The notes beneath the pieces were generated by a model, which ran no database searches, was not told the origin of the DNA, and saw only the letters and a program-made list of their open reading frames with translations. A stretch of 35,902 nucleotides of DNA from a virus: positions 1-35,902 of IMG/VR virus record IMGVR_UViG_3300044712_001970; one strand, written 5' to 3'. Shown here piece after piece: positions 1 through 35,902 of this stretch; position 1 is the first letter of the stretch, and the number at the start of each line of letters is the position of its first letter. Made by a program: the position numbers and the translations under genes.

Positions 1-56
1 CCCATGAACCGGGCCCGGTGGGCATAAAATTGCTCTGATTCCCGATCCATCTTGAG
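1..56. other. Probable host flank at the late end of the prophage
   Basis: Bases before the presumed phage end. They contain a perfect 12-base palindrome (ACCGGGCCCGGT, about 8-19) followed by GCATAAAA. A similar CCCATGA ... hairpin ... GCATAAA layout is seen just beyond the opposite phage end, so both may be copies of one host dispersed element. No gene is visible. The exact junction with phage DNA is unresolved; TG dinucleotides at 53 and 57 are candidates. Confidence 0.45.
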
Positions 57-107
57 TGTAAAACCGCAAGTGAAATGATAAACTTCCGCACTTAAAATGA
101 GAAATAT
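53..107 (+). other. Late-end (attR-like) transposase-binding sites
   Basis: Two direct repeats start CCGCA at 64 and 86, exactly 22 bp apart, and share the pattern CCGCA..T.AAATGA.AAA. The second resembles the MuA consensus as I recall it (CAYTNNAARYR..AAA core). A matching inward-facing copy lies at the opposite end at 35395-35416. Two adjacent sites in the same orientation reproduce the Mu R1/R2 arrangement. The sequence from TGTAAAACCGCA also resembles the sequence read inward from about 35534 on the minus strand. The repeats are seen directly; the binding role is inferred. Confidence 0.65.
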
Positions 108-276
108 ACCCTGCCGTGTTTACAGTGAGCAAGGCTTTCCCCTCCCCGATTAGCCTGTTTTTAGCACTTCGGACGGAGGGGATCAAGTTGTCAGATTGTC
201 AGTTTCCGGTCTTGGCACACCTTTTGAATACGGTTTTTTTTGCTATGGCAACCACCACCCCAGGGGCGGTGATCTA
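108..276. other. Non-coding late end of prophage
   Basis: Lower-GC stretch between the end sites and the last late gene. Apart from the inverted repeat at 253-271 I see no gene here. Open frames on the plus strand run antisense into the tail fibre gene and have no convincing ribosome site. Confidence 0.5.
253..271 (-). terminator. Possible late-operon terminator hairpin
   Basis: An inverted repeat pairs CACC/CCCC with GGGG/GGTG across a one-base centre, six bases past the stop of the last late gene. No U-run follows on the minus strand, so it is at best an atypical terminator or an mRNA 3-prime stabiliser. Confidence 0.3.
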
Positions 277-1029
277 TCATCCAGAAATAACACCGACGCC
301 GGTTGTGGACCGCAGCGCCGCGAGCAGGCTCACCAGGTGAGAGCGAACCTCGGTCACATCAGCCTTGAGCTTCGCCTGCTCGTCAGCCAGTTCTGCGAAG
401 TTGTTGTTGATGGCCGCGTCGGCGCCCGTGCCCGAGACGGCCTCGATGGTATTGTCCTTCGATCCACCGCTCGAGTCGGTCAGGGTTTCGGCCGTGATCG
501 CGTCCGGGTCGGTGACCGCGGCCGCGCCCAGGGCGTTGTTGGCCCCGGTGAGCCGCAGGGCGGCAACGTGGACCGTCGCCCCGGGCCCGGCCAGCCCGAC
601 GAACAGGAAGGCGGTGGTGGCGCTGGCCGCGATCCCCACCGGCTGGGCGTAGTTGGCCGGGGGCGTTGCCGTCAGAGCGCCGGCGGTGGCACCCGAGACA
701 TAAAGAAGCTGGCCGGCGGTCCAGGACCATCCGGCGTTGGTCACCAGCCCTACCCGCTGCACCCGGACCGCCACGTCGGCCCCGGCGGCCGCTTCGATCG
801 CCAGCCCGAGGGCCGGCATGGTCGCCGCGGCGTCGGCTTTCGCCTTCCACCATTTCCCGTCGCTCTTCAGGTAGACGGCGTCCCACTGGGTAAGGGCCTG
901 CCCCGAGTCCGCTTCCAGAACGGTGTGGATCGCGGCGTCGACAATCTGCATGTTGGCTGTCAAAATCGCATTCCAGCCGGTGACGCCGTAGCTGACCTCT
1001 TCCAGTCCATATTTCGAGGTGGTCGTCAT
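277..1029 (-). CDS. Putative tail fibre or tip-associated protein
   Basis: 250 aa, last gene of the late operon, eight bases after the tip protein. The N-terminus (GLEEVSYGVTGWNAILTANM) looks like a short attachment segment. The middle is rich in A, G, V and T, as in beta-structured virion proteins. The last 60 residues (AELADEQAKLKADVTEVRSH region) are a heptad-like helix suited to trimerisation. The place after the tip gene fits a short fibre or receptor-binding protein. There are no catalytic motifs and no tail-fibre chaperone gene follows. Specific function is inferred from position and composition only. Confidence 0.55.
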   Translation of the reverse strand: MTTTSKYGLEEVSYGVTGWNAILTANMQIVDAAIHTVLEADSGQALTQWDAVYLKSDGKWWKAKADAAATMPALGLAIEAAAGADVAVRVQRVGLVTNAGWSWTAGQLLYVSGATAGALTATPPANYAQPVGIAASATTAFLFVGLAGPGATVHVAALRLTGANNALGAAAVTDPDAITAETLTDSSGGSKDNTIEAVSGTGADAAINNNFAELADEQAKLKADVTEVRSHLVSLLAALRSTTGVGVISG

Positions 1030-1037
1030 AAATCCTC

Positions 1038-3413
1038 CTAAGCCTTGAGGACGGTGATGGTCGTCCAGGCTGACTTGTGGTTCTGGTCGATCGCCCCGCG
1101 GACGCGCAGGGTGACGGTCGAGGCCAGGCTGCCGTTGTCGGCGGTATTCATTGCCGAGGTATAAGTCCAGGTGTCGTCGTCCAGGCCGGTCACGGTGCGG
1201 ACGGTGGATCCCCCCACCGCGACCTCGATCTCGAAGGTCCCCTCCCAGGTCGGGGCGGCGTCGGTCACGCCGTCCTCGCCGCCCACGCCGGCGCCGTCGC
1301 CCCGGACCCGGGTCCGCCAGGTCAAAACGATATCCGAGGTATAAGTCGGCCGGATGTCGGTCCCGCCGGCGAGCAGGTTTGAGATCGGATAGGGCAGCCG
1401 GGCCCGATCGGTCAGGGTCAAGGTGACGGCAGTCGCGTCCGCCAGTGCCCCGGAGGAGGCCTCGGTGTAGGGGATGGCCTTGAAGTAGCGGGTCGCGCCG
1501 GCGGCGAGCAGGGTCCCCTTGAAACGGTCCAGGTTTTCGATCGCGCCGATGAAGTAGAAGTCGGCCCCGTCGGCGTGAGCGGTTGGTTCGGTGTCCCAGA
1601 GCCCGCGCTGGATCCCGGTCAGGCGGTAACGGTCGCTGCCGAGCGGGGTCACGGTCTCAAAGCTCACGAACTCGCCGTCCAGCCAGGCCAGGTTCTGGAA
1701 GGCGATCATCGCCGCGCGCTCGATCGTTTCGATCTGATCGACGTCCTCAGAGGTGATGGTGACGGTGATCCCGGTGGCCCCGTCGTCGATCCGGTTCCCC
1801 ACCCCGTGGTTGCCGTAGAGCGTTCCGTAGACGCAGTAGGACGATCCCTTCCCCAGGCTGGAGTAGGAGCTGCCGTCGGCCGAGACATAAAGCTCGAAGC
1901 CGGTCTCGATTCCAGCCTTGCGGCCGCACAGCGCCGCCACCCGGCCCGGCTCGCTCCCGTCAACCCAGGGCAACTCGATCACGACCACGTCCTCGAGTGC
2001 CTCGATCTCGGTGGTGTCCTCGTCGCCCAGGCTGCCGCCACTCACCGTCGCCTGCGTGCCGAGGTAGTAGGGGTCCTGGTAAAAGCTGAGCTCGATCTCC
2101 TCCCCGTTCTCCAGCTCACCCTCGGAAACCTCGGTCACCCGGACCACCATCTCGTCGATCCCGAGGGCCGCCGAGGTAAAGCGGAAGGCGTCGCCGGGCT
2201 GGAGGCGGAAGGCGGCCCGGCGGGCGGTGACCGTTCCCTTGGCGAGGGGGTTGCAGGCGGTGCGGAGCTGGTTGCCCGCGGCCCACTCGGCGTTGGCCTG
2301 GGTGGTGAAGAGTGGGAAGCTCACCGATTTGGACCGCGCGCCCGCCGCGCGGATCGAGGCGATGTTCCGGACGCCGATCGCGGCGTCCTTGTAAAGCATC
2401 GCCTTCGAGCTGGTCGGGTCGCGGCGGAGCAGGAAGCTCGCCTTGATCTCATTGTAGAGGTCCGGGGTGTCCGGCCGGGTGATCCGGGGAGGGGTTGCCC
2501 AGTCCGCGTCGGTGAACTCAGGCAGGGAGCCGACGGCGATGTCGGCCCGGAGCAGCCGGAGCCCGATCTTCCCATCCTCGGTCAGGTAAAGCATCCCGTC
2601 GGCGTGGCGGAGGATCTCCTCGCAGTGCGAAGCCGCCGGCGAGGAGCGGTCGAGCGCGAGCGAGATCCCGCGCGACTCGCTGTAGAGGGTGTCGGCTGCG
2701 GCCGAGAAGCTGGTCTCGTCGATCGCGGCGGCTGCCACCCCGGCCAGGTTGACCAGGACGTAGTAGAGGGCGTGGGCCGGGTTGTAGTCGTACCCGATCG
2801 TCTCGTTGGCGTTGAAGGCGAGCGTCGGCCAGTGCCCGACGGTGAAGGACATCGCCGGGGCGCGGTTGGCCCGGCCGATCCGGAGGTCGTGCAGGTAGGC
2901 CCAGCAGAAACGGCGGTACGGCGGGTTGAGGGTCGCGCCGACCTTGTCGCCGATCCGGGAGGGGGCGGTCTGGTCGGTGGTGCCGTAATAGAAGGTCATG
3001 TTGCCGTCCATCCCATCGAGCACCACCGTCTCGGCCCCGCCGCTCCCAGGCCGGGCAAGGCCGGAGGCGTTTTTATAGACCACCTTGTCCTCGCGCCGAA
3101 CGGCATAAAGCGCGTCCACCGGGCCGACGCACAGCCCGACCGCCCAGGTTAGAAAATACTTGAAGCCGACCGTCTGGGACGGCATCGAGTCTCCGCCCTT
3201 GCCGGAGGTGTTTTCCTTGATCTTTTTCGATCGGTTGTAGCCATACCAGAGAACGTTGCCCGAGAGCGAGACCGTGCCGAGGATCTCCGGGACCGGCGCA
3301 CCCTCGGTGCACCGCGTGACATCGAGCTTCTCGACCGTGGGCGCGGGCGGCAGGGCCGGCACGAGCAGGTTCTGGAGCCAGGGCCAGACGATCCAGTCGA
3401 GCACTCCGCTCAT
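1038..3413 (-). CDS. Tail tip / host-attachment protein (gpJ or GTA orfg15-like)
   Basis: 791 aa from the ATG at 3413, which overlaps the P60 peptidase stop as ATGA. The N-terminus begins with a hydrophobic Trp-rich stretch (SGVLDWIVWPWLQNLLVPAL) and continues with the gpJ-like hub pattern (PVPEILGTVSLSGNVLWYGY). The central part carries the tail-tip domain seen after NlpC/P60 genes in lambda-like tails and gene transfer agents. The C-terminal ~100 residues look like a fibronectin-III-type domain (DIVLTWRTRVRG, then GTFEIEVAVGGSTVRTVTGL). It should form the tip below the BR0599 hub and contact the receptor. The upstream reading frame before 3413 is antisense-like extension and was not used. 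Confidence 0.8.
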   Translation of the reverse strand: MSGVLDWIVWPWLQNLLVPALPPAPTVEKLDVTRCTEGAPVPEILGTVSLSGNVLWYGYNRSKKIKENTSGKGGDSMPSQTVGFKYFLTWAVGLCVGPVDALYAVRREDKVVYKNASGLARPGSGGAETVVLDGMDGNMTFYYGTTDQTAPSRIGDKVGATLNPPYRRFCWAYLHDLRIGRANRAPAMSFTVGHWPTLAFNANETIGYDYNPAHALYYVLVNLAGVAAAAIDETSFSAAADTLYSESRGISLALDRSSPAASHCEEILRHADGMLYLTEDGKIGLRLLRADIAVGSLPEFTDADWATPPRITRPDTPDLYNEIKASFLLRRDPTSSKAMLYKDAAIGVRNIASIRAAGARSKSVSFPLFTTQANAEWAAGNQLRTACNPLAKGTVTARRAAFRLQPGDAFRFTSAALGIDEMVVRVTEVSEGELENGEEIELSFYQDPYYLGTQATVSGGSLGDEDTTEIEALEDVVVIELPWVDGSEPGRVAALCGRKAGIETGFELYVSADGSSYSSLGKGSSYCVYGTLYGNHGVGNRIDDGATGITVTITSEDVDQIETIERAAMIAFQNLAWLDGEFVSFETVTPLGSDRYRLTGIQRGLWDTEPTAHADGADFYFIGAIENLDRFKGTLLAAGATRYFKAIPYTEASSGALADATAVTLTLTDRARLPYPISNLLAGGTDIRPTYTSDIVLTWRTRVRGDGAGVGGEDGVTDAAPTWEGTFEIEVAVGGSTVRTVTGLDDDTWTYTSAMNTADNGSLASTVTLRVRGAIDQNHKSAWTTITVLKA

Positions 3414-3910
3414 GCAGTCCTCCAGATCGGGGTAAACCCGGCGCGGAGCCGGTCTGTCCAGTAGGGGTCGAGGCCGCTCGTCCGAATTACGCCCGAGCCG
3501 GTGACCGAGTGGTAGAAGTGCTCGTCGCAAACCACCGCGGCGTGGGACGAACACATGCCGAACTGGAACAGGGCGACGTCGCCGTCATCCAGCCAAACAG
3601 GCTGGGCGTCGGCCACCGCTTCCCCGTCAATCGAGAGGTTGATGTTTTTCGCGACGAACAGCCCCGGCCGCCCAAGCAGCCCGGCGGCGAGCCGGTCATC
3701 GTCGGAGTGAAGGTGCCAGTCGCGCGGGTAGGATGGGATCTCGGCAAGCAGGGACTCCGGCAGGCGGCCGGCCTCGACCAGGGCGGCGACGACGAAGTGG
3801 ATGCAGTCCGCGCCCGCGCCCTTGACCGCGCAGTGGTGCCGGAACGGGGTCCCAACCCAGGAGTCAAGCACCGACTGCAGGTTATTTTGATCCAACCGTA
3901 GGTTGGTCAT
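3410..3910 (-). CDS. NlpC/P60-type tail peptidase (GTA orfg14-like)
   Basis: 166 aa. It has the catalytic Cys in GAGADCIHF (C36) and the His in SSHAAVV (H123), the spacing expected for the phage cell-wall peptidase NlpC/P60 family. The protein would sit at the tail tip and cut peptidoglycan cross-links during DNA entry. It is flanked by the BR0599-type hub gene and the tip gene with four-base overlaps on both sides, the usual order in D3112-like phages and gene transfer agents. No signal peptide is visible, consistent with assembly into the tail. Confidence 0.85.
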   Translation of the reverse strand: MTNLRLDQNNLQSVLDSWVGTPFRHHCAVKGAGADCIHFVVAALVEAGRLPESLLAEIPSYPRDWHLHSDDDRLAAGLLGRPGLFVAKNINLSIDGEAVADAQPVWLDDGDVALFQFGMCSSHAAVVCDEHFYHSVTGSGVIRTSGLDPYWTDRLRAGFTPIWRTA

Positions 3911-4719
3911 TTGTGCACCCAGGTCACGGGATTGTCGAGCGGGATATAAGGAAACCCGCCGAAGTTGACCACGTTGTTGAACTTAGCGAGGCAGGTGGCG
4001 ATCGTCCCGTCGCAGCCGGGGAGGGCAGTCACCGTCTCACCGGTGGTGAGGCCCGGGATGGCCGCCTCCAGGGTGACGTCGTTGCCGGTGTGCCCGACGA
4101 TCATCCGCTTGTAATCGCCCTGCTCGACCGAGCCGTAGGTCCAGTAGCCGTCGGCCTCGGCCCCAAAAGCGGCGGCGGTGAGGGTGAGACCGTCCGCACT
4201 GACCGTCACCGCCGGGGTGATGGCGTAGGAGGCACTCAGCTTTCCGCACTCGGTCCCGAACACCTGCCAGTTGCATTCCGGGGTGTAATTCAGGCGCGGC
4301 ACCTCGCGCCGGAGGAGGTAGTCCATCCCGACGCAGCGCACCCGAGCGGTGGGGCCGCTCACCGCGGCGTTGAGCACGGCCCCGTAAAACAGCAGGGTCG
4401 GCAGGCCGGGATCGTCGCGGAGGATCTTCCACACCCGGACCCAGGCCGGGGCGATCGCCGCGCCGGCGAGGGTGTCGGCGATCACCGGGGAGGATTTGGG
4501 CATCTCGATCTCGATCTCGCCGGAGTCGAGGTTGGCGTTCCAGCTCACCCGGCCGCGGGTGAGCGCCGCCGGGACATACTCGTCTCCATTAAACCAGACC
4601 GCGGCGTCGGCCGAGGTGAAAAACCACTCGCTGGTCCCGCGCGTGAAGTGGTAGATTTCCACCGGGGTCCGGAGCGGAGCGCCCTCGCGGGCGATCAGAT
4701 AGGCGCCGGCGCTCTTCAT
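3907..4719 (-). CDS. Phage BR0599 / DUF2163-family tail hub protein (GTA orfg13-like)
   Basis: 270 aa. The N-terminal half (VEIYHFTRGTSEWFFTSADA, then YVPAALTRGRVSWNANLDSG) is the DUF2163-type domain. The C-terminal part (NWQVFGTECGKLSASYAIT, then CLAKFNNVVNFGGFPYIP) is the BR0599 domain, with the four cysteines at C150, C158, C237 and C244 (approximate) that bind an iron-sulfur cluster in related hub proteins. It joins the distal tail protein to the tip. It overlaps both neighbours by four bases. Family assignment is firm; the cluster is known only for relatives. Confidence 0.85.
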   Translation of the reverse strand: MKSAGAYLIAREGAPLRTPVEIYHFTRGTSEWFFTSADAAVWFNGDEYVPAALTRGRVSWNANLDSGEIEIEMPKSSPVIADTLAGAAIAPAWVRVWKILRDDPGLPTLLFYGAVLNAAVSGPTARVRCVGMDYLLRREVPRLNYTPECNWQVFGTECGKLSASYAITPAVTVSADGLTLTAAAFGAEADGYWTYGSVEQGDYKRMIVGHTGNDVTLEAAIPGLTTGETVTALPGCDGTIATCLAKFNNVVNFGGFPYIPLDNPVTWVHK

Positions 4720-6836
4720 TCATCCTCCCCGCTCAGGGTGGTCATGGCCAGCTCGACGTCGCCAACCGTCTCGGTGTCGTAGCCGACCTCAATCTCGTCC
4801 GAGTCGAACCGGGCGAAAAGCAGAAATGAGACCCGAAGCCGGCCGAGGTCGGTGGCGGCGCAGGCCTTGCCCACCGCGGCGTCGAGGTTGAGCTGGGTGC
4901 CGCCGGTGACCGACGCGACCTTCCGGCAGACGTGGGTTTCGTCCGGCCAGGCGATGAACAGGTGCCGGCCGACGGTGGTCTCCGGCAGCCAGCTTGTCTC
5001 GTAGTCGGCGTCGGCCGAGACGTGGAGGTGGGTGTCGCCGGCGAGGATGGCGGTGGTCACAGTCAGGTCGGAGGACCAGCTCGGGAACCAGAAGCCCCGG
5101 GCCCGGCCGCGGCGATCGTTGAAAAACTCGACCAGGTCCCAGACCCCGTCCCGATCGAGCCCGGTCCAGAGCGCCTTGAGGGCGCGCCGCGGTTCGGTCT
5201 CGCGGCACTCGGAGGTCTCGGAGCCCATCCCGGCGAAGACCTCAACCGACCGGCGGTGCTCGGTGGAGGGTTCGGAGATCCAGTTCGGCTCGACCGCGAA
5301 CAGCGGGGCGGAGCGGTAGGTTTCCCATCGACTCCAGGAGAAAATCTGGGCGCCGTAGGTCTGGTTGGCCGCGTAGAGCCGCCCCTCGCCGGCGAAGCCG
5401 TTCGCCGTCGTGCCGGAGGTAACGATCGTCTCGATTAGGGAGGGGGCCGACGGGTCGGAAACATCGACCAGCTTGATGTCGCCGTTGAAGACGGCGGCGT
5501 AGCGGCCGAACAGCTTGACGGCCCAGGGTGTCGCCATCGCCAGTTCCCCGACCACGGTCATGGCCGCCGGGTTGGAGACGTCGAGGATAAAATATCTGGT
5601 GTTGAATTCGGCGACGTGGAGCAGCCGGTTCCCCTCGATCGCAATGTTTGGGATCTGGACGCCGTCGTAGTAGGTCCCGAGCAGGTTGTAGGAGGAGTCG
5701 TAAACCTTGACGCCGGCGGTGCCGCAGACATAGATCCGCGATCCATTCTCGCTCACGGCGATCGACTTGGCGTTGGCGGCTTCGTGGTGGGACAGGGAGG
5801 GGTTGGTCGGGTCCGAGACGTCGATCACGCTCCAGCCCCGGGTGTCCATCGCCAGGTAAACCAGGTTCCCCCGCTTGACCAGGTGGTCGGTGGCGTCGGA
5901 GGAGTTGGTGTAGCGGCCGACGAAGACCGGCGCGGTCGGGTCGGAGATGTCCCAGATCTGAAGCGCGCCCTGGTTCGTTCCCGTCCCGGACCCGCCGAGG
6001 TAGGCGTAGTCGCCGTCGACCTTGCAATCATTGACGTTCGTGACGGCGGTCGAACTGAGCAGGACCGGGCTGGTCGGGTCGGAGATGTCGAGGATGACCA
6101 GGTGGCCATAATCGGCGATGAACATCAGGTCGCCCCGGACGACCAACTCGTAGGCGGTGCCGGAGGTATTGTAGCTTCCCAGCGAGGTCGGTCCCTCGAC
6201 CAGTTCCCGCAGCGTGGGGAGGGCCTTCGAGGCGTTGAGCGGGGACTCGACCAATTCGAGGGTGATCCCGGCCGCGGTGCGGGTGGAGAATGACGTCCCG
6301 ATCGCCGCCGGCAGCCGGCCGCAGATCAGGGGATAGACCTCGGTCCCGGCCGGCCAGGTTGCGGACAGCGCGGCCGAGAGGTCAATCCGGTCGGCATGCA
6401 CCGCCGCGATCGCGGCGGCCTCGTATTTGGTCGAATCGGCGGGGTCGGAGTTCGGGGCGAGCAGCAGGCACCAGTCCCCGGCGTAGAACCCGCGCCCAGA
6501 CGCAGCGTCGCAGGCCAGGACGGCCGTTCCGGCGGCGGCCTGGGCAGAGAGCAGGGCCCGGCCCGGCCAGGACGGCACGCCAACCACGCAGTGCTGGTTG
6601 GCCCGGATGAACCGGTCGAGAAACCGGGACCGCGACCGGGTCTCGGCCGCGGTGTTTCCCAGGGTGGAGAGGGCCATCGAGATCCGGCGGGTCGGCCAGG
6701 TGCGGAGTTCGCTGCGCTGCTCGGTCCCGGCATCGAGCCGGACGACCGCCGTCCGCCAGGCATAGCCGATCCGGACCGGGCTCGACCAGTCGGGCCGGAG
6801 GGCGAGGATGGCGGACGGCACGCTGAGCGTGGTCAT
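4716..6836 (-). CDS. Distal tail protein with inserted LVIVD-repeat beta-propeller
   Basis: 706 aa from the ATG at 6836 (GGAG about 11 bases upstream). Residues 1-200 and 505-706 look like two copies of one domain: each has a basic segment, a helix (RFLDRFIRANQ and DLVEFFNDRRGRARG), a Trp/Pro turn (VPSWPG and FPSWSS) and a similar beta-rich tail (GDWCLLLAP and GRHLFIAWP). Between them residues ~215-500 carry LVIVD-type blades with the motif D-[IV]-S-[DN]-P at about 250, 296, 339, 419 and 458. The site between tape measure and BR0599 hub is that of the distal tail protein of B3/D3112-like phages, normally much shorter. The propeller probably projects from the tail as a binding module. Confidence 0.8.
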   Translation of the reverse strand: MTTLSVPSAILALRPDWSSPVRIGYAWRTAVVRLDAGTEQRSELRTWPTRRISMALSTLGNTAAETRSRSRFLDRFIRANQHCVVGVPSWPGRALLSAQAAAGTAVLACDAASGRGFYAGDWCLLLAPNSDPADSTKYEAAAIAAVHADRIDLSAALSATWPAGTEVYPLICGRLPAAIGTSFSTRTAAGITLELVESPLNASKALPTLRELVEGPTSLGSYNTSGTAYELVVRGDLMFIADYGHLVILDISDPTSPVLLSSTAVTNVNDCKVDGDYAYLGGSGTGTNQGALQIWDISDPTAPVFVGRYTNSSDATDHLVKRGNLVYLAMDTRGWSVIDVSDPTNPSLSHHEAANAKSIAVSENGSRIYVCGTAGVKVYDSSYNLLGTYYDGVQIPNIAIEGNRLLHVAEFNTRYFILDVSNPAAMTVVGELAMATPWAVKLFGRYAAVFNGDIKLVDVSDPSAPSLIETIVTSGTTANGFAGEGRLYAANQTYGAQIFSWSRWETYRSAPLFAVEPNWISEPSTEHRRSVEVFAGMGSETSECRETEPRRALKALWTGLDRDGVWDLVEFFNDRRGRARGFWFPSWSSDLTVTTAILAGDTHLHVSADADYETSWLPETTVGRHLFIAWPDETHVCRKVASVTGGTQLNLDAAVGKACAATDLGRLRVSFLLFARFDSDEIEVGYDTETVGDVELAMTTLSGEDE

Positions 6837-6879
6837 ATTTTTGTCGCTCCGCGTTGCATCGGTTCCGCCGCGCCCGCCT

Positions 6880-6899
6880 CCCGCGCCAACGAGCGCGGG
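6880..6899. repeat. CAACGA-loop palindrome, copy 1
   Basis: Seven-base stem CCCGCGC/GCGCGGG around the loop CAACGA, followed by GCCACCTTT. It lies in the 85-base gap between tape measure and distal tail genes. Confidence 0.7.
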
Positions 6900-6921
6900 C
6901 CACCTTTGAGGACGATCATCA

Positions 6922-8814
6922 TCATTTGATTCCCATTGCCCGGGCGGCGGCGGCCGGGTCGCTCCGGAGCTGGTTGAAGATCGCGCGCCGTCCGGCGGCG
7001 GAGGCGAGGTACTCGTCGAGTTCGCGCCGGTCGAAGAAGTTGATGATGTTGACGCCGGACGGTCCGACCGACCCGCCCGAGGCGAAGGCCGCCTGAGGCG
7101 GCACATAAATTGGCAGGTTGAGGTTCATACCCGAGAATAAGCTGCGCGGGATCAGGCGGCGGCGGAGGGCCTCCATCACGCCGGAGCCGTAGAACCGGAC
7201 GGCGTCCACCGGCTGGACGTACTCGCCGGCGGTCAGGCGCGCGGGGATGTTGTCCGCCCGGTCGTTCGGGCTGTAGCCCCGCACCGGCCCGCCGGTGGCG
7301 TAAGCCTGGGCGCGGATCGAGGCGACCCGGGCCAGGCCGTTGGCGTAGATCAGCGTGGCCAGGATCGGGCCGAGGTAGGGACCGCCCTCTTTCAGGGCAC
7401 GGGTCGCGGCGATCTGGGCGTTGATCATCGCCTCGGCTGCTCCCGCGAGCTTCATGGCAATGAACGCCTCCTTGCTCTTTTTGCCGGAGAGTTCGTAAAC
7501 CTGGGTGGCGAGCTCCGTTGCCTGCCCGGCGATCTCGGCCCGGGTCTGCATCTCGGCCATCAGCAGGCGTTCCTTTTCCTCGGCCTCGGCCTTGGCCTGG
7601 GCGATCCGCTTGTCCGACTCCTCTTTTTCTTTTTTGGTTTTTTCCTCTTCGGACTTGGCCTGTTCCGCGGACCACTCGTTGTAGTAGTTCCGCCACTCCC
7701 GGAGGTTGAGCAGGTGCTGTCTTTGCAGCTCCTCCGGGGTCGGCGCGGTGGATTTGGGTTTGGCGGTGCTGCCGGTGCCGCCGGTCCCGCCGGCGGGGGC
7801 GGCTGGCGCAGGCGGGGGTGTGAGATAGTCCGCCCGGAGCTTATCCTGGATTTTTTTCTGATCGGCGGCGATCGTAGCCAGTCGGGCACGCGCCCAGGCG
7901 GCGCGTTGATCCATATTTCCGGCCACCTCCGGACCGCCGAAACTCAAAGTCCACGAAGGAGTGTGGTCGCCGGCGTTCCATTTGTCCACCGCCGCCAGCC
8001 AGGTCTTGAGTCGGGCGGCCTCGTCACCCAGTTCGATCAGCTTTTGCTGCTGCGGCAGGGCGTTCATGTTGTTGATCAGCATGGTCAACCAGGTCAGGGC
8101 GTTGGAGATCTGCTCGATGAACTTTGCCAGGTTGCCGCCGGCCAGCCACCCGCCGAGCGCCTCCATGAACTCGCTCACCGCCGTCTGGATTCGGGTCATG
8201 ACCCCGGAGAAGCCTTCCATCTTGGCCTGGGCGGCATCGCCGAATCGCTCCTCGACCTGCTTCATCACCGCGGCGAACTTCTCGTTTTTGGGAATGTTCT
8301 CGTCAACCTTAATCCCGTAGCGGCCGAGCATTTCAGTCTGGCCCTGGAAAGCTTTCCCCACCAGGGTCGCGGCCGATCCCAGGTCAATGTCCAGACCGGC
8401 CGCCAGGTTGAGCGCGGCCGAAAGCGCCTTGTCCATCGCATCGCCGGTCAGCCCGAATTGGATCAACTGTTTTTGGGCGGATTCAATTTCTTCTTCTGTT
8501 ACTCCGGTCAGGTCCTGCATTTCGGAGGCCAGGTCTTTCGCGTGGGCGATGGCCTTTTCGGAGTAGACGCCGCGGGCCTTCATTGCCGCGGCCAGCCGGA
8601 GGTCGGCCTGCTCCTGCTCGGCAAAGGCGACCACGCATTTTTTGGCCCCCTCATAGATTGCCGCGAAGGAGAGTGCTCCGCCGATCGCAGCCAGGCCGCC
8701 GGAGAGTACGCCGCTCATTCGGCTCATGTTGTCCATCTCGCCCGATACCTTCCGAAGTTCGGCGGAGGCGGCGTCTTTGGCTTTGATCAGCAGCTCAACG
8801 ATATTGTTCGGCAT
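6922..8814 (-). CDS. Tail tape measure protein
   Basis: 630 aa. The N-terminus (IVELLIKAKDAASAELRKVS) is the classic tape-measure start. A hydrophobic segment follows at ~38-58 (LSGGLAAIGGALSFAAIY), then long helical stretches, including a Glu/Lys-rich coiled coil at ~380-430. The C-terminus (YATGGPVRGYSPNDRADNIP, then LTAGEYVQPVDAVRFYG) is the widely conserved tail-end motif. It sets tail length, and a helical rod of this size predicts a tail of roughly 90-100 nm by the usual 0.15 nm per residue rule. It starts two bases after the chaperone frame ends. Confidence 0.92.
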   Translation of the reverse strand: MPNNIVELLIKAKDAASAELRKVSGEMDNMSRMSGVLSGGLAAIGGALSFAAIYEGAKKCVVAFAEQEQADLRLAAAMKARGVYSEKAIAHAKDLASEMQDLTGVTEEEIESAQKQLIQFGLTGDAMDKALSAALNLAAGLDIDLGSAATLVGKAFQGQTEMLGRYGIKVDENIPKNEKFAAVMKQVEERFGDAAQAKMEGFSGVMTRIQTAVSEFMEALGGWLAGGNLAKFIEQISNALTWLTMLINNMNALPQQQKLIELGDEAARLKTWLAAVDKWNAGDHTPSWTLSFGGPEVAGNMDQRAAWARARLATIAADQKKIQDKLRADYLTPPPAPAAPAGGTGGTGSTAKPKSTAPTPEELQRQHLLNLREWRNYYNEWSAEQAKSEEEKTKKEKEESDKRIAQAKAEAEEKERLLMAEMQTRAEIAGQATELATQVYELSGKKSKEAFIAMKLAGAAEAMINAQIAATRALKEGGPYLGPILATLIYANGLARVASIRAQAYATGGPVRGYSPNDRADNIPARLTAGEYVQPVDAVRFYGSGVMEALRRRLIPRSLFSGMNLNLPIYVPPQAAFASGGSVGPSGVNIINFFDRRELDEYLASAAGRRAIFNQLRSDPAAAARAMGIK

Positions 8815-8815
8815 G

Positions 8816-9309
8816 TTATCTCTTCATCCGGTTCAGCGTTTTGTCCCAGTCCTTGGCTTCACTCCAGACTGCGGCGCGCAGCATCCCGAGGTCCTCGAGG
8901 AGCAGGCGGGCGGCGATCTTCGCCTGCCCCTCGGCGAAGCTCAGTCCGTAGTCGAGGGCGGCGGGTCCGTGGCCAGCCCGACAAAGCCGAGCGTAGAGTT
9001 CCGCAGCGCCTTCCGCATCTGATTGACGATCCCGATGACGGTCTGGTCCAGGCCCAGCCACTGGGCCGCCGCGAAAAAATCCCCGTTGACATCCTGGAAG
9101 GCCAGCCACAGGGCCTTGAGTTCGGACGGGGCCAGGTCAATCAGGTCGTCGAGTGTGACGCTGGTCCAGCGGGCGGCCACGTCGGCGAGGAGATCGCGCA
9201 CGTCGTTGACGTTGCTGAACCGGTCCTTGAGATCGAGCGCCTCGCGGAGCGTGATCTCCCGGACCTCGATCTGTTTCCCGCCGACATCCACGATTTTTGA
9301 TTTTCTCAT
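8816..9309 (-). CDS. GT-type tail assembly chaperone made by -1 frameshift
   Basis: The short chaperone frame (stop at 8941) is followed by an overlapping -1 frame without its own plausible start. That frame ends at 8816 and encodes a helical tail (LSFAEGQAKIAARLLLEDLG, then WSEAKDWDKTLNRMKR). This is the lambda G/GT layout. A canonical slippery heptamer T TTT TTC lies in the correct phase at 9079-9073. A later shift in the C-rich run at about 8967-8956 would keep more of the zero frame and gives a less Gly/Pro-rich junction. The existence of the fusion is likely; the exact shift site is open. Confidence 0.65.
8941..9309 (-). CDS. Tail assembly chaperone (G-like)
   Basis: 122 aa from the ATG at 9309 (upstream GGAAG is a weak ribosome site). 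The sequence is acidic and helical (LREALDLKDRFSNVNDVRDL, then LIDLAPSELKALWLAFQDVN), as in the small chaperones that coat the tape measure before tube polymerisation. It sits between the tail tube genes and the tape measure gene, the conserved position. Its downstream overlap with the -1 frame supports the G/GT assignment. Confidence 0.75.
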   Translation of the reverse strand: MRKSKIVDVGGKQIEVREITLREALDLKDRFSNVNDVRDLLADVAARWTSVTLDDLIDLAPSELKALWLAFQDVNGDFFAAAQWLGLDQTVIGIVNQMRKALRNSTLGFVGLATDPPPSTTD

Positions 9310-9324
9310 CTTCCGGTTCCCTCC

Positions 9325-9348
9325 GGCCGGCGCCAACGAGCGCCGGCC
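9325..9348. repeat. CAACGA-loop palindrome, copy 2
   Basis: Nine-base stem GGCCGGCGC/GCGCCGGCC around CAACGA, followed by ACTTTCGGG. It lies in the gap between the second tail tube gene and the chaperone gene, 13 bases from the AGCGTCACGCT palindrome at 9361. Confidence 0.75.
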
Positions 9349-9360
9349 ACTTTCGGGTCG

Positions 9361-9384
9361 AGCGTCACGCTCGTCACGCTGCCT
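9361..9384. repeat. AGCGTCACGCT palindrome next to tail tube gene
   Basis: Palindrome at 9361-9371 followed by CGTCACGCTGCC, the same trailing half-repeat seen after the copy at 28084. It overlaps the very end of the tail tube gene (stop at 9374). Confidence 0.6.
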
Positions 9385-10165
9385 CGTGGTCGCGGACGCG
9401 GACGACGTAGGTGCCGTCCTCGTCCGAGTCGTACTGGATCTCGCCGTTGAACTCGAGGGTGGCGAAGTCCTCGCCCAGGTAGACGGTGTCGCCGGCCGGG
9501 GTGAGGTTGACGCGGTAGATTTCGACCTCGACCCGGCGGAAGTTGTCCTGGTCCACGCCGAGGAAGAGGAGCCGGCCCTGCATCTTGTTCAGGGTGTCGC
9601 CGGTGACGAGGGAGCCGCCATTGATCGCCAGCCAGGTCGAGCCCACGGTGCAGGTGTCTCCCTCGGTTACGATGGCGCCGGTGGAGAGAAACTTGATCAT
9701 GCCGTGGACCAGGTCGAGCTCGTAGTCGGTGCCTTTGACGCAGGGGGTGGCGCTTTTGAGCACCGCCGGCAGGTGGTCCGGGTCGAGGTTCTTGTAGGAG
9801 AGCGGCACCCACTTGTCGAGGTGGGCGACGACCGACTCCGGGCTGCCGGTGTTGTTGCTCGCCGACTGGGTGTAGGCCGCGGCGCTGCCCTGCATCGCCA
9901 GGGCGAGGTTCTCGGGGTTGATGTCGGTCAGGGTGAACTTGAGCGACTGGCTCTTCTTGGTGGTGACCGAGCTGACGACCTGGCCGTAGACGCCGTAGCG
10001 GGCGGACTTGAGTTCCTTCTTTTCGGTGGTGATGCCGGTGATGGCGAAGTTCTGGGCGTTGCCCAGGTCGAGGTAGCCCTGGCTGTCCCCGTCGGCGTCG
10101 AGGACGTCGAAGAGGATCTTGCCGGAGCCGAGGTAGGATTCAGGTTCGTAGGTCGAAGCGGTCAT
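9374..10165 (-). CDS. Major tail tube protein, copy 2
   Basis: 263 aa. It shares a full-length pattern with the gene just upstream: SYLGSGKILFDVLDADGDSQ, then GYLDLGNAQNFAITG, KSQSLKFTLTDINPENLALA, TWLAINGG and GEIQYDSDEDGTYVVRVRDH. The length, the beta-rich composition and the position before the chaperones fit a siphovirus tail tube subunit. Either copy could be the main tube protein; the other could be a minor or alternative subunit. Ten bases separate it from copy 1 and the ribosome site AGGAGGC is good. Confidence 0.75.
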   Translation of the reverse strand: MTASTYEPESYLGSGKILFDVLDADGDSQGYLDLGNAQNFAITGITTEKKELKSARYGVYGQVVSSVTTKKSQSLKFTLTDINPENLALAMQGSAAAYTQSASNNTGSPESVVAHLDKWVPLSYKNLDPDHLPAVLKSATPCVKGTDYELDLVHGMIKFLSTGAIVTEGDTCTVGSTWLAINGGSLVTGDTLNKMQGRLLFLGVDQDNFRRVEVEIYRVNLTPAGDTVYLGEDFATLEFNGEIQYDSDEDGTYVVRVRDHEAA

Positions 10166-10175
10166 GGCTGCCTCC

Positions 10176-10994
10176 TTAGAGCACCACCGGGCTGACCCCG
10201 GCGAGGTGGCGGACGGTGTGGGTCCCGTTGGTGGCCTGGTCCCATTGTATTTCGCCCTCGAAGCTAAGCTCGGCGAACTCGGTCGAGATCCAGTTGATAT
10301 CGCCGGACGGGGTGAGGTTGGCCTTGGGGATGGCGACCTCGACGACGCGGTTGCCGGCGAGGTCCACGCCGCAGAGCAGGATCCGGCCTTCGAGTTTGGT
10401 CAGGGCGTCGCCCTCGACCTCGAATCCGTTGGCAATGGCGAGCCAGGTGGACTCGACCTCCAGCACCTCGGCCTCGGTGATGGCCCCGCTGGTGAGGGGT
10501 TTAATCAGGCCGTAGGCGTAGTCGATGATGTAGTCGCCGGTGCCGTCGGTGGGGTCGTACTCGTCGTAGGTGGTGCCGCCGCCGGACGCCTTGACCACCG
10601 GCGGGGTTTCGGTGTCGAGGTTGACGCCGGCCAGCCGGGACCAGCGGTCGAGGTGGGCGGTGACGTGTTCGTGCGCGCCGACGTTGTTTCCGCCGGCCTG
10701 GGTCCAGCCGGCGTCCGATCCCATCAGGGCGAGGGCGAGGTTTTTCCGGTTGATGTCGGTCAGGGTGAACTTTAGGCTCCGGCTGATCTTGATCATCACC
10801 GAGTCGGAAACCTGCCCGTAGTTTTCGGAGCGCATCGAGATCATTTCCTTCTTGTCGGCCGACACGCCCGAGATGGAAAAGACCTTAGCGTTGCCGACGT
10901 CGAGGTAGCCCTGGCTGACGCCGGAATCGTCGAAGACGTCGACCAGCAGCCGCCCGCTCCCGAGGAAGCTTTCCGATTGGTACTCGTTGTTCAT
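10176..10994 (-). CDS. Major tail tube protein, copy 1
   Basis: 272 aa, paralogue of the following gene over its whole length (SFLGSGRLLVDVFDDSGVSQ, GYLDVGNAKVFSISG, SRSLKFTLTDINRKNLALAL, STWLAIANGFEVEGDALTKL). A main difference is a short Gly/Asp-rich insertion near 135-155 (ASGGGTTYDEYDPTDGTGDY). Tube subunits stack as hexameric rings around the tape measure. Tandem tube-like paralogues may build different parts of the tail or give mixed rings. Start chosen at the ATG at 10994, following a GGGAGGTAGATTG ribosome site. Confidence 0.75.
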   Translation of the reverse strand: MNNEYQSESFLGSGRLLVDVFDDSGVSQGYLDVGNAKVFSISGVSADKKEMISMRSENYGQVSDSVMIKISRSLKFTLTDINRKNLALALMGSDAGWTQAGGNNVGAHEHVTAHLDRWSRLAGVNLDTETPPVVKASGGGTTYDEYDPTDGTGDYIIDYAYGLIKPLTSGAITEAEVLEVESTWLAIANGFEVEGDALTKLEGRILLCGVDLAGNRVVEVAIPKANLTPSGDINWISTEFAELSFEGEIQWDQATNGTHTVRHLAGVSPVVL

Positions 10995-11024
10995 CTCAAT
11001 CTACCTCCCGCGGCTCCCGCCGCC

Positions 11025-13301
11025 TCAGACTTTAACTTTCCGGCGGAGCCGGTATTCGGCCGACCACGCGCAGAGCCGGAGCCCGTAGTCGTGGCCGACC
11101 ACCTGTTCCTCCATCAGTTCGAGTTTCCCGTCCTGGATCAGCGTCCCGTCGACCGTGGCGCTGAGCGTCTGCTCGCTGAGCCGGTCGCGGACGGCTTCGA
11201 TCAGCTCGTAGGCGCCCGGCTGGGAGACGGTGTTGTCTCCTCGCCGGGCCTCGGCCTCGCCCCGGGTGGAGTGGTCGGCGACGTAGACGACCACGGTGAT
11301 CTCCTGGCCGGTCTGGCGGTTTTCCGGGATGCACCGCATCCGCGGAACCTGGACGTAGACCCGGGGGAACTTCCCGCGGGAGATGTCGGCCAGGACTTTC
11401 GGGTCCGAGAGCTGGCCGCCGTAGCTTTCGACCGAGACGGCGCCGAGGGTGGTGAGGTCGGAGAGCCGGGCCAGGACCGCGTCCTCGACCTCGGTGTAGG
11501 TGAGGCTGCCGCGGGCGGTGACCGGGGCCGCCGCCGGGATCCGGGCCAGCTCGCACCATCCGGCCAGGGCCGACATCTGGGCGGACGAGTCCATCACGAC
11601 GGCGAGGGGGGCAAAGGTGTCCGTTGCGATCAGGCCCGTCACGGTGTGCGGTCCGGGCCCGGTGAACGACAGGAACTTGACGCCGTTGATTCCGCCGCTG
11701 GACGCGATCCATCCAATCAAAACCATGTCCGAGGCTCCGGCTCCGGAGACTGTCACGCTGGCAGAGAGCCGGTCAACCGAGCGTTGTACCGAGGAAACCG
11801 AGACGGTCGGACCGGTAGAGGTCAGAAGTCCGAGCGCCGCGGTCAGGCAGGGCGGGCTCGACCCGGCCGCGTTGGTGGCGGTGATGCAGACCAGGGCGGG
11901 GAAGTCGATATCGAGCCCGGCGAACTCTCCACCGACGGAGGAGAAATTTAGGACAACGGTCACGTCACCGGCTCCGTCCGCCACGCCGTTCCCGACCTCG
12001 ATCAGGGTCGGGGTCCAGTCGAAGATGGAAACGCCCCAGACGTGGACCGTGGCTCCGGCCTCGGCGGTGGCGACCAGGCTGCCGGAGTCCCCGTTTCTGG
12101 TGCACGAGACCAGGACCGGGGCCTCGGGCGGGGACGGAAGCGGATCGGGTTCCGGCGGGGTGACGGAGCATCCCAGGTGTCGGATCTGGTAGTTGGCCAG
12201 GCCGGAGGAGACGCAGGTCAATTGGATCTTGAGGTAGCGGCCGGCGGCGTCAGCAGCGGCGCGGAAACCGGCCAGGGTGAGTTCGCTGGACCAGGACCCG
12301 GCCGGGCTGTTGGCGATCTCGTACTTCAAAGTGTAGCCGGCCACGCCGACTGAGGCCGCCCACTGGGTCTCGTCGTCGACGGCGAGGGTGGAGAGGTCCC
12401 AGGTCGCGTCGTCCTCCCCGGCGTCGAGGGTGACGACCGCGCCCGCCTGGGTGGTGGCGTAGATCGACGCCGGGGCCGTGGGGTACGACTCGGCCGAGGC
12501 GTCGTAGGCGGTATAGCGGCGCACGCTGTAGGTCGCGCCGATGTGGTCGGAGGAAATCCCGCCGGCGGCGGCGTGGGAGCCGTGGAGGGTAAGGCCGGGA
12601 TTCTCCTCCGCAACCAGCGTCGGCATGAGTGGGGCGGCCGAGGTGGAGCCCGAGCCGAGCAGGGTCCAGGAGGAGGATTCTCCCCAGCGGTAGAGCCGGA
12701 TGAAGGCGTTGCTCGTCCCGGCCCCGACCGCCTGGTAACCAAACTTGAGGTAGAGGATGTCGCCGTTGGCGATGGACGCGCTGCCGGAGAGCGGGTTGAG
12801 GTCCAGGCCGGTGGTGAACATTGTTCCGGCGGCATCGTAAAGCTCGAGCCGCACGCGGGTCGCGGAGACGATGTAAACCTTCCACCTTTTCATCCCGTTG
12901 ACGGCGGTGTATTCGGAGATCGGGTGTCCGGTCACGGTCGTGGAAGTGGCCTTGAACCAGTGGTGGATGGTGAACTCGTTCACGTTGCGCTGGGCCGCGG
13001 CGTGGTCGAGGAAGAAGAAGCCGGTGTTGTTGAGCGCCTCGTACCCGGTGAAGGGGGTGATGCCGGGCGCGATCGCGGTCATTGCGCCGACGAAGTTCTG
13101 GCCGAGGGCCAGGTCGGGTTCCTGGTAGCGGATGGCCCGCGCCGTTGCCGGGATGACGAACGGGCCGAGCGCCACGTCGCAGAGGATGGCGGGCGTGGCG
13201 ATCAGATGCGGCCGGAGCCGGACCGCTCCCCCGCGCAGCTCGAACAGGGTCGGAGCGGCGGAGAGATCAAAGGCCGAGGCCGGCGCGGTGATGGTCGGCA
13301 T
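11025..13301 (-). CDS. Mu gp37-like (DUF1834) tail completion domain fused to LamG/Ig-like region
   Basis: 758 aa. Residues ~600-758 (LTYTEVEDAVLARLSDLTTL, FPRVYVQVPRM, VVVYVADHSTRGEAEARRG, AYELIEAVRDRLSEQTLSA) match the gp37/DUF1834 family, normally a free-standing protein of 150-200 aa after gp36. The preceding 600 residues are a LamG/concanavalin-like fold at ~90-265 (FTIHHWFKATSTT, then SSSWTLLGSG), a second sugar-binding-like stretch at ~300-380, a Pro-rich linker (PEPDPLPSPPEAPV) and two Ig-like repeats to ~590. No usable start occurs just before the gp37 part, so the fusion is real in sequence. It may display lectin domains at the head-tail joint. Confidence 0.75.
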   Translation of the reverse strand: MPTITAPASAFDLSAAPTLFELRGGAVRLRPHLIATPAILCDVALGPFVIPATARAIRYQEPDLALGQNFVGAMTAIAPGITPFTGYEALNNTGFFFLDHAAAQRNVNEFTIHHWFKATSTTVTGHPISEYTAVNGMKRWKVYIVSATRVRLELYDAAGTMFTTGLDLNPLSGSASIANGDILYLKFGYQAVGAGTSNAFIRLYRWGESSSWTLLGSGSTSAAPLMPTLVAEENPGLTLHGSHAAAGGISSDHIGATYSVRRYTAYDASAESYPTAPASIYATTQAGAVVTLDAGEDDATWDLSTLAVDDETQWAASVGVAGYTLKYEIANSPAGSWSSELTLAGFRAAADAAGRYLKIQLTCVSSGLANYQIRHLGCSVTPPEPDPLPSPPEAPVLVSCTRNGDSGSLVATAEAGATVHVWGVSIFDWTPTLIEVGNGVADGAGDVTVVLNFSSVGGEFAGLDIDFPALVCITATNAAGSSPPCLTAALGLLTSTGPTVSVSSVQRSVDRLSASVTVSGAGASDMVLIGWIASSGGINGVKFLSFTGPGPHTVTGLIATDTFAPLAVVMDSSAQMSALAGWCELARIPAAAPVTARGSLTYTEVEDAVLARLSDLTTLGAVSVESYGGQLSDPKVLADISRGKFPRVYVQVPRMRCIPENRQTGQEITVVVYVADHSTRGEAEARRGDNTVSQPGAYELIEAVRDRLSEQTLSATVDGTLIQDGKLELMEEQVVGHDYGLRLCAWSAEYRLRRKVKV

Positions 13302-13739
13302 CTAGAACCTCTCCAGCTTGGTCCGGGTAAGCTGCTTCTCTGGGTTGGTCGAGGAGACTACCGGGCGGTTATTCTGCGGCGGCGTGCCGCCCGGGTCGTC
13401 GGCGCCCAGGCTGACCACGCCCTTCGATATGTCGCGGAGGAGCCGGACCTGGTTGTCGTAATCGGTCTTGACCTGGTCGGGGACGGAGACCAGGGAGCGG
13501 CGGGCGTGGAGGTGGTAGATGGCCATCCGGACGGAGGCGAGCCGGATCACGGTGGGAACCGGGGAAAGCGGGACCGTGTGCCGGGTGCCGACGTAGCCGT
13601 CGATCTCGGCGTCGGCGTCGGCGATCGCCCGGGTGACGACTTCATCCACCACCGCTCCGGTGTTCTCGTCATCGGTGAGGGTGATGAGGCTGTCTTCTGG
13701 GAGCTGGAGCAGGATGTCGGCCTTGGTCGAGTATGCCAT
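13302..13739 (-). CDS. Mu gp36-like (DUF1320) head-tail connector protein
   Basis: 145 aa, typical length. Conserved family features: the start AYSTKADILLQL, an acidic D-rich helix (VVTRAIADADAEIDGYVG) and R/Y helices (IRLASVRMAIYHLHARR). Proteins of this family are predicted to close the head vertex where the tail binds. It abuts the gp37 fusion gene with no spacer, which suggests translational coupling. Confidence 0.85.
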   Translation of the reverse strand: MAYSTKADILLQLPEDSLITLTDDENTGAVVDEVVTRAIADADAEIDGYVGTRHTVPLSPVPTVIRLASVRMAIYHLHARRSLVSVPDQVKTDYDNQVRLLRDISKGVVSLGADDPGGTPPQNNRPVVSSTNPEKQLTRTKLERF

Positions 13740-13852
13740 CTATCGGTCCTCCGTTTCTGGGTCGGTCAGGGTTTCTAAAAACGGCCCGGGAGCGTTTACG
13801 CTCGTTGCGGGCGAGGTGATCGTTACCGGGCCGTTGCCTACAAACCCTGGAC
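13740..13852 (-). other. Gap with open frame but no start
   Basis: Gap of 113 bases between FluMu_N-like and gp36-like genes. An open frame of about 38 codons crosses it in a frame offset from both neighbours and stops just before the gp36 ATG, with no ATG/GTG start in good context. It may be a decayed or frameshift-appended tail of the upstream gene, or just spacer. Confidence 0.3.
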
Positions 13853-14071
13853 CTACTTCACGCGGAGCATCTTGTCCGCTTTGAGGCGGGCGATCTGCCC
13901 CGGGGTGAAGCTCGCGGGCACGTCCTGCCACTCGCTGGTCCACTTGACGCCGCAGCGGATGAAAGCCTTCCTCGGACTCACCGTGCGGCACTGGAGCGGC
14001 TGAGCCGCTTCTTTGGTCCCGGCCTCCGGCTGGGCCGGCGGCAGAGTTGCGGTGACCTTTTCCTTCGTCAT
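13853..14071 (-). CDS. FluMu_N-like small head protein (Mu gp35 position)
   Basis: 72 aa from the ATG at 14071, chosen because AGGAGG lies eight bases upstream. The C-terminal half (FIRCGVKWTSEWQDVPASFT, then QIARLKADKMLRVK) has the FluMu N-terminal-domain pattern: a Trp-containing beta hairpin followed by a short helix. The N-terminal half is Pro/Ala-rich and contains the AGCGGCTGAGCCGCT palindrome in frame (encoding AAQPL). It sits between capsid and gp36, as in Mu-like genomes. Its biochemical role is not established. Confidence 0.75.
   Translation of the reverse strand: MTKEKVTATLPPAQPEAGTKEAAQPLQCRTVSPRKAFIRCGVKWTSEWQDVPASFTPGQIARLKADKMLRVK
13995..14009. repeat. GCTGAGC palindrome inside FluMu_N-like gene
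   Basis: AGCGGCTGAGCCGCT, one of three GCTGAGC-centred copies in the window. Confidence 0.6.
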
Positions 14072-14139
14072 TCGTACCTCCTGCATTTTTTTGCGGGGGT
14101 GCGGGGGAGGTCACCTCCCCCCCGCTCCCGGCTTAGAAA

Positions 14140-15048
14140 TTAAACCGTCGCCCGGACGTTCTCGATGATTTTGACCATCCCGAAGTCGGGGTTGGCCGCT
14201 CCGGCCGACGTGGTCGGCATCTCAAACAGGGCCTTGGCGGCGAAGAGGTCGGTTGGGTGGACCAGGATGTGGGTCGGGGTGATGCCGAGCGGCCGGCCCT
14301 GGTCGTCGAGCAGGGCCATCATCGCCGCGCGGGCCGCGCGCCAGGAGGTGGAGTCGAGCGCGTCCTTGCAGGCATAGGCGAGCTGCCACATGCCGTAACC
14401 GCAGGCCTTGCGGTCGTCCACGCCGTAGCTGAAGACCTTCCGCTCGAAGACGTTCTCGTCGTTGGGGTTGTCCTTCCGGGTGAGCTGCGGCTCCTGGCGG
14501 ACCTGCATGATGAAGGGCTTGAGCGGCTTGGAGAGGTCGAGCAGGTACCAGTAGTAGGTCGCGGAGCCGCTGTTGAGGTTGGCCGCGGTGGTGGCCGCGC
14601 CGGCGGCGGTCACGGCCGGGTGGTCGGTGTCGAAGAAATACTGGCCATCGAAGCAGAGCTCGGTGAACCCGGCCTCGAGGCACTCGACGAGCAGCTCTTC
14701 CTTGTGCTGGGCCGCGGCCTCGGCCAGCATCCCGATCATCGGGGTGAAGACACCGTACTGGTCATCGAGGATCTTATTCCGCGGGACATCCACGGTGGCC
14801 TCGAAGTCCCGGTTGGCCAGGACGTAGTGGTACGCGGCGAGGTTGGAGTGCTGGCGCTCGCCGATCCACTCGCGCATTTTGGGCACGCCGCCGAGGAAGC
14901 CGTAGTCGGTGCTCTCGGAGGCGCTGGGGAAGACGGAGGCGAGCAGGGCGACCAGGTTGGTCTTGAGCTGCATCGCCGCCATCGACCGGTTGAACTCCGC
15001 GGAGAACGTCCGGTAAAGGTTGGCGAGGTTGGAGGCATTGATCAACAT
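14140..15048 (-). CDS. Major capsid protein (Mu gpT-like)
   Basis: 302 aa, the usual gpT size. Family signatures: N-terminal NLANLYRTFSAEFNRSM, then FLGGVPKMREWIGERQHSNL, AYHYVLANRDFEATVDVPRN, CFDGQYFFDTDHPA and the near-terminal THILVHPTDLFAAKALFE. It has an HK97-like fold and builds the icosahedral shell on the scaffold made from the protease gene's 3-prime half. A ribosome site GGAGAGAAGAAA precedes the ATG. Confidence 0.92.
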   Translation of the reverse strand: MLINASNLANLYRTFSAEFNRSMAAMQLKTNLVALLASVFPSASESTDYGFLGGVPKMREWIGERQHSNLAAYHYVLANRDFEATVDVPRNKILDDQYGVFTPMIGMLAEAAAQHKEELLVECLEAGFTELCFDGQYFFDTDHPAVTAAGAATTAANLNSGSATYYWYLLDLSKPLKPFIMQVRQEPQLTRKDNPNDENVFERKVFSYGVDDRKACGYGMWQLAYACKDALDSTSWRAARAAMMALLDDQGRPLGITPTHILVHPTDLFAAKALFEMPTTSAGAANPDFGMVKIIENVRATV

Positions 15049-15131
15049 TTTCTTCTCTCCTTTTCGGTTGGGGGCGGCGGGCGGCCGCCCCCGGGTTGAT
15101 GGTTCAGACGCTGTCGGCCGGCGTCAGTCGA

Positions 15132-16226
15132 TTAACTGGTGAGCCGCTTCCGGGACGCCTCGAACCAGATCCCGCTGACCAGCAGGGTGTTGTTGCTGGT
15201 GGTGTGAGTGCCCGGGGTCAGTTCGACGGTCAGAATCTGTGCTCCGCTCTTCACGTCGGCGGCGGCGATGGTGGCGGTGTATTCCGCCCAGGTGGTGTTG
15301 GTCACGGCCGCGGTGGCGTCCTCGACCTTGGTGTCGCCCTCGTCGAAGTAGGAATCGAGGTTGATCACCGGGTGGTCCGTGTTGACGCCCTCCTTGGCGC
15401 GGCAGTGGAAGACGATGTCCTTGGTGGTGTCCACGTCGGCGGGCAGCACCACCTGGCAGACGACCGGGGTGGAGTCGGAGGCCGCCCAGGTGATGGCCAG
15501 GCAGGAGTCGGTGTCGCCGTTGATGTGGTCCAGCTTCGGCGTGGTGTCTTTGGTCAGGTAGCCGATGACGTTGGTCGCATCGCCCTCGAGCACGGTGGCC
15601 AGCGGAACCGGGATGACGTACTGGGCGGTCTCGAGTGCCACCTTGTTCGCGTCGGCGATGACCTTGATTTCCGCCAGGGCGCCGTCGGCGTCGGTGGCGG
15701 TGGTGCTGTTGTTGGGGTCGGAGAACGTGACCACCGAGGCTGCGATGGTCGCGCCGACGATGCAGGCGGAGTCGATCTGGATCCAGCCCTCGGTGGAGGA
15801 GATGTATTCGACCAGCCGGCCGCAGGGGATCAGGTTCGAGCTGGTGTTGTCGAAGGTGCAGTCGTCCTTGACGTACATGATCGAGCCGACGTGCGACTGC
15901 GAGATCGAGGTGGCGGCGAACTTGAAGCAGCCGGTCCGGCGGACGAGGACGTTGATGTAGCCGTCGGTGGCATGGGCGGAGTTGTCCGCGGTTTCCTCGG
16001 CCACGCCGACAAAGATCGTGGACGCGGTGTCGGCCGCCGGGATGGCGTAGCCGGACGAGTTGATGCTGACCATCCCGCCGGCGTAGATGCAGACCGACCG
16101 GTAGACCGGCAGCACGACGAACTGGCCGTCCTTGCGCTCGGTGTTCCGGTCGGCGCTGAGGGCCATGCCGAGGAGCGGGAGCATCGAGAGCGCTCCGAGG
16201 ATCAACATGAGTAACTGGATCTTCAT
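15132..16226 (-). CDS. Capsid decoration-like protein (DUF2190-type) with hydrophobic leader
   Basis: 364 aa from the ATG at 16226, which has GGGAGG upstream. Residues 21 on (MALSADRNTERKDG, VYRSVCIYAGGMVSINSSGY, VGVAEETADNS, INVLVRRTGCFKF) look like a DUF2190-type capsid decoration protein between protease and capsid genes. Residues 1-20 form an extra hydrophobic leader (MKIQLLMLILGALSMLPLLG), unexpected in a virion protein. An internal ATG at 16166 would give the canonical family start, but its ribosome site is weak. Residues ~185-364 add a beta-rich C-terminal domain ending in SGIWFEASRKRLTS. The true start is uncertain. Confidence 0.7.
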   Translation of the reverse strand: MKIQLLMLILGALSMLPLLGMALSADRNTERKDGQFVVLPVYRSVCIYAGGMVSINSSGYAIPAADTASTIFVGVAEETADNSAHATDGYINVLVRRTGCFKFAATSISQSHVGSIMYVKDDCTFDNTSSNLIPCGRLVEYISSTEGWIQIDSACIVGATIAASVVTFSDPNNSTTATDADGALAEIKVIADANKVALETAQYVIPVPLATVLEGDATNVIGYLTKDTTPKLDHINGDTDSCLAITWAASDSTPVVCQVVLPADVDTTKDIVFHCRAKEGVNTDHPVINLDSYFDEGDTKVEDATAAVTNTTWAEYTATIAAADVKSGAQILTVELTPGTHTTSNNTLLVSGIWFEASRKRLTS

Positions 16227-16242
16227 TTCATTAACCTCCCTG

Positions 16243-16257
16243 GGCGGCTGAGCCGCC
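16243..16257. repeat. GCTGAGC palindrome upstream of decoration gene
   Basis: GGCGGCTGAGCCGCC, identical to the copy inside the portal gene at 19032. It ends just before the CAACGA hairpin and only a few bases from the decoration gene ribosome site. Confidence 0.7.
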
Positions 16258-16275
16258 TCGTTGTTTTTCGGTCTC

Positions 16276-16297
16276 GCCCGCTCCAACGAGAGCGGGC
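16276..16297. repeat. CAACGA-loop palindrome, copy 3
   Basis: Eight-base stem GCCCGCTC/GAGCGGGC around CAACGA, followed by CACCTTTGGGG. It lies in the gap between protease/scaffold and decoration genes. Confidence 0.75.
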
Positions 16298-16316
16298 CAC
16301 CTTTGGGGCGCGGGGA

Positions 16317-16886
16317 TCATCCCCGCGGCGCGTGCTTCCGATAGGTTTCGCGGTCCATGCCGCAGCGGCGCAGCATCTCGTCCGGCGGATCACCCGCGGA
16401 CGCGCCGGAGTTGGCCCGGTCGGAGAGGGACACGGTGTCGATGCCGTCGAGCGGGACGACGGGCACGGCCTTCTCAACGAAGGCTGCGAACTGGGTGGGC
16501 CGTTCCTTGGCCTCGGTCAGGGCCCAGTCCTTGAGGGCGGGCGGAATCTTCCCGGCCTTCATCGCGGCGTCGACCACCTCGGTCGCGGTGCGGGTGGCGA
16601 GCTGGTCCTTGAGCGCGGCCAGGTCGGCGGCCACGCTGGCGTCCGGCCGGGCGGAGAGCGCGACCACCGCGGCCACGACCTCGGACTCGGGCGCGGCCGG
16701 GGCGAGTTTCAACACGCCGCGGACGTTGGCCGCGAGCGCCATCTCGGGCTCGGCCCGGGATTTGAGCTCGGTCAACGCGGCCTCCGCGCCTCCTCCGCCA
16801 GCCAGCTTGGCGATGGCCGCCAGGCAGTCTTCCTCGGTCCCCGTTTCCGGCAGGCCGAGGGCTTCGAGCAACTTTTTCAGGTCCAT
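16317..16886 (-). CDS. Internal scaffold protein (Mu Z-like) nested in protease gene
   Basis: 189 aa, same frame as the protease. The ATG at 16886 has a near-perfect ribosome site (AAGGAGG with five-base spacing), rare inside a gene. The product (start MDLKKLLEALGLPETGTEED) is helical and charged, with an Ala-rich middle and a basic end, as expected for a scaffold. Mu and relatives express gpZ from the 3-prime end of the I gene in the same way. It should fill the prohead and then be digested by the full-length protease. Confidence 0.85.
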   Translation of the reverse strand: MDLKKLLEALGLPETGTEEDCLAAIAKLAGGGGAEAALTELKSRAEPEMALAANVRGVLKLAPAAPESEVVAAVVALSARPDASVAADLAALKDQLATRTATEVVDAAMKAGKIPPALKDWALTEAKERPTQFAAFVEKAVPVVPLDGIDTVSLSDRANSGASAGDPPDEMLRRCGMDRETYRKHAPRG

Positions 16887-17477
16887 CAGTACCTCCTCCT
16901 TCTTTGCTTCGGCCATGCCGAGCGCGGTTGACCCGGCGGCGGTGTCGGACGCCACCAGCGGGTCGATGTTGGTGAGCGCCGGCCGGTTGGTCAGCGCCAC
17001 CGATTTGATGCCCACCACGCGGCCGTTGGGCCAGTGAATGACGGGCGAGAAATACCGATACTCGCGGCTGCCGAGCATGGCCAGCGCCCGCTCGGTCCAG
17101 GTGATGCCGGCGGCCCAGAGTCCGTCGGGCCGGGCTTCGAGCTTGAACCACCCCGCCGCCGGAGCGGTGCCGTCGGGCGACCGGTAGTCCAGGCGCTCGG
17201 GCTTGCCGGTTTCCGGGTCGGTGAATTCCACCAGGCCCTGGGTCTGGTGTTCGTAGTCGATCGGGAGGTCGGTCCCGCCGGCGGCAAAGGCCGCAACCGC
17301 CGCGGCCGCGCCGGCGGCGTCGAGCACCACCACCCGTCCGTCGCGGGTCCGGGACTCTCCGAGCGGCAGGAGGCGGAACTCCTTCGGCGCCAGCGTGACG
17401 CTGGACCCGTTGGCCGCCGGCACAATTTCCCTGAGAGTGAGGGTCCGGCCTTCCAACTCGCGCAGAAAGTTCTTCAT
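16317..17477 (-). CDS. Prohead protease-scaffold (Mu gp32/I-like)
   Basis: 386 aa. The first ~190 residues are the Mu I protease domain (FRLLPLGESRTRDGRVVVLD, LPIDYEHQTQGLVEF, APAAGWFKLEARPDGLWAAG, YRYFSPVIHWPNGRVVG, SVALTNRPALTNI), with the candidate catalytic His in IDYEHQT. The rest is an Ala/Glu/Lys-rich scaffold that can also be made separately from an internal start. The protease matures the prohead by removing scaffold and capsid N-terminus. The N-terminus contains an in-frame 15-base palindrome encoding SSVTL. It shares one base with the upstream gpG-like gene. Confidence 0.9.
   Translation of the reverse strand: MKNFLRELEGRTLTLREIVPAANGSSVTLAPKEFRLLPLGESRTRDGRVVVLDAAGAAAAVAAFAAGGTDLPIDYEHQTQGLVEFTDPETGKPERLDYRSPDGTAPAAGWFKLEARPDGLWAAGITWTERALAMLGSREYRYFSPVIHWPNGRVVGIKSVALTNRPALTNIDPLVASDTAAGSTALGMAEAKKEEVLMDLKKLLEALGLPETGTEEDCLAAIAKLAGGGGAEAALTELKSRAEPEMALAANVRGVLKLAPAAPESEVVAAVVALSARPDASVAADLAALKDQLATRTATEVVDAAMKAGKIPPALKDWALTEAKERPTQFAAFVEKAVPVVPLDGIDTVSLSDRANSGASAGDPPDEMLRRCGMDRETYRKHAPRG
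17390..17404. repeat. CCAGCGTGACGCTGG palindrome in protease gene
   Basis: Codes for SSVTLAP near residues 25-31 of the protease, before the conserved domain begins. Confidence 0.65.
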
Positions 17478-17962
17478 CAGTTGCCTCCTTCGGTCAGATA
17501 GCCAGCCTTGGTCATCCAGGTCTCGGTCTTGCGGATGATGGTGTCCCAGTCCTCGTCCTGAATGACGAGGAACGGCCGGGCCGGGATGTTGCGCTCGGCC
17601 CAGCCGAACTGGTGGACGGCGCCGTAGATTTTCGGGGTGCCGATTTTCACCTCGTCCCGGCTCGCGTTCGAGTGGATCGAGCCGAGCAGTCCGCCGGCCC
17701 AGCCCTGGACGATCAGGGTCTTGCCGCCTCCAGCGCCCATCTCGCCGTGGGATTTTTTCACCAGCCCGGTAAGGACGCGCTGGGATGGTATCCAGGCGTT
17801 TGGCCGTCCGCCGGCCTCGAAGTTTTTCTGGACGGAGCGCACGATCACCGCACCGAAGATTTTCATCAGCGGCGTCGGGTTATCGAGGCGGTTGATCATG
17901 GCCTGGAGATTGGCCCGGACCGCCGCGTCTTTGATCTCGAAGGTGATGCTTGATCCGCCCAT
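17477..17962 (-). CDS. Virion morphogenesis protein (Mu gpG/gp31-like, PF05069 type)
   Basis: 161 aa. Motifs: IFGAVIVRSVQKNFEAGGRP, WIPSQR, a Gly-rich turn (MGAGGGKTLIVQG), IHSNASRDEVKIGTPKIYGA and VHQFGW with AERNIPARPFLVI, the hallmark of the phage virion morphogenesis/tail completion family. In Mu, gpG acts in head-tail assembly. It overlaps the MuF stop by one base and is followed by the protease gene, the standard order. Confidence 0.88.
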   Translation of the reverse strand: MGGSSITFEIKDAAVRANLQAMINRLDNPTPLMKIFGAVIVRSVQKNFEAGGRPNAWIPSQRVLTGLVKKSHGEMGAGGGKTLIVQGWAGGLLGSIHSNASRDEVKIGTPKIYGAVHQFGWAERNIPARPFLVIQDEDWDTIIRKTETWMTKAGYLTEGGN

Positions 17963-18687
17963 CAGGCAGCCTCCGCCATTGCCGCCGCGCCAGGGTTATA
18001 ATCCCAACCCGGCCCCACTCCGCGGGGATGCTGGATGGTTTCTCCGGTCCGGGGGTTCGTCCACTCTTCCATCACCACCGGCGGTGCCTCGCGCCGAACC
18101 TCGAACCGGGTGCCCTCGTATTGTTTTGACAGTTCGGCAGCTTCTTCGTCGTCGCACGAGACCACGCCGCACTTGCAGCCCCAGTCGTTGGGCGGGTAGT
18201 GCGTTGCCCACCAGGGATCGTTCGCCGGCAGGACCAGGTTGTACCAGATCATGTGGTCCGGCCGGGGCTCCAAACTTGACGATGCAACGTAACGCAAATA
18301 TGGGAACACGCTCAGCGTGTCGGGATCGGTCTGCTGCTGGTAGCGGCCGGCGGAGTAGGCGACGGAGAGGTTGGTCTGGAAGATGACCTGGCTGCGCCAG
18401 GCGAACTCGGGCGTGCCGGCGGCCGGGCCCCAGTCGTACTTGTCAACGATGCCCTCGAAGTCTTTTCTAAATTGGTCCAGCGTCGTTCCTTCATTTATGC
18501 CGGCGGTCACCGCCTCGCGGAGTTCCTGGAGCAGGTCCTGGTCCATTGCCCCGGCGACGGTGAAGGAGCGGGTGTGTTCCGCTCCCCAGATCGCGTCCCA
18601 GGTTTCGCTGGGCAGGTTCAGCTTCTTGAGGAAGAACTTGATCGCCTCGTCGAACGGGAGGCTGCCCCACTGTGCGGAAGTCGGCAT
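17962..18687 (-). CDS. MuF-like minor head protein (gp30, PF04233 type)
   Basis: 241 aa. N-terminal helices (FDEAIKFFLKKLNL, TWDAIWGAEHTRSFTVAGAM), then the MuF domain with AWRSQVIFQTNLSVAYSAGR, DHMIWYNLVLPANDPWWATH and PPNDWGCKCGV, the conserved Cys/Trp cluster. MuF proteins join the portal to capsid assembly and enter the virion. It is shorter than Mu F; no toxin domain is fused to the C-terminus. An in-frame palindrome (18306-18320) encodes DTLSV. Confidence 0.9.
   Translation of the reverse strand: MPTSAQWGSLPFDEAIKFFLKKLNLPSETWDAIWGAEHTRSFTVAGAMDQDLLQELREAVTAGINEGTTLDQFRKDFEGIVDKYDWGPAAGTPEFAWRSQVIFQTNLSVAYSAGRYQQQTDPDTLSVFPYLRYVASSSLEPRPDHMIWYNLVLPANDPWWATHYPPNDWGCKCGVVSCDDEEAAELSKQYEGTRFEVRREAPPVVMEEWTNPRTGETIQHPRGVGPGWDYNPGAAAMAEAA
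18306..18320. repeat. CGCTCAGCG palindrome in MuF gene
   Basis: ACACGCTCAGCGTGT; encodes DTLSV. Confidence 0.55.
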
Positions 18688-20375
18688 TACTTTTTCACCC
18701 TTTGAACGTCAGACCGACCGGCGAGCTTCGCCAGGGCGAAAGACTGGGCCTGCGCCGTGCCCAGGTTGTCCTGGTCCAGCTTCATGCTGGAGAGCGCGGC
18801 CTGGAGTTCCTCGAGGCTTTTGGTCCCGGCGATCAGCTTCCGGAGCGGCGCGAGGTGGGCGTTGAGGGCGGGGCCGACGTTCCGGCTGGTCCAGTCCATC
18901 AGTGCCTGTTTCGTCGCCTCCATCTTCGTCACGGTCGGGTCATCGACGAGGGTTTCGGGGAGCGCGGGTGCGCCCGCGTCGGCCAGGGCCGCGCCGCCCG
19001 CCAGGTCTTTCATCACTGCGGGGGTCCGGGGGGCGGCTGAGCCGCCTCCAATGTCACTAGCGGGTGCGGCGCCGAAACCATTGAACCCGCTCAGCGGGTT
19101 GGACGCTGCCCGGATGACGGCCGTCTCGCCGGGTTGGCGGAGGGGAATTTTCAGGGTTTCCGAGAGGTGTTCCTGGGAGACGTCCATGCCGAGCTGGTTG
19201 ATCGCCTTGTCGTAGAGTTCGACCAGGGCGGCCTTGTCTTCGGCGGGCTCGACCATGCTGTGGTAGCGCGGGACCGGGGCGTCCGCACCGTAGTTGAAGA
19301 TCACCCAGGGGCGGAGAAGCTGGTCGGTGATGGTGTCATCGAGCGCGCGGCCGTCGGACTCGATCAGGTTGTCGAGGATCCCGCCGTGGACCTCGCCCAG
19401 GGCGCGGGATCCGGATCCCGACGCTCCGCCGGCCTCGGAGGTGAGAAGCTGTCCCAGAACAGCCAGCGTCATCCGCTTTTCCATCCGGGAGATGAAGCGG
19501 TCGAACAGGTCGGCGGTGCCGGCGGCGGAGCCGGACTCGATCAGGTCGATCTTCATCGACTCGGAGATGGCGGCGGCGTAGTCCGCGCCCATCGCGGCCA
19601 GGGCGGAAACGAGCGCGTTCTTGTCGTCTTCGCTGGCGCCGGCGGGATAGGTCCCGATCCGGGCCGGGGTGCCGAAGGTTTCGCAGAATCCCGCCCAGTC
19701 CTTGACGGCATAGTTGACCAGGAGGTAGAGCCAGGCGACCGCGCGGCCGAGCCCGAGCCGGACGTCGAAACCGGCGCGGGAGCGGTGCCGGTGGAGGACG
19801 AACTTGAAGGGAGGGAGTTCAATCCCCATCGGCTCGGCGTCGGTCACCAGCCGGGCCTGCATCGAGTTCGCATAGGTGATGAACTTGGGGTGGATCCACT
19901 CCAGCCGCCCGATCGAGACCGAGCCGCCGGCCACGCGCCAGTGGATCTGGAGGAGGGAGACGCCTTTGAGGAGCGCGTCGAGCAGGTCCATGATCGCGCC
20001 GGTCCAGTTCGGGATGGACTCGATCATGGCGGTGGCGGCGGCGCAGATCTCGCGGGTGCGGGGTGAGTCGTCGCCCTTGGGCGGGACGATCTCCCAGCCC
20101 TTGGCGACCAGGCTGAGCTTGCGGGTCTGGAGCAGGGAGGCGAGGTGGTTGTCCTTCTCCTCCATCTCCTCGAACAGCTCCATCGCGCGGCGCATCTCGC
20201 CCAGGTCCATCTCGTCGAGGATCCCGGCCAGGCCGCCGGGGGTGAGGCCCGCGGTCGGGTAGTTGGAGAACCGGTCGCGGATGGTGGCCACGCGGGCGGG
20301 ATCCACCGGCGGTTTTTTCAGGGCCGCGGCCGGGATCAGGTTTCCGTTGGCATCGTACAGGTCGGGCATCACCAT
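18687..20375 (-). CDS. Portal protein (Mu gp29, DUF935 family)
   Basis: 562 aa. Characteristic stretches: NYPTAGLTPGGLAGILDEMD, MRRAMELFEEMEEKDNHLAS, LLQTRKLSLVAKGWEI, FKFVLHRHRSRAGFDVRLGL, AWLYLLVNYAVKDWAGFCET, TPARIGTYPAG and ALGEVHGGILDNLIESDGRA. It forms the dodecameric DNA gate at the capsid vertex. Two palindromes (19032 and 19084) fall in a Gly/Ala/Pro-rich variable stretch near residues 425-450 (LSGFNGFGAAPASD), away from the conserved core. It overlaps the terminase gene by seven bases. Confidence 0.93.
   Translation of the reverse strand: MVMPDLYDANGNLIPAAALKKPPVDPARVATIRDRFSNYPTAGLTPGGLAGILDEMDLGEMRRAMELFEEMEEKDNHLASLLQTRKLSLVAKGWEIVPPKGDDSPRTREICAAATAMIESIPNWTGAIMDLLDALLKGVSLLQIHWRVAGGSVSIGRLEWIHPKFITYANSMQARLVTDAEPMGIELPPFKFVLHRHRSRAGFDVRLGLGRAVAWLYLLVNYAVKDWAGFCETFGTPARIGTYPAGASEDDKNALVSALAAMGADYAAAISESMKIDLIESGSAAGTADLFDRFISRMEKRMTLAVLGQLLTSEAGGASGSGSRALGEVHGGILDNLIESDGRALDDTITDQLLRPWVIFNYGADAPVPRYHSMVEPAEDKAALVELYDKAINQLGMDVSQEHLSETLKIPLRQPGETAVIRAASNPLSGFNGFGAAPASDIGGGSAAPRTPAVMKDLAGGAALADAGAPALPETLVDDPTVTKMEATKQALMDWTSRNVGPALNAHLAPLRKLIAGTKSLEELQAALSSMKLDQDNLGTAQAQSFALAKLAGRSDVQRVKK
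19032..19046. repeat. GCTGAGC palindrome in portal gene
   Basis: GGCGGCTGAGCCGCC, encoding GGSAAP in the variable linker. Confidence 0.65.
19084..19100. repeat. CGCTCAGCG palindrome in portal gene
   Basis: AACCCGCT/AGCGGGTT around a single C, encoding SNPLSG; 37 bases from the other portal palindrome. Confidence 0.65.
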
Positions 20376-22036
20376 GCTCCTCTGCGGCGGTCGGAGGCGC
20401 TCCGCTGGTTGGGACGCTCGCGCATCCGGCCGTCGTTGTCGTTGCGGTTGTCGGCCCGGGCCCAGCGGCGCCCGTCGCCAACGGCGAGGTACTCGAGCGG
20501 GCCGGCGTCGCAGTTCCGGATCGCGAAGACGCCGAGCGCAACCGCAATTCCGCCGTCGCCGTGCCGCTGCCCGCCGTCGCGTCCCTTGCCGCGGTAGTTT
20601 TCCGGAAGCTGGGCCACGCCTTTTTCCATCCGGAAGGCGCGGAGATCGTCGACCAGGTCCGGGTCGGCGGGGATGGCAACAGTGCGGTCCTCGAAGGCGG
20701 CCTTCATCGCCGGCATGTTCTCGCGATACCAGGGGACGGAGAGCATGACCTGGTGGATCCGGGACGCGCCGAACTTCTGGGCCATCGCCTCGGCGTGGGC
20801 CTGGCCGTTGCCGCGCGCGTCGTAGGCCCCACCCCGGAAGCGGGGCAGGCGCTCCAGGATGAAGGTGTCGATCTGAACCTGCTGCTCGAAGGGGACGTTC
20901 CGCAGCTCGAGGGCGAACAGGGCGCGGTGGGCGTTGCCCGACTCCTGCCAGGCCAGCCTGTAGGACAGGTCACCTGTCCGGCCGAAGTCGCCGCTGAAGA
21001 AGGTCGGGCGGTTGACATCGAGGCCGGAGATCAGGGGCAGGATGGCCTCGGCGCAGAAGCCGAGCGCCTCGGCCGCGCGGATGGTCGCGGGTTGGAAGAC
21101 GAAGTCGGCGTCGCAGGTAAACTGGAGCACCGGGATCTCGGCGGAGCTGGCCGCCTCGATCAGGGCGCGGGAGAGGAAGGCGCCGGAGCCGTGCGCCGGG
21201 ATGACCCGCAGTTCCTCGTCCGCCTCCGAGCCGTAGAAATCATAGATCCCGGCGACCCAGGCGGCCTCGCCCGCGGCGGTCCACTGGCGGTGCAGGCGGA
21301 GGCAGACGCGGCGGTAGAGCCCTTCCGCCACCGCCTGGTCGAACGTCACCCGGTGCAGGCTGTAGTTTCTTTTGCCGGCCCGGATCTCGTTGACCAGTTC
21401 GTTGAAGGGGTTTTCGTCGCCGTCGTGGGTGGAGATGATGTGGACCTCTCCGCCCCAGATCAGCATGGCGAGCGCGGCCTTGAGCAGTTGGCCGGGCTCG
21501 GGGTGGAAGGCGAGTTCGTCGAGCACGATCACGCCCTGTTTGCCGCGCAGGTTGGAGGGGCGGCTGGAGAGCGCGACGACCTTGTTTCCGGAGGCGAAGA
21601 CGACGCGGAAGGTGAGGATCTTGCGGATGATCCCGGACTCGTCCTGGTCCTCGGTGTCGAACTGTTCGATGGTCCCGGCGGCCAGGTTGTAGGAGCGCGC
21701 CCAGTTGCCCACGTCCTCGCAGAACTCGCGGGCCATGTCCTGGTTGTAGCCGACGTAGTACCAGTCGCGCCCGGTGGTCTTGGCGGCGTCGAGCGCGGCG
21801 GCGGCGGCCTCGGCCCAGGAGAGGCCGATCCGGCGCGACTTCTCGATCAGCTTGACCGGCGCGGTGTCGTTGACCCAGTCCACCTGGTACGGCAGCAGGG
21901 CCGCGGCGGGGACCGCCTCGCGGGCGGACTTTTCCCAGAGCGGGTCAGTGGCCACGGAAGAACGCAGACCAAGACCTTCAGCTCGGGCTTGTCCAGTTTT
22001 AGAGGTCGGTGTGAGCTTGTCGTTGTCTGCGCTCAT
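20369..22036 (-). CDS. Terminase large subunit (Mu gp28-like)
   Basis: 555 aa. The ATPase half has a Mu-type Walker A (EKSRRIGLSW, ~65-74) and Walker B (VIVLDE, ~170-175). The nuclease half carries acidic residues in FFSGDFGR (D350) and GGAYDARGNG (D406). It packages phage DNA by headful from integrated copies. The C-terminus is a highly charged R/N/D tail (RRWARADNRNDNDGRMRERP). It follows the gp27 gene after six bases and overlaps the portal start. Confidence 0.93.
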   Translation of the reverse strand: MSADNDKLTPTSKTGQARAEGLGLRSSVATDPLWEKSAREAVPAAALLPYQVDWVNDTAPVKLIEKSRRIGLSWAEAAAAALDAAKTTGRDWYYVGYNQDMAREFCEDVGNWARSYNLAAGTIEQFDTEDQDESGIIRKILTFRVVFASGNKVVALSSRPSNLRGKQGVIVLDELAFHPEPGQLLKAALAMLIWGGEVHIISTHDGDENPFNELVNEIRAGKRNYSLHRVTFDQAVAEGLYRRVCLRLHRQWTAAGEAAWVAGIYDFYGSEADEELRVIPAHGSGAFLSRALIEAASSAEIPVLQFTCDADFVFQPATIRAAEALGFCAEAILPLISGLDVNRPTFFSGDFGRTGDLSYRLAWQESGNAHRALFALELRNVPFEQQVQIDTFILERLPRFRGGAYDARGNGQAHAEAMAQKFGASRIHQVMLSVPWYRENMPAMKAAFEDRTVAIPADPDLVDDLRAFRMEKGVAQLPENYRGKGRDGGQRHGDGGIAVALGVFAIRNCDAGPLEYLAVGDGRRWARADNRNDNDGRMRERPNQRSASDRRRGAW

Positions 22037-22042
22037 CGGTGG

Positions 22043-22552
22043 CTACTTTCCCGTCAGGATTTTTTCGCGGATCTCGGCCGCGGCGGCGTCGGACAATCCG
22101 GCCGGCTTGGTGGCTGCTGCTTCAGTCGCGGCGGCCGGGGTTTCGGTTGCCGATTTCGGGGCCGGCATCATGCCGAACAGCTTGACCGGGTCGAGGTCCT
22201 TGATCCCGACCGAGCCGTCGGCCAGGCCGGCGGTGGCGGTGGCCAGGGTCAGGTTGAGCAGGGCCTTGAGGTTGTCCTCGGTGGGTGAGTTGGCGAACAT
22301 GGCGACCAGCCGCGGGACCTCGGAGTTGAGCTCGACCAGGCGGCGCTCGCGGCGGACCGCCCGGTAGTAGGAGGCGACGCCCTCGTGGCTGAGCGACATC
22401 CCGCGGGCCTTGATCAGCTCCGATGCCTTGGTCACGCTCAGCGTGCCGGCGTCGAGCTGGTCGATGATCTCGTCCTGGAGCGACTCGGGGAGCGCCAGGA
22501 AGGCGTGCCGGTCGCGGCGCGATGCGGAGAGGATCAGGTCCCGGTGGTTCAT
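22043..22552 (-). CDS. Small terminase-like protein (Mu gp27, DUF3486)
   Basis: 169 aa from the ATG at 22552, in ATGA overlap with the previous stop. DUF3486 signatures: HAFLALPESLQDEIIDQLDA, a helix-turn-helix (TKASELIKARGMSLSHEGVA) and SYYRAVRRERRLVELN. The C-terminal third is an Ala/Thr-rich linker plus a short helix (LSDAAAAEIREKIL). It is likely the DNA-recognition partner of TerL. A CACGCTCAGCGTG palindrome (22433) encodes GTLSVTK within the helical region. Confidence 0.85.
   Translation of the reverse strand: MNHRDLILSASRRDRHAFLALPESLQDEIIDQLDAGTLSVTKASELIKARGMSLSHEGVASYYRAVRRERRLVELNSEVPRLVAMFANSPTEDNLKALLNLTLATATAGLADGSVGIKDLDPVKLFGMMPAPKSATETPAAATEAAATKPAGLSDAAAAEIREKILTGK
22433..22445. 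repeat. CGCTCAGCG palindrome in gp27-like gene
   Basis: CACGCTCAGCGTG; encodes TLSV just before the predicted HTH. Confidence 0.5.
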
Positions 22553-22980
22553 GCTGTCACCTGCATCCCGCACTTGATCACCGTCGGCTTGATGTAGGGA
22601 CGGCGTCCGCGGGTCACGGTCGGCTTGGTGTATGTCTTCCGAGGCGGGTCCAGCGTCAGTCCAGCAGGGCGGTCAGGCGTGACCGGACCATCGAGCGGGA
22701 GAGCCGGGCGAGTTTTCGACTGATCGACCAATTCAAATACCAGAGCTTGATTTCCTTCATGGCGATCTCCTTTTTCGGGGGCAGCGTCACGCTGCCCCAG
22801 GCGCGCCAACAGGGCGCGTTGCAGGTTGTAGTCTTCCTTGAGTTCGGCCCGGGCCTCGGCCAACTGCCGGGCCAGCCAGCTCACCGCCAGGCCGGCGAAG
22901 CCGAGGCAGACCAGCGCGGCCAGCAGCGCGGCCCGTTCCGGGCTGGCGGCGGCGATCAGCTTGAGGAGTTCGGCGGTCAT
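22549..22980 (-). CDS. Small membrane protein in Mu gp25/gp26 position
   Basis: 143 aa from the ATG at 22980 (ATGA overlap upstream). Residues ~1-62 look genuine: an N-terminal transmembrane helix (ALLAALVCLGFAGLAVSWLA) and a charged helix (RQLAEARAELKEDYNLQRAL), as in the DUF2730-type proteins before gp27. Just after an in-frame palindrome (QRDAAP, 22777-22797) the codon usage loses its GC3 bias, and another frame (22656-22760) has better codons and a ribosome site. The C-terminal half may therefore be read-through of a frame opened by the palindrome. Confidence 0.6.
   Translation of the reverse strand: MTAELLKLIAAASPERAALLAALVCLGFAGLAVSWLARQLAEARAELKEDYNLQRALLARLGQRDAAPEKGDRHEGNQALVFELVDQSKTRPALPLDGPVTPDRPAGLTLDPPRKTYTKPTVTRGRRPYIKPTVIKCGMQVTA
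22656..22760 (-). CDS. Overlapping 34-aa basic micro-protein
   Basis: Starts at ATG 22760 behind AAAAAGGAGATCGCC, a strong ribosome site. It encodes 34 aa, first half MKEIKLWYLNWSISRKL, with basic amphipathic character (7 Arg, 3 Lys). It is in a different frame from the longer gene. Its third-codon GC is about three quarters, like real genes here, while the overlapping frame is poor. Function unknown; a small lysis or membrane peptide is conceivable. Confidence 0.45.
   Translation of the reverse strand: MKEIKLWYLNWSISRKLARLSRSMVRSRLTALLD
22777..22797. repeat. GCAGCGTCACGCTGC palindrome with GGGG/CCCC arms
   Basis: A 21-base palindrome, the longest stem of this family in the window, directly followed by a CGCGCC/GGCGCG hairpin at 22802-22818. 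It lies where codon usage changes in the surrounding gene. Confidence 0.7.
22802..22818. repeat. Variant CAACAG-loop hairpin
   Basis: CGCGCC/GGCGCG stem around AACAG, related in shape to the CAACGA family but inside a coding region. Confidence 0.4.
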
Positions 22981-23435
22981 TTGCGGAGACCTTTTTCCCG
23001 GGCGATTTTGTCGCGAGCCTGCTTCTCGGCCAGGTGGAGGTCGGTGCCGGCGGAGGCGTTGAGCGCGATCGCGGCGTCCGCCTTGCGGAGCGCGTTCTCC
23101 TCGAGGCTGGCGGCGTCTCCGGCCAGGGTGAGCACCTGGATCAGGTCGGTCAGGTTGTTGCCCCGTCCGCGGTTGAGCGCGGCCTTGAGGGCCCCGGACT
23201 CGGCGTGGGCGGCGAGCGAGAGCAAAGTCTCCATCAGGCTGAGTTCCTCGTGCTCGGGCTCGGCCGCGGCGCCGGACTCGAGGCGGCGGAGGAGCTGGAT
23301 GCGGGAAAACATGGCCTCGGCGAGTCTCACCACCGCCAGCTCGCGGGGGGTGCATTCGTTGACGCTGCGGCACTCGTCGAGGAGCTGGAGCAGCGCGTTC
23401 TCGACCGAGTCGAGGGTGGCGGTGGTGAAGGGCAT
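22977..23435 (-). CDS. Helical protein of unknown function
   Basis: 152 aa, mostly alpha-helical, with leucine-rich N-terminus (VENALLQLLDECRSVNECTP) and charged basic C-terminus (AEKQARDKIAREKGLRK). No recognised domain. It sits between the lysis-type genes and the terminase genes and overlaps the next gene by four bases. It may be a packaging accessory or a Mu gp24-26 counterpart; position is the only support. Confidence 0.6.
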   Translation of the reverse strand: MPFTTATLDSVENALLQLLDECRSVNECTPRELAVVRLAEAMFSRIQLLRRLESGAAAEPEHEELSLMETLLSLAAHAESGALKAALNRGRGNNLTDLIQVLTLAGDAASLEENALRKADAAIALNASAGTDLHLAEKQARDKIAREKGLRK

Positions 23436-23446
23436 GGGGTCCTCCG

Positions 23447-23656
23447 TTAGCGCTTCGCGGCCAGCGACAGGCCGGAGGCGATGTTCTTGGCGAAGGTGGA
23501 GGCGGGACCCTTGAGGAACGGGGTGACCAGTTCCACGATCCCGACCACCAGCTCGGCCAGGGCGGCGAGAAACTCGGGAAGTTCATCCCGGGTGATCTTC
23601 TTGTCCGCGCAGATCGCGGCCAGCTTCTTCCAAGCGGTGATGATTTTCACGTTCAA
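23447..23656 (-). CDS. Small hydrophobic protein, possible holin component
   Basis: 69 aa. One amphipathic or membrane helix is visible (LAALAELVVGIVELVTPFL), followed by a Lys-containing end. The ATG at 23656 overlaps the previous stop. With the neighbouring two-helix protein and the amidase it forms a likely lysis cassette. Many phages have a similar small helical protein near the holin; no firm family. Confidence 0.55.
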   Translation of the reverse strand: MNVKIITAWKKLAAICADKKITRDELPEFLAALAELVVGIVELVTPFLKGPASTFAKNIASGLSLAAKR

Positions 23657-24051
23657 ACCTCCTTTTTTTCGACCGGCCGGATGCCGGTAGTTCTGCTGCG
23701 GAAAAGGCCCAGGGGCAGGACCGACAGCCGGTCGAGCAGGGCCTTGGCCTTGGCGGCCCAGATGTCATCCGCCCGGCTCCGGGTGAGCGGCGCGACCACC
23801 GAGGCGATCGCAACGACGCCGCCCAGGATGGTAAGGATCCCGGCCAGGACCGCGCCGGCGATGGCGATCCAGTCCTGGGCCGCCGGCGGGAGCAGGTCGG
23901 AGGCCGCGCTGAGGGCCGCGGAGACGGTCTCGCCGGAGAGGGCGGGCGGCGGGGTGTCCGGGGTGAAGGCGGCGGCCGCGGCGGCCCCGGCAGCGGCGGC
24001 GGCGGCAAAGACGATGACCGCGACGAGCAGGTCCCAAAGTTTGAATCTCAT
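23653..24051 (-). CDS. Two-helix membrane protein, candidate holin
   Basis: 132 aa with two hydrophobic segments: residues ~6-29 (LLVAVIVFAAAAAAGAAAAA) and ~61-88 (WIAIAGAVLAGILTILGGVV), and a basic tail. The cytoplasmic amidase encoded just upstream has no signal peptide and needs a holin for release. This is the best candidate, though a plain membrane anchor is possible. Four-base overlaps link it to both neighbours. Confidence 0.6.
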   Translation of the reverse strand: MRFKLWDLLVAVIVFAAAAAAGAAAAAAFTPDTPPPALSGETVSAALSAASDLLPPAAQDWIAIAGAVLAGILTILGGVVAIASVVAPLTRSRADDIWAAKAKALLDRLSVLPLGLFRSRTTGIRPVEKKEV

Positions 24052-24473
24052 GCCTGTTCTCCTTCCGGTTTGGGGGTGGTGGCCGGGCGGATCGTCAACC
24101 GGCCCTGCCGGTTGCGCGCGCGCAACGCGAGTTCCCGCCGCTGTTTTTTGATCGATCGGAGGATGTCCCGCTCGCGGCGGGGCCGTTTTCCGGCGGTGAG
24201 TCCGGTCTTTTCCTCGAGCCGGATCCGGGCGAGTTCGAGGGCGGTGACCGCCCCGACGCTGAGCCCGTGTTTGAGACTGTCCAGCTCGTGCCAGACCCGG
24301 CCGCAGCCCGAGTTCTTCACCACCGCCGCGGAGCAGGCCGCGGTCCAGGCCTCGACCGCCGTGCGGCAGTCCGCCTCGCGGCGCCGGGCCCGGCGGATGA
24401 CGAGCACGACCAGCGTGACGCTGGCCCCGTAGGACAGGGCCAGGGCCGCGTAGGCGAGGAACATCGGGTTCAT
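24048..24473 (-). CDS. Single-span membrane protein, possible spanin-like lysis protein
   Basis: 141 aa from the ATG at 24473, in ATGA overlap with the amidase stop; longer upstream frames are antisense-like. The N-terminus has one membrane helix (MFLAYAALALSYGASVTLVV), then an Arg-rich stretch and a long charged helix (ALELARIRLEEKTGL, DILRSIKKQRRELALRARN). The topology resembles an inner-membrane spanin (Rz-like), but no Rz1 partner was found. The membrane helix includes the in-frame palindrome encoding ASVTLV. Confidence 0.5.
   Translation of the reverse strand: MNPMFLAYAALALSYGASVTLVVLVIRRARRREADCRTAVEAWTAACSAAVVKNSGCGRVWHELDSLKHGLSVGAVTALELARIRLEEKTGLTAGKRPRRERDILRSIKKQRRELALRARNRQGRLTIRPATTPKPEGEQA
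24410..24424. repeat. CCAGCGTGACGCTGG palindrome in spanin-like gene
   Basis: Encodes ASVTLV inside the predicted membrane helix. Confidence 0.6.
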
Positions 24474-25078
24474 GCCTTGCCTCCGAGGTTGTAGCGGGCG
24501 GCGTGGTCCACCAGGGCGGAGGCCAGTAACCGGGCCAGACTGGCCTGGAAACTGGGCTTGATGAGCTGGGCCCGGTCCAGGTCGTTGGTCAGAAACCCGA
24601 GTTCGACCAGGGCGGCCGGGGCGCGGGTGTCGCGCAGGACGGAGAGGCGGAAGGTCTTGCCCCGGCCGAGTTCGGTGTCGGCCCGGACCGGTATTTTCCG
24701 GGATGGAATCTGGACCTGGCGGCCGAGGGCGGCGGCGAGGTCCTCGGCCAGGCGGGTCCCGCGGACCGCGCCGGCGGCATGGATTACCTCGAACCCGCGG
24801 GCGGACAGGTTGGCCGCGGCGTTGCAGTGGATGGCGAGGTAGAGGTCGGCCCCGATCCGGTTGGCCAGGGCGGCGCGAGCGCTGTTGGAGGGGTGGCAGT
24901 CGGTCGAGCGGGTCAGGACCGCCGTCACCCCGAGGCGGGTGAGTTCGGCGGCGGCCTTGATCGCGACCGCCAGAGCCACGTCTTCCTCCTCGACTCCCCC
25001 CGCCACGCAACCGGGATCGTATCCGCCGTGTCCGGCGTCCACCACCACGATCAACTTTTTTTCTCCTGTCTTATCCAT
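24470..25078 (-). CDS. N-acetylmuramoyl-L-alanine amidase (Amidase_3), endolysin
   Basis: 202 aa. All Amidase_3 landmarks are present: VVDAGHGGYDPG (zinc His17), GGVEEEDVAL (zinc Glu), LAIHCNA (zinc His84) and ALVELGFLTN (catalytic Glu159). It cuts the bond between muramic acid and L-alanine in peptidoglycan to release progeny. No signal peptide or binding domain is fused, so holin-dependent export is expected. It is the first gene of the late operon, with ribosome site GGAG nine bases before the ATG. Confidence 0.93.
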   Translation of the reverse strand: MDKTGEKKLIVVVDAGHGGYDPGCVAGGVEEEDVALAVAIKAAAELTRLGVTAVLTRSTDCHPSNSARAALANRIGADLYLAIHCNAAANLSARGFEVIHAAGAVRGTRLAEDLAAALGRQVQIPSRKIPVRADTELGRGKTFRLSVLRDTRAPAALVELGFLTNDLDRAQLIKPSFQASLARLLASALVDHAARYNLGGKA

Positions 25079-25160
25079 CGTTATTTTCTCCGCTATCCCT
25101 GTTTTTATGCCGCCTAGCGGCTTTTAAATTAATCAGTTTAACACGGTAAATCCGTGTTAA
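25079..25160 (-). promoter_or_regulatory. Early/late operon boundary
   Basis: 82-base AT-rich gap between the last early gene (gam) and the first late gene (amidase). It holds two hairpins: an eight-base stem TAACACGG/CCGTGTTA at 25139-25159 directly after the gam stop, and GCCGC/GCGGC at 25109-25121. The first could terminate early transcription, and the AT-rich spacer between them may hold the late promoter. No clear -35/-10 pair is visible, as expected if a phage activator is needed. Confidence 0.5.
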
Positions 25161-25664
25161 TTACCTTTTGGGGCGGTCGGTTTTGGCCGTTTCCGCTTCC
25201 GGCAACTGGAAAGATATATCGGTCTCCGTGATCCGCTCGGTCCCGAGTCCACCGAGTTCGGCGTCGGACAGGTATTTCATCGCGTCCCAGTTGACCGAGA
25301 CCGAACGCTTGAGGAACTTTTCCATGCCGAGCTCGAGCAGCCTCTTGAGGACCGACCGGGCCTGTTTGACCCGGGTGGTGATCTTGAGCTGGATGACGCC
25401 GCTTGGCAGGGTGGCGAGGTCGCGGCCCGCGGGGAAGAACTCGTCCTGGTGGTCGAGCGCGAGCTTGCGGAGCGCGGCCGCGGCGTCGGCGATCGAGCGC
25501 TGCTTGTTGGCGATGTCGGCCTCAAAGACCTCCGACACCAGGCGGACGGCCTCGGCCAGCTTCTCCTGCTGGGCGGCAAGGGCGGCAGTGTCGGCGGCGA
25601 GGATCCGGAGCAGCCGGTCGGCCTCGTCACGGATCGGGCTGGTCGGCATCAGTTCGGGCTTCAC
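25161..25664 (-). CDS. gam: Mu Gam-like DNA end-protecting protein
   Basis: 167 aa, the usual Gam length. Family features: a long N-terminal coiled coil (AALAAQQEKLAEAVRLVSEV) leading to a beta region (PSGVIQLKITTRVKQARSVL), then FLKRSVSVNWDAMKYLSDAE and GTERITETDISFQLPE. Mu Gam is a Ku-like dimer that binds double-strand DNA ends and blocks exonucleases. It is the last gene of the early operon and overlaps the previous gene by four bases. Confidence 0.9.
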   Translation of the reverse strand: MKPELMPTSPIRDEADRLLRILAADTAALAAQQEKLAEAVRLVSEVFEADIANKQRSIADAAAALRKLALDHQDEFFPAGRDLATLPSGVIQLKITTRVKQARSVLKRLLELGMEKFLKRSVSVNWDAMKYLSDAELGGLGTERITETDISFQLPEAETAKTDRPKR

Positions 25665-25891
25665 TTTGTTTCCTCTCCAACAACCGTCGTTTTAGGTTCT
25701 TCGCTCAGGCTGGCAAACTCCGCCAGGGTCAACCGATAGCGGTTGACTTTTCTTGGGTTAGCCAGTTGCTCCATCAGGCGCTCAACATCAAACCAGGACT
25801 CGGCAACATAGTGTCTCCCGCAGCAACAAACCACCCACCCATTAACGACCGGGGTGACGGACACCTCGCGACGAGGGAAAGACTTTTTCAT
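25661..25891 (-). CDS. Small Cys-containing early protein
   Basis: 76 aa with the notable run WVVCCCGRHYVAES. Its overall form (VSVTPVVNGWVVCCCGRHYV, then RLMEQLANPRKV) suggests a small beta-hairpin protein, but three adjacent cysteines are too few for a full zinc site. It has lower third-codon GC than its neighbours, a hint of recent acquisition. Overlaps both neighbours by four bases. Function unknown. Confidence 0.65.
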   Translation of the reverse strand: MKKSFPRREVSVTPVVNGWVVCCCGRHYVAESWFDVERLMEQLANPRKVNRYRLTLAEFASLSEEPKTTVVGEETK

Positions 25892-26298
25892 TTCTTCACC
25901 GCGGGTGCAGCGTCACGCTGCTCAAGCTGCCGGACGTAGTCGTCCAGGCGGAGTTGGCCGAGCAGGTCGGGCAGGCTGACCCGGCGCATGTTGCCGACCT
26001 TCTTGAGGATCTTGAGCGCCTTCTTCGTGTCGGCGGCGCAGTAGTCGAGCAGTTCGGAGTCGGTGCTGGCCAGCCAGTACCCGGTCTGGTCGGAGCAGAT
26101 CCGGTGTCCGCGGAAGCGGAGAATCTCGACCAGGTCCCGGACCGGCCGGGTGTCGTTGATCCGGTTCGACCAGGAGCGGCCGAAGACCCGGCTGTAAAGC
26201 TCGCCCATGCCGATCGCCTTCTGCCGGCCGATCCGGCCGGAGAGTTCGGCGAGCACGCGGGAGAGCATGACTTCGAGTTCGGGGTTGGTGTTGCTCAT
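25888..26298 (-). CDS. Winged-helix-like early protein
   Basis: 136 aa. The sequence (AIGMGELYSRVFGRSWSNRI, LVEILRFRGHRICSDQTGYW) looks like a small winged-helix protein, similar to phage regulators or replication helpers of about this size. The segment ELLDYCAADTKKALKILKKV is a conserved-looking helix. The C-terminal residues QRDAAPAVKK come from a 15-base palindrome at 25907-25921. A role as a transcription regulator is a guess. Confidence 0.6.
   Translation of the reverse strand: MSNTNPELEVMLSRVLAELSGRIGRQKAIGMGELYSRVFGRSWSNRINDTRPVRDLVEILRFRGHRICSDQTGYWLASTDSELLDYCAADTKKALKILKKVGNMRRVSLPDLLGQLRLDDYVRQLEQRDAAPAVKK
25907..25921. repeat. GCAGCGTCACGCTGC palindrome at 3-prime end of early gene
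   Basis: Encodes QRDAA, five residues before the stop codon; looks like a C-terminal add-on. Confidence 0.65.
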
Positions 26299-26501
26299 GC
26301 CGTCCTCCGCAGGGGTTCCATCGCCCCCTCGCCTTCGGCCTGGATCTGGTTGACCAGGTCGGCCTGGCCGAGCGCGGCCAGCCGGAGCAGGCAGCGGTCG
26401 CGCTGGATGGTCCGGGCCGAGAGCAGCTCGCGCAGTGCCCGGTTCTCGTCCTCGAGGCTGGCGAGGTGGGACGGAAGGTATTGGCTGTCATCTTTCGCCA
26501 T
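26295..26501 (-). CDS. Small coiled-coil protein
   Basis: 68 aa. The middle (HLASLEDENRALRELLSART) is a clear leucine-heptad helix. It overlaps the previous gene by 14 bases and the next by four, so it is translated as part of the chain of small early genes. No family recognised. Confidence 0.6.
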   Translation of the reverse strand: MAKDDSQYLPSHLASLEDENRALRELLSARTIQRDRCLLRLAALGQADLVNQIQAEGEGAMEPLRRTA

Positions 26502-26811
26502 TGGTCCGATCCTCCCTGGTCTTGGCCCGGATCAGCCGGGCGCGATCGGCGGCCTCGAAACTGATGCGATTGGCGTAGATCGCCACCGCCATCGCCTCGT
26601 CGTAGGCGGGCGAGTCCTCGCCCGCGATCCGCGCCTGGACCTGGTCCCAGGAGAGGTAGTTGTGCCGGTCGCCGCTCTCCTCCTGGGCCTCGTCGATGAA
26701 CGGCCGCTGCGGATCGAGCCAGGGCGTGCTCACCCAGGGCCGGTTCGGGAAGGCGAACTCGCCGTCCCGGGCGCGTTCGGCCGCGAACTCTTCCAGCGGC
26801 TTGCCGTTCAC
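26488..26811 (-). CDS. Early protein of unknown function, GTG start
   Basis: 107 aa from the GTG at 26811, which overlaps the previous stop as GTGA and follows GGGAGGCAGG; the longer ATG frame starts inside the upstream gene and was rejected. The protein is acidic with Trp-rich stretches (FPNRPWVSTPWLDPQRPFID, HNYLSWDQVQARIAGE) and a helical end (DEAMAVAIYANRISFEAADR). No known domain seen. Confidence 0.6.
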   Translation of the reverse strand: MNGKPLEEFAAERARDGEFAFPNRPWVSTPWLDPQRPFIDEAQEESGDRHNYLSWDQVQARIAGEDSPAYDEAMAVAIYANRISFEAADRARLIRAKTREDRTNGER

Positions 26812-27308
26812 CCTGCCTCCCGGTGCTGCGGCCGGAAGCTGGCCAGGTCGAAGTTGTCGACCACCACCCGCGCGTTTTTCTCCCGGCACTCCGGGCAGAT
26901 CCGGTTGGAGATCCCGCTGGAGACGAACTCGCGCTCGCAGCGGAGGCAGGCGCGCCGGGTCTTTTTCCCCCGCTTACGTGCGGCCGCGGACCGCACCTCC
27001 GCCGTCTCCCGGCGCGGACCGCCGAGCACGGCGTATCTCCGCCGGATGGCCTCCGGGTGCCGGTCCAGTTCCCGGGTGATGGAGGCGAACGAGCGTCCGT
27101 CGGCCGCGAGTTCGAGGAGTTGGGCGTCTTCCGCCGGGGTCCACTCGCGGTGGTTCTTCCGGGGCCGGCCGCCGAAGAGGTAGTACGCAACCTCGATCGC
27201 TCCCTTCGTCCGTCCCAGGCGATCGGCGATGGAGGCAAAGCTTTCCCCGGCCGCTCCGCGGGAGAGGATGACCTCCCGTTCCATCGGGGTGTAGGGGCGG
27301 CCGGCCAT
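26808..27308 (-). CDS. Two-repeat SANT/Myb-like HTH protein with zinc ribbon
   Basis: 166 aa. Two tandem helical repeats: YTPMEREVILSRGAAGESFA with SIADRLGRTKGAIEVA, and WTPAEDAQLLELAADGRSFA with SITRELDRHPEAIRRR. Each ends in a recognition-helix-like segment. The C-terminal part has CLRCEREF and ICPEC, a four-Cys zinc ribbon. This is a plausible DNA-binding regulator of the early-to-late switch, since no Mor/C gene is recognisable elsewhere, but that link is inference. Confidence 0.7.
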   Translation of the reverse strand: MAGRPYTPMEREVILSRGAAGESFASIADRLGRTKGAIEVAYYLFGGRPRKNHREWTPAEDAQLLELAADGRSFASITRELDRHPEAIRRRYAVLGGPRRETAEVRSAAARKRGKKTRRACLRCEREFVSSGISNRICPECREKNARVVVDNFDLASFRPQHREAG

Positions 27309-27925
27309 CAGTAGTTCTCCTGGACAAATCCGATGATGCAGAGAGCCAGATCCCGCTCGAAACCAATGTTGACCATTTCGGTGATCTTGATTTCCCGCAG
27401 GTGGTCGAGGATGGCCTCGCCCAGGTTGGGGAATGTGGTCATCAGTTTCCCGATGGTGGCGCTCGGTAGGATCTCGACCTTGACCGAGACCAGGTCGGTC
27501 AGGTTCTTCCGATCCGGGGTGGTCGGCTCGGAAGCGGGCGCCGGCGCTTCGGCGGTCCGGCGGTGATAGGGTCGCTTATCCGGCCGCTGGGCTGCTTCTT
27601 TTCCGGGCTTTCCGGGGCATCCGATCTTGTGTCGGCCGAAGCCCTGGGCTTTACACACCTTCCCGCAGTCCGGGCAGGTGATGGTTTCGCTCGTCTTTTT
27701 GGCCATTGGTTTTGACTCCTTTTTCGGCTCGATGGGGATCGCCGACCGGGGCGCGCTCGCCGGGATCTCCCGGGCGTTTACCGCTCCAATCGAACAGTTG
27801 AGACATTCCGCGATCGAGGTCCCTTTCACCGCTGGGTTGCCGGACTGCGCGGCCAGGTACGACAGGCCGCACGCCCGCGCGGTGATCTCCAGCGGGGGCG
27901 TCGCCCGGCGCTCGCAGCGGATCAT
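27308..27925 (-). CDS. Zinc-finger early protein with possible internal start
   Basis: 205 aa from ATG 27925, in ATGA overlap with the micro-ORF. The N-terminal part (IRCERRATPPLEITARACGL, NPAVKGTSIAECLNCSIGAV) has four cysteines typical of small Mu-like early zinc proteins. After a linker, a second Met at about 27704 (MAKKTSETITCPDCGKVCKA) follows an AAGGAG ribosome site in the same frame and starts a separate C2HC-like finger plus a helical C-terminus (IGKLMTTFPNLGEAILDHLR). Two proteins may thus be made from one frame, or two genes have fused. Confidence 0.65.
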   Translation of the reverse strand: MIRCERRATPPLEITARACGLSYLAAQSGNPAVKGTSIAECLNCSIGAVNAREIPASAPRSAIPIEPKKESKPMAKKTSETITCPDCGKVCKAQGFGRHKIGCPGKPGKEAAQRPDKRPYHRRTAEAPAPASEPTTPDRKNLTDLVSVKVEILPSATIGKLMTTFPNLGEAILDHLREIKITEMVNIGFERDLALCIIGFVQENY

Positions 27926-28035
27926 TTCCATAACCACTCCAGGGCCGCGGCCCGCCGGGAGAGCAGGCGCCAGGCCAGTTCGCGGCGCTTCCTGCTCTTC
28001 CGCACCATCCCGTTAACGAGCTGTTCGATGGTCAC
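27922..28035 (-). CDS. 37-aa micro-protein with perfect Shine-Dalgarno
   Basis: Encodes 37 aa from GTG 28035, start MTIEQLVNGMVRKSRKRREL. The ribosome site AGGAGGTGATC is a full complement of the 16S tail, five bases before the GTG. The gene overlaps the gemA stop as GTGA and the next start as ATGA, so both ends are coupled. It is strongly basic in the middle (RKSRKRRE) with a Trp/Leu C-terminus (ALEWLWK). It could bind nucleic acid; no homologue recognised. Confidence 0.6.
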   Translation of the reverse strand: MTIEQLVNGMVRKSRKRRELAWRLLSRRAAALEWLWK

Positions 28036-28694
28036 CGGATCACCTCCTGGTTGACGGCCTCGCCCGCGCTCTTACCGGTGGGTCCAGCGTCACGCTGGTC
28101 ACGCTGCCGTTGCTGGTGATAGGTGAGGGCCGCGACCAGCTTGTGAAGCTGGTGCGGGCGGAGCCACTTCACCAGGGCGACCTTGAACATCTGCGATGCC
28201 ATCCGGTCGGCATAGGTCCAGGGCAGGCCGAGCGAAGTGAGCTGCTTCCCGATCTTCCCCAGGAGCGCCGCCTTGGACTCGCGTGGCACGGGCCGCTGGC
28301 CCGTGGGATCGGGACACGGGACGGAGTCCCGTGCCACATTCGGAGTCCAGGCGAAGCCGAGCTTGTGGAAGTGGCGCATGATCTGCTCGAAGTCCGTCTG
28401 GTTGAGTTGCTTGCAGGAGTACGCCTTGAACCCGGCCAGGAGGTCGCGGTATTCCAGGTCGGTCATCCCGACCCGGTTCTTGGCGACGTGGATCAGCTTG
28501 ATCTGGGTCAGGCTGATCGGTGTGGAGTGCGCGCCAGCGTGACGCTGGACCCGTCTTTTTCGGGCCGGAGGCTCGCTGGGCAACTCGGAGTGGCAGACCG
28601 GGCAGAGGGCCCCGACCTTGCCGCGCTCGACGCGCACCGCGCGCCGGCAGCCGGGGCAGCCGTAGATGAAGTAGGCGCGCTGGTCGTCAGGCAT
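28032..28694 (-). CDS. gemA: GemA-like regulatory protein (Mu gp16, DUF1018) with N-terminal zinc ribbon
   Basis: 220 aa. The DUF1018 core is clear: LTQIKLIHVAKNRVGMTDLE, FEQIMRHFHKLGF and LPWTYADRMASQMF. An N-terminal CPGC...CPVC zinc ribbon precedes it. Two regions look inserted: residues ~120-140 arise from a 55-base double hairpin (28283-28337), and QRHAGA (~49-54) and QRDAGP near the C-terminus arise from 15-base palindromes. Mu GemA modulates host gene expression and DNA supercoiling. It overlaps the upstream gene by eight bases. Confidence 0.85.
   Translation of the reverse strand: MPDDQRAYFIYGCPGCRRAVRVERGKVGALCPVCHSELPSEPPARKRRVQRHAGAHSTPISLTQIKLIHVAKNRVGMTDLEYRDLLAGFKAYSCKQLNQTDFEQIMRHFHKLGFAWTPNVARDSVPCPDPTGQRPVPRESKAALLGKIGKQLTSLGLPWTYADRMASQMFKVALVKWLRPHQLHKLVAALTYHQQRQRDQRDAGPTGKSAGEAVNQEVIR
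28084..28108. repeat. CCAGCGTCACGCTGG palindrome plus half-repeat in gemA
   Basis: 15-base palindrome at 28084-28098 followed by TCACGCTGCC, matching the compound copy at 9361. Encodes QRDQRDAG near the C-terminus. Confidence 0.65.
28283..28337. repeat. 55-bp compound palindrome inserted in gemA
   Basis: Outer ten-base arms GTGGCACGGG (28283-28292) and CCCGTGCCAC (28328-28337) enclose two internal hairpins: CACGGGCC/GGCCCGTG (28287-28305) and CACGGGAC/GTCCCGTG (28315-28333). It is translated in frame into a Pro/Arg-rich stretch (DSVPCPDPTGQRPVPRE) between two conserved GemA segments. Confidence 0.7.
28534..28548. repeat. CCAGCGTGACGCTGG palindrome in gemA linker
   Basis: Encodes VQRHAGA between the zinc ribbon and the DUF1018 core. 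Confidence 0.65.
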
Positions 28695-29328
28695 GACGCG
28701 CCCCCTTCCCGCTGCGCTTCTCCTCCGAGATCAGGTCGGCGGCCTTGGAGCGGAGCGACCCGAGCGATTGCATTGTCTGCTGCATCGTCTTATCGGCGAG
28801 CTGGATAATCTCGGTGAGGCGTTCGCGGCGGGCGCGGCGCAGGCCTTCCGGGTCCGGCGGCTCAACCTGGTCGAGGGCAAGGGCCCAGCGGGCCGGGCGC
28901 GCGCCCGGGTTGGTCCGGCGCATGTAGCCCGCCTCGGTGAGTTCGTAGAGATAGACCTTGGCCTGGTCGAAGGTGAGTCCGCTGTGCTCCTGGATCTCCG
29001 GGATGGTGACGGCGGTCCGGGCGGTGCGGATCGCCCGCCAGGCCCGGGCCCGGCGCGTCACCAGGGTGTCCACCGGGGCGGCCGAGAAGCGGTAAATGAA
29101 GTGCTTCAGGCCCTTCCCTTTTTCCCCGACCTTCTCGATCTCGCCGTTGCGGGCGAGCCAGGCCAGGGTGATCCGCACCTCGTCGGTGGTGATCGAGCCG
29201 CGGTAGCCGCTGAAGTTCAGGGCGAGGTAGTCGAATTTCTTGGCCCGGGCCGGGCTGAGTCCGCGCACCGCGGCCATCACCTGGTCGGCGTAGAGCGGGC
29301 GGCGGAGGTGGCGGTACTTGTCACCCAT
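28687..29328 (-). CDS. Winged-helix-rich early protein
   Basis: 213 aa from ATG 29328, chosen for the GAGGGG ribosome site; upstream codons belong to the ATPase gene. Two winged-helix-like segments are visible: residues ~40-90 (GSITTDEVRITLAWLARNGE, then IEKVGEKGKGLKHFIYRF) and ~105-160 (VTIPEIQEHSGLTFDQAKVY, LYELTEAGYMRRTNPGARPA). The rest is a charged helical tail (IIQLADKTMQQTMQSLGSL). It could be a DNA-binding accessory for transposition or transcription. No named family assigned. Confidence 0.65.
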   Translation of the reverse strand: MGDKYRHLRRPLYADQVMAAVRGLSPARAKKFDYLALNFSGYRGSITTDEVRITLAWLARNGEIEKVGEKGKGLKHFIYRFSAAPVDTLVTRRARAWRAIRTARTAVTIPEIQEHSGLTFDQAKVYLYELTEAGYMRRTNPGARPARWALALDQVEPPDPEGLRRARRERLTEIIQLADKTMQQTMQSLGSLRSKAADLISEEKRSGKGARHA

Positions 29329-29330
29329 CG

Positions 29331-30059
29331 TTATCCCCTCAACCCGGCCCGGCAGGCAGCCCGGGCGATCTCGGCGGTGAGGTGGTCGGACTTCTTCGCG
29401 GCGGCGAGCCGGAGGGCGGTCCCGAGGTCCCGCTTGGCCACACGGAAGTCGCCGTCGGCCGCGGCGCGGAATACCTCGGCGACCTCGGCCGAGAGCCCCG
29501 CGCCGGCGCACTCGCGGGCCAGGGTGATGATGTCGGCCGCGTCCACGTCCTGGAACTCGACCACCTCTTTCGTCCGGGACCAGACCCGCTCCGCGCTTCG
29601 CATCCGCTCGAGCAGACCGGCGGAGCGGTGCGGGATGGCCTTCTCGCCGATCAGGATGATGGCGACGCGGGCCTCGTCGGCCAGGTCGCGGATGACCTCG
29701 AGAAACTCGGTCGGCAGCTTCTCGATCTCATCGATGAAGATGGTCCGCGGGGTGGCGCGCAGGGCCCGGACCGCGACGCGGAAGGCGTCGGTCCGGCGGA
29801 ACGGGGGAGCGATCCCGAGCTCGAGGCAGAGGTCGCGGAGCAGGTCGAGCGTGCTCCAGACCTTGAGCGCCCGGAGGTAAATGCAGTCGGCGTGGTCGGC
29901 GTGGAAGTGGCGGGTGGCCTCGGTCTTGCCGCGCCCGGCCTTGCCCACGATGCAGGCCAGCCGGCCCTCGCCGTCGTCCTCGCGCATCCGGTCGAGCGCG
30001 TCGAGGAAGCGACTGTTGTTGCGGGTGTTGACAAATCCGGGCTTGAGTTTCTTTTCCAT
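29331..30059 (-). CDS. MuB-like AAA+ target-capture ATPase
   Basis: 242 aa from ATG 30059 behind GAGGGG. Walker A GKAGRGKT at 39-46, Walker B TIFIDE at ~106-111, and sensor-like IILIGEKAI. The N-terminal lead NTRNNSRFLDALDRM is typical of MuB/TniB ATPases in compact transposable phages. It forms filaments on target DNA, activates the transposase and prevents self-insertion. It lacks the larger N-terminal HTH of Mu B, so it is closer to D3112/B3-type B proteins. Confidence 0.9.
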   Translation of the reverse strand: MEKKLKPGFVNTRNNSRFLDALDRMREDDGEGRLACIVGKAGRGKTEATRHFHADHADCIYLRALKVWSTLDLLRDLCLELGIAPPFRRTDAFRVAVRALRATPRTIFIDEIEKLPTEFLEVIRDLADEARVAIILIGEKAIPHRSAGLLERMRSAERVWSRTKEVVEFQDVDAADIITLARECAGAGLSAEVAEVFRAAADGDFRVAKRDLGTALRLAAAKKSDHLTAEIARAACRAGLRG

Positions 30060-30064
30060 CGAAG

Positions 30065-30223
30065 TTATCCCCTCTTCGATCTGTTGAGGTGGCGGCTGAC
30101 GACTTCCTCCACCTCGGCCGAGAAAGAGCTGACCTGGTCGGCCAGCAACCGGGAACGCTTCCGCAATTTCTCCGCCTTCCGGCTGATGCTGCCGGCGATG
30201 GCGTTGATTTCTTCCGGGGTCAT
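30065..30223 (-). CDS. 52-aa helical early protein
   Basis: 52 aa, first 20 residues MTPEEINAIAGSISRKAEKL. A single charged helix with Arg/Lys clusters. The ATG overlaps the transposase stop as ATGA, and its end contains the ribosome site of the ATPase gene, so the three are coupled. A small partner of transposase or ATPase is conceivable. Confidence 0.6.
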   Translation of the reverse strand: MTPEEINAIAGSISRKAEKLRKRSRLLADQVSSFSAEVEEVVSRHLNRSKRG

Positions 30224-32145
30224 GAGGCCTCCTGGGCGGCGGTGAGGAGCGAGATCCGGAGCGACTGGTACCGCGCCGCGTGGCGGGTGTAGTGCTCGGA
30301 CTGCTCATAGAATCGGGCGAAGGTGCGCTCGTCGGCGGGCAGTTCCCGGCCGGCCGCCTCGAGGCGGAGCAGGGCCTCGTAGTGTTCGCCTTCGTCCAGG
30401 CCGGGGAGCTGCTCCCAGATCCGGTCCTCGTCGGTCTCGACCGTCATCGCCGCCGCCCGGGCCTCGATCTGTTCCACGTCCCGCTCCGGCAATGCCCGGA
30501 GCGGAGCGCGGGCCGGTGTTTCCTCCTGGACCAGGGCGAGCTGCGCCCGGGTGGCGGGAATGATCTCGTCCTCGCAAAACTCGCGGGCCAGGGCGCCGAC
30601 CTGTTTCTCCAGGCCCTTCTTCATCTCGATCTGGCGGGCAAGTTCGGCCCGGTCGGAGTCGGTCCCCAGGCAGGCCATCGCGTGGACGCTGGGCGTCTCG
30701 GTGGCCTCGCAGAGGAACTTCCCGTCCGGGTCGTAAACCTTGATCGCGGCCGGGTCGGACAGGTCGTAACGCACCGTCACGTTGTGGCGGCGGCCGTGGA
30801 GTTCCGGGTGGAAGTAGCGCCGGCCGGCGAGGTGGATCCCGTCCCGGTGGATGGTCCGGATCTCGGCCTCGAGCATGAGATAATCGAGCGCCGCGCGGTC
30901 GATCACCGGGAGGGAACTGGCCGCAAGCTCGGCGTCGAACACCTGGCGCGAGGTCTGCCCCTTGAGCCGGCCGTCCTCGTGGGTGCGATCCATCCAGGAG
31001 TCGAACCAGGCGGCGATCGCGCGGTGGGCCTCGATCATGGTCGGGATGTATCCCTGGGTGGCCTTCTCATAGACCCGGCGGTGGAGGGTCTCGCCGCGGT
31101 TGAGCCTCGGGGGCTTGCGCTCGATGCTGGTCCCGGTGTAGGAGCTGACCGACCGCTCGAACTCGGCGAAGTCGCGGAAGAAACGCTCGATCGGCTTGGA
31201 CTGTCCGTGGTACGGCCAGGCGTTGATGACCTTCATCCCGAGCCGCTCATAAAGTCCATTCTGTGTTGAGAGGTCCTCGCCCTTGAAGAACTTCGCGCCG
31301 AAGGCGCGGCCGTTGTCGAGGTAGGCCACGCGCGGGATCCGGCCGGTCCGGAGCAGCGCGCGGCGGAACGCCGAGGCGATCGCGCGGGTGTTTTCCGTCG
31401 GCATCAGCTCCCAGCCCAGCGGGGACTCGCTCTTGTAGTCGGTCCAGAGGACCAGCTCCATCCGCTTCGGCTTGCCGGTCCAGGGGTTGAGGATCTCGAA
31501 GTTGCAGACGTGGCCATCGGCGACCAGAACCTCGCCCGCGCCGATCTCGGAGTAGTCGCGGGTGAGATAGAAGGCGAACTTGTCGTTGTAGGCCTTGGAG
31601 CCCTCGCGGAGGATGGTCGCCTCGGCCCCGTTCTCAGAGGTCCACTTCTTGAGCCAGCGGTAGAAGGTGTCGTCGGACTGCGGGGCCGGGATGCCGGCGG
31701 CACACATCAGGCGGCGCGCTCTCCGGATGACCTCCGAAAGCAGCGGGGCGTTCGGGTGGAGGTAGAGGGAGAGGAGGATTTTCTGCTGGTCCGGCGTCAC
31801 CGAGCTCGCGCGAGACCCGCCGCGGCGGTCCTTCAGATCCAGGGCGTCGCCGGTCTCGCGGACAACCGCCGCCCAGCGCTCCACCGTCGGGGCGCTCACC
31901 GTCCCCAGCAAAGCGAACAGGGCCGGCCAGATGCCAAGATTGTAGGTGTCGATGAACGCCGCCCGGGCCTGGACCTTGCGGCCGTGGGGCGCCGAGGCGA
32001 TCGCGGCGGTGTAGCGGCGGGCCAGATCGGCGCGGGCCAGGGCGATCTCGGTCTTTTCGTTCGGTATGATTGCCGCGGCCAGCGTGACGCTGGACTCTTT
32101 GGTGTCCGGGCCGGGCAGCGCGAGGCGGGTTTCGGTGGTGTCCAT
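30220..32145 (-). CDS. Mu-type DDE transposase (MuA-like)
   Basis: 641 aa from ATG 32145 (GGGAG nine bases upstream; the GTG three codons earlier is less likely). Catalytic triad: D210 (LVADGHV), D277 (AYLDNGRAF) and E320 (PIERFFRDF). The D-D spacing of 67 equals that in MuA, D-E is shorter. N-terminal part has HTH-like helices (IWPALFALLGTVSAPTVERW). After the core comes the beta-barrel-like domain (GIHLAGRRYFHPELHGRRHN) and a C-terminal helical region for the ATPase. It cuts and joins phage ends for lysogeny and replication. An N-terminal palindrome encodes SSVTLAA. Confidence 0.95.
   Translation of the reverse strand: MDTTETRLALPGPDTKESSVTLAAAIIPNEKTEIALARADLARRYTAAIASAPHGRKVQARAAFIDTYNLGIWPALFALLGTVSAPTVERWAAVVRETGDALDLKDRRGGSRASSVTPDQQKILLSLYLHPNAPLLSEVIRRARRLMCAAGIPAPQSDDTFYRWLKKWTSENGAEATILREGSKAYNDKFAFYLTRDYSEIGAGEVLVADGHVCNFEILNPWTGKPKRMELVLWTDYKSESPLGWELMPTENTRAIASAFRRALLRTGRIPRVAYLDNGRAFGAKFFKGEDLSTQNGLYERLGMKVINAWPYHGQSKPIERFFRDFAEFERSVSSYTGTSIERKPPRLNRGETLHRRVYEKATQGYIPTMIEAHRAIAAWFDSWMDRTHEDGRLKGQTSRQVFDAELAASSLPVIDRAALDYLMLEAEIRTIHRDGIHLAGRRYFHPELHGRRHNVTVRYDLSDPAAIKVYDPDGKFLCEATETPSVHAMACLGTDSDRAELARQIEMKKGLEKQVGALAREFCEDEIIPATRAQLALVQEETPARAPLRALPERDVEQIEARAAAMTVETDEDRIWEQLPGLDEGEHYEALLRLEAAGRELPADERTFARFYEQSEHYTRHAARYQSLRISLLTAAQEAS
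32079..32093. repeat. CCAGCGTGACGCTGG palindrome in transposase gene
   Basis: Encodes SSVTLAA at residues 18-24, before the first folded domain. Confidence 0.65.
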
Positions 32146-32348
32146 TACATCCACTCCCGCGGGGACGTCGGGATGATGAGATAACGGGACGCGATCAGTT
32201 CCTTAGTGGCTTCAGACCATCCCTCGGCGACCTGATCGAGCAGGTCCATGCGTCCGCCGGCGACGGGGATCGGGTCCTGTGACTGCCGGCGTCCGTAGAG
32301 GTAGCCCAGTTCCTTGTACGCCTGGAACTTAACGATGGGCGCGTTCAT
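32145..32348 (-). CDS. Small early protein upstream of transposase
   Basis: 67 aa from ATG 32348 (ATGA overlap). Contents: FQAYKELGYLYGRRQSQDPI, then LLDQVAEGWSEATKELIASR. Its stop overlaps the transposase start region. No known domain; it is most likely helical. Confidence 0.6.
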   Translation of the reverse strand: MNAPIVKFQAYKELGYLYGRRQSQDPIPVAGGRMDLLDQVAEGWSEATKELIASRYLIIPTSPREWM

Positions 32349-32551
32349 CGGACTGCCTCCGGTATGGAGTGCGCGGGCTCGACCGCGCTCTGAATCTGCC
32401 GAGTCAGGCACTTCCCGGTTTCCGCGTCCAGGGAGAGCTTGCCGGGATAGCGGCAGCACTCCTTTTTATATAGAGAGTTGAGGTCGGCGAACCGGCAGCC
32501 CGGGCAACCGAGCTGGCGCTGCATCCGCGAGATCTGAGCGGCCTTGGTCAT
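32345..32551 (-). CDS. Small Cys-rich early protein
   Basis: 68 aa. Cysteines in GCPGCRF and KKECCRYPG plus a later KCLT suggest a small metal-binding knot (CxxC plus CC). The N-terminus is a basic helix (KAAQISRMQRQLG). It starts one base before the upstream stop (TAG ATG). Probably a zinc or iron-sulfur micro-domain; role unknown. Confidence 0.6.
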   Translation of the reverse strand: MTKAAQISRMQRQLGCPGCRFADLNSLYKKECCRYPGKLSLDAETGKCLTRQIQSAVEPAHSIPEAVR

Positions 32552-33094
32552 CTATGCCCTCACGAACCTTTCGACCAGGAACCGGCCAAACTGCCCGCCG
32601 CAGGCGGGGCGGAAGTCACCGATGCCCACGAACCTTCCGGCATAGACCAGAATCTCGTTGAGGGTTTCGGCGGAGATTTCGTCCTCGTCAAATTCGAGGG
32701 TGAAGGCCAGCGACCAGGCGGAAAGCATCGGGCGCGAGCGCACGATCCGCGCCCGCTGCACCACCACGGGGCGGCGGTCGATGGTGTAGTTCTGGTTGAG
32801 GTGCGGGATCATATCCGGCGAGATGGTGACGACCCCGGAGCCGAGCAGCAGTCGGTAGGTGGCTTTGCCGCTGCCCTTGACGGAAAATTTGGAGCCGGCC
32901 TTTCTGAGAGCTCCGATCAAGTGGTCGGCGGGTTGGCAAATTTTTCCGTCGGCGTCTCGGTAAAAATAAGAATCGGTGTCGTCCTGCTTCCGGGTTCGGT
33001 TGTTTTTCGTGCTGGCCCCGTCGTCGATTCCGTAGCGGTGCTGGAGGAGGGGGCTGGTCCCGGTGATGGTCACAAAATATTTTGCCAGTTTCAT
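32552..33094 (-). CDS. Conserved phage protein with GIGDFRP motif, RAMP-like impression
   Basis: 180 aa from ATG 33094 (AAGGAT upstream). N-terminal strand KYFVTITGTSPLLQHRYG, a middle rich in beta strands, then YTIDRRPVVVQRARIVRSRP and the glycine-rich YAGRFVGIGDFRPACGGQFG with RF. The N-terminal G-T-S-P-L-L-Q-H pattern and C-terminal Gly-rich loop recall RAMP/Cas7-type RNA-binding folds. That is a visual impression, not an established assignment. It is preceded by a hairpin and the 14-unit pentamer array, so it may act on its own leader RNA. Confidence 0.6.
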   Translation of the reverse strand: MKLAKYFVTITGTSPLLQHRYGIDDGASTKNNRTRKQDDTDSYFYRDADGKICQPADHLIGALRKAGSKFSVKGSGKATYRLLLGSGVVTISPDMIPHLNQNYTIDRRPVVVQRARIVRSRPMLSAWSLAFTLEFDEDEISAETLNEILVYAGRFVGIGDFRPACGGQFGRFLVERFVRA

Positions 33095-33120
33095 CGGCTT
33101 ATCCTTTTTTGTTTGCCGGA

Positions 33121-33140
33121 GCCGGTGGGTTAGCACCGGC
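33121..33140 (-). promoter_or_regulatory. Hairpin between pentamer array and GIGDFRP gene
   Basis: Seven-base stem GCCGGTG/CACCGGC with a six-base loop, 27 bases upstream of the ATG at 33094. Without a U-run it is unlikely to terminate; it may insulate the ribosome site from the array. Confidence 0.5.
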
Positions 33141-33144
33141 CCCA

Positions 33145-33214
33145 GCCCTTACCTCACCTCGCCTCGCCTTGCCATGCCCGACCTCGCCACGCCATACCTG
33201 GCCTCACCCTTCCT
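33145..33214 (-). repeat. Pentanucleotide-phased GG array (14 units)
   Basis: Seventy bases divide without a gap into 14 pentamers, every one with GG at positions 2-3 on the minus (transcribed) strand; the pattern is [AGT]GG[TC]N in 12 of 14. The flanking bases vary, so this is not a simple tandem repeat. It begins at the stop codon of the upstream gene. As RNA it offers GG pairs every five bases, compatible with two-layer G-quadruplexes, many AGG ribosome-site mimics, or a protein stepping every five bases. Confidence 0.85.
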
Positions 33215-33669
33215 TACAACTCGATCTCCAGGGCCATCTTTTTGGCTTGTTTTCTCGCCTCGCGGGCGGCGAGTTCGGCCTTGGCCCAACTCAGAATCAA
33301 CCAGTCGGCATCGTCAACAACACGGCAGCCGCACGCCCGGGCGATGACCTCCAGCGGCCGGAAATCTTCGAGCGCGCGGCAGGTGAGCACGAGAAAACGA
33401 ACCGGGGGAACGTGATTGGTGGCGGAGGCCGAGGACCACTTGTCCAAAAGCGCCCGCGTCACCGGCTTTTTGCTGACAATTCCCGACCGCGCGGCCAATT
33501 TGTTGACCAGGTCGGCGACCTCGTCGCGGGAAAGTTTGGAGTCATGCAGGGCCGCGGCCAGCGCGGACTTGAGGCCGGCGGTCAGGTCGAGATCGAGGTA
33601 GCCGAAAAGTGACTCCTGGTGGGCGGGGCGGTTGTCCGAACCCCGTTGGGAATTGCTATTGACCATCAT
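33214..33669 (-). CDS. HTH-containing early protein
   Basis: 151 aa from ATG 33669 (tandem ATGATG with GGCGGTGGG upstream), overlapping the end of the previous gene; the longer frame to 33780 lies inside that gene. Helix segment KLSRDEVADLVNKLAARSG followed by SKKPVTRALLDKWSSASA looks like an HTH. Later conserved-looking part: PPVRFLVLTCRALEDF, ACGCRVVDDADWLILSWAKA and a basic helical end. Probably a regulator in the first steps of lytic growth; no named family assigned. Confidence 0.65.
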   Translation of the reverse strand: MMVNSNSQRGSDNRPAHQESLFGYLDLDLTAGLKSALAAALHDSKLSRDEVADLVNKLAARSGIVSKKPVTRALLDKWSSASATNHVPPVRFLVLTCRALEDFRPLEVIARACGCRVVDDADWLILSWAKAELAAREARKQAKKMALEIEL

Positions 33670-34129
33670 GCCCACCGCCGCTATAATCCCCATCAATGAG
33701 CGCAGGATTTTCATCAGGTTTGGTTCCCTCGACCGGCACGGTTGCAATGAAGTCCGCCTGGGGGATTTCAGGTTCTTCATTATTAATAGAGGAATCTGGC
33801 CGGACGAGGGATGGGTCCGGGTGGGTCAAGCCCGGAGGTGGGACCGGAACGGAAGCAGAGCACGCGGGGGTCGCGGACTCGTTTTTTATGGGGTCGGGGA
33901 GTTCCTCAATGGTGAGGTGGCAGATCCGGCGGACGGCGGCATGGGAGTTGGTTAAGGCAGCCAGACCGCGAGCCACCTGTAAGCTATTGTGTTTACTGTT
34001 AAAAAAACCCACTACCAATGACGGGCTGCACCCGATGTGACGGGCCACGGCCGACATGGTGAGTGGGCGGTGCTGCTTTTTCAACAGGCGGAGTAGATCA
34101 AGGTACCGTTTTGTCTGTGACGGATTCAT
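33656..34129 (-). CDS. Ner/Cro-position HTH regulator, first early gene
   Basis: 157 aa. Residues ~5-50 (RYLDLLRLLKKQHRPLTMSA with VARHIGCSPSLVVGFFNS) are a helix-turn-helix DNA-binding segment. Residues ~75-157 are Pro/Glu-rich and disordered-looking. It is divergent from the repressor, where Mu has ner and lambda has cro, so it probably turns down repressor and early transcription. The transcript predicted from the strong promoter begins only a few bases before the ATG at 34129, and no ribosome site is present. The start is probably near-leaderless. Confidence 0.65.
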   Translation of the reverse strand: MNPSQTKRYLDLLRLLKKQHRPLTMSAVARHIGCSPSLVVGFFNSKHNSLQVARGLAALTNSHAAVRRICHLTIEELPDPIKNESATPACSASVPVPPPGLTHPDPSLVRPDSSINNEEPEIPQADFIATVPVEGTKPDENPALIDGDYSGGGHDGQ

Positions 34130-34196
34130 TGATGGGATTCATCTTAACACACCTTTCGCGGTGTGTCAACAAGGTTTTTTTAAAAAAACACCAGCG
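34130..34196. promoter_or_regulatory. Divergent lysis-lysogeny control region
   Basis: 67 bases between repressor (plus) and Ner-like gene (minus). The minus strand has TTGACA (34169-34164), exactly 17 bases, then TAAGAT (34146-34141), a near-consensus sigma70 promoter. The inverted repeat ACACACC/GGTGTGT (34147-34153 and 34160-34166) overlaps the -35 and fills the spacer; it is the likely repressor operator. A second palindrome-like tract, GGTTTTTTT/AAAAAAACACC (34173-34192), lies next to the repressor start. No clear plus-strand promoter was found. Confidence 0.85.
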
Positions 34197-34952
34197 ATGA
34201 TGAAAAACGACATAGGTATCGGTGGCAGGATAAAGGAATTAAGAAAGGATCGTCACTTTACACAAGAGATGGTCGCCAAGGAGGCGGGTGTTCATTTAAA
34301 CACTTACAGCCGTTGGGAGCGAGGTTTGACGGAGCCCTCGGTTGGAGAGGTGGTTCAATTAGCCAAAATTTTCAAGGCACGGACTGACTGGATCATTCAT
34401 GGGACAGGAACCAGGGACGTTCCTCCAAACCTGGACAGCTATGACAGTACTTATTTTTACTCCCCCACCACGGGAATCACCGACGCAGATCGCGCCGTCG
34501 GCAGAGAGGGTGAAAAACTTGTTTATGAAAACGCGAAAATTGTCGCCCTGGGAGAAGCCCGTTCCATTCCTGTCGTCGGAATGGTCCACGCTGGAGAATG
34601 GGCCGAGGCCTGTGATGGTGGTTATCCTCCTGGACGCGCTGACAGCTTCGTTGTTTCCGACGTTCGTGGTAAAAACCTTTTCGCGGTTAGGGTCGAGGGC
34701 GATTCAATGGAGCCTGACTTTAAACCCGGTGACATTATAATTATTGACCCCACGGCCGAGCCCGTCGTTGGCGATTTTGTTATCGTGAAGATTGAATCTA
34801 CTGAAGAGGTCACCTTCAAAAAGCTCATCTATCGGACAAAAAAGCTTGTCATCTTTCGTCCCCTCAATATAAATTATGAAGACATCGCGTTGACGCCCAA
34901 GGATCCATTTCGTATTATTGGCCGTGTGGTCGAACGTAAAACCCTGCTTTAG
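34197..34952 (+). CDS. LexA/CI-type repressor with S24 self-cleavage domain
   Basis: 251 aa from ATGATG at 34197; the longer frame to 34056 has no ribosome site. Residues ~8-65 are an HTH_3 domain (GGRIKELRKDRHFTQEMVAK, then HLNTYSRWERGLTEPSVGEV). The C-terminal S24 domain has an Ala-Gly cleavage site (MVHAGEW, 132-133), nucleophile Ser170 (EGDSMEP) and general-base Lys208 (EEVTFKK). Repressors of this type are cleaved with RecA help, so the prophage should respond to DNA damage, unlike Mu c. The gene is AT-richer than the rest of the phage, typical of a lysogeny gene. Confidence 0.92.
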   Translation: MMKNDIGIGGRIKELRKDRHFTQEMVAKEAGVHLNTYSRWERGLTEPSVGEVVQLAKIFKARTDWIIHGTGTRDVPPNLDSYDSTYFYSPTTGITDADRAVGREGEKLVYENAKIVALGEARSIPVVGMVHAGEWAEACDGGYPPGRADSFVVSDVRGKNLFAVRVEGDSMEPDFKPGDIIIIDPTAEPVVGDFVIVKIESTEEVTFKKLIYRTKKLVIFRPLNINYEDIALTPKDPFRIIGRVVERKTLL

Positions 34953-34966
34953 CCCAGGATGTAATC

Positions 34967-35275
34967 ATGCTCAAAATTTTTGTCTATATAATACTGCCGC
35001 TCGCCATCGTCATCGGCTACTACATCTACGCCAATACCCGGCCGAAGGCCAAACTGTTCTGCCCCGCCTGTGGCACCCTCGCCGTGCCCAAACAAGCTCG
35101 GCGCGGATCGCTCGGCGTCGAGGTCGTCCTCTGGCTCCTCCTCCTGGTTCCCGGACTGATCTATTCCGTCTGGCGCCTCTCGGGTGACACCAACACCTGC
35201 CCTGCCTGTGGAGCTCGAACCCTCATCCCCGCCGACTCCCCCGTCGCCGTCCGAATGCTCCAGGGCAAAAAGTGA
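34967..35275 (+). CDS. Zinc-ribbon membrane protein (lysogeny-region cargo)
   Basis: 102 aa, 14 bases after the repressor with AGGA before the ATG. Two membrane segments: residues ~4-21 (IFVYIILPLAIVIGYYIY) and ~51-70 (VEVVLWLLLLVPGLIYSVWR). CPACG pairs at C32/C35 and C78/C81 on the same side form a split zinc ribbon. It sits outside the lytic operons and in tandem with the repressor, so it is probably expressed in the lysogen and may change the host envelope or exclude other phages. Function is not known. Confidence 0.65.
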   Translation: MLKIFVYIILPLAIVIGYYIYANTRPKAKLFCPACGTLAVPKQARRGSLGVEVVLWLLLLVPGLIYSVWRLSGDTNTCPACGARTLIPADSPVAVRMLQGKK

Positions 35276-35536
35276 CCACGAGCTGCGGGAGAAATAAAAA
35301 TAATATTTTTTTGTTCCCGGACCCCGTTTTTCGCGTCTTCTTTCCCGGGAGGATCACTTTCTTGATTTTTTGTAAGCTATATTACAAATTATCCAACTTT
35401 TTCATTTTGAATGCGGAAAAATCGTCATCGTTTTCACTCTGTTGATTTTTTTAATTATTTCTTGATTTTATAATTCAAGTGTATTTTATCAATCATAACC
35501 TGTTGATCTTTAGAACGAAGGTGCTGTTTTTACCCA
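35276..35536. other. Early-end (attL-like) region with transposase-binding sites
   Basis: AT-rich non-coding stretch with no gene. Read inward (minus strand), sites resembling the late-end pair occur at 35526-35504, 35483-35464, 35441-35421 and 35416-35395; the last matches the late-end site at 86-107 in 17 of 22 bases by eye. Repeated TTGATTTT tracts lie between them. The presumed phage end is near 35530-35536. Mu likewise has spaced L1-L3 sites here. Binding is inferred. Confidence 0.65.
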
Positions 35537-35902
35537 TGACCTGGCTGCGTCCGACGCCCGCCAGGCCGCATAAATGGGCTGAAGTTTTTCGGATAGGGTT
35601 TTTGTGTTTCTTGGCCCCTGCCGCCCGCATGATTACTGGGCTGTCAGGCCGTTTCAGGCCTGCTCAAGGTTTCTCAGGTTCCCTGCGGTGGTACACCAGG
35701 ATCGGGGCGGACCTGATTCCGGCGAACGGAACCAACGGATCCGACGGATCAGACGGATCGTCGCGTTGCCTTCGGGATGTTCCGTTTTATCCGTTGGTTC
35801 CGTTCGGTCGAATCAAGGCCACAGCCTCGCCAGTCGCCGCCCGGCAATCATTTCCGGTCTTATCCGTTCCATCCGATCCTCGTCCGTTTCATCCGTTTAA
35901 CC
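35537..35902. other. Probable host intergenic DNA beyond the prophage
   Basis: 366 bases without a convincing gene. It begins with nested hairpins (CCCAT/ATGGG and CCTGGC/GCCAGG, about 35533-35578). Then come repeated ATCCGT/ACGGAT units, including a perfect 18-base inverted repeat. No tRNA is seen and the plus-strand open frame of about 98 codons is made of these repeats. Confidence 0.5.
35723..35806. repeat. 18-bp perfect inverted repeat with ATCCGT units
   Basis: CGAACGGAACCAACGGAT (35723-35740) pairs with ATCCGTTGGTTCCGTTCG (35789-35806) across a 48-base loop that itself contains further ACGGAT units. More ATCCGT copies follow to 35898. Looks like a host dispersed element or a bidirectional terminator. 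Confidence 0.7.

Follow-up and report, generated by a model that had tools for sequence, protein, structure and literature searches.

Three intergenic gaps in the late operon of the viral record IMGVR_UViG_3300044712_001970 contain hairpins with one identical loop, which raises the question of what these hairpins are and how they came to lie among structural genes. A preliminary description of the whole 35,902-nt stretch analyzed here (the window) proposed a functional RNA hairpin or a REP-like element. These are also the two leading readings to emerge from our analysis, which supports the proposal in part.

By its PHROG and Pfam matches, which include a Mu I-type protease, a gpT-type capsid, portal, terminase, transposase, Gam, and an S24 repressor, the record is a Mu/D3112-like transposable phage. 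The closest relatives found for its major capsid protein are 51% identical in IMG/VR, 49% in genomes, and ~42% among named phages. Queries with two hairpin-adjacent products, the structural protein and the tail protein, found no closer relatives, while the tail assembly protein recovered five relatives at ≤37% identity. A search of the window's end region for host identification gave zero matches. Judged by protein similarity, the phage is an orphan lineage within the Mu/D3112-like transposable phages.

The genes flanking the hairpins are all on the minus strand (Table 1). These genes are assigned via PHROG or Pfam, the hairpin-bearing gaps between them are real, and the placement of all three copies in intergenic gaps of the late operon was confirmed. 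The late operon has four gaps of >50 nt, and the hairpin is present in three of them.

Table 1. Hairpin copies, the genes that bound them, and the remaining large gap of the late operon (window coordinates).
Feature	Coordinates	Strand	Details
Hairpin copy 1	6880..6907	-	Foot AAAGGTGG 6907-6900; loop TCGTTG 6892-6887
Stem of copy 1, CCCGCGC/GCGCGGG	6899-6893 with 6886-6880	-	7 bp, perfect
Tape-measure-like tail protein, upstream of copy 1	6922..8814	-	PHROG 3336/3547/991
Tail assembly protein with LVIVD/beta-propeller repeats, downstream of copy 1	4716..6836	-	PHROG 1082, Pfam PF08309
Hairpin copy 2	9324..9353	-	Foot AAAGTGG; nine Watson-Crick pairs plus one G-U; loop TCGTTG 9339-9334
Major tail protein with Ig-like domain, upstream of copy 2	9374..10165	-	PHROG 807
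Tail assembly chaperone-like gene, downstream of copy 2	8941..9309	-	PHROG 7608/1442; ATG at 9309
Hairpin copy 3	16276..16304	-	Foot AAAGGTGG 16304-16297; 8 pairs; loop TCGTTG 16289-16284
Mu-like I head maturation protease, upstream of copy 3	16317..17477	-	Pfam PF10123, PHROG 328
Virion structural protein, downstream of copy 3	15132..16226	-	PHROG 1731; ATG at 16226
Fourth large late gap, repeat-free, before major capsid gene	15049..15131	-	Unrelated GC hairpin GGGGGCGGC...GCCGCCCCC

The preliminary description, which had read the plus strand, reported hairpins at 6880, 9325, and 16276 with perfect stems of 7, 9, and 8 bp, a constant CAACGA loop, and a CACTTT-like tail. The hairpins were found at these positions (plus-strand loops at 6887-6892, 9334-9339, and 16284-16289), the loop is CAACGA in 3/3, and the stem lengths agree, with site 2 reaching 10 pairs if a terminal G-U is counted. 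The tail, CCACTTT or CCACCTTT, does adjoin the stem. However, because the late genes run on the minus strand, it is in the transcript a 5' leader, AAAG(G)UGG, and the transcript loop is UCGUUG. On the coding (minus) strand, the unit reads AAAG(G)TGG-CCSGCKC-[TCGTTG]-GMGCSGG (n = 3). GTGG abuts the 7-bp core directly in all three copies, and at sites 2 and 3 the stem reaches one or more pairs into this tag. The 3' arm of copy 2 continues into the GGAGGG ribosome-binding site of the following gene.

The stems had been described as different, yet they are mostly the same: five of the seven core pairs are invariant, and in the other two both partners are replaced (site 2 has G-C for C-G, and site 3 has U-A for G-C). 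The compensatory change with a fixed loop is thus seen, though it amounts to two changed pairs in a set of three copies; the observed level of covariation is attained in 44 of 500 shuffles, a weak signal, as expected from three sequences. Sliding of the stem partners abolishes pairing. Conservation extends from the foot to the base of the stem, with 24 of the first 32 columns of the three-copy alignment invariant, and the flanks beyond have no common sequence. The foot begins 14 nt past the tape-measure stop codon at site 1, 20 nt past that of the major tail protein gene at site 2, and 12 nt past that of the protease gene at site 3, and the end of the stem lies about 14-50 nt from the next start codon. 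All three copies have the same orientation relative to the genes and are confined to the late operon.

Just before copy 3, at 16310-16326, the TGA stop of the protease gene forms the loop of a separate perfect hairpin, GCGGGGA-TGA-TCCCCGC. Such a TGA-loop hairpin at the upstream stop was considered as a second common feature and rejected, as it is strong at site 3 only, moderate at site 2 (where the TGA lies three codons past the stop), and weak at site 1.

GC-rich genomes yield many hairpins, and other unrelated hairpins are present in these gaps, both of which speak for a chance likeness. Among hexaloop hairpins with at least 7 perfect pairs in the window, three have one loop in common; in dinucleotide-preserving shuffles (n = 60) there were never more than two such hairpins per loop. 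The best direct repeat of 32 nt in the window matches at 29 of 32 positions (sites 1 and 3, when aligned, are 91% identical across 32 nt), whereas the maximum in 40 shuffles was 26. A covariance model applied to the window recovered exactly three copies at 52.6-54.3 bits, the fourth match (13.6 bits) being at chance level. The shuffles refute chance similarity, which retains virtually no probability, and the complete repeat far exceeds chance expectation.

GC-rich stems between cistrons might be transcription terminators or attenuators that reduce downstream late-gene expression. The sequences that follow the stems in the sense direction are AGGCGGGC, CGGAGGG, and GAGACCG; none contains a U-tract, which makes an intrinsic terminator unlikely. 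On the opposite strand, the stem is followed only by a short TTT within CCACCTTT. Moreover, the downstream genes are essential, and the site 1 region folds no more stably than shuffles (z 0.63), although the site 2 region does (z -3.5). We consider termination or attenuation very unlikely.

The loop also contains UUG, at which translation could begin; the next protein would then be extended at its N terminus at sites 2 and 3, and at site 1 a leader peptide overlapping the next ATG would be made. At sites 2 and 3 this UUG indeed shares the reading frame of the gene downstream, and at site 1 it opens a short frame that ends in an ATGA overlap with the next gene. However, ribosome-binding sites adjoin the genes' own ATGs, and the spacing from AAAGG to UUG is long with a stable stem between. 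At site 2 the PHROG 7608 match runs from residue 9 of the UUG-started frame versus profile position 3, which puts the family start closer to the ATG, at residue 10, than to the UUG, at residue 1, although this is weak evidence. Because of the genes' own ribosome-binding sites and, more weakly, the family homology at site 2, initiation in the loop has an extremely slim chance of being correct.

Further copies were sought in several collections. No Rfam family matches any of the three sites at E-values up to 5. The search of relatives by covariance model that the preliminary description had proposed found no copy in 136 loci, with scores at chance level only, as was also the case in 17 host genomes. 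Among ~1,200 sampled genomes (random draws from four bacterial phyla), nothing was detected at an E-value of 0.001; these genomes were prefiltered strictly, with about 20 candidates scored per genome, and the positive control, the record itself, was recovered. An exact scan of GTDB species genomes with a 24-nt consensus gave zero matches, and BLAST of 40 nt against phages and plasmids gave chance-level results. Foot-stem-loop patterns in IMG/VR matched, beyond the window copies, only sequences without a comparable hairpin or coding-like sequence. In a looser IMG/VR scan, the matches listed included a few 6-7-pair stems with G-U pairs and a different sequence. A striking 27-nt IMG/VR match (L269/L272) was ruled out, as it sits within a coding frame, ALRFLYATANERATFEDR.

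The preliminary description had named the lack of further copies and of conservation in related phages as grounds for rejecting its proposal. Both were, literally, what we found. This absence is nevertheless no refutation, because the nearest relative found has ~51% identity in the major capsid protein and the collections searched may omit near records, so that absence there is not proof of uniqueness.

The same absence (IMG/VR patterns, GTDB exact scan, and 136 relative loci) is consistent with a phage-specific regulatory RNA hairpin, in which a phage or host protein, or an RNA, would read the UCGUUG loop and the AAAGGUGG foot and set the translation or processing of head and tail cistrons. 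A fixed loop and foot with covarying stem pairs, and the single orientation within the late operon only (3/3), point in this direction, and precedent exists in the SAS/ESAS repeats of Cluster K mycobacteriophages, which are phage-specific, occur in one orientation in gaps of >50 bp, and are nearly absent from the host (PMC3203893). The phage hairpins resemble these in being short repeats with an inverted-repeat part, in large phage gaps, in a single orientation, and not found elsewhere. However, SAS elements lie 3-7 bp before start codons, contain a Shine-Dalgarno core, and number 11-19 copies in the non-structural half (PMC3203893), whereas the phage hairpins belong to the structural operon, where they lie past stop codons and 14-50 nt ahead of starts, and have no sequence similarity to SAS/ESAS; a position 3-7 bp before the start with the ribosome-binding core inside was not found for the hairpins. 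Against the regulatory RNA stand also the low number of copies (three), the lack of a homologous copy in relatives despite related flanking gene order, the unrelated palindromes in comparable gaps of some relatives, and the weakness of two compensatory changes that shuffles can equal. We therefore regard a phage-specific regulatory hairpin as possible but rather unlikely.

The exact placement of every copy at a gene boundary would also suit linkers, i.e., short repeats that favor recombination between phage modules at gene ends. The repeat is only ~30 bp, no exchange junctions were seen, and the sequence is absent from relatives, so that this explanation carries very little probability.

Gaps of the relatives were informative in a different way. 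The gap between the protease gene and the next gene ranges from zero to >100 nt in relatives and is often palindromic, with sequences unrelated to the studied hairpin. Co-directional gaps have 14-mers in common in 9 of 68 relative loci (≥10 kb) versus 0 in 20 shuffles, a list that may include near-duplicate records (L142/L146, L252/L255) or loci partly outside phage. Clear repeated palindromes near phage genes occur in at least four relatives (L124, L131, L142, and L147), in comparable gaps and, again, unrelated to the studied hairpin. L131 (7930-8070 and 8270-8400) and L142 (9500-9640) have large, imperfect, lineage-specific palindromes in late gaps, with folding energies of about -39 to -53 kcal/mol. 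A hairpin in the protease gap of L212 was ruled out as a host repeat, being present in a single copy in its genome.

L124 has its palindrome three times, with 96-98% identity across 56-64 nt, and the first copy directly precedes the major capsid gene. Of 198 genomes sampled from the phylum of G002, 35 contain matches to this element, often several each, and the main match of the family in bacterial genomes is intergenic in most of the loci read. A phage-like contig with a tape-measure homolog (L293) has three copies of the same type of palindrome in its gaps. Short GTTCAA units in tandem make up part of the L124 repeat, a composition that eases independent origins, and the repeat does not belong to the GTAG-type REPs. 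Like the studied hairpin, GTTCAA-type palindromes (L124, L293, and genomes of one phylum) are repeated in late-operon gaps of distant Mu-like phages; unlike it, they are AT-richer, longer, composed of short near-tandem units, and without a tag-stem-loop or sequence similarity. At least one phage of the wider group thus has late-gap palindromes whose family also occurs scattered through bacterial genomes. That some relatives have other repeated palindromes in equivalent gaps, one family of which is dispersed chromosomally, is a new finding and favors the REP-like side of the original proposal. Alternatively, the palindromes of other lineages may be equivalents of a late-operon RNA element of transposable phages, in which a protein reading the UCGUUG loop and AAAGGUGG foot would tune the ratio of protease, tail, and tape-measure proteins; we think this improbable. 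Hairpins of varied stem and one constant loop between genes are also known from phage T4, where the C(UUCG)G hairpins differ in loop sequence and length and have no sequence relation to those studied here.

We prefer the reading that the three hairpins are copies of one REP-like palindrome, probably host-derived, which sits in permissive gaps and protects or insulates mRNA, and we give it about an even chance of being right. This preference follows mainly from the L124-type late-gap family that is also dispersed in bacterial genomes. REPs are mobilized by RAYT (TnpAREP, a Y1 transposase), the gene for which is usually elsewhere in the genome; in the record, a scan for a Y1/RAYT-type transposase gave no PF01797 match. 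GTAG-type REPs are intergenic palindromes near stop codons with an unpaired foot tag that varies to GTRG and, in one family, to GTGG, with stems mostly of 6-9 bp and subfamilies with complementary stem changes (PMC3733652), and the TnpAREP enzymes recognize folded single strands by their tag, loop, and stem (PMC8266576). By analogy, a fixed loop and foot with a covarying stem would follow from such recognition. The phage unit is alike in its GTGG tag at the foot of the palindrome (3/3 copies), its perfect stem (7-10 bp, compared with about 5-13 bp for GTAG-type REPs and 6-10 bp in the systems compared; PMC3733652, PMC8266576), its short, conserved 6-nt loop, its two complementary pair changes, and its proximity to stop codons.

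Several features differ. GTAG REPs number tens to thousands per chromosome, versus three copies in the phage record and none in the GTDB exact scan or the ~1,200 strictly prefiltered genomes, and the record is without a RAYT gene. In the phage hairpin, conservation also reaches into AAAG ahead of the tag; REPs need no such sequence, and its conservation counts against a REP. We file the hairpins as REP-like rather than REP because neither the multi-copy host family that defines REPs nor its transposase was seen. In addition, REPs in a phage would be unusual, since in two species the GTAG repeats are reported to occur only within core-genome regions (PMC3733652).

Under the preferred REP-like interpretation, the unit would comprise a 5' GTGG tag inside the longer AAAGGTGG foot, a perfect 7-10 bp stem, and a constant 6-nt loop, and would have been copied into permissive gaps just past late-operon stop codons. 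Its source would most likely be a host with the same family, and host repeat machinery may have done the copying. Mu-like phages replicate by transposition within the host chromosome, which makes exposure to that machinery plausible. On the polycistronic late mRNA, each copy would fold into a stable stem-loop between two cistrons, probably shielding the message upstream (protease, major tail protein, or tape measure) from 3'-to-5' decay and probably insulating the next ribosome-binding site, as chromosomal REPs may do. Roles proposed for REPs include mRNA stabilization (PMC3733652).

If the hairpins are host-derived, then chromosomal palindromes would have invaded an essential operon, that of the structural genes, in a virus that moves through its host's genome by transposition, and repeats in common could link orphan phages to their hosts. 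Some relatives suggest that palindrome invasion is recurrent, with each lineage having its own family. The hairpins would also provide a natural construct set for asking how hairpins between cistrons determine the relative amounts of head and tail proteins.

Several other features of the window are of note. In the tail assembly protein (4716-6836), the LVIVD/beta-propeller repeats (PF08309) precede a conserved C-terminal part. The neighboring genes at 9374-10165 and 10176-10994 both match PHROG 807 (major tail protein), and this profile match indicates that the tail tube gene was duplicated in tandem or diverged. Near the right end (35709-35820) is a long, imperfect inverted repeat with 43-nt arms, 79% complementary, and GGATC/CCGTT-type units; it is possibly host-flank DNA, and it was unmatched in the phylum of G002 and in the phage and plasmid collections. 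Palindromes with TTAACAC-type ends lie beside the S24 repressor gene (34144-34168) and upstream of the endolysin gene (25138-25160), and in sequence they look like repressor operators.

Follow-up and report, generated by a model that had tools for sequence, protein, structure and literature searches.

A probable minimal VIPR system among the early genes of a Mu-like phage

The stretch of viral DNA analysed here (the window; 35,902 nucleotides, positions 1 to 35,902 of IMG/VR record IMGVR_UViG_3300044712_001970) carries on its minus strand an array of regularly spaced GG dinucleotides directly ahead of a gene for a RAMP protein, and judged by its sequence this array-vipr locus is of the already described VIPR kind. 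We consider it very probable that the locus constitutes a minimal VIPR system, guide-directed repression included, which a Mu-like phage carries as cargo within its early operon. VIPR was described in 2026 (bioRxiv) as a phage-encoded RAMP protein, Vipr, acting with vrRNAs that consist of 9-16 YNNGG repeats and a structured 3' tail (PMC13142463), and this was the sole paper on such a system found by full-text literature searches. The NN dinucleotides of the vrRNA read double-stranded DNA, skipping one base between them and leaving GGY unpaired, and the complex represses transcription, with many natural targets in satellites and prophages; in SUSP1, whose system is type II of seven types, the vrRNAs co-purify with Vipr and direct DNA binding (PMC13142463). 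An earlier note on this DNA knew of no named element of this kind; the array can now be given a name, as the vrRNA of a VIPR system. The features of the locus are collected in Table 1.

Table 1. Features of the VIPR locus and its surroundings in the window
Feature	Position	Strand	Description	Evidence
vrRNA variable tract	33146..33210	-	13 NN-GGY/GGG units	sequence, run statistics, matching arrangement in other VIPR loci, SUSP1 included
vrRNA 3' tail	33115..33146	-	predicted 13-bp hairpin, 6-nt loop, CTGGG pentamer included	fold prediction
vipr	32552..33094	-	180-aa RAMP protein, RRM-like core, G-loop GIGDFRPACGGQFGRF	PDB 36pp, phrog_4652, AlphaFold2, Csm3/Cas7 fold matches
Upstream early-operon regulator	33214..33780	-	phrog_2345; stop codon abuts array	PHROG match
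Cys-rich 68-aa ORF	32345..32551	-	begins right after vipr stop codon	position
Mu-type transposase A	30220..32154	-	downstream	phrog_310 E=1.3e-97, Mu-transpos_C
Sigma-70-like promoter match	34141..34169	-	TTGACA-17-TAAGAT	consensus match only

Between the stop codon of the upstream regulator gene and the start codon of vipr, 70 bases (33210-33141, minus strand) fall into 14 pentamers with GG in phase throughout: AGGGT GAGGC CAGGT ATGGC GTGGC GAGGT CGGGC ATGGC AAGGC GAGGC GAGGT GAGGT AAGGG CTGGG. A pyrimidine follows GG in units 1-12, which therefore read NN-GGY, units 13 and 14 being AAGGG and CTGGG, and the phase continues into a fifteenth GG (AAGGA), which overlaps the upstream gene's stop codon. 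In 120 sequences simulated from order 1-3 Markov models of the window and scanned on both strands, in-phase runs reached at most 6 GG and at most 5 GGY, against the 15 and 12 observed, and 19 control loci (197 kb) gave at most 5 and 4, respectively; the next longest in-phase GG run within the window is 5, and no second array was found there. The array is real, non-random and far outside chance. Both the minus-strand reading and the run statistics bear out the 14-pentamer array reported in the earlier note, and the concern raised there that such arrays might be common at random is answered by simulations and control loci that fall far short of it.

The dinucleotides preceding GG in the first 13 units (AG GA CA AT GT GA CG AT AA GA GA GA AA) are of seven different kinds, with GGY unchanged in 12 units, and the array is not a duplication because these positions vary; selection for phasing, as had been proposed from the same contrast between differing NN and constant GGY, is the right reading. 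The weak period-5 and period-20 repeats that a tandem repeat finder reports would be expected of a functionless simple tandem-repeat expansion, an explanation to which we give next to no credence, given the variable NN, the invariant GGY and the linkage to vipr described below, and given also that a true 10-base expansion encountered elsewhere (locus L103) looks quite different, being a plain tandem repeat of nearly identical copies with no vipr.

At the 3' end of the array, CTGGG and the last G of AAGGG form part of the stem of a predicted hairpin (33146-33115; -27.2 kcal/mol, z -4.6 against shuffled sequences), and the variable tract is better counted as 13 units (33210-33146) because CTGGG sits in this stem. 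The hairpin is followed by no U-tract and is absent from the terminator scan, so that it is not an intrinsic terminator; an Rfam search of window positions 32000-34200 returned no match, and a search of other viral contigs found the tail sequence nowhere else. On the array strand the terminator scan gave one weak terminator-like site (34027-34006) and none in the leader, which suggests that the vrRNA is probably either cleaved out of the early transcript or assembled on that transcript; the sigma-70-like consensus match upstream of the early operon is a candidate source of it.

The adjacent protein has a single convincing match among solved structures by phmmer, PDB 36pp, 'SUSP1 Vipr protein' (E=1.7e-11, residues 9-175), and is thus homologous to a known Vipr; the sole family matched is phrog_4652 (E=6.5e-20, nearly full length), to which PHROGs assigns no function and the VIPR literature supplies one. 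An AlphaFold2 model (27 viral homologues; mean pLDDT 89.7) has as its top fold matches Csm3/Cas7 RAMP subunits of type III and type VII CRISPR complexes (VIA-align Z up to 12.9, rmsd 3.1-3.6, about 160 residues), so that the structure prediction proposed in the earlier note yields a RAMP (Cas7/Csm3) fold with an RRM-like core and a glycine-rich loop. SUSP1 Vipr itself is absent among the fold matches listed (library to April 2026), and the likeness to it is a matter of sequence. G157, R162 and G170 are invariant. The surroundings described before, namely the hairpin, the ribosome site, the N-terminal GTSPLLQH strand and the GIGDFRP loop, are all in place, and what had been noted as a 'Gly-rich C-terminal loop' is the RAMP G-loop.

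The likeness to Csm3/Cas7 of class 1 CRISPR (types III and VII) extends along the whole chain, and such subunits coat RNA periodically in known complexes; identity is, however, 10-16%, and the guide in the window consists of five-base NN/GGY units with no contiguous spacer. CRISPR-Cas class 1 was ruled out, since the locus has a GGY/NN array in place of a repeat-spacer array and several cas genes, neither a CRISPR array nor cas genes being present.

Comparison with the SUSP1 system shows the same arrangement in outline. Both loci are phage-encoded and have a tandem NNGGY array with a structured tail adjoining a gene for a RAMP Vipr of approximately 180-195 aa with a G-loop, and in SUSP1 most arrays also have NNGGG before the tail; the 13 units found here, 12 of them consecutive GGY, with a 13-bp tail hairpin, lie within the published range of repeat number and structure. 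The two differ in that SUSP1 has four vrRNAs whereas the window has one, upstream only, in that the window Vipr is about 28% identical to that of SUSP1, and in that the tail predicted here is a plain hairpin whereas the SUSP1 tail is reported to be pseudoknotted. The SUSP1 locus lacks homologues of the regulator and of the Cys-rich ORF, and the carrier here is Mu-like. A vap accessory gene is typical of VIPR, not universal, and no recognised vap gene was found in the locus. The Cys-rich ORF, for which no family, phage or library match and no similarity to SUSP1-locus ORFs was found, is a possible new accessory gene; PADLOC gave no match for vipr, the regulator or this ORF.

Arrays and vipr go together well beyond these two loci. 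Most of the named homologues fetched and examined have GGY/NN arrays beside vipr, including those of SUSP1, Citrobacter phage Mijalis, phage DSL-LC04, Gordonia phages Trine and UmaThurman, Mycobacterium phages Brocalys and LittleE, and plasmid loci of Paenibacillus, Azospirillum oryzae (unnamed6) and Bradyrhizobium barranii; the phage groups represented are Felixounavirus-like, Gordonia, Mycobacterium and Dishui Lake. In Bradyrhizobium japonicum the array is present though the vipr frame has an internal stop, the sole run in phiHSIC is short, minor and not beside vipr, and for a second homologue in A. oryzae (unnamed3) no array exceeded the threshold. An array-first scan, requiring 11 in-phase GGYNN units in IMG/VR sequences, gave at least 120 loci and independently supports the association of GGY/NN arrays with Vipr in viral contigs. 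Among the matches listed, a Vipr HMM match was found in 89 of 120 loci, in which 254 of 260 arrays share the strand of vipr, with a median distance of 220 nt from it; several of the 31 loci with no Vipr match, again among the matches listed, have the array near the end of the stored sequence, and one of the 31 is the plain tandem repeat L103. Arrays are therefore present next to homologues of the window gene by both the homologue survey and the array-first scan.

These data also bear on the roles that had been suggested for the array. That it is a binding array for the adjacent protein was essentially right, the protein being a Vipr RAMP whose SUSP1 counterpart co-purifies with vrRNAs (PMC13142463), and the earlier interpretation thus stands as to selected phasing and a protein-bound array, is unsupported as to quadruplexes and a decoy, and is superseded as to an unnamed element. 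With GG every five bases, the three-base gaps could serve as loops of two-layer RNA G-quadruplexes regulating the operon, as general knowledge would allow, yet such structures call for no pyrimidine behind each of 12 successive GGs and for no linked RAMP gene, leave the variable NN unexplained, and do not account for the strand bias noted above; we regard this reading as extremely improbable. Sequestration of ribosomes by an array acting as a decoy for the 16S anti-Shine-Dalgarno, as some units resembling GGAGG/GAGG might suggest, deserves just as little weight, because many units are unlike Shine-Dalgarno sequences (ATGGC, CGGGC and GTGGC here; others elsewhere) and because the variable NN, the strict five-base phase and the linkage to vipr would be left without explanation. 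A further reading makes the array a cis-acting leader in the vipr mRNA, through which Vipr represses its own translation with no targeting of foreign DNA. Array and tail do share the strand of vipr and immediately precede its ribosome site, the stable hairpin stopping approximately 20 nt before the start codon; nevertheless, SUSP1 and many others have most arrays downstream of vipr or as multi-guide arrays, the NN positions differ between loci, and SUSP1 vrRNAs direct DNA binding (PMC13142463), so that we consider this very unlikely, if somewhat less so than the foregoing. Autoregulation by the leader may, however, operate on top of DNA targeting.

Several of the loci surveyed show features of their own. 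Very long or staggered GGY/NN arrays adjoin vipr in L038 (6301-7015; 135/143 in-phase units), L104 (1088-1462; 70/75) and L107 (reverse strand, 2181-2485; 57/61), far above the 9-16 units of described vrRNAs, and the L038 contig that bears this long array also has near-threshold matches to the type-P5 twister ribozyme (2001-2082 and 2663-2747; E 0.0005 and 0.012). In Gordonia phage Trine (L005, 3122-3345) and Mycobacterium phage LittleE (L008, 2175-2430 and 3666-3970) the GGY/NN arrays are followed by tRNA-like elements with a T-arm-like GGTTCGA(G/C)TCC and an acceptor-like closing stem, one of them called an odd tRNA by ARAGORN, and tRNA-processing enzymes may cut the guides of these loci apart; hammerhead ribozymes are mentioned in the main text of the VIPR paper, tRNA-like tails are not (PMC13142463). 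Upstream of a distant Vipr homologue in L002 (3990-4440), looser five-base phasing with RGC/GAC-like units was seen by eye, perhaps a variant consensus instead of strict GGY.

The locus in the window lies among a phage regulator, small ORFs and MuA/MuB, and the Mu-type transposase A downstream identifies its context as the early operon of a transposable phage; the window also encodes a MuB homologue and, on the opposite strand, a CI-like repressor. No array was found in relatives identified by MuA (39-48% identity), and four of them have a homologue of the regulator, which in L021 precedes the MuA frame by about 300 bases. The VIPR locus therefore looks like early-operon cargo, inserted between regulator and transposase, and the regulator is a conserved phage gene rather than a VIPR part. 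At the right end of the window (35726-35898) there are short period-9 repeats, ACGGATCCG / ATCCGTTTC, possibly host flank of a prophage.

Decoding of the array by the published one-base-skip rule gives the target AGNGANCANATNGTNGANCGNATNAANGANGANGANAA, which, if translated with each skipped base as the third base of a codon, corresponds to [SR][DE][HQ][IM]V[DE]R[IM][NK][DE][DE][DE][NK], plausibly a helical peptide. The exact 13-unit pattern had no match in IMG/VR; of three overlapping 9-unit patterns, units 1-9 and 5-13 had one match each and units 3-11 had nine, most encoding a similar helical peptide of type VERI(N/K) and the best reaching no more than 22/26. The 11-unit pattern had one match in GTDB genomes, in a metallophosphoesterase gene (L018, 23/26), which was rejected as a target because it is at chance level, approximately 8 such matches being expected in 257 Gb by a simple hand-made binomial estimate; when 258 fetched guides were compared with the fetched loci, the top one-skip match was this same pattern-selected L018. 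The window itself contains no target (best 17/26), and no convincing natural target above chance was found in IMG/VR and GTDB genomes, collections that may not include the right rival phage.

By analogy with the characterised relative, from which we infer transcription, processing, assembly of the ribonucleoprotein, the one-base-skip rule and repression, the leader that separates vipr from the regulator gene would be transcribed into a vrRNA of about 95 nt with 13 NN-GGY units and a hairpin tail. Cas7-like Vipr subunits would align along this RNA and grip its GGY motifs, leaving the exposed NN dinucleotides to pair with double-stranded DNA bearing NN x NN x NN, one base being skipped, and binding of the Vipr-vrRNA complex would keep a gene belonging to a competing mobile element from being transcribed. 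A more specific and decidedly tentative version, which we hold to be doubtful, is that the guide is vipr's own 5' leader, that Vipr, in assembling upon it, forms the effector and at the same time limits translation of vipr, and that the Mu-like carrier directs VIPR at the lysis-lysogeny genes of rival Mu-like phages.

VIPR has been presented as a means of recognising DNA by an RNA-guided, noncontiguous code that is proposed to be older than CRISPR (PMC13142463). The present locus is a very compact form of it, with one guide and one 180-aa protein in approximately 660 bases, and stands out for this compactness, for an array that serves as the vipr leader and for its Mu-like carrier, a phage that VIPR, by analogy with the characterised system, probably enables to switch off the genes of rival viruses.
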